From NCBI GenBank assembly GCA_002707605.1, contig PANK01000002.1:1-35941 (forward strand): 35,941 bases of DNA, written 5' to 3'. Under the pieces are notes generated by a model. That model had not been told where the DNA came from. It searched no databases and was given only the letters and a program-made list of their open reading frames with translations. A program made the position numbers and the translations under genes. Source of the stretch: Hoeflea sp. Its GTDB lineage: Bacteria > Pseudomonadota > Alphaproteobacteria > Rhizobiales > Rhizobiaceae. Positions within the stretch are counted from its first letter, which is position 1, and the number at the start of each line of letters is the position of its first letter. Of the stretch, positions 1-35,941 are shown piece by piece.

Positions 1-99
1 CGCCTGAAGACGTTGAAGCGAGCAATGTACGGCCGCGCCGGCCCAGAATTGATGAGGGCGAGAATGCTACCGTTGAATCACAGACTTTGAGGAAGAACC
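1..99 (+). mobile_element. 3' end of an ISL3-family element (C-terminus of transposase plus right terminal inverted repeat)
   Basis: Identical over 99/99 bases to 31157-31255 of the complete ISL3 copy; similarity stops right after ...GGAAGAACC. Confidence 0.9.
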
Positions 100-942
100 G
101 TCAGATACTGCACCAGGCGGGGCGATGATGCCGACCTTCGGGCGCGCATGATTGCAATTGCCCGAGAACGTCGCCGTTTCGGCTACCGGCGACTGCATGT
201 CATGCTCAAGCGTGAGGGGCACGTCGTCAACCACAAGAAGCTGTTCCGGCTCTACCGGGAGGAGAAGCTTGCCGTTCGCCGACGCGGCGGACGAAAGCGG
301 GCGATTGGAACACGAGCACCCCTGTTGATCCCGCTGCGCCCGAACCAGCGCTGGTCACTGGACTTTGTCTCAGATCAGTTCACGGACGGTCGCCGCTTTC
401 GGATTCTGGCCATCGTCGATGATTGCACGCGTGAGAACCTGGCGCTTGTCGCAGACACTTCGCTATCAGGGCTGCGGGTAGCCCGTGAGTTGGATGGCCT
501 TGTCGCCGAGCGTGGGAAGCCGAAGATGATTGTCAGCGACAACGGGAGCGAGTTCACCAGCAATGCGATCCTTGGCTGGGCCGATCGGACGAGGGTCGAA
601 TGGCACTACATCGCCCCCGGAAAGCCGATGCAGAATGGCTTCATCGAGAGCTTCAACGGTCGCCTCCGGGACGAACTGCTCAATGAGACGCTGTTCTCAT
701 CTCTGGCGCTTGCTCGGGAGAGCTTGACCAAATGGCGGTTGGATTACAATGGCAGCCGACCGCACTCGCAACTCGACTGGCAAACGCCAAACGAGTTTGC
801 ATCAACCTTCCCACCACGACGGGCATTGGCGCTGCGCAACATGGAAAGCTCCGCGCCACCGCCCGTCTCATCAACCACCTATCAGGGCAAAACCAACGCC
901 GGAAACGAACTCAAGGTTGGATAAAACATGGGGGCAAGGTCA
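100..942 (+). mobile_element. IS3-family (IS407-like group) element, left part truncated by the ISL3 copy; contains orfB transposase remnant
   Basis: In-frame transposase sequence begins right after the ISL3 end ([32 protein letters not shown]) and runs to 924; DDE-type rve domain motifs; right end ...GGGGGCAAGGTCA at 930-942 resembles IS407-group termini. Confidence 0.85.
148..924 (+). pseudogene. IS3-family transposase OrfB, N-terminally truncated
   Basis: ORF 258 aa with [33 protein letters not shown] motifs; N-terminus lost to ISL3. Confidence 0.85.
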
Positions 943-1134
943 GCAGCGACGGCGGGGGCAGGACGTGGGCGACAATCGCCACCCTTCTGCAGACGGCCAA
1001 GATGAACAACGTCGATTCGCAAGCCTGGCTTACTCAGACCCTCGAGCGCATCGTCAACGGCTGGCCCAGCAGCGATCTCGATGCACTCATGCCGTGGAAT
1101 TACGCAGGCTGAACGGTCTCAGCTTGCCGCTTAC
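943..1134 (+). mobile_element. IS66-family tnpC 3' remnant with right terminus
   Basis: Frame +3 peptide WATIATLLQTAKMNNVDSQAWLTQTLERIVNGWPSSDLDALMPWNYAG* resembles the IS66 TnpC C-terminus; followed by GAACGGTCTCAGCTTGCCGCTTAC, an IS66-like end (GTAAGCGG... on the other strand). Confidence 0.8.
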
Positions 1135-1140
1135 ACTCAA

Positions 1141-1770
1141 ATGAACAACGCACCCAAACCAAACATTGAAGACCTGCCGACCAAGGCGCAACTGTTCCGC
1201 TCCAGCATCATCGCAGGCATCGGCGCCGTCGCAATCCTGATCACGATCTACCTGCCAGCGGAATATGCGATCGACCCGACAGGAGTTGGCCGCGCGATTG
1301 GCCTGACGGAAATGGGCGAGATCAAAGTCCAGCTTGCTGAAGAAGCCGAGGTGGATCGCTTGCTGAACGAGCAACTTGGTCAAGACCAGTCTTCAAGTGT
1401 TCTCGACGGCTTCTTCGGCCTGTTTGTCGGCACGGCACATGCACAGGAAGCTCAGGCCTGGCAGGACACACTCACATTCACGCTGACACCCGGCGGCTCT
1501 GCCGACATCAAGATGGTCATGGCAAAGGGAGCCACGGCGGACTACGAATGGACAGCCGACGGGGGCCGGATCAACTTCGACCTGCATGCCCACGGCGGTG
1601 ACGATTCCATCACCTACGAGCGCGGCCGCGGCGAAACCTCGGGAGAAGGGACACTTAATGCGGCTTTTGACGGCAATCACGGCTGGTTCTGGCGCAATCG
1701 GGACAGCGTAGACGTTACCATCACGCTGCAACTGCGCGGTAATTACAGCGAAATTACCCAGAGCAACTGA
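1141..1770 (+). CDS. Single-pass transmembrane anchor-like protein with extracytoplasmic C-terminal domain
   Basis: ORF from MNNAPKPNIEDLPTKAQLFRSS; one TM segment (IIAGIGAVAILITIYLPAEYAI); soluble remainder. Confidence 0.7.
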   Translation: MNNAPKPNIEDLPTKAQLFRSSIIAGIGAVAILITIYLPAEYAIDPTGVGRAIGLTEMGEIKVQLAEEAEVDRLLNEQLGQDQSSSVLDGFFGLFVGTAHAQEAQAWQDTLTFTLTPGGSADIKMVMAKGATADYEWTADGGRINFDLHAHGGDDSITYERGRGETSGEGTLNAAFDGNHGWFWRNRDSVDVTITLQLRGNYSEITQSN

Positions 1771-1779
1771 TACCGCGGA

Positions 1780-1807
1780 TGCGCCTGCGGAGGAAACCGC
1801 AGGCGCA
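1780..1807. terminator. Perfect 11-bp stem hairpin downstream of the anchor gene
   Basis: TGCGCCTGCGG-AGGAAA-CCGCAGGCGCA starting 10 bp after the stop codon; no clear T tract. Confidence 0.5.
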
Positions 1808-2188
1808 CAGCGATCTATTCCGGCGTTATGATAGGCCGCTCAGCAGACGGTTGGTGTCGGCAGCTGCACCAACTTGATTGAACCTAGTATATTGCAGGCG
1901 GAGAGTACGTCACGGACGCTTCTGAAGCTGACATTTCGCTTCTGCTTTCGTCAAACGCCGTGCGTTTGATTATAGATCTCAGGTCAGCGCCGCCATGAGC
2001 GGCGGCTTGCCAGTCTTGAGCTCCGAAAACATGCCTAAGATCGCTCCTTCGTCAAAGCCGAGGCTGATTCATTTCGGAAAAGACCACCACCGCCTCGCCC
2101 GCCCGGGAGCGAAGCGACAGCGCCGTCACCTTTGGGAACTGATCAGTGAGAAATGTAGTTCCAATCCACGCATATATCTACCGAGCGT

Positions 2189-2812
2189 TCATGGTTTCAC
2201 CACTCGATACAGGCTGATCCAGCGTGGCACACTCGCGGCGTAGCGGTCATAGTCCGGCCCCAAACTCTGGCGCAGCGCAGCCTCTTCAGACCGAACCTGT
2301 GCGGAAGCAGACCAAAAGAACATCAGGGGCGCAAGGATCGTCGGGATGGCGGGAATCGCGAGACCGACACCTGCAAGGAGCATGAATTGGCCGACGAAGG
2401 TGGGGTTGCGACTGAACCGATAGAGACCTTCTGAGACGAGATTACCCGTTGCGCCCTCGGCAACGCCGACCCTCCACGAACTCCCCATCGACATCTGCGC
2501 GGCAAAGGCCAGCAGCGCGCCGATCCCGGCCACGAACAGGCCGATCACACCAAGCATTACTGTCGAGCCTTTGTCCCAGAACACGTCCATATCGCGCAGA
2601 ACGGGCGACGCCCACCAAACGAGCGGCCCGGTGAAAGCGAGAACAAAAGCCACGCGGAAACCGATTGCCGCCCAGCGGTCACGCCCTTTTGCCCGGGCGA
2701 ACAGCCAGACCGGCTTGCCCGCCGCCCGAGCCGCTATCGCGCTGCCCCAGAAAAAGAGAACAAGGTAACCCAAAAGCAGGACCAGGGCGGCCCAACCGAA
2801 GCCGGAAATCAT
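2189..2812 (-). CDS. Isoprenylcysteine carboxyl methyltransferase (ICMT)/phospholipid methyltransferase-like membrane protein
   Basis: Multi-TM; C-terminal EGLYRFSRNPTFVGQFMLLAGVGLA and SEEAALRQSLGPDYDRYAASVPRWI motifs typical of the family. Confidence 0.8.
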   Translation of the reverse strand: MISGFGWAALVLLLGYLVLFFWGSAIAARAAGKPVWLFARAKGRDRWAAIGFRVAFVLAFTGPLVWWASPVLRDMDVFWDKGSTVMLGVIGLFVAGIGALLAFAAQMSMGSSWRVGVAEGATGNLVSEGLYRFSRNPTFVGQFMLLAGVGLAIPAIPTILAPLMFFWSASAQVRSEEAALRQSLGPDYDRYAASVPRWISLYRVVKP

Positions 2813-2815
2813 GTG

Positions 2816-5077
2816 TCAGCCCTCGCGTTCCGGATTGAAGCGCAGCAGCCGCAATGCGTTCAGCGTGACTAGAACCGTGGCCCCCGTGTCGGCCATGATC
2901 GCGATCCAGAGACCGGTCAGGCCCAGAACCGAGGTCACCAGAAACACTGCCTTCAGGCCCAGCACCATGGTGACATTCTGGCGGATGTTGGTCATCGCCG
3001 CGCGGGTGAGGCGGATGGTGACCGGGATGTCGGTCACCCGGTCGCGCAGGATGGCTGCATCGGCCGTTTCGAGCGCGACATCAGTGCCCGATCCCATGGC
3101 CACGCCAACGCTCGCCTGTTTCAGCGCCGGTGCGTCGTTGATGCCGTCGCCGATCATCATCACGCCGCCATGCTCGCTCATGTCGCGGATGGCCTTGATC
3201 TTGTCTTCGGGCATCATGTCGGCCTGGTACTCGACGCCCAGGCTACCCGCAATCGCCGCTGCCGTACGGGGGTTGTCCCCGGTCAGGATGAGGGGCGTGA
3301 TGCCCATGGCTTTCAACTGACGCACGGCTTCGGGCGCATCCGCGCGCGGTTCGTCACGCATGGCGATGACGCCAAGCGGGGTCTTTTCGCGGAACACCAC
3401 GACGGCGGTCTTGCCCTGTTCCTCGAATACTGTCGTCTGGGCGAGACCCGCGTCGTCAATCCCAGCATTGTCCTTGGCATATCCTGGTGAAGCCACCCAG
3501 GCGGAAGCGTTACCCACCGTGGCGATCACACCCTTGCCCATCAACGCTTTTGCATCGCTTGAGGGCAGGATTGTTATGCCTGCCTCCTCCGCCTTGTTCA
3601 GAATGGCGATGGCCAACGGATGGCTGGAGCCGCTTTCGACCCCGGCCGCGACAGCCAGAAGTTCGGCCTCGGTCGTTGTGCCAAAAGTTACGATATCCGT
3701 CACCACTGGCCGCCCATCCGTCAGCGTCCCGGTTTTGTCAAAGGCAACCCGAGATACCTTCGCAGCCGCCTCGATCACTGCGCCGCCCTTCATCAGAATG
3801 CCGCGCCGCGCGCCTGTTGACAGCGCCGAAGCAATGGACGCGGGAACCGAGATCACGAGCGCACAGGGGCAGCCAATCAGCAGCAGCGCCAGCCCGCGGT
3901 AAACCCATGTGTCCCAAGGCTGGCCAAAGGCCAGGGGCGGCACCAGCACGACCAGAGCCGCAACAGTGACGATAGCGGGCATATACCAGCGGCTGAAGCG
4001 GTCAATGAACCGTTCGGTCGGCGCGCGTGCCTCCTCGGCCTCTTCCACGAGGCGTATAATGCGCGAGATGGTGTTGTCGGCGGCGGCTTTGGTCACCGTG
4101 ACCCGCAACGCGGCTTCTGTGTTGATGGAGCCTGCGAAGACCGAATCACCGGGTCCCTTGTTCACCGGAACACTTTCACCAGTCACCGGGCTATCATCCA
4201 CGCCCGAGGTGCCTTCTTTGATCTCGCCATCCGCCGGGATGCGATCGCCGGGACGGACGAGCACGGTCTGCCCCACGGCAAGACTTGCCGCCGGCACTTC
4301 GCGTGTGGCGCCGTTCATCTCCAAAAGCGCCGTCTTCGGAACCAGATTGGCAAGAGCGCGAATTCCATCACGCGCCTTGCCTGCGGCCACGCCTTCCAGA
4401 ACCTCCCCCACAGCGAACAGGAAAACGACCAAAGCCGCTTCTTCCGCGGCATTGATGAACAATGCGCCGATCGCGGCAATTGTCATCAGGCTTTCGATGG
4501 TGAAGGGCTGTCCCATGCGCAATGCTGCAAATGCGCGGCGGGCGACGGGAGCAACCCCGATCAGACAGGCTGCAACGAAGGCCCAATTGCCGATCTCCGG
4601 AACGATCAGTTCCACCCCCCAGGCAACCACAAGAAGCAGGGCGGTAAAGATCACCAGCCTCCCCTTGGCCGTCTGATACCAGCGTTTGTCCCGATCGGCG
4701 GGATCGTCATGAACATGGCCGGAACTGCCGTGGCCGAAATCGTCCTTTGAATTGCCGTCCGCATGGGAATGGCCGGTACCACTTCCACCATGGTCATTAT
4801 CTTCGACCGGGTCCGCCGTCACCATCCGCGGTGAAATGCCGTAGCCAAGCGCCCGAACGGTTTTTTCAATCTTGTCGCGGCCAGTCTCGCCCTCGTCCAG
4901 AGTCAGGCGCAGACGTTCGGACATGATACCGACCTCGACACCGGTAACTCCTGGCAACCGTGCCAAAGCATCTTTTATCTTTGTGGCACAGGACCCGCAG
5001 TCCATGCCAGACACCGTCCAGTCGCAACTGATTTTGTTGTTTGCTTCCATTTCCGTCACCGCTTTTCCTTCCCCCAC
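2816..5077 (-). CDS. cadA: Heavy-metal translocating P1B-type ATPase (Cd/Zn/Pb type)
   Basis: GMDCGSCATKI HMA domain, His-rich linker, CPCALVIS, DKTGTLT, MIGDGINDAPAL. Confidence 0.93.
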   Translation of the reverse strand: MGEGKAVTEMEANNKISCDWTVSGMDCGSCATKIKDALARLPGVTGVEVGIMSERLRLTLDEGETGRDKIEKTVRALGYGISPRMVTADPVEDNDHGGSGTGHSHADGNSKDDFGHGSSGHVHDDPADRDKRWYQTAKGRLVIFTALLLVVAWGVELIVPEIGNWAFVAACLIGVAPVARRAFAALRMGQPFTIESLMTIAAIGALFINAAEEAALVVFLFAVGEVLEGVAAGKARDGIRALANLVPKTALLEMNGATREVPAASLAVGQTVLVRPGDRIPADGEIKEGTSGVDDSPVTGESVPVNKGPGDSVFAGSINTEAALRVTVTKAAADNTISRIIRLVEEAEEARAPTERFIDRFSRWYMPAIVTVAALVVLVPPLAFGQPWDTWVYRGLALLLIGCPCALVISVPASIASALSTGARRGILMKGGAVIEAAAKVSRVAFDKTGTLTDGRPVVTDIVTFGTTTEAELLAVAAGVESGSSHPLAIAILNKAEEAGITILPSSDAKALMGKGVIATVGNASAWVASPGYAKDNAGIDDAGLAQTTVFEEQGKTAVVVFREKTPLGVIAMRDEPRADAPEAVRQLKAMGITPLILTGDNPRTAAAIAGSLGVEYQADMMPEDKIKAIRDMSEHGGVMMIGDGINDAPALKQASVGVAMGSGTDVALETADAAILRDRVTDIPVTIRLTRAAMTNIRQNVTMVLGLKAVFLVTSVLGLTGLWIAIMADTGATVLVTLNALRLLRFNPEREG

Positions 5078-5114
5078 AGGGAGTTTCCTCGGGCCTTGTC
5101 TTCGTCAGTCACTC

Positions 5115-5145
5115 TCTCTAATGTCTATAGCCACTGTAGCTTCAA
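5115..5145 (-). promoter_or_regulatory. MerR-type promoter/operator for the P-type ATPase
   Basis: On the minus strand TTGAAG-N19-TAGAGA with dyad CTACAGTGGCTATAG (5125-5139) in the spacer; a 19-bp spacer is typical of MerR-activated promoters. Confidence 0.65.
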
Positions 5146-5155
5146 GAGAAATTTT

Positions 5156-5596
5156 ATGCTGACCATCGGAAAACTTGGACAGGCGGCAGGGGTCAAGGTG
5201 CCGACCATCCGCTATTATGAACAGATCGGCTTGTTGCCGGAGGCTGAGCGAAGTGCAGGCAACCAGAGGCTCTACAGCCGCAAGGCGCTTGATCGACTAA
5301 CCTTCGTCCGGCATGCGCGGGAACTTGGCTTCACGCTCGATGCGATCCGCGATCTGCTCAGCCTCTCGGATCATCCCGACCAGCCATGCGCGGCAGCGGA
5401 TGCTATTGCCAAGGCTCAACTGGCGGAAATTGAGAAGCGGCTCGCGCGTCTTGCCTCGTTGAAGGTCGAATTGAAGCGCATGGTGGCGCAATGCGCGGGC
5501 GGCAGCATCGCTGACTGCCGGGTGATCGAAGTGCTGGGCAACCATTCGCTTTGCGCGGCCGAACACGGTCCCCGGGAAAGCGAGGGCGATTCGTGA
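5156..5596 (+). CDS. MerR-family metal-responsive transcriptional regulator
   Basis: [32 protein letters not shown] helix-turn-helix; divergent from the ATPase; start chosen inside ORF 5096-5596. Confidence 0.88.
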
Positions 5597-5934
5597 CCCC
5601 GTTTGGCACGCTCTCCATCTATGCGGCCGCGGCTCTGGCCGAGATAGCAGGCTGTTTTGCCTTCTGGGCCTGGATGCGGCAGGGGGCCAGCGCCCTCTGG
5701 CTTGTCCCCGGCCTTGTGAGCCTTGCAGCTTTCGCCTGGCTGTTGACGCTTGCCCCGTCAGATTTCGCAGGCCGTGCTTATGCGGCCTATGGCGGCGTCT
5801 ATGTTGCGGCCTCGCTGCTCTGGCTTCTGACAGTGGAAAGACAGCGGCCCGACACCTGGGATCTGACCGGTGCAGCGATCTGTGTCCTTGGCGCTGGGAT
5901 CATCCTGTTCGCTCCACGGACGCTGGGAAGTTGA
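5593..5934 (+). CDS. YnfA/UPF0060-family membrane protein
   Basis: GTG start overlapping the merR stop by 4 bp; [22 protein letters not shown]..., [19 protein letters not shown] motifs. Confidence 0.85.
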
Positions 5935-5982
5935 GAAACGTCTGCCGTTTGACGGCCATTGGATAAGGCTACTGTGAACAGC

Positions 5983-6696
5983 ATGAAAAAAAACAGATTG
6001 CTGATCGTTGATGCTGCACGAGGAACGGCGATCGCTGGCGTGGTGCTTTTCCATCTCGTCTGGGATCTGGAATTCACCGGCTTCATATCTGGCGTGGCCT
6101 TTCATCCACTGTGGCTCGTATTCGGACGTTCGCTGGCTGGAAGCTTCATGTTCCTTGCGGGAGTGAGTCTGGTTCTGGCGCATGGCGTCCAGTTCAGGAC
6201 AACGACATATTTTCGCCGACTCGGCGTCATTGTTGCTGCCGCCATGGCGATAACAATCGTCACTTTCCTGGTATTTCCCGGTGCGTTTGTGTATTTCGGC
6301 ATCTTGCATTCGATCGCCATTGCAAGTCTCATCGGCGTTGTTTTTCTCAGACCCCCGGCTTCAGTTAGTCTGCTGACCGGATTGGTGATGATGGCGCTTC
6401 CATGGTTCGTCTCGCTGTCGGCCTTTGACCCCCGATGGCTGGCGTGGATCGGCCTTTCAGCCACCCCGCCGCTCAGCAATGATTTCGTACCAGTGCTTCC
6501 CTGGGCGGGCGTGACGCTTCTTGGCATCGCTTTCGCCAAAGTGTGTGACGTTGGATTGCATCAGGTAAAAAGCGCGAGTGTGGACAGCACTTTCCTGGCC
6601 AAGCTCGCTTGGTTGGGCCGCCACAGCCTCGCAATATATTTGCTGCATCAGCCGGTGATGCTCGCAATCATTGTTCCCTTGTCGCGCCTGCTTTGA
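5983..6696 (+). CDS. DUF1624 / heparan-alpha-glucosaminide N-acetyltransferase-like membrane protein
   Basis: RLLIVDAARGTAIAGVVLFHLVWDLEF, SFMFLAGVSLVLAHG; multi-TM; start within ORF 5959-6696. Confidence 0.8.
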   Translation: MKKNRLLIVDAARGTAIAGVVLFHLVWDLEFTGFISGVAFHPLWLVFGRSLAGSFMFLAGVSLVLAHGVQFRTTTYFRRLGVIVAAAMAITIVTFLVFPGAFVYFGILHSIAIASLIGVVFLRPPASVSLLTGLVMMALPWFVSLSAFDPRWLAWIGLSATPPLSNDFVPVLPWAGVTLLGIAFAKVCDVGLHQVKSASVDSTFLAKLAWLGRHSLAIYLLHQPVMLAIIVPLSRLL

Positions 6697-7771
6697 GGGG
6701 TTGCCGTCGGGCGACGAAGGGGTCGGCGAGCGCTGCTTGCGGACGGCTGACCGGGACAGCAGTCGATGAAGTGATTTCCGACAAATACTGCGGGCCTTTC
6801 TTGGCCAGAATCTTGCGGAAGACCGGGTTCATACCGCCATCCGAATAGGCGAGACCAGGACTTTGGACATCGTTGAGGAGGCTTTTCATCTTCTCGATGT
6901 CGCCCGTTGATTTCTCGGCCACTTGCTGAACTTCCGGTTCAAAAGCCGGGCATTGTCCAAGCGGGTCGGTGGGCGAATTGCCGTTGAGGGGTTCGCCGAA
7001 CCGGTAGCGACCCTCGCAGAATTGAAACCGGGGTGGTTGTCGCAGAACTTCAAAGCGATCATAGCCCGCCTTGAGATCCATCCAGAAGTCGAAATTCGGG
7101 TTGTCCTTGTGCGCCGCAAGGTTTTCGGGCGTCATCCGAAACGGATAGGACTGGACCTGAAAGTCCTGCTGGCCGCCTTTCAATGCTTCTCTGACGACCG
7201 CGTAAACTTCCGCGACATACTCATCGGAAATCGCAAAGCAACCCGACGATGAGCACGCGCCATGCACCATCAGGGCGGAACCGGTGTAGCCCTTTGCCCG
7301 CTCCAGCCTGTTCGGATAACCGAGATCGAAGGAAAGGTAGTATTGCGATCTCGGGTTCAGCCTGCCGGAATTGACGGTGTAGAATCCTTCAGGCGCCTGC
7401 CGGTCGCCTTCGAATTTTTTCGGACCCAATACGCCCGACCATCGGCACATTGGATAGGTTTTCATCAGTGCATACTTGCCGGTTGAATCCCGCTTCCAGA
7501 CTTCGAGTTCGCTTTCCTGCTTGAAAATACGAACCAGCACCGGGTCTGCGGGCCTCATTCCCATATCCCGCATTTTGGCGACAGTCTTTTGCGGGATAGG
7601 AACATCGCCTCGGCCATCAAGCTCCAGCGTGCTCGTCACACATCCGGTCAAGACCAGACCTGCCATGAGAATGCCGATCACACTGAATCGAAATCCCCGG
7701 GTTGCACGGCGCTTTTTTCTGATCATAGGCAGCATCAATTTCCGTTTCTTGCCCCTGGCTTCAGACAACAA
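6668..7771 (-). CDS. YkuD-domain murein L,D-transpeptidase (YafK-like), probable lipoprotein
   Basis: Lipobox-like VLTGC; MVHGACSSSGCFAISDEYVAEVY catalytic region. Confidence 0.85.
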   Translation of the reverse strand: MLSEARGKKRKLMLPMIRKKRRATRGFRFSVIGILMAGLVLTGCVTSTLELDGRGDVPIPQKTVAKMRDMGMRPADPVLVRIFKQESELEVWKRDSTGKYALMKTYPMCRWSGVLGPKKFEGDRQAPEGFYTVNSGRLNPRSQYYLSFDLGYPNRLERAKGYTGSALMVHGACSSSGCFAISDEYVAEVYAVVREALKGGQQDFQVQSYPFRMTPENLAAHKDNPNFDFWMDLKAGYDRFEVLRQPPRFQFCEGRYRFGEPLNGNSPTDPLGQCPAFEPEVQQVAEKSTGDIEKMKSLLNDVQSPGLAYSDGGMNPVFRKILAKKGPQYLSEITSSTAVPVSRPQAALADPFVARRQPLKAGATREQ

Positions 7772-8429
7772 TCAGCCTGGCGCCATTGGTCACGCGGCCG
7801 TAAAGGTCGACAACATCCTGATTGATCATCCGCACGCAACCGCTGGAAACCGATTTGCCGATGGTCCAGTATTCCGGCGATCCGTGGATGCGGTAAAGCG
7901 TATCCTCACCATTCTGGAAGATGTAGAGGGCGCGGGCGCCGAGCGGATTGTCAAGACCAGGCGGCATACCGCCATTGCTGGCGCTCCATTTTGCAAGCTC
8001 GGGTTGCCGCGCGATCATTTCGTCGGGCGGGGTCCATTTCGGCCAAGCCTGTTTCCACTGGATCACGCCTTCACCCGACCATTCGAAACCTTGCCGACCG
8101 AGGCCGACGCCATAACGCATGGCTTTTCCGCCTTCCTGGATCAGATGAAGGAAATATGTCTTTGTATTGACGATGACCGTTCCAACTGGATACGGACTGG
8201 TGAAATTCACCTGCCGCCTCCAGAATTTTGTTGGCACCTTGTTGATGTCGATAGCGGGCAGGGGAAACCGTTCGCCGGGCATCGGTCCATACATTGCCCG
8301 GATTGTGGCTAACTTCGGATTGGGTGTCGCTTCCTCAACCGGTAGGTCGGTTCTGGTTGCAGTGGTGCATCCGGACAATGCCAGGACTGAGGATCCTGCG
8401 GCTCCACATATGAATTGGCGGCGGTTCAT
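7761..8429 (-). CDS. L,D-transpeptidase (ErfK/YbiS/YcfS/YnhG type), probable lipoprotein
   Basis: ALSGC lipobox; YRIHGSPEYWTIGKSVSSGCVRMINQDVVDLY catalytic motif. Confidence 0.92.
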   Translation of the reverse strand: MNRRQFICGAAGSSVLALSGCTTATRTDLPVEEATPNPKLATIRAMYGPMPGERFPLPAIDINKVPTKFWRRQVNFTSPYPVGTVIVNTKTYFLHLIQEGGKAMRYGVGLGRQGFEWSGEGVIQWKQAWPKWTPPDEMIARQPELAKWSASNGGMPPGLDNPLGARALYIFQNGEDTLYRIHGSPEYWTIGKSVSSGCVRMINQDVVDLYGRVTNGARLIVV

Positions 8430-8558
8430 ATCGTTTCAACTTTCACAACTTCTTGCATGGTGGACCTGTTCAAATTCATCATTGGTGGAGTGCGAGCCGC
8501 AAACTCCGGAACTGGTTTGCGGCTCTCGGTAACGTGCATGTGAAGAATGGTTTTGGCG

Positions 8559-9119
8559 CTACAGCACCACAACCCGAGCGCCGACTGGCACCCGCTCAAA
8601 AAGGTCTTCGACATGTTCATTGATCATGCGGATGCAGCCATTGGACACCGAGCGCCCGATCGAAGATGGCTCCGTTGTGCCATGAATGCGGTAGAGCGTA
8701 TCGCGCCCATCCCTGTACAAATAGAGAGCCCGCGAGCCCAAAGGATTGGTCGGGCCGCCAGGAACACCCTTGGCGAAGCGCGCGTACTTCTTCGGATTGC
8801 GCTTGATCATATTGGCTGTAGGGGTCCATGAGGGCCACTTGGCTTTTCGTCCGACCTTCGCCTGTCCCTTGAAAGCCAGCCCGGCCCGGCCCACTCCGAC
8901 GCCATAGCGGCGCGCCTTTCCTGCAGCAAGCTGCAAATACAAGAAGTGGTTTTTCGGGTCGATTATGATTGTACCGGGGTTGTAACCGCTGAAGCTAATT
9001 AATTGCGGTTCGTATTTTTCGTCCAGTTTGAACTTCTCGGCGTGGGCGTAGGCTGGTAGCCCGTACGATGTGGCAAGGCAGGCGCCAACGCCAAATAGCA
9101 TTTCTCTTCTTGAAATCAT
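8559..9119 (-). CDS. L,D-transpeptidase (ErfK/YbiS type), exported
   Basis: YRIHGTTEPSSIGRSVSNGCIRMINEHVEDLFERVPVGARV; N-terminal signal; start MISRREM within ORF 8559-9128. Confidence 0.92.
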   Translation of the reverse strand: MISRREMLFGVGACLATSYGLPAYAHAEKFKLDEKYEPQLISFSGYNPGTIIIDPKNHFLYLQLAAGKARRYGVGVGRAGLAFKGQAKVGRKAKWPSWTPTANMIKRNPKKYARFAKGVPGGPTNPLGSRALYLYRDGRDTLYRIHGTTEPSSIGRSVSNGCIRMINEHVEDLFERVPVGARVVVL

Positions 9120-9177
9120 GTTTCCCACTCACGTCTTTGAAGGTTTCCTATCTGCACGGGAATGCGCAGGTTTACAT

Positions 9178-9522
9178 TCATGCGTGAGCGTTTGGTGGTC
9201 GTGGGACTACATTTCCGATGTTGAAGAGAAGCACGGGTTTGAATTCGAAGTCATGCTCCTGTGTCTCGGGTGCCACTGTCGGAACATTCATCACAGCAAA
9301 AATTGCACAGTGCATCGGACAGTGGGCAGATATCTTGCTCCCGGTTTCCTCGCCGAGCGGCTTGGTGTCAGAGCCAAGATCACTGTCAACGGCAATTGAA
9401 GTGCATTCGATCGCATCAGTTCTGCTTTGGCAGTCAAAAAGAACATTGTCCTCATCCAACGAATGCGCGAGCGCCGGAAGCGCCAGCAGCAATGCTAGAA
9501 TGAAGGTCAGCACACGGATCAT
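9178..9522 (-). CDS. Small exported protein with CPMHC motif, unknown function
   Basis: Signal peptide MIRVLTFILALLLALPALAHS then 90 aa with CPMHCAIF; position next to metal genes. Confidence 0.5.
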   Translation of the reverse strand: MIRVLTFILALLLALPALAHSLDEDNVLFDCQSRTDAIECTSIAVDSDLGSDTKPLGEETGSKISAHCPMHCAIFAVMNVPTVAPETQEHDFEFKPVLLFNIGNVVPRPPNAHA

Positions 9523-9940
9523 GACACTCTTTTCGCTTCTAAGGCCTTCTTTGTCTATATGATCTATGGTTAACTTTTTGTGAGAATATGGTTATCGTCA
9601 TAAGTCTGGGGGTTTTTCCGAGTGCTGATGGGCAGCAGCACGATCGGTAAAGAGATCAGCTTCGATTTGATCACCGGAGATCATCCGTCGGTACGATACA
9701 GGTCAAAATCCTTGCCTTATCGAGATACCGGCCTTTACCGAGGTCCTGCCCATCCTGTCATCAATCGATACGCCAACCGACCGGATAGCTTTGAACTGCC
9801 GGTTTACCGACGAAGACGCCGAGGTTTAGAACAAGCCTGCCCCTGCGGCAACAGCGACGCCGGCTCACCAGTTTAGTCTTTCTCTTATATCGCGGGGCAG
9901 CGATCCGCTTGTGAGGGGCCGCAGTTTCGTCGGATCGGAA

Positions 9941-11152
9941 TTAAATCTTCACGAGCATAGCTGTCAGGTACATGAACCCTACACCTACAGCGAGTCCCGC
10001 CATCACCGGCATCGATCCGAGGCGGGCGCTGTCGCCGCCACTTCTACGCACCAGCAGCGCGCTGACCTCGAAAATGACCTGAAGAATTGCACCAGCGCCG
10101 ATCGCCAACGCCAGCGCCGACCATTGCGGCGCATAGGCAAGGCTGCCGATCCAGATACCCACCACAGCTGGCCCTCCTGCCAGCAGCGCCAGCGCCGCGA
10201 ACGTCCATAGCGGCGGTCGCACCTTCAGGATCGGCGCAGCTATTCCAATGCCTTCCGTGATGTTGTGGAGTGTGAAGCCAATCACAAGGAATGTTCCAAG
10301 TCCTGCGGCGCCTGCCGCGAAGGCAGCACCAATGGCCAGCCCTTCGCCAAGGTTATGGAGGCCTATCCCGAGCGAGATGTAAGTTGCGAGCGCCAATCCC
10401 GTCGGACTACCCTGCCGCCGTGAGACCGCCATCAGGATGAGGAAGCTCGCGGCCGCCGTCAGCACGACCATGGCTTGGCCCTGGAATATCGCAGCCGCTT
10501 GCGATGCGAACTCCAGCGAATCCTCCAGCGTGTCGACTATTAGAAAGCCGAGCAGGCCGACAGTCATGGCGAGCAAGAATTCCATGGTCGACGGACCCGC
10601 GCCACGCAGCGCCGGATAGAACATCACCCCGACCGCGACCGGCAGAATGCCTACGAATGCACCGAGAATTGCCTGCGATACGAGATTCCCCGACGTGACG
10701 GACGGAGTAGCTACCGCCACTGGTATCGCGTGATCAAACGTCGCGCCGGTGTTGGTTACGAAGGTGACACGATGCGCCTCTCCCGTCACCCAGGGGAACG
10801 GCAGACTGACCCATGCGGTCTCGCCTCTGGCGATCGGCCCGGACGGTTCTTGAACGAACTCCCAATAGGCAGCATCAACCTGAATCTGCGCGATTATCAT
10901 CGGCTCGGAGCCACCGGCGCGGACCAGCAGACGCAACCCGTTGAGGTCGAGGATGGTACGTTCGACGGTCAGGGATTCCAACGGCGGCGCGCCATTGTCG
11001 AACCGAGCCAGGGGATTGGTGGCGATCAACCACCAGATTGCGACAGTCAACACTGCGAGTGGCAGGATCACCCAGATCGCGGACAGCCAGCTAGAGCCTT
11101 TCGGCGGGGTCACCGGGACGGCGCTCGGGTCAGTCGTTAAATCCTCGTTCAT
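9941..11152 (-). CDS. ZIP-family metal transporter with N-terminal TM-anchored extracytoplasmic domain
   Basis: Start MNEDLTTDPSAVPV; TM helix SAIWVILPLAVLTVAIWWLI, about 110-aa soluble segment, then ZIP motifs GLHNLGEGLAIGAAFA and FTLHNITEGIGIA. ATGA overlap with the upstream MCO stop. ORF track extends upstream to 11287. Confidence 0.88.
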   Translation of the reverse strand: MNEDLTTDPSAVPVTPPKGSSWLSAIWVILPLAVLTVAIWWLIATNPLARFDNGAPPLESLTVERTILDLNGLRLLVRAGGSEPMIIAQIQVDAAYWEFVQEPSGPIARGETAWVSLPFPWVTGEAHRVTFVTNTGATFDHAIPVAVATPSVTSGNLVSQAILGAFVGILPVAVGVMFYPALRGAGPSTMEFLLAMTVGLLGFLIVDTLEDSLEFASQAAAIFQGQAMVVLTAAASFLILMAVSRRQGSPTGLALATYISLGIGLHNLGEGLAIGAAFAAGAAGLGTFLVIGFTLHNITEGIGIAAPILKVRPPLWTFAALALLAGGPAVVGIWIGSLAYAPQWSALALAIGAGAILQVIFEVSALLVRRSGGDSARLGSMPVMAGLAVGVGFMYLTAMLVKI

Positions 11153-12279
11153 GACACTGCCTCGACGACGTCGAACATCCCCATCCAGCCAAGCTCGGTG
11201 AACTCCGACTGGTGGGCATGGAACATGTAAAGGCCTGGCTCGTGGTCGGCGAATGTAAACTCCAGAATACCCCGCTGCGCCTGGCATTGCATAATGACAT
11301 CGACGGTCTTTAAAGTCGGCGTGAGGGTGGTACCCTGATCATAGTAATCGAAGAAATTGGCGTGCAAATGAAATGAGTTAATGGGGTCGAATTCGGTGAT
11401 GTTCACGAGGTAGACGCGCACCGGACGGTTTTTCTCGATCCGAATCGGCTTCTTGGCGTAGCAATGCGCGATTGTGTTGCAGGCATAGAACTCATTCTCG
11501 CCATCAAAGGTGGTGTCGAAGGCGTTCATCACCATGGCAAGCTCCTGCCAGCGGGCGTTCTCAGGCGTTCCAAGCAGTCGGGACCGTGCCACATCTTCAA
11601 AGTCGGGATGACGTTCGGGGTCCGGGTCGACAACAAACAGTCCGTACATGCCCTTGTGGATGTGCCGCGCGAGCGGCAACGCGTGGCAATGGTACAGATG
11701 GCAACCGAAGGGCTTTGCCTCGAACTCGTATACAAACTCTTCCCCTGGGCCTATCAACCCTGCGCCAGGAATGCCGTCCATGCGCGCGGCATGAATGCCG
11801 TGGAAGTGCATCGTGTGAGGGTGAGAACCATAGTTACGAAAGACGATGCGCAACTGCTCACCCTCGATGGCTCTCAATGCAGGTCCGGGAACCCGACCAT
11901 TGAACGTCCAGGCTGGAAACATGACGCCCGGTGCGATCTCAATCTCCTTGTCTTCTGCCGTGACTTCAAAGGTTCGCAGGCGCCTGCCGTCGGGCAAGGT
12001 CGAAACTTTGCCGGTGTCCCAGTCCGTCAACATGGCGGTAGGATCGAAGCCGTTTCGGACATCGTCGACCTCTCCCGTCGTGATCATCGCGCCATGGGCG
12101 GCGCGATGAGCCGGGACGCCCGCCTTTGCGGCGCTCTGGGCTGTACCCCCGCCATGTCCAGCCGGGTGGGTGGATTGGCCAAAGGCCTCACGGCCACTCA
12201 GAGCCGCGCCTCCTGCGGCAAGCAGGCCGGCGCCGAGGAGTCCTCGACGTCTGAGATCAAACGGCAGCCAGTTTCTCAT
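11149..12279 (-). CDS. Multicopper oxidase, exported (Tat-like signal)
   Basis: RRRGLLGAGLLAAGGAAL signal; copper ligand motifs HPHTMHFHG, HLYHCHALPLARHIHKGMYG, FHLHANFF, MFHAHQSEF. Confidence 0.9.
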   Translation of the reverse strand: MRNWLPFDLRRRGLLGAGLLAAGGAALSGREAFGQSTHPAGHGGGTAQSAAKAGVPAHRAAHGAMITTGEVDDVRNGFDPTAMLTDWDTGKVSTLPDGRRLRTFEVTAEDKEIEIAPGVMFPAWTFNGRVPGPALRAIEGEQLRIVFRNYGSHPHTMHFHGIHAARMDGIPGAGLIGPGEEFVYEFEAKPFGCHLYHCHALPLARHIHKGMYGLFVVDPDPERHPDFEDVARSRLLGTPENARWQELAMVMNAFDTTFDGENEFYACNTIAHCYAKKPIRIEKNRPVRVYLVNITEFDPINSFHLHANFFDYYDQGTTLTPTLKTVDVIMQCQAQRGILEFTFADHEPGLYMFHAHQSEFTELGWMGMFDVVEAVS

Positions 12280-12326
12280 GCGCTTCTCCTTAGCTCCTGC
12301 AATCTAGAAAAGCACATCATTTGTAT

Positions 12327-12342
12327 TATAGCAATTGCTATA
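12327..12342. promoter_or_regulatory. Candidate MntR operator 1 overlapping the predicted MCO-ZIP promoter
   Basis: 16-bp perfect palindrome TATAGCAATTGCTATA containing ATAGC-N4-GCTAT; overlaps a perfect minus-strand -10 TATAAT (12325-12330). Confidence 0.7.
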
Positions 12343-12377
12343 TATGGCATTTTCCCTTTTCCGATCAGTCGTCTCGC

Positions 12378-12406
12378 TTGGAATAAGCTATAGCTGCAGC
12401 TAAGAT
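12378..12406 (+). promoter_or_regulatory. Predicted mntR promoter with candidate MntR operator 2
   Basis: TTGGAA (12378-12383)-N17-TAAGAT (12401-12406); perfect palindrome TAGCTGCAGCTA (12391-12402) in the spacer, matching ATAGC-N4-GCTAa. Confidence 0.6.
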
Positions 12407-12447
12407 GTTTACTCACACGGTGAGAGTACGATACGGGAGCAACCTAG

Positions 12448-12891
12448 ATGGACGATCCGGCAACAGGTGAAAATGTGGGATTGGTGGACGCTGGCACGCA
12501 CGTCGAAAGCTTCCGTCAGACTCGCAGCAATCGGCGAACGGAACTCATTGAGGACTATGTAGAGTTGATCGCCGACCTGATTGATCATGACGGCGAAGCC
12601 CGCCAGGTCGACATTGCTCAAAGGCTCGGTGTCGCGCAGCCGACGGTAGCCAAGATGCTCAAGCGTCTGGTCGCCGAAGGATTGATCCAGCAACGGCGCT
12701 ATCGTGGGGTGTTCTTGACCGATGAGGGAAAGGAACTTGCACGCGTCAGTCGTGAGCGGCACCAGATCGTGGAATCCTTCTTGTGCGCCCTTGGCGTCAG
12801 CCTTGAAACCGCGCGCATTGACGCCGAGGGGATTGAGCACCATGTCAGCGCCGAGACGCTTGAAGCGTTCCGCGCGTTTCTTAAGAGGTAA
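12448..12891 (+). CDS. mntR: Manganese-responsive DtxR-family regulator MntR
   Basis: [66 protein letters not shown]...[14 protein letters not shown]...[10 protein letters not shown], closely MntR-like. Confidence 0.92.
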
Positions 12892-13066
12892 AATGAGAGG
12901 GCCATGGCCGATATGCTCGCACATCGTACCTCCGTCACCTGATCTCCACTCAAGTTATCATGCGGGTCGAGAAAAAGTTTGCCACAATGGCACTGGCGGT
13001 TGCTCGCCCCGCATTGGCCCCTCGAGATTTCGACCATGCCTATCGATCCATTTTCCTGCCCCAGCG

Positions 13067-13251
13067 CTATCGGCAGCCCGAAAACCCGCCCGGATCTTCG
13101 TCACTGTTGCCCTCCAGGCGTTCGCAGACCAGCAATCTGAGATCCCGGAACAGTTCGGCGTTGGAGTAGTCGATCGACTGACTCTGGCAAACCAGACAGC
13201 GGAATTCGAGCGACCGCGCCCTCGCTTCCAGCGCTGGCGCTACGCTCTCAC
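13067..13251 (-). pseudogene. ccmH: ccmH remnant, truncated at both ends
   Basis: [39 protein letters not shown] keeps the CcmH LRCLVCQ motif; lacks signal peptide and C-terminus. Confidence 0.75.
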
Positions 13252-15242
13252 GCCGCGGCCTCAGCGGGCTTCCTGGCTGGCTTGTTGGAGCGGACCCGGT
13301 TGGGTGCGCCAATCCGCAATCGACGGTCGGACAGCGACAGCACGCCGCCGATCATCATCAGCACGGTGCCGTACCAAATGAAGGTGATCCATGACTTCCA
13401 CCAGACCCGAACCACAAGGCCGCCATTGGACTCAGGATCACCGAGCGCGATGTAGAGCTGGCTCGCGCCGAAGGTCAGGATGCCGGCCTCGGTTGTCGGC
13501 ATGCCGCGCGCCTGGTAAAAGCGCTTGGCCGATGCGATCGTCGCCACTTCGACGCCGCCGCGCGACACTGTGAATTCGCCGGACTGGGCCTCGTAGTTGG
13601 GGCCGTCATACTGGCGAATGCCATCGAAGTGCAGCTCGTATCCGCCTGCCGTGACAGTGTCACCGGGCTTCATGGCGACCACGGTTTCAGTCGAGAAAAC
13701 GCTCGCCATGACAACGCCTATGACCGTCACGCCCAGACCCATGTGCCCGAAGGCCGAGTCAAAAGCCGAGCGCGGAAGGCCGGACAGGCGGCTCCAGGCA
13801 ACGCTTGGACTGACCCGGCCGATGCCGGCTCGCAAGGCCAGATCCGTGAGCGCGCCGAAAATGAGGAACATTCCGAGCGCAATGCCGAGACCGGCCAGCA
13901 CCGGAGCGCCGGTTTGCAGGAACACCACGCCAAGACCGACCAGCAGCGATATCCCGATAGCGAAATACAGCCTGTGCGCGGCGCCGGCCAGGTCGCCGCG
14001 TTTCCAGGCGAGCAGCGGGCCGAACGGCACGGCCAGCAGCAGCGGTAACATCAGCGGGCCGAAAGTCAGGTTGAAGAAGGGAGGACCGACCGAAATCTTG
14101 GTGCCGGTGACGGCTTCCAGCAGCAGCGGATAGAGTGTGCCGATCAGCACCGTGGCGGCCGCCGTGGTCAGGAAAAGGTTGTTGAGAACCAGCGAGCCCT
14201 CGCGCGAGATCGGCGCAAACATACCGCCGGCCTTCAGGGTGCCTGCGCGCAGGCCGAACAGCGCCAGCGCGCCACCGATGAAGACCACCAGGATACCGAG
14301 AATGAAAGCGCCGCGCGCCGGGTCGGCAGCAAAGGCATGCACTGATGTCAGGATGCCGGAGCGCACCAGGAACGTGCCGAGCAGCGAAAACGAAAACGTC
14401 AGGATGGCAAGCAGCACCGTCCAGATCTTCAAAGCCTCGCGCTTTTCCATTACCAGCGCAGAATGCAGCAGCGCGGTGCCGCCCAGCCAGGGCATGAACG
14501 ACGCGTTCTCGACCGGATCCCAGAACCACCAGCCGCCCCAGCCGAGCTCGTAATAGGCCCAGTAGCTGCCCATCGAGATGCCTGCGGTGAGGAAGATCCA
14601 GGCGGTCAGCGTCCAGGGCCGCACCCAGCGCGCCCAGGCTGCGTCGATCCGGCCCTCGATCAGTGCGGCGATGGCAAAGGCAAACGAGATCGAGAAGCCG
14701 ACATAGCCGAGATAGAGCAATGGTGGATGGATCGCGAGACCGATGTCCTGCAGGATCGGATTGAGGTCGTTGCCTTCCGCCGGCGCGGGATCGAGCCTGA
14801 GGAACGGGTTGGAAGTCAACAGAACATAAAGCAGGAACGCAACCGTGATCCAGGCCTGAACCGAAAGCACATTTGCCTTCAGCGTGTCGGGCAGATTGCG
14901 GCCGAACAAGGCGACGAGCGCCGAAAACAGCGTCAGGATCAGCACCCACAGCAGTATCGAGCCTTCATGATTGCCCCAGACGCCTGTGATCTTGAAAAGC
15001 AGCGGCTTGAGCGAATGCGAGTTCTCGACCACATTCTGGACCGAAAAATCGGAGGTCACATAGGCGTAGGTCAGCGCGGAAAACGAGATCGCCACCAGCG
15101 TTACCGAGACCAGGGCCGCCACCGGACCGATCGCCATCAGCCCGGCGTCGCGGCGGCGGGCGCCGATCAGCGGCGCAAATGACTGGACAATCGACGTGGC
15201 CAGAGCAAGGACAAGAGCGAAATGGCCGATTTCTGTGATCAT
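13248..15242 (-). CDS. ccmF: Cytochrome c maturation heme lyase subunit CcmF, apparently full length
   Basis: 664 aa; [55 protein letters not shown]-type motif, conserved [12 protein letters not shown]. Confidence 0.93.
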
Positions 15243-15287
15243 GGCGTCCTCACCTCCCTAAGCTTCAGGCCTGACTTTCAGGCCTTT

Positions 15288-15640
15288 GACCGCGAACGCG
15301 GCCTATTGCGTTTGAACACCGACGCCCGGCGTGGGATCCACATCCTGCCAGACGCCCTGGGCCTTGAGCGTATCAGCGACTTCCTTCGGCATGTAATTCT
15401 CATCATGCTTGGCCAGAACCGAATCGGCAAGAGAGAAGCCCTCATCCGGGGAAACACGCCCTCGGTCACCACGCCCTGCCCTTCGCGAAACAGGTCAGGC
15501 AGAATGCCGACATAGCGCACCTTGGCCGATGCACTGGTGTCAGTGACCTGGTAGGAGACGGCGGGATTCTCGCCGCGCTCGACAGATTCCTCTTTCACCA
15601 GACCACCGAGCTGCACGCTGGCGCCCGGAGCCATAACAAC
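15288..15640 (-). pseudogene. ccmE: ccmE remnant, N-truncated and frameshifted
   Basis: [57 protein letters not shown] in one frame, continuing after about 15450 as [47 protein letters not shown] in another. Confidence 0.85.
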
Positions 15641-15820
15641 TGCGATTACCCTGGGTAACATGTGGCTTCAATATCCGAGGATTGTTTGTTTTCCAACAGC
15701 AATCGGCGCTGAAGGGGATGCATCTTGGATAGTGGCATTTGGCTGCACTTAACATTGCCGACGGCACGTCATTGAGGCAACTGCCGTTATAGGGGCGTCG
15801 TTTCGACGCAGACACAGAGA

Positions 15821-16081
15821 GTGATTTGCTTCGGAGGCAGAACGGTAGCTAATACCCGGACACTCGACTTACGGAGCCTGAAATTGCGACTTACAGAGCC
15901 TGATTTGTCCGACGCCGAAATGCGTCGGCTCATACGAACCCGAAAGCGCCGGAATGTGATCACGATGGGTGCGCTGCTACTCTTCGTTACAGGGATGTTC
16001 GTGGCAAGTTTTTCCCACATGCAATCAGAAGTACGGCCCGGCGGCGCTTCCGCATCCCAAGTGCCCGCGATCACCAATTAG
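15821..16081 (+). CDS. Small single-TM protein, unknown function
   Basis: 86-aa ORF with one TM (VITMGALLLFVTGMFVASF) after a basic segment. Confidence 0.4.
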   Translation: MICFGGRTVANTRTLDLRSLKLRLTEPDLSDAEMRRLIRTRKRRNVITMGALLLFVTGMFVASFSHMQSEVRPGGASASQVPAITN

Positions 16082-16148
16082 TGAGTGGCTCTCGCCCAAC
16101 CGTCCGACCATACTTGCGTATCGATCAGAAACGGTTGCGAGAATTGCA

Positions 16149-16340
16149 ATGTCGGTCATAAGGTGCTCCTGGCTTTTCGTTCTTTCAGGGTCAACAACCT
16201 TTCTTGGGCTTTCGACCGTATTCGGACTCTATTGCCTGATTGGTGGCCATAACTTCACCGAGATGCTTTATGGCGATTTTGCCACCTACCTGCTTTCGGC
16301 GGTAGCAGGCGTTCAGTTTACTTTGCTGGAGGCCGAATAG
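16149..16340 (+). CDS. Small two-TM membrane protein, unknown
   Basis: MSVIRCSWLFVLSGSTTFLGLSTVFGLYCLIGGHNFTEMLYGDFATYLLSAVAGVQFTLLEAE, within ORF 15969-16340. Confidence 0.35.
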   Translation: MSVIRCSWLFVLSGSTTFLGLSTVFGLYCLIGGHNFTEMLYGDFATYLLSAVAGVQFTLLEAE

Positions 16341-16363
16341 AGCTGCAAACCGACATTTCCGGT

Positions 16364-16954
16364 TTACCGGGCAGTTAGGCTAACCCAGCGGTTTGGATCT
16401 TCCTGCGCTTGGCGTTTGAGATAATAGATTTCCGTGTCCTTCCACAGCAGAATTCGTTTCTCGACATTGTCGAGCACGAAATCTCCAAGATCGGTGACGA
16501 CGGTTAGAACAGCATGACCCCCACCGTCGGCGTCCCTACCAACTGTCATCAGCAAGGCCCCGAGCGGGAAGCCCATTTCGTTGAGCATCTTGCGCTTCAT
16601 CAGGGCGTAATCCTCGCAGTCCCCCACCACATCTGGGTACTCCCACATCTCTTCGACACCGAAAATTTCGCGGTCAGTTAGGGGCATTACCTGCGTGTTG
16701 ACTTTATTGTTCGTCTCCAACATCAGCTTCCAACGTTCACGTGAAAGCTCGACCATGGAACTTTCGGCCGGACGCTCGCAACGATCCTGATACCTTTGGC
16801 AGTACTCGAAGTAGCCGATCGGAATAGTCGTTCGGCCAAAAGTTCGCATGTTCCACCCAGATTCGGGTTGAGTTGGATTGAGATGAAGGGCATTGGCGTT
16901 TGCATAAGCGCACGACATCACGAGCGCCATTGCGCCCAGCAAAATTCTTTTCAT
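16364..16954 (-). CDS. Bacterial transglutaminase-like cysteine proteinase (BTLCP), exported
   Basis: VVGDCEDYALMKRKMLNEMGFP, GGHAVLTVVTDLGDFVLDN: Cys-His-Asp core of the family. Confidence 0.88.
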   Translation of the reverse strand: MKRILLGAMALVMSCAYANANALHLNPTQPESGWNMRTFGRTTIPIGYFEYCQRYQDRCERPAESSMVELSRERWKLMLETNNKVNTQVMPLTDREIFGVEEMWEYPDVVGDCEDYALMKRKMLNEMGFPLGALLMTVGRDADGGGHAVLTVVTDLGDFVLDNVEKRILLWKDTEIYYLKRQAQEDPNRWVSLTAR

Positions 16955-17099
16955 ATTGACACTCTCCCCTGAGCATTTCTTGCAGGGAGGAGCCTACATG
17001 CCGTGTCTCAAAATGAAGCAAAATCAGGCATTTGCATTCGAATCAAACAATCTTCAAATGCCGATTGTCGCGTCAACATTCAGTTAAACAATGAATGGG

Positions 17100-17645
17100 T
17101 CATTCGACACCGGGTCGATCGCTCCCGCCATGATGGTGGTCGGTGATCTGGTCACCGGATGCCAGCACCTCCACCTTGACAGCAATGCGCCTTCCGCCAT
17201 CGAAATTCAGCACAAGGTCTGTTATGTCGCCAGGCTCAATGTCTCTGTTCGGTTCGCCCAAGAGCAGATGGACGCCGTCCGGCTTCATCAGCAGTTCGGC
17301 CTGACTGGGGATAGATACGAAGCCCTTCAATGGACCTGAACTCGCTTCAACTTGTCCAATTTCACCTTGACCAATAGATATCTTGCCGAAAATCTCGCTT
17401 TCGATGACCTTGAGGTCCGCTTGTTGCCGGGTTCCGTTCCAGATCGTGAGATATGCGCTAATTGACCGGCCGCCGGGCGTTGGTGGCAGCATCTCTGCAT
17501 GCTCGACAACCAGGTCTGCAGGGGTGTCCTGATGTATGGGTTGGCCCATACTCTCGTTCGACGTGAACGCGGAAGCCAGTAGGCAAACCGCAGCGTTAAA
17601 GACAATTGGCTTCATTGGTGTTCGAAACCCTTCCGGCGTTACCAT
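17100..17645 (-). CDS. PCu(A)C-like periplasmic copper chaperone, divergent, with His-rich C-terminus
   Basis: SISAYLTIWN...SGPLKGFVSIPSQAELLMKPDGVHLLLGE...EPGD fold pattern; ends DHHHGGSDRPGVE. Confidence 0.75.
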   Translation of the reverse strand: MVTPEGFRTPMKPIVFNAAVCLLASAFTSNESMGQPIHQDTPADLVVEHAEMLPPTPGGRSISAYLTIWNGTRQQADLKVIESEIFGKISIGQGEIGQVEASSGPLKGFVSIPSQAELLMKPDGVHLLLGEPNRDIEPGDITDLVLNFDGGRRIAVKVEVLASGDQITDHHHGGSDRPGVE

Positions 17646-17838
17646 TCGTATCCAAAATTACCACAGACGACGAACTTGGCCCTTGTTGCTGGTAATTCGA
17701 GAATGTGGCTACATCATTGCTGTTAAAGTGTATGATTGCCACGGCAAAGCCAGGACTTTCCCAATGTGGTTTCGGGCGGAGCAGTCGCGCTCCAGCGTAT
17801 ATCTGGCCTCATGTTGCAGGCGTTCAGACCACGGGCCG

Positions 17839-18494
17839 TCATGGCAATTTTGCAGGTCGGGGCCGTATCGGCGGATCGCGCCCAAAGACACTTTGTTGAG
17901 TGTTTCCATATGATTTTCCCGTCTGATTGCTATTCGCTTTCCATGACACCTTGTAGCCGAGGCTTTCGATACGCGTCTTGATCAGGGACAGGTCGACCTC
18001 CGCTCCTTGGCTGACAGTCGCAGTTCCCGCAGTTGCGGATCCAGCGATTTCTTCTATCCCCTCAATCCGCCTTACCGCTGTGTCAATCTTCTGCGCGCAA
18101 CTCGCGCAATCCATGCCTTCGACGCGATATCGGCTTTGCAAAAGCTGTGGGGCGGGGCCATGATCGGAGTGGTCGTGTCCCGTGTGATCCTGTTCGGAAT
18201 GATTGTGAGCGGTATGGTCCTGAGCACAGCCATGACCTCTGTCCGGTCGACCCTGCCGTCGAGGACTTTACGATGGCAGGAGCTACCTTGTAGCCTATGC
18301 TTTCGATGCGTTCCGACAAGCTTGCCAAATCGGCAACAAAGCCGGTGTGTAACCGTCATTGTTCCGGCGGTCACGGAAACGGAAACGTCCTTGACGCCTT
18401 CGACGCGCCTGGCAGCCGAATCAATCTTTTTGGCACAACTGGCGCTGTCCATCCCGTCGACCCGGAAACAGCTTTGCGAAGTAGACGTGCTCAT
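17839..18494 (-). pseudogene. Frameshifted N-terminus of a heavy-metal P-type ATPase (HMA-His-rich linker-HMA)
   Basis: FRVDGMDSASCAKKIDSAARRVEGV..., (frame change) SERIESIGYKVAP, (frame change) AQDHTAHNHSEQDHTGHDHSDHGPAPQ, YRVEGMDCASCAQKIDTAVRRIEGIEE...; no ATPase core follows. Confidence 0.8.
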
Positions 18495-18674
18495 AAATGG
18501 TGCCTCTCGCCCAAATCAAGGCACCATGTTAATTCCTTTAGCGGCTAGAGAGGCAAGCCGTTTCTATGAATTTCCATGGCTTTCCGACGAGCGACGAGAT
18601 GGTCGTTTGGGTTAACCCTTCATCAAGGTTAATGCTATATTTCCACTCGTAAAGAACTTGGTTGGAGGGAGAAA

Positions 18675-19820
18675 TTGGGTAGAAAAAGCGGGCGTCTGCC
18701 AGCAACCTCGTTTCGCACGCGATGGTTTTCAATCACTTCGCTATTCCTCATGTTATGGGTCGTCATTGGGGCAGCATCGCCTACCGCTTTGCAGGGTATA
18801 GCCAACGCAGTGGCGGATAACGTGGCTAGCGCGCGGTGGGCCACTGTCCTGGCTAAGCCTCCAATTTACTCGCGTACCACCTTACCCAAATCCGCCGGTG
18901 CACTCGCCGATTTGAATTTGTATATGCCGTTCCTTGGTGATGGTGGGCTTCGCGAGAGCTCTACGGAAACGACGCGCGGCAGTGACCAGGAACGAGTTGT
19001 TCGCAAGTACAAAGGAGCTCGAATTCTCAGCATAAGAAACCAGGAGTCGAACGAGACGTTGCAGACGGGCGCTATTCCGGACCTGCAAATGCCTTCGCTG
19101 CGCCCATCGTTTGACCACGGAGGTTCGTTCACTTCCACCGAACTATGGGACGAACCTCAGGTTGCGGCATCATTTCATAGCAAGGAAGATGATCGGCTGG
19201 CGGGTGTGCCTTCGACTCTTGCCGACCTTGTGACCAATGACGGCGCGGACATCCTCGCAACTGCTTACGCGCCGACGGATCCCTATCATCCACCGGCATC
19301 GCCGTTCGACAGCCTCCTACAAAGTAATGAAGATCTAGGGCGTTTTGTGCCGCCGATGGCAAATGGGGACCATGACTGGATGAAAAACCCGCTTCCCGCC
19401 GCCGCCTTCTCCGAAGATGAGCAGAAGTGTCTTGCGACGGCGGTTTATTTCGAGGCACGTGGCGAAAGCATCAAGGGCCAGGCTGCAGTCACGCAGGTTA
19501 TCTTGAACAGGGTTAGAAATCCCGCATATCCGAACTTTATCTGCGACGTGGTTTATCAGAATGCTACGTGGTCCAATAGGTGCCAGTTTTCCTTTGCATG
19601 TGATGGCATACCGGATCGGATTGCAGACCGCCGAGCCTACCGTCTCGCGCGCGACATCTCGATGGCCGTCACTGGAGGGAAAATATTTCTTTCTGAGGTC
19701 GCATCGTCAACACATTATTATGCAAGCTACGTAAATCCACGTTGGGCACAGACCATGGAAAAGATGACCAAGATCGGCTCTCACCTGTTCTTCCGCACTT
19801 ATGGCGGAGGCTGGAGTTGA
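18675..19820 (+). CDS. SleB-like cell wall hydrolase
   Basis: CLATAVYFEARGESIKGQAAVTQVILNRVRNPAYPNFICDVVYQNATWSNRCQFSFACDG; N-terminal TM. Confidence 0.9.
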   Translation: MGRKSGRLPATSFRTRWFSITSLFLMLWVVIGAASPTALQGIANAVADNVASARWATVLAKPPIYSRTTLPKSAGALADLNLYMPFLGDGGLRESSTETTRGSDQERVVRKYKGARILSIRNQESNETLQTGAIPDLQMPSLRPSFDHGGSFTSTELWDEPQVAASFHSKEDDRLAGVPSTLADLVTNDGADILATAYAPTDPYHPPASPFDSLLQSNEDLGRFVPPMANGDHDWMKNPLPAAAFSEDEQKCLATAVYFEARGESIKGQAAVTQVILNRVRNPAYPNFICDVVYQNATWSNRCQFSFACDGIPDRIADRRAYRLARDISMAVTGGKIFLSEVASSTHYYASYVNPRWAQTMEKMTKIGSHLFFRTYGGGWS

Positions 19821-19838
19821 CCATGCGCTAAATTCTCA

Positions 19839-20171
19839 AAGCCCTTGTCTTGAAGGCGCAATCGGACCAGTTGCAGCCGGCTGCGTTTTACACTCGCTTG
19901 CTCGAAACGCGAGCTCAAATCAATGGCAGAAGGGGCGCTGAAGATCACCCAGGAAATGGGCTTCGATAGCGACAAACGCGAAATGGGTTCGAAAAATCTC
20001 TTGGTTCAGGCGGCAATCGACAGGAATCGCGCGCTCGACCAGAAACTGGGACTGACTGTAACACCATCCCTCATCATCGGAACCAATGTCGTCGAAGGAG
20101 CGGTCGGAGTCTCCGCACAGCAAGACGAAATCAAGACGGCATGCGACTGCGATGGAGCAGTCTCGTGCTGA
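19839..20171 (+). pseudogene. DsbA-family C-terminal remnant with frameshift
   Basis: AFYTRLLETRAQIN in one frame, then EGALKITQEMGFDSDKREM...LGLTVTPSLIIGTNVVEGAV in another from about 19921. Confidence 0.65.
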
Positions 20172-20190
20172 TGGCGCTTCAAGAGAAGAA

Positions 20191-20400
20191 ATGGCGGCTC
20201 AAATGATCGATCGAAAGTCTGGCCTGTCCATGATCGCTGCTGCTGCAATCATGATCGGCTTCGGCCTCGCCTTCTATTTCATGCCTCGCATGATGATAGC
20301 AATTGGAGAAATCTCGACCATCGCCGCGGCGCTGTTCGCTGCGGCATTGGTCGGGGCATTCTTCGGTGTCTTCTGGCTCCGCTCTCACTTCCAGCGATGA
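20191..20400 (+). CDS. Small two-TM membrane protein, unknown
   Basis: MAAQMIDRKSGLSMIAAAAIMIGFGLAFYFMPRMMIAIGEISTIAAALFAAALVGAFFGVFWLRSHFQR, inside ORF 20086-20400. Confidence 0.4.
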   Translation: MAAQMIDRKSGLSMIAAAAIMIGFGLAFYFMPRMMIAIGEISTIAAALFAAALVGAFFGVFWLRSHFQR

Positions 20401-20886
20401 ATGAGTCTTCAGAAAGCGCCTTAAACTGGCAGCGTTGACCGAGACCGGTAATTTCTTCGGGGTCAAGCGCTTCGCTGGGATCGCACGATGTGATCGGTGC
20501 TGGCGCTTGCGACCTTAGGTCTGATCGGGTCGTAACGGCTCAGTTTTTCCGTCTTGTACAACTCGTGGTTTGCCAGAAACTGGATCCGGCGGGCCGTGTA
20601 GTCCTTGATCGGTCGGAACGCATGGCCGTCCGGGCAGACCCGGCGAAAGAGAGAATAGGTCTCTGCCTCATGGTTCACAACGGCGCTCTGCAGCGTGGAC
20701 ATGGTCTTCTTGCCATCGTTGACGGGGCAATGGCGATTAGACCATCGAAGTTGTCAGGCGCTGCAACGATCAGAAGGGCTTCACAAGACGAAAAAAGGAG
20801 TTGAAAGTTGTAGAATACGCTTGAACCTACAGTAACTAGAGGGTGTAGCAAACGTCCAAAATGCAAAAACGCATCGGGCGAGTTAC

Positions 20887-21489
20887 GTGCAACTGACAGC
20901 AATTCAGAAATTTTTATGGGTCCTAGTGGGCATCGCAGGACTGACTTTTGTCTGGGGCCTGCTTTGGATGGGCCCCCGATCCGATCAATCTGGATCTTCG
21001 CAGGACCCTGCATTCTCTGCTGCATTCGAACTCACTGACCATCAAGGTCAGATCCGGTCCGAGGAGGATTTCGCGGGCCGCTGGATGCTGATCTTCTTTG
21101 GCTTCGCGAACTGTCCAGATGTCTGCCCCACGACCCTGGCCGAGGTCGCCGCCGTAATGGACGGGCTGGACGGTGACGCTGATAAGGTACAGCCAATCTT
21201 TATTTCGATAGATCCCGAGCGCGATACACCGCAGGCACTTGCCGAATTCGTGCCCCTATTCGATGAACGGATCATCGGACTGACCGGCACGCCCGAACAG
21301 ATCGCTGCGACGTCCGATACCTTCCCGATCTATTTCGAGCGGATTGATGACGCGAGCGCACCAGACGGCTACACAATGGGGCACTCCTCGCATCTGTTCC
21401 TGTTCGACGGCCAGGCAGGCTTTGTCGACTCATGGCCTTATGGCACCACAGCCGAGGAAATCCTCACCGATCTGCGGAAAAGGATGTAA
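20887..21489 (+). CDS. SCO1/SenC-family copper chaperone
   Basis: FFGFANCPDVCPTTLAEVAAVM, ISIDPERDTPQALAEFV, GYTMGHSSHLFLFD. Confidence 0.92.
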   Translation: MQLTAIQKFLWVLVGIAGLTFVWGLLWMGPRSDQSGSSQDPAFSAAFELTDHQGQIRSEEDFAGRWMLIFFGFANCPDVCPTTLAEVAAVMDGLDGDADKVQPIFISIDPERDTPQALAEFVPLFDERIIGLTGTPEQIAATSDTFPIYFERIDDASAPDGYTMGHSSHLFLFDGQAGFVDSWPYGTTAEEILTDLRKRM

Positions 21490-21493
21490 ATGC

Positions 21494-21916
21494 ATGACAC
21501 GGGTTTCCGGCGATACGGCCCTTGGGCTGGCTTGGGCGATAGCGCTCGCCTCCTCCCTCGCGATTCTCTTCATCGGAGAAGTTCTGGGCCAGATGCCTTG
21601 CCTCCTGTGCTGGTATCAGCGCGCCTTCATGTTCCCTTTGGCCGTGGTGCTCGGACTTGGCTTCTGGTGGCGGGACCGACGGGTGGGTCGCTATGGTATT
21701 GCGCTGGCCATTGGCGGCGCGGTCATTGCGTTCTGGCATGTGGGGCTTTACGCAGGGCTGATTCCCGAACCGATCCAGCCCTGTACCGCCACGGGCCCGT
21801 CCTGCACCGACAATAACCAGATCATACTCGGTTTACCCATCCCAGGCCTATCGCTTGTCGCTTTCGCCCTCATAGCATTGTTTTCCGCCCTGTCCCTCAA
21901 GGAGACCACCCCATGA
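21494..21916 (+). CDS. Disulfide bond formation protein B (DsbB family)
   Basis: GQMPCLLCWYQRAFMFPLAVVLGLGFW and PIQPCTATGPSCTD cysteine pairs; start chosen 4 nt after the SCO stop. Confidence 0.9.
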   Translation: MTRVSGDTALGLAWAIALASSLAILFIGEVLGQMPCLLCWYQRAFMFPLAVVLGLGFWWRDRRVGRYGIALAIGGAVIAFWHVGLYAGLIPEPIQPCTATGPSCTDNNQIILGLPIPGLSLVAFALIALFSALSLKETTP

Positions 21917-22587
21917 ACCGCCGCGCCGTGATTCTATCAATTCTTGGCTTAGGCGCCGCTACGTTTGGCGGTGCTGCGTGGTATGTTACCCGCCCCGCGC
22001 CCTTCGCCAAGATCGAGGCCCAAACCGAGCCGCCAATGCCGGCCAAACAGCCCGAGGCGCTGATGCGGTCCTACTCGCCCAGCTTCGGGCCGGAGGACGC
22101 GCCTGTCACCATAGTGGAGTTCTTCGATCCCGCTTGCGAGGCGTGCCGCTCCTTCGATCCGATCGTCAAGGACATCATGGCCGAGCATGGAGACGCTGTG
22201 CGCGTCATTATCCGCTACACGGCGTTCCACGGTGAGGCCTCTGTCGAGGCTATCCGCGTGCTTGAAGCTGCGCGAATGCAGGGCGTCTTTCGCCAGGTTA
22301 TGGACGCGCTGCTTCGCGAACAGCCAAACTGGGCATCGCATGGCGCACCGGCGCCGGGACTGTTGTTGGACATCGCTGGCAGCGCTGGTCTCGACGTGAA
22401 TGCCGCCCGGACGCAAATGCTAGCGCCCGGTGTCGTTGCAATCCTTAACCAGGATAGCGCAGATGTCGAAGCCATGGGCGTGCGGCAGACGCCGACATTC
22501 TTCGTCAATGGCCGCCTGCTTGATCCGTTTGGCGAGGTGGAACTGCGCAGGCGGGTGGCCGCCGAAGTCGCCGCCACGCAACGTTGA
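21913..22587 (+). CDS. DsbA-family thioredoxin-fold protein
   Basis: APVTIVEFFDPACEACRSFDPIVKDIM (CEAC), MGVRQTPTFFVNGRLL; ATGA overlap with dsbB. Confidence 0.92.
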   Translation: MNRRAVILSILGLGAATFGGAAWYVTRPAPFAKIEAQTEPPMPAKQPEALMRSYSPSFGPEDAPVTIVEFFDPACEACRSFDPIVKDIMAEHGDAVRVIIRYTAFHGEASVEAIRVLEAARMQGVFRQVMDALLREQPNWASHGAPAPGLLLDIAGSAGLDVNAARTQMLAPGVVAILNQDSADVEAMGVRQTPTFFVNGRLLDPFGEVELRRRVAAEVAATQR

Positions 22588-22612
22588 ACTGCAGAAGAGA
22601 AAGGCAACATTG

Positions 22613-23077
22613 ATGACAAAAGTTTATCTGAGCGCGGTCACCGCGCTTATGCTCGCCGCTGGGTCTGGTGCCCCCGCCGTTGCCGGGTCGAAGGATGTGG
22701 TCGTTGAGGGAGCCTGGTCGCGGGCGTCAATCGGCACCAACCGACCGGGTGCGGCCTACATGACAGTCCGCAATGCTGGCGACGAGGCAGTCACGCTTAC
22801 CGGCATCGAAACCGATCTCGCGATGCGACCAGAAGTGCACCGGACCTCTACCAGCGACCAAGGTGTCAGCTCGATGGCACCCGCAGGCGACATCAGGATC
22901 GCACCCGGTGAAACGGTCGCATTGGAACCGGGCGGCTTGCATGCCATGTTGATGATGCTCCAGCGGCCGATGGTTGAGGGAGAAGCCTTTGAGTTGACGC
23001 TGAGCTTCTCGGATGGCGGTGAAGTATCGGTGGAGGTACCCGTCCTGGGGATGACCGCGCGCGGGCCCAAGGACTGA
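22613..23077 (+). CDS. PCu(A)C periplasmic copper chaperone
   Basis: GAWSRASIGTNRPGAAYMTVRN, MRPEVHRTS, GGLHAMLMMLQRPMVEGE. Confidence 0.9.
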   Translation: MTKVYLSAVTALMLAAGSGAPAVAGSKDVVVEGAWSRASIGTNRPGAAYMTVRNAGDEAVTLTGIETDLAMRPEVHRTSTSDQGVSSMAPAGDIRIAPGETVALEPGGLHAMLMMLQRPMVEGEAFELTLSFSDGGEVSVEVPVLGMTARGPKD

Positions 23078-23685
23078 TGCAGCGGCGCAAGTTTCTCCTC
23101 TGGGGCGGCGCGGGGATCGGTACGCTCGGTCTGGCACTCGTCGCGGGCTGGTGGCGGGTAGACGGCCCCGGCGCCCCGACGTCCGTCGACCAGCGACCCA
23201 TGGCATTATCGGACATGGCGTTCCGGCTCACCGACCACCGGGGCAACATGGTAGGACCCGAAACGCTTATTGGTCGCCCCTCGATGGTATTCTTTGGCTT
23301 CACCTATTGCCCGGATGTTTGCCCGACGACGCTTTCGGACATAACCAGCTGGCTCGATGGCATGGGCGAGGCCGCAGACCGACTCAACACGGTTTTCATT
23401 ACCGTGGACCCGGCGCGGGATACCTTGGACGCCATGGCCGAGTATATCGGTTATTTCCATCCGACGGTACGCGGCTGGACGGGACAGCCCGAAGAAATCG
23501 CGCGTGCTGCGGAGGGGTTCCGCGTGACGTATGAGCGGGTGCCGACCGATAGCGGCGACTACACGATGAACCACACCGCGAGCGTGTTCCTCTTTGATGC
23601 CGCGGGGCGTTATGTGACAAATGTGGACTATCATGAATCGCGCGAAACCGCTTTGCCAAAAATCCGCCGCGCAATGGGTGAGTAG
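23077..23685 (+). CDS. SCO1/SenC-family copper chaperone (second copy)
   Basis: FFGFTYCPDVCPTTLSDITSWL, ITVDPARDTLDAMAEYI, YTMNHTASVFLFD; TGATG overlap with the PCu(A)C stop. Confidence 0.93.
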   Translation: MQRRKFLLWGGAGIGTLGLALVAGWWRVDGPGAPTSVDQRPMALSDMAFRLTDHRGNMVGPETLIGRPSMVFFGFTYCPDVCPTTLSDITSWLDGMGEAADRLNTVFITVDPARDTLDAMAEYIGYFHPTVRGWTGQPEEIARAAEGFRVTYERVPTDSGDYTMNHTASVFLFDAAGRYVTNVDYHESRETALPKIRRAMGE

Positions 23686-23799
23686 ATGTGGATGGCAGGA
23701 GACACAGGCACCTTGACATATGCATTGGCCCCTGACCGGATCGCCACGACCACCGTCGAAGACATGGCGGCGACCGCGTGTAGGCAAATTGCCGCACGC

Positions 23800-24378
23800 C
23801 TATTCCAAATATGCTTCGATCCGGCGCGTAATCCGCCGATAGGCGATCACATAGAGGACAACAAATACGACGAGCAGGGTAAAGCTCGCTACTCCCCAAC
23901 CGTCTTCAATATAGTCGAGAAGGTGCTCGCCCAAAAGGTAGCCGCCGCCGACAAGCAGCGCGGCCCAGAGCCCTGCAGAAGCCGCATTGAGGAGGGTAAA
24001 CGTCGTCCATTCCATGGATGTCAGACCTATGGGCAGTGCCCCGATCGTGCGCATCCCTTTAGGATAACGATACGCGAATATGTAAACGCCAGCATATTTT
24101 TCAGCAATTGGAACGGTACGCAAAATCCAGTCGCTAAACCTTGGAAACCTGCCGAGGCCGCCAAGGCCGTAACGCCGCGTCAACATGAAACGCGCCTCAT
24201 CCCCGAGGTAGCCGCCGGCGAAGGCGGACGTCGCGGCGAGTGCGCCGTCGAGAAGCCCGTATCCTGCAGCAGCACCGGCCAAGAACGGAAGCGCCCCACT
24301 CTTGAGCGCGCAATAGCCAAAGAGAAGCAGATAGAATTGCAAAGAGTTTTCCGAAATCAGCGCTTGAATATTATCCAT
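23800..24378 (-). CDS. DedA-family membrane protein
   Basis: FLAGAAAGYGLLDG, GGYLGDEARFMLTRRYG, FAYRYPKGMRTIGALPIGLTSM. Confidence 0.85.
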   Translation of the reverse strand: MDNIQALISENSLQFYLLLFGYCALKSGALPFLAGAAAGYGLLDGALAATSAFAGGYLGDEARFMLTRRYGLGGLGRFPRFSDWILRTVPIAEKYAGVYIFAYRYPKGMRTIGALPIGLTSMEWTTFTLLNAASAGLWAALLVGGGYLLGEHLLDYIEDGWGVASFTLLVVFVVLYVIAYRRITRRIEAYLE

Positions 24379-24677
24379 AAGTTTTCATCTCTTTGCGTTT
24401 TCAAGTCAAAAAGTGGCGTTGCGCGGCGCCTGGTCAACTCGGGGCAACCGATTTTTTCTGCCTCATGCGAAGAGGGAAGCGATGGACATCTAGCGAATCA
24501 GTTTGCCTCCGGTATGGCGCTGGCAAACTTCTCCTGGGCGTTCCCTTGCCCTGCCTTAGCGGCGGGCAATGGTCGAACTTATAAAAGTGATACCAAGTTC
24601 CAACTGCAGAAGCCCCGCGCTCCTTTCGAGAATCGGTTCGCCCCCGGCAACATCTCCCCACGAAAGGATTCGATGCC

Positions 24678-25133
24678 ATGAAACCAATGACAGCGCTTCT
24701 CTCCGTCACACTCGTCATCGCATCCGCAGCTCACGCGCTGGCGGAGGCGACCCCGATCCACGTCCGGAAAACCAATGGCTGCGGCTGCTGCCTTGCCTGG
24801 ATGGAGCATCTCGAAGACAACCGTTTCGCGCCCACAGGCGAGAACATGGCTGCGGTGCTGCTCGTGCGCTACAAACTGGACAACGGTATACCGCAACGCA
24901 TGATCTCCTGTCACACGGCTGATGTCGAAGGCTATATCGTCGAGGGTCATGTGCCCGCCGCGGATATTCGTCGACTGCTGGAGGAACGCCCCGATGCGAT
25001 TGGCCTGGCCGTCCCTGACATGCCCCTCGGCTCTCCCGGCATGGATCAGAGCCGCCGGACGGAAAGCTACGACGTCTTCCTGATCCGCAACGACGGTACC
25101 ACTGAAGTTTTCGCAAGTTACCCGGGCGAATGA
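24678..25133 (+). CDS. DUF411 metal-binding protein
   Basis: HVRKTNGCGCCLAWMEHLED, MISCHTADVEGYIVEGHVPAADIRRLL, GLAVPDMPLGSPGMD. Confidence 0.9.
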   Translation: MKPMTALLSVTLVIASAAHALAEATPIHVRKTNGCGCCLAWMEHLEDNRFAPTGENMAAVLLVRYKLDNGIPQRMISCHTADVEGYIVEGHVPAADIRRLLEERPDAIGLAVPDMPLGSPGMDQSRRTESYDVFLIRNDGTTEVFASYPGE

Positions 25134-25155
25134 CCCGTTTACCCAAGAGAAATAC

Positions 25156-25944
25156 ATGGACGTGACGACGCTTTCACCTATTGCTCTGGGCTTTCTCGGA
25201 AGCCTTGCGGCGGGGTCTCTCACGGCTGTCGGTGCGATCCCGGCGCTGTTCGGGCGTCTGCCGTCGCGGGCCACGCGGGATCTGTCGCTTGGTTTCGCCG
25301 CGGGCGTCATGCTGGCCGCGTCGTTCTTTTCGCTCATCATCCCGGCGCTCGACGCCGCCGAACTGCGTTATGACAACGGCGCTGTCGTACCCGCGCTTGT
25401 CTGCGTCGCCATCCTGCTGGGCATGGGTGCGGTCGCATTGATGAACGAGCGCTTGCCGCACGAACATTTCCGCACCGGGCGCGAAGGGCCAGAAGCAGCC
25501 TCGCTGCGCCGGGTTTGGCTCTTCATTATCGCAATCACGATCCACAACTTTCCTGAGGGCTTGGCCGTGGGTGTCGGTTTCGGGTCGGGCGGCTACGAAA
25601 ACGGGCTGCCACTCGCCATCGGAATCGGGTTGCAGAACGCCCCCGAAGGTCTTGCCGTTGCCGTCTCGCTTCTGGGCGAAGGTTACACGAGGCGGGGCGC
25701 TTGGGGAATCGCGGCGCTAACCGGCATGGTCGAGCCGGTGGGCGGCCTCATCGGCGCAGGCGTCATCCCGCTCTCCGAGCCGCTCCTGCCATGGGGCCTC
25801 GCTTTCGCGGCGGGTGCGATGCTCTACGTCATTAGTCATGAGATCATCCCAGAGACGCATCGCAACGGCCATCAGAACAGGGCGACGCTCGGCCTGGCCA
25901 TCGGGCTCGTGCTCATGCTGTTTCTTGATATCTGGCTGGAGTGA
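25156..25944 (+). CDS. ZIP-family metal transporter (ZupT-like)
   Basis: ITIHNFPEGLAVGVGFGSG, GIGLQNAPEGLAVAVSLLGEG, ISHEIIPETHRNGH. Confidence 0.92.
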   Translation: MDVTTLSPIALGFLGSLAAGSLTAVGAIPALFGRLPSRATRDLSLGFAAGVMLAASFFSLIIPALDAAELRYDNGAVVPALVCVAILLGMGAVALMNERLPHEHFRTGREGPEAASLRRVWLFIIAITIHNFPEGLAVGVGFGSGGYENGLPLAIGIGLQNAPEGLAVAVSLLGEGYTRRGAWGIAALTGMVEPVGGLIGAGVIPLSEPLLPWGLAFAAGAMLYVISHEIIPETHRNGHQNRATLGLAIGLVLMLFLDIWLE

Positions 25945-26419
25945 GGCGATACCGATTTACCTCCGATCCACCTTCATAGGACTGAGCGCAGGGGGCATCG
26001 CCCTCGGGTTCGATCAGACGACCAAAGCGGTGGCGACGGCAAATGCCGAGACGCTGACAGGTGGTGTGTCGGTCTTTCCCGGCTTCAATCTCGTATTCTT
26101 GCGGAACGACGGGGTAAGCTTCGGCATGCTCAGCGGGTCTGTACCAGGGTTGCTGGTCGTGCTCGCGCTGGCAATCTGCTGCTGGCTCATGGCGATACTG
26201 TTGCAAACGCGGAACCGTATCGAGGCCGCAGGATGCGGGCTTATCATCGGCGGCGCACTCGGGAATGTGCTTGACCGGCTTCGCCAGGGCGCTGTCACGG
26301 ACTTCCTCGATTTCTATGCGGGCGCCTGGCACTGGCCAGCCTTCAACCTCGCGGACACTTTCATTTTCTGCGGGGTTGCGGCCCTCTGCACCAGCATGTC
26401 GAGAGCGAAGCCCTCCTGA
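25943..26419 (+). CDS. lspA: Signal peptidase II-like protein with IS6-derived C-terminus; start codon unclear
   Basis: DQTTKAVA, NDGVSFGM, GGALGNVLDRLRQGAVTDFLDFY, FNLADTFIFCGV. No ATG in this frame between the ZIP stop and the first LspA motif. ORF track begins at 25814. Confidence 0.78.
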   Translation, partial: EAIPIYLRSTFIGLSAGGIALGFDQTTKAVATANAETLTGGVSVFPGFNLVFLRNDGVSFGMLSGSVPGLLVVLALAICCWLMAILLQTRNRIEAAGCGLIIGGALGNVLDRLRQGAVTDFLDFYAGAWHWPAFNLADTFIFCGVAALCTSMSRAKPS

Positions 26420-26610
26420 TAGACCGCTCGCAACAGCCGGTGTTTCTTGCCGCCATTAGAGACGACGACCTGATCGAGGTAGCATTTCTCGCCTAGTCGA
26501 CCATCAGCAGACTGAGCGGGAATCGGATATAGAGCCAGACAACATGAGCAATCACTTCATCTCGGAGCCGAAGGTGGCGATAAAGACAATCATGGACGAT
26601 TGGGGTCATG
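26380..26610 (-). mobile_element. IS6-family transposase remnant with internal deletion
   Basis: Minus strand: YRHLRLRDEVIAHVVWLYIRFPLSLLMVD* then CYLDQVVVSNGGKKHRLLRAVYQEGFALDMLVQR, both IS6 transposase segments without the sequence between them. Confidence 0.75.
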
Positions 26611-26849
26611 CCACAAAATCGCACACGTCAATTGCCGGCTAGGTGCTTGCGTTGCAATGTCGCTTCAGGTTGGCGCGCTAACATTGGGTTCCCGCTCGAG
26701 CGCAGCGCAGGTGCCGTTTGGGGCCAATTTGGGCCAGAAATCTGAGTGGCTATCACGCCGCCAACGAGATATTGCCAAGCCGTCTTTGTATTCATTGAAC
26801 CCGCCAGGGAGCCCAATTGTGGTTATTTCGAATGTCCCCTGCGCGTTCC

Positions 26850-27896
26850 TCAGAAACCTGCGCCTGGAGCGATTGTGGCGATGTTCTTGAGGGACGCGAC
26901 GAGGTCTGGTTTTCCGCCTTTGTAGCCGAAGACAAAGTTTGCGGATCCCGATAGTGAGAATAGCGGGGCGTAGTCTGGCTTTGCGGTGTCGGCTTCAACG
27001 GCGTCGGTCACGTTGTCGAGGATGAGGCTGCGGTTGCCGACCGCAACCGAGAGGACGGCGTGGAACAGGCGGCGGCTGGTATCCTTGAGGACGACGATCT
27101 CCATGGCGTTTACGGGGACGCCGAGACGAGCGAGCAGAGCCATTTTCACGATGGCGTAATCCTCGCAATCGCCGCTGGCGCGGCCGAGTGTCTCGTTGGG
27201 CGTTGACCATTGGTCAACCCGGCCGTAGTTGTCAGCATCGGTGCGGTAGGCGACCATCCGATTGACATTGGCGGAGATATGGCGGAGCTGCTCGGTGACG
27301 GAGGCTCCCTCGAGCGCCAGGCTGTCCGCCAGCTCGGCGCACTGGTTGATACAGATGGCCGAGCTGCCTGAGGCAGCCGCCTTGCGGATCAAGCCGGCGA
27401 TGCGGCCGCCGCTACCGATCTTGCCGAAACGGATCCTGTGGGCACCGAACAGCGGAAGATCCGGGCGAATGGTGCGGCTGAACTGCGCAGTCGCGGCCCC
27501 TGCCGTGGCGGTTGCTGTGGGAATAGTGACGGTGGTGATGCTATCAATAGCGTTTGCCTGGCCATCTAAAGGAGCGGCTGCGGCGGTCCACGCCGCGGTG
27601 AGGAACGCAATCGCAGGAGAGGCGGATGCCTTGACGTCGGCGCCAGAGGTGGCAATGCCGTTCTGCGTCAGGCGCAGAGTGGTGGAGAACTGCGTCGAGG
27701 CCAGCCATGGTACGTTCCCGGCCACGCCTCGAGGCGGAACCCGGGATAGAAAGAGCGGACTGGTTACATTGGCTATTAATGAAGACGCAGGTCTAACCAC
27801 TTCCTTTCCGTAGACATTTGCATGTGCGCCCGTTGCACACAGCAAAGATAATACTATTATTTTGCTTTTTATGTATATTCCATTTCTTTTCATCAT
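26850..27896 (-). CDS. Transglutaminase-like cysteine peptidase (BTLCP), exported, long N-terminal region
   Basis: SGDCEDYAIVKMALLARLGVP, RLFHAVLSVAVGNRSLILDNVTD; signal-like MKRNGIYIKSKIIVLSLLCATGAHAN; ORF extends to 27980. Confidence 0.82.
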   Translation of the reverse strand: MMKRNGIYIKSKIIVLSLLCATGAHANVYGKEVVRPASSLIANVTSPLFLSRVPPRGVAGNVPWLASTQFSTTLRLTQNGIATSGADVKASASPAIAFLTAAWTAAAAPLDGQANAIDSITTVTIPTATATAGAATAQFSRTIRPDLPLFGAHRIRFGKIGSGGRIAGLIRKAAASGSSAICINQCAELADSLALEGASVTEQLRHISANVNRMVAYRTDADNYGRVDQWSTPNETLGRASGDCEDYAIVKMALLARLGVPVNAMEIVVLKDTSRRLFHAVLSVAVGNRSLILDNVTDAVEADTAKPDYAPLFSLSGSANFVFGYKGGKPDLVASLKNIATIAPGAGF

Positions 27897-27968
27897 AATC
27901 ATAGCCATTACCTTCCCAATTTGTTGGGAATATAATGCATGAAGAATTCTAATATCTGAGAAAGAAAC

Positions 27969-27988
27969 AGTATTAATCAATTAATACT
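27969..27988. repeat. 20-bp near-perfect palindrome in an AT-rich leader
   Basis: AGTATTAAT-CA-ATTAATACT, 9-bp arms, upstream of the BTLCP gene. Confidence 0.6.
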
Positions 27989-28004
27989 TATATAGATAAA
28001 ATTG

Positions 28005-28156
28005 ACCCGATTTTTTGGCAGGAGTAGTGTGCCGTTTCGATTGGCACTCGGAAATTGCGGAGCTTGCCCCGAGTATGGATGCCCGCCGCCCAGCGCCAGC
28101 CTAGCGGGTTCGAAGCGGCATCGCCATCGACGAGGTGGCGATAAAAGAAATCTGCG
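28005..28156 (-). pseudogene. Photolyase/cryptochrome fragment
   Basis: DFFYRHLVDGDAASNPLGWRWAAGIHTRGK resembles the FAD-binding region of photolyases (LLDGDAASNTLSWRWVAGLHTRGKTY); cut by the IS21 end. Confidence 0.6.
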
Positions 28157-29437
28157 TGTTGATTTCCACCGAGAACTGACCCGGTAGCCCAGGATATTTC
28201 CATCGAGAATTGACCCATGTTTGAACCTTGCCCTCGTGTTTTCAACGAGGGCTACGGAGTGATCGACATGGCATTACTGAGCGTGATCCGACGCTGGCAT
28301 TTTCGACAGAAACTATCGATCCGGGAGATTGCAAGGCGCACGGGCCTTTCCCGGAACACCATCCGCAAATATCTACGTGATGACAGCGTTGAACCGAAGT
28401 TCAAGCTTCCTTCTCGACCAAGCAAGCTTGACCCATTTGCCGACCGATTATCAGCTTGGCTGAAGACGGAAGCCAACAAACCTCGCAAACAAAAGCGAAC
28501 CCTCAAGCAGCTGCACGCCGATCTGTTGAGCCTCGGATATGAGGGGTCCTACAACCGCGTGGCAGCCTTTGCCCGGGATTGGAGGGTTGAACGGCAAAAG
28601 GCTTTGCAGATATCGGGACGCGGGACATTCGTGCCACTGGCGTTCGATCCAGGAGAGGCTTTCCAGTTCGACTGGTCAGAGGACTGGGCGATCATCGGCA
28701 ATGAGCGCACCAAGCTGCAGGTGGCCCATACGAAGCTGAGCTACAGCCGGGCCTTCATCGTTCGAGCCTATCTGCTGCAAACGCACGAGATGCTGTTCGA
28801 TGCCCACAACCATGCCTTCCGCGTTTTGGGCGGCGTGCCTGGGCGCGGCATCTACGACAACATGCGCACGGCGATCGACAAGGTCGGCCGCGGCAAGGGG
28901 CGCGATGTCAACGTCCGCTTCATGGCGATGGCCAGCCACTATCTCTACGAACCTGAGTTCTGCAATCCGGCGTCTGGCTGGGAGAAGGGTCAAGTCGAGA
29001 AGAACGTCCAGGATGCTCGTCATCGGTTCTTCCAACCGATCCCGCGCTTTCCGTCACTGGAAGCCTTGAACGATTGGCTGGAGCTTCGATGCAAAGAGTG
29101 CTGGCAACAGACCGCGCATGGAAAAATGCGCGGCACCATTGCCGATATCTGGGCTGAGGAAGTGCAGGCTCTCATGCCGGCACCACGACCGTTCGACGGC
29201 TTTGTCGAATACACCAAGCGGGTGACCCCGACTTGCCTGGTGCATCTGGAGCGCAATCGCTACAGCGTTCCCGCATCCTTCGCCAATCGTCCGGTCAGTC
29301 TTCGGGTCTATCCAGATCGCGTCGTGGTCGCCGCAGAAGGACTGGTCATCTGCGAACACAGACGCATCATCGATCGCTCTCACGATCGGCCGGGACAGAC
29401 AGTCTACGATTGGCGGCACTATCTGGTCGTCTGTGAA
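28157..29437 (+). mobile_element. IS21-family element, right part missing (no istB)
   Basis: TGTTGATTTCCACCGAGAACTGACCC then a second copy TATTTCCATCGAGAATTGACCC (terminal repeats), followed by istA. Confidence 0.8.
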
Positions 29438-29479
29438 GAACGACCTCTTTCAGATTTCGAGCATGCGGTGACGGTTTGA
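28217..29479 (+). pseudogene. istA: IS21-family transposase IstA, C-terminally truncated
   Basis: SIREIARRTGLSRNTIRKYL, FQFDWSEDWAII, VPGRGIYDNMRTAIDKV, YDWRHYLVV; family similarity seems lost after YLVVCEER. Confidence 0.88.
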
Positions 29480-29560
29480 GGTTGCGAGGACGATGCACAG
29501 GATTGCGCACAAAAGAGCCCTGAACCATGCGAGCAGCAGGTGTGACTTGGCACTTAATGA

Positions 29561-31255
29561 GGTTCTTTCTCAAAGTCTGTGGTTAACAGAGTGTTAGCGT
29601 CGCGGTTGCTATCTGCGGTGATGCAAACGAAATCGAAATGGTCGCCCGGCCCAGGGGTCAGAGTTCTGGGTATCACCCTTCAAGATGAAGAAAATTGGGT
29701 TGTTTCCGCCGCTGCGAAACCGATCGGCATTTGCCCGGATTGCGGCATGCGAAGTCGGCACCGGCATGGTTGGCACAACCGCTGCCTCCGGGACTTGCCG
29801 GTTCAGGGTCAAGTGGTGAAAGTCAAGCTCTCGCTGATCCGGTGGCAATGTAGACACGGGAAATGCCAGCGGCGAACGTTCACAGATCGTTTGCCCAAGA
29901 TTGCCTTGCCCTATGCGCATCGAACAATGCGGATGGCCGAGATCGTAGGTTTGGTTGGGCACAAGATGGGCGGTCGCCCGGCCGAAAACTTGATGCATCG
30001 GCTGGGCATGCCGATCAGTGACGACACGATCTTGCGACAATTGAAGCGCAACGTCGGTGCCTCAAGGCAAGATAATGATATTCGAGTTGTTGGCATTGAT
30101 GATTGGAGCTGGCGGCAGTCCTCGCACTACGGCACCATCATGGTCGATCTCGAACGCCGAAAAGTAGTCGATCTTCTGGATGATCGTAGCGTCGAGAGCG
30201 CAAAGGCATGGTTGCAGGAACGTCCTTCTATTGAGGTCGTCAGCAGAGATCGCTGCGGCCTCTATGCCCGGGCCGCCCGGGAGGGTGCAGCGCAGGCCCG
30301 GCAGGTAGCCGATCGTTTTCATCTGGTCCAAAACCTTCGGGCTGCAATCAAAGAACAGATGAGCCTCTCTGGCTACGCTAACGTCAGGCCGATCTTGTCA
30401 GAAGATGCTGTTGCTAGCGCTGCGGCACAACACCGCCGCGCCCGTTTGGCACACAGACAATCCCGTCAGGAAATATTTGAGATGCTTCATGCTCTGCGCC
30501 GGCAGGGCCTAACCTATAGTGAGATCGCAAGGCGGACCGGATACGAGCGCCGCAGCGTCGCAAATTGGCTTACGTCCAACACACCACGGGACAGAAACCG
30601 GGCAGCATTGAACCCGACATCGCCATTGTATTTCGAAGCCTTCCTGGCTGAATGTTGGAAAGACGGAAACCGCACTGGACGCCACCTGTTTTACGATATC
30701 AAGAACCGTGGATACACGGGTAGCCGTTCCAATCTGGAGCGCTTGTTGAAAACATGGCGTAATGCTGAAAAGGGTCAGCCCGACGATGGCTCCTTTGAAG
30801 AGCATACTCCAGAACCGGTTCGTGACCCCGATACCGGCCATGCCATTTCTTCTGTTGTTGCAGCAGCTTTATGCATCAAGCCGCGCGGTCAATTGACGGA
30901 CTGTCAGGCCAGAAAGGTCGATGCCTTGAAGCGGGGTTCGGCAGCGTTCGCCATGATGCGGAGTCTGGCCATGCGCTTCAACGGCATCCTGCGCAGCAAA
31001 AAACCGGAAGCGCTGGATGAATGGATCGACGGCGCTATCGACACCGAACTCACCGCAATCATGCGTTTCGCCAGCGTTCTGCGGCGGGATATTGATGCCA
31101 TCAAGAATGCAATCGAACTCCCCTGGAGCAACGGGCAGGCAGAAGGACAGATCAACCGCCTGAAGACGTTGAAGCGAGCAATGTACGGCCGCGCCGGCCC
31201 AGAATTGATGAGGGCGAGAATGCTACCGTTGAATCACAGACTTTGAGGAAGAACC
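29561..31255 (+). mobile_element. Complete ISL3-family insertion sequence
   Basis: Left GGTTCTTTCTCAAAGTCTGTGGTTAA and right (reverse complement) GGTTCTTCCTCAAAGTCTGTGATTCAA terminal inverted repeats; right boundary confirmed by divergence from the copy at 1-99. Confidence 0.92.
29579..31246 (+). CDS. ISL3-family transposase
   Basis: CPDCGMRSRHRHGWHNRCLRDLPVQG zinc-finger region, VVGIDDWSWRQSSHYGTIMVDLERRKVVDLL, NGQAEGQINRLKTLKRAMYGRAG; start may be internal. Confidence 0.93.
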   Translation: MVNRVLASRLLSAVMQTKSKWSPGPGVRVLGITLQDEENWVVSAAAKPIGICPDCGMRSRHRHGWHNRCLRDLPVQGQVVKVKLSLIRWQCRHGKCQRRTFTDRLPKIALPYAHRTMRMAEIVGLVGHKMGGRPAENLMHRLGMPISDDTILRQLKRNVGASRQDNDIRVVGIDDWSWRQSSHYGTIMVDLERRKVVDLLDDRSVESAKAWLQERPSIEVVSRDRCGLYARAAREGAAQARQVADRFHLVQNLRAAIKEQMSLSGYANVRPILSEDAVASAAAQHRRARLAHRQSRQEIFEMLHALRRQGLTYSEIARRTGYERRSVANWLTSNTPRDRNRAALNPTSPLYFEAFLAECWKDGNRTGRHLFYDIKNRGYTGSRSNLERLLKTWRNAEKGQPDDGSFEEHTPEPVRDPDTGHAISSVVAAALCIKPRGQLTDCQARKVDALKRGSAAFAMMRSLAMRFNGILRSKKPEALDEWIDGAIDTELTAIMRFASVLRRDIDAIKNAIELPWSNGQAEGQINRLKTLKRAMYGRAGPELMRARMLPLNHRL

Positions 31256-32422
31256 CATTTAAGTGCCAAGCGACAGCAGCCGATCCTCGCCGCCGCCAAC
31301 GGCGTCATCGGTCTCGCCCAGGAGCGGTACACAAAGGATCTCTGGACCGAGCGCGCCTCCAACGAAAAGCCACGACTGGTGACGGTCCGCGATGAAGGCG
31401 ACCAGGCATGTTTCGTCGCTGACGAGGTCCTCGACAACCGTGAGGGCGGCATGCGGCTGAAGGATCAGGCCGTCCTGTTCCGGGCGAGCCATCACAGCGG
31501 CCCGTTGGAGGTGGAACTGACCCGCCGCAACATCCCCTTCGTCAAATTCGGCGGCCTGAAATTCCTCGATTCTGCCCATGTGAAGGACATGCTGGCGGCC
31601 CTTCGCTTTGCCCAGAACATGCGCGATCGCGTGGCGGGCTTCAGGCTGATGCAGCTCCTGCCGGGTGTCGGGCCAGCCTCGGCGCAAACCGCCCTCGATT
31701 CGGTTGCCGAGACGGCCGATCCAGTCGAAACGCTGGCCGCCCTGCCCGCGCCGTCGCGCGCCGCAGCCGACTGGCCGGGTCTGGTGTCGTTGATTGCGGA
31801 CATCCGCACTGCAAACATGGGCTGGCCGGCAGAAATCGGCCGGATCAGGGCTTGGTACGAGCCGCATCTGGAGCGCATCCACGAAGATTTCGAGATGCGA
31901 CGCGCCGATCTTCTGCAGCTCGAGGATATTGCCGCCGGCTATCCCTCACGCGAGCGGTTTCTGACCGAGCTGACGCTCGATCCTCCGGATGCGACCTCCG
32001 GTCAGGCTGGCGTACCGCTGCTCGATGAGGATTACCTGATCCTCTCCACCATCCATTCCGCCAAGGGCCAGGAGTGGCGCTCGGTTTTCGTTCTCAACAC
32101 CGTCGATGGCTGCATTCCCTCCGATCTTGGCGTCGGCACGACAGACGAGATCGAAGAAGAACGGAGATTGCTCTACGTGGCGATGACGCGGGCGAAGGAC
32201 AGTCTCAATCTTGTCGTTCCGCAGCGTTTCTTCACTCATGGGCAGTCTTCGACCGGCGACCGGCATGTCTATGCCTCGCGGACACGGTTCATTCCCGCTA
32301 TGTTGTTGCAGCTTTTCGAGAATAGGACCTGGCCGGTGGCCGCGCCGGGCCAGACAAGCAATGCCGGACCGCGGCAGATGCGTCTCGATGTCGGGGCGCG
32401 GATGCGCGGGATGTGGCGCTGA
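31256..32422 (+). pseudogene. UvrD/PcrA-like helicase, N-terminus removed at the ISL3 junction
   Basis: In-frame from 31256: QQPILAAANGVIGLAQERYTKDLWTERAS..., AVLFRASHHSGPLEVELTRRNIPFVKFGGLKFLDSAHVKD, LSTIHSAKGQEWRSVFVLN, EEERRLLYVAMTRAKDSL; Walker A half absent. Confidence 0.9.
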
Positions 32423-32434
32423 CGGGAGAAGGAT

Positions 32435-33109
32435 TTGTGCAATCTCTATAATTTGACGACGACACGGGACGCGGTTGTCAAGTTCACCAAGGCGATGGCA
32501 GACAAGGCCGGCTGGAACGAGCCTTCCTTGAACGTCTATCCGAACACGTTGGCGCCGATCGTGCGCGTCGGCGATGACGGTAATCGCGAGATCGTCAGCG
32601 CGACCTGGGGCATGCCAACGCCGCCGGCCTTCGTCAAAGGCAAGGCCGATCGCGGGGTCACCAACATCCGCAATGTCGGATCGCCGCACTGGCGGCGCTG
32701 GTTGGGACCGACGAGCCGCTGTGTGGTCCCCTTCACATCATTCGCGGAACCCGATCCCGCAAGCAAGGTCGAGGGCGGGCGCGTGCCGAACGCCTGGTTC
32801 GCGCAGAACCCGGACCGGCCATTGATGTTCTTCGCCGGTTTCTGGACACGCTGGAAGGGTGTCCGAAAGGTCCGCGACGGCGAGCAGGAATATGAGCTCT
32901 TCGGGTTTCTGACGACCACCCCGAACGAGATCGTCAAGCCCATCCACGAGAAGGCGATGCCAGCAATCCTGACGACGCCGGGAGAGGTCGACCTCTGGCT
33001 GACCGGGGAATGGGCGGACGTCAAACACCTGCAGCGGCCGCTGCCTGGCAACATGCTGGTCCTCGTGGAGCCGCCGGCCAATCCCAAGGATGACGGTCTG
33101 CTGCTCTGA
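32435..33109 (+). CDS. yedK: SOS response-associated peptidase (YedK/HMCES family)
   Basis: TTG start giving M-C-N-L-Y-N with catalytic Cys2; NIRNVGSPHWRRWL, RCVVPFTSFAEPDP; HEKAMPAIL. Confidence 0.9.
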   Translation: MCNLYNLTTTRDAVVKFTKAMADKAGWNEPSLNVYPNTLAPIVRVGDDGNREIVSATWGMPTPPAFVKGKADRGVTNIRNVGSPHWRRWLGPTSRCVVPFTSFAEPDPASKVEGGRVPNAWFAQNPDRPLMFFAGFWTRWKGVRKVRDGEQEYELFGFLTTTPNEIVKPIHEKAMPAILTTPGEVDLWLTGEWADVKHLQRPLPGNMLVLVEPPANPKDDGLLL

Positions 33110-33123
33110 GGCCCTGCCCTACA

Positions 33124-34257
33124 ATGTTGAATGATGACGAGGAAAGAGGCGTGCATGAGCCGGAGAGCGAAGGGATCGACTCTGTCGTCCCGGTCCGCAA
33201 GATCCTGCACGTCGACATGGATGCGTTCTATGCGTCAGTCGAGCAGCGCGACAATCCGGAGCTTAGAGGAAAGCCGGTCGCCGTTGGCGGGTCGGCGGCC
33301 AGAGGCGTCGTCGCGGCAGCAAGTTACGAGGCGCGTGCGTTTGGCGTTCGGTCCGCCCTGCCCTCGGTCACGGCAAAGCGCCGTTGTCCCGAGCTGATTT
33401 TCGTGAAGCCCCGCTTCGATGTCTATCGGGCGGTCTCGGCCCAGATCCATGAGATATTTGCCGAGCATACCGACCTGATCGAACCGCTCTCCCTGGACGA
33501 AGCCTATCTCGACGTCACCGAAAACAAGCAGGATATCGAGTTCGCCACCGAGATCGCGACGATCATTCGCGCCCGCATCAAGGAAGTGACCGGCTTGAAC
33601 GCCTCTGCCGGAATTTCCTATTGCAAGTTCCTGGCGAAGCTGGCGAGTGATCTGAACAAGCCGAACGGCCAGGCCGTCATAACACCGAAGAACGGGCCGG
33701 CGTTTGTCGCCGATCTTGCGGTGAAGAAATTCCACGGAGTGGGCCCGGCGACGGCCGAGAAGATGCAACGGCTAGGCATCATCACCGGCGCCGATCTGCG
33801 GGAGAAATCACTGACCTTCTTACGCGACAATTTCGGGAAGTCTGGAGTCTGGTATTTCGGGATTTCGCGAGGCATCGACGAGAGACCGGTTCAGCCTGAC
33901 CGCCAGCGGAAATCAATCGGCGCCGAAGACACCTTTGCGGCTGACATCTTCGAACTAGAAGCTGCAATGGCAGTGCTCGCACCGCTTGCCGAGAAAGTCT
34001 GGCGCCACGCGGCATACAAGCAGATCAGCGGGCGCCCTGTCACGCTGAAGGTGAAATATGCGGACTTCCAGCAGATTACCCGCTGTGGGACGACAGCGTG
34101 TTCAATTGGGGACTTGGAGGAACTCTTGGGCATATCCCATGTGCTCCTACACGGCCTGCTTCCCGTGGCAAAAGGAATACGGCTTTTGGGCGTCTCACTT
34201 TCATCCCTCAGCGAAAGCGACCCAGAACCGAGGAGAGATCAACTGGCGCTGTTTTGA
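33124..34257 (+). CDS. dinB: DNA polymerase IV (Y-family)
   Basis: ILHVDMDAFYASVEQRDNPELRGKPVAVGG, EPLSLDEAYLDVT, ASAGISYCKFLAKLASDLNKPNG; C-terminal QLALF clamp-binding motif. Confidence 0.95.
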   Translation: MLNDDEERGVHEPESEGIDSVVPVRKILHVDMDAFYASVEQRDNPELRGKPVAVGGSAARGVVAAASYEARAFGVRSALPSVTAKRRCPELIFVKPRFDVYRAVSAQIHEIFAEHTDLIEPLSLDEAYLDVTENKQDIEFATEIATIIRARIKEVTGLNASAGISYCKFLAKLASDLNKPNGQAVITPKNGPAFVADLAVKKFHGVGPATAEKMQRLGIITGADLREKSLTFLRDNFGKSGVWYFGISRGIDERPVQPDRQRKSIGAEDTFAADIFELEAAMAVLAPLAEKVWRHAAYKQISGRPVTLKVKYADFQQITRCGTTACSIGDLEELLGISHVLLHGLLPVAKGIRLLGVSLSSLSESDPEPRRDQLALF

Positions 34258-34546
34258 GTGCTTGGGGACGGTCGTTCGTATCGCTAAGAACGGATTGTCG
34301 AAAGACAGGCCGAGGAGGTTCACGACTTTCCTGTAAACAGGGACTGATATCCTTCGAAGCGGTGGCAGCTATAACCGAATTCTCCGTGAGGATGCTGCTC
34401 CGCCCAGGAAAGAACCTCAGCCCTTGGAACCAAGAGTGAGGTTTGGCCTTTCGGATGGAAGCAGTTCTTTCCGTGCTTGGAATTTCGGTTGATTACGTCG
34501 TTCAGTCACAATAGCACCTTCGCGGATGTTTGGGTATTGGGGCCTG

Positions 34547-35032
34547 CTACGACAAAGAAGCGACAAGACCAACGGCAACAGACTGACCAAAATATATATC
34601 GAAACTTTGGTCGGTAACACCGTACCGTGCGGTCAGTAGTCGGCAGGCGAATTCTCTGTCACCCCAATTGGTCGGAAAGGTCTTGGAGACCTCCAACCAG
34701 CTACCATCGTTGCCAGAGCTATGGTTCGCTCCCATGCACGAACATTGACACTCATGATCGAGGGCCTCTTGGCAGGCGCGCGCGCATATTTCCTGCTCTC
34801 GGTAAGGCTGGAAAATGTAGATGTTGCCAAAACGCTCCAGAGTCCGGTCTACGGAATCATTGAACCACGCTTTAGGTAGTTCCTAATAAACGTGCTTACC
34901 ACCTATCCATTCGGGTTGGGTCCTTCGACCGTTCTGCGACCAGTGCCCTTTCGTCTCCGCAAATGGCAGTTTCACCCTGAGGTGCTCTCCCTTCCCGGTG
35001 CGTCGCAGGACGACCTGAGTCTTTCTCGGCAC
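34547..35032 (-). pseudogene. Cys-rich protein of unknown function interrupted by one in-frame TAG
   Basis: GTG start; VPRKTQVVLRRTGKGEHLRVKLPFAETKGHWSQNGRRTQPEWIGGKHVY*ELPKAWFNDSVDRTLERFGNIYIFQPYREQEICARACQEALDHECQCSCMGANHSSGNDGSWLEVSKTFPTNWGDREFACRLLTARYG... is continuous across TAG at 34883-34885. Confidence 0.65.
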
Positions 35033-35065
35033 CAATTCTTCGTCGCAGCTCGTCCCGGAAAATCC

Positions 35066-35093
35066 AAGAAACCCCGCGAAAGCGGGGCTTCTT
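35066..35093. terminator. Hairpin terminator
   Basis: AAGAA-A-CCCCGC-GAAA-GCGGGG-C-TTCTT; T-rich flank on the minus-strand side. Confidence 0.6.
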
Positions 35094-35201
35094 GTTAGAT
35101 TTTTCCAAGCTCGGCGTCTCTCACGATCCAGCACCATCCGGCTGCAGCCAGAGATTCTGATCGCATTATTGATAGCATCAGATCCACGAGTCCGATGCCA
35201 T

Positions 35202-35842
35202 CACATGCCCCTCCCTGACACTCGAATTCGCGCTCTCAAACCGAGAGGCAAGCCAGCCAAGCCGGGAGACGGCGGTGGTTTGTTGCTCGTCGTCAATCAG
35301 AATGGCAGCAAGCTTTGGCGAATGGTCTATCGCTACGGCAGCAAACAGAAACGGCTCTCCTTCGGCGCATGGCCCGCCGTTTCCCTTGCCCAAGCGCGCG
35401 CCCAAAGAGATGAGGCAAGGAAGCTGCTAGCTGAGGAAATCGATCCATTGCAGCAAAAGAAGCGCGACAAGATCGCGAAGGCTGACGCTGCGGCGAAGAG
35501 CTTCGAGGCGTCGGCCGACGAGTTTATCGATAAAAACCGGCGCGAGAACAAATCAGAAGCGACGCTGAACAAAAAGCGCTGGCTGATCAGCCTCGCGCTC
35601 AAGGATCTTCGAACAAAGCCGATTGGTGAGATTGACGCCGCAGATATCCTCGTGCCTCTGCGTCGGGTGGAAGCACTTGGAAACTACGAGACGGCGCGCC
35701 GCCTTCGCGCCGTCATCAGTCAGGTCGTCAGATACGGAATTGCGACGGCACGGGTGAGCAATGACCCCACGTTTGGCCTGAGAGCCGCGATCATTGCCCC
35801 AAAGGTCACCCATAGAGCCGCTAAAACGGACTGGGAACCGCT
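35202..35842 (+). pseudogene. P4-type tyrosine integrase N-terminus, truncated by IS3-type insertion
   Basis: MPLPDTRIRALKPRGKPAKPGDGGGLLLVVNQNGSKLWRMVYRYGSKQKRLSFGAWPAVSLAQARAQRDEARKLL...; catalytic domain absent. ORF track 35169-35873. Confidence 0.88.
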
Positions 35843-35941
35843 TGACCCTCCCCCCAAGAACTGGACCCTTTGAAGCGAGAATTTTCTCATAATGTCCCTG
35901 GTTGGGTACAGGAGAGAAGACCATGAAGAAGTCCCGTTTTT
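35843..35941 (+). mobile_element. Left end of an IS3-family element with start of orfA
   Basis: TGACCCTCCCCCCAAGAACTGGACCC terminus followed by ATGAAGAAGTCCCGTTTTT (MKKSRF...), typical of IS3-family OrfA; continues beyond the window. Confidence 0.75.

Follow-up and report, generated by a model that had tools for sequence, protein, structure and literature searches.

What does a cell gain by placing a multicopper oxidase (MCO) and a ZIP-type metal transporter in one operon, next to the gene of a manganese-sensing regulator? Such an arrangement lies in the window analysed here, the whole 35,941-nucleotide stretch of Hoeflea sp. DNA, and a sequence-only reading had proposed it as a candidate module for oxidation-coupled metal import or metal homeostasis. 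Comparison of loci and proteins indicates that the pair forms a genuine operon, conserved and bearing strong signs of manganese control. The interpretation preferred here, to which we assign a probability of about 0.62, is that of a mobile, manganese-repressed metal-acquisition operon, in which the ZIP protein would bring Mn(II) into the cell and the MCO would serve as its metallo-oxidase partner.

The locus and the distribution of the pair

The three genes of the unit were recovered at the positions originally proposed for them; together with their regulatory sites and one gene of the surrounding island they are as follows.

2816..5077, minus strand: ZntA-like Zn/Cd/Pb P-type ATPase of the same island (context, outside the operon)
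9941..11152, minus strand: ZIP-fold metal transporter, 403 aa, called by profile search and predicted structure
11149..12279, minus strand: two-domain MCO, 376 aa, called by Pfam domains and copper ligands
12328..12341, no strand assigned: MntR box 1, ATAGCAATTGCTAT, MCO-proximal; on the minus strand its right half is the extended -10 TGCTATAAT
12390..12403, no strand assigned: MntR box 2, ATAGCTGCAGCTAA, one mismatch, mntR-proximal
12448..12891, plus strand: mntR, E. coli-type Mn-dependent regulator of the DtxR family, called by NCBIfam equivalog, divergent from the MCO-ZIP operon

The MCO stop codon (TGA, 11151-11149) and the ZIP start codon (ATG, 11152-11150) overlap on the minus strand, in agreement with the suggested ATGA coupling, and mntR, on the opposite strand, is indeed divergent from the MCO gene across a gap of 168 bases. 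An additional N-terminal helix and beta domain of the ZIP protein, as well as the two MntR boxes, had been overlooked in the sequence-only reading.

The proposed linkage of MCO, ZIP and mntR in other genomes was borne out by a neighbourhood check. A ZIP-anchored search of species genomes yielded 80 loci; the MCO adjoins ZIP at 79 of them, the remaining locus ending at a contig end, and a divergent mntR is present at 29/80. Of 199 genomes of the order, 16 have ZIP and 15 the MCO, all 15 being common to both; the sixteenth ZIP is fragmentary and has no MCO beside it. Plasmid totals for the two genes (147 and 144) and their genus counts are nearly equal, and the plasmid searches widen the range of the pair to Rhodobacterales, Actinobacteria, Bacilli, Cyanobacteria, Deinococcota and haloarchaea, including Arthrobacter, Rhodococcus, Cytobacillus, Halobaculum, Deinococcus and Chroococcidiopsis. 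Wherever both genes are visible in Alphaproteobacteria, Actinobacteria, Bacilli, Cyanobacteria, Deinococcota and haloarchaea, they are adjacent, and this linkage is beyond chance. Arthrobacter, Halobaculum and Deinococcus have DtxR/MntR-family regulators beside the pair, and no Mn regulator is visible next to it in the Rhodococcus, Cytobacillus, Chroococcidiopsis and Phormidium copies. No account of the MCO-ZIP pair came up in searches of the open-access literature, absence there being no proof.

The operon has spread on metal-resistance plasmids and islands. Besides the ZntA-like ATPase, the window holds three YkuD L,D-transpeptidases, CcmF, PCuAC, two SCO proteins, DsbA/DsbB, DUF411 and transposases, and a related P-type ATPase is found close to the pair at 21 of the loci examined. 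The ZIP of Martelella mediterranea IOP_24 is 99% identical to that of the window, which points to recent transfer. The three YkuD genes stand in tandem (6668-9128), similar ones occurring near the pair on several plasmids (L020, L120, L121, L128). Between the three genes and ZIP lies a 114-aa open reading frame (9178-9522) whose start resembles a signal sequence and which contains a CPMHCAIF motif; no family match was found for it.

The oxidase and the transporter

Judging by its copper sites, the MCO is a two-domain multicopper oxidase. It matches the Pfam domains Cu-oxidase_3 (9.8e-23) and Cu-oxidase_2 (2.3e-20), begins with a twin-arginine-type signal sequence, and carries the type 1 copper ligands H153/C198/H206/M211 in domain 1, plus eight trinuclear-cluster histidines. 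H153, C198, H206 and the eight histidines are invariant in 25 MCO sequences, and the axial ligand, Met here, is Leu in some relatives. Identification as a NirK nitrite reductase was rejected (TIGR02376, 85.1 bits against a cut-off of 296.3), as was that as a CopA/CueO copper resistance MCO (TIGR01480, 87 against 479; PRK10965, 42 against 525). The predicted model was poor (pLDDT 60) and served solely for naming PDB entries, of which 7RAB (Marinithermus hydrothermalis, a dodecamer; 73% identity in Foldseek) and the Arthrobacter-type 3GDC (50%) belong to the same two-domain subfamily. A plasmid gene of Arthrobacter sp. FB24, whose product equals the 3GDC sequence over the aligned stretch, shows the same MCO-ZIP arrangement with a DtxR/MntR-family regulator alongside. 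What distinguishes the present case from 7RAB and 3GDC is that the operon places this subfamily in a manganese context.

The earlier ZIP assignment holds for the predicted fold and is weaker in sequence than had been implied, the Pfam Zip (PF02535) score being 26.4-27.1 bits, under the gathering cut-off of 35.1; NCBI annotates its homologues as ZIP family or metal transporter. The predicted model (pLDDT 83) finds BbZIP as its best Foldseek match (E 1.3e-7, probability 1.00), and all nine PDB matches at E < 0.001 are BbZIP. In this model a helix (21-45) and a beta-sandwich (59-143) precede eight transmembrane helices that begin at 154. The beta-sandwich, with weak Foldseek matches to FlaF, the DsbD N-domain and CopC, is predicted to be periplasmic, that is, outside the membrane, a placement for which we assume ZIP-family topology.

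With BbZIP and ZupT the protein shares the eight-helix fold and the first-metal-site His and Glu on TM4 and TM5, whereas HNLPEG/QDVPEG of BbZIP has become HNLGEG (266-271) and HNITEG (296-301), the N-terminal helix and beta domain are additional, and the BbZIP TM6 Glu aligns with Gly. Across 37 homologues, H266, N267, G269, E270 and G271 in TM4 and H296, N297, T299, E300 and G301 in TM5 are invariant, His, Asn and Glu among them, and the Pro of the BbZIP motifs is Gly or Thr here. The N-terminal domain and the motifs also persist in distant homologues, apart from a single TM4 variant, the HNLAEG of Halobaculum. This ZIP is a distinct branch, marked out by the extra helix and beta-sandwich, the altered metal motifs HNxGEG/HNxTEG and the loss of the canonical TM6 Glu. 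A second ZIP of the window (25156-25944), downstream of SCO, DsbA/B and DUF411 genes, is canonical and ZupT-like (HNFPEG/QNAPEG/VEP).

Operator sites and probable manganese control

The regulator of the window reaches 239 bits against the cut-off of 153 for the NCBIfam equivalog NF008273, and all six metal ligands of B. subtilis MntR (1ON1) align with it. Since the MntR-box pattern is weak genome-wide, with reversed-pattern controls outnumbering the true pattern, sites placed in promoters alone were used. Two boxes of the form ATAGCnnnnGCTAT, with at most one mismatch, occur at 26 of the 29 mntR-linked loci, the MCO-proximal one about 66 bases upstream of the estimated start, and the 4.3 Mb genome has only one exact site besides box 1 of the window. 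The right half of the MCO-proximal box is TATAAT or a one-mismatch form of it in 23 of 43 promoters, that of the window among them; scanning for promoters gave no canonical two-hexamer sigma-70 site, and the -10 assignment rests on this analysis of overlap between box and TATAAT. A second mntR of the same genome adjoins mntH on another contig. The mntH promoter has a degenerate box only, resembling that of four Mesorhizobium mntH promoters; the island thus brings its own regulator together with cleaner sites.

Most loci without a linked mntR fall into two classes. In the first, many Mesorhizobium copies retain the MntR box, and in the four such genomes tested mntR lies elsewhere, adjoining mntH. 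In the second, a Fur/Mur-like box, TGCAAATCATTCGCATTTGCA or a close variant, is present, and seven of eight genomes sampled among these loci are without MntR. The exception, Aminobacter anthyllidis, possesses two MCO-ZIP operons (L036 and L072), one with mntR and MntR boxes and one with the Mur-like box. The Mur-like box occurs at six other sites in the six genomes searched, with sitA downstream of four and mntH of one, and we regard it as the probable Mur box.

Altogether, 66 of 75 distinct promoters carry one or both boxes (shuffled means 0.68 and 0.04): 40 have the MntR box only, 23 the Mur-like box only, three both and nine neither. These sites strongly indicate manganese-responsive control of the MCO-ZIP operon. 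The MntR-type palindrome resembles that of the E. coli MntR regulon, and the Fur/Mur-like box before sitA and mntH is reminiscent of the rhizobial Mur regulon; in the open-access literature searched, the operon was not found as a member of either. That two different Mn-type regulators have captured one operon is unusual comparative evidence of function.

Probable manganese acquisition and its alternatives

The occurrence of the two genes together in very distant microbes, under manganese-sensing switches, suggests that they are probably a manganese-uptake device, and acquisition of manganese is the most likely role of this conserved, apparently manganese-repressed operon. With sufficient Mn(II) in the cytoplasm, Mn-loaded MntR would occupy the palindrome observed at the -10 element and keep the operon off, Mur presumably taking over this part in lineages without mntR. 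A drop in manganese, for example where Zn, Cd or Cu block the usual Mn importers at metal-rich sites, would turn the operon on. The MCO would then be exported by the Tat pathway and the ZIP protein inserted into the inner membrane, where, as its family and regulation suggest, it would bring Mn(II) in. On the same membrane side as the outer face of ZIP, the oxidase would most likely condition the metal pool reaching the transporter, either by oxidising a competitor, Fe(II) or Cu(I) for instance, or by oxidising manganese itself in a Fet3/Ftr1-like relay. The module may thus supply manganese where other metals block its usual uptake. Against manganese acquisition stand the copper and Zn/Cd genes in whose company the operon moves, possibly a sign that it serves those metals, the lack of a visible adjacent Mn regulator at some distant copies, and the ability of MntR to activate genes in other bacteria (mntP of E. 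coli).

The first of these would suit detoxification, in which the MCO oxidises periplasmic Mn(II), Cu(I) or Fe(II), the ZIP protein helps to redistribute metal under excess, and MntR acts as an activator. The operon sits in copper/zinc resistance islands and on resistance plasmids, and its neighbours include a ZntA-like ATPase, PCuAC, SCO, DUF411 and a second MCO in relatives; this is consistent with such a role, as is the presence of the operon in Pseudaminobacter manganicus (L034), for which an MnCl2 MIC of 100 mM has been reported (PMC6203287). However, the MntR operator overlaps the -10, and in genomes without MntR the sites are of the type that precedes the uptake genes sitA and mntH, which makes protection less likely than acquisition. 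ZIP proteins, moreover, are in known cases importers of metal into the cytoplasm, and we consider detoxification improbable.

Strict oxidation-coupled import is a special case of acquisition: the MCO would convert Mn(II) to Mn(III) and hand it to ZIP or its beta domain, as Fet3-Ftr1 does with Fe(III). The near-obligate pairing, the distinct ZIP with its added domain and altered metal motifs, and the manganese regulation all argue for it. The comparison with the yeast system, drawn already in the sequence-only reading, survives as an analogy of logic, an extracytoplasmic multicopper oxidase being genetically tied to a permease in both. It does not extend to the permease, which here is ZIP-fold (an FTR1-family permease was rejected, as the window protein matches ZIP models only), and further differences are the two-domain MCO and control by Mn regulators. 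We know of no ZIP protein that carries Mn(III), and a literature search found no Mn-oxidation test of this MCO subfamily; strict coupling appears as unlikely as detoxification. Oxidation of manganese by Pseudomonas putida GB-1 raises intracellular Mn, and its authors suggested that coupled uptake was possible (PMC3798386), which may be read as a precedent of the idea only.

Least probable is that the MCO has no part in transport, being a laccase-like enzyme of organic substrates or a cuprous oxidase, and that the ZIP only shares its promoter: the closest solved relative, the Marinithermus enzyme, is described as having laccase activity, but it is hard to see why MCO and ZIP should be so strictly paired in several phyla and in two domains of life if they had no joint function.

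Manganese acquisition, the preferred reading, also has a bolder form, namely a cross-phylum, mobile, oxidation-assisted Mn importer with a dedicated oxidase and a specialised ZIP, suited to Cu-, Zn- or Cd-rich places. It is put forward tentatively, its odds being well short of even; if true, Fet3-Ftr1 would have a manganese counterpart built on ZIP. Manganese acquisition would offer a testable physiological role for a two-domain MCO subfamily known so far from solved structures, and would bear on why bacteria make metal-oxidising MCOs.

Some distant copies have further genes beside the pair. A Rieske-type iron-sulphur protein gene, possibly encoding a third subunit, directly follows ZIP in Rhodococcus and Chroococcidiopsis (L123:8219-8638, L127:8099-8530). 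At L127:9378-9995 a gene of the TMEM165/GDT1 family, a family of Mn exporters in cyanobacteria, lies near the pair. In Cytobacillus, ZIP is followed by a TatA/E gene (L124:8089-8265), which fits Tat export of the MCO.
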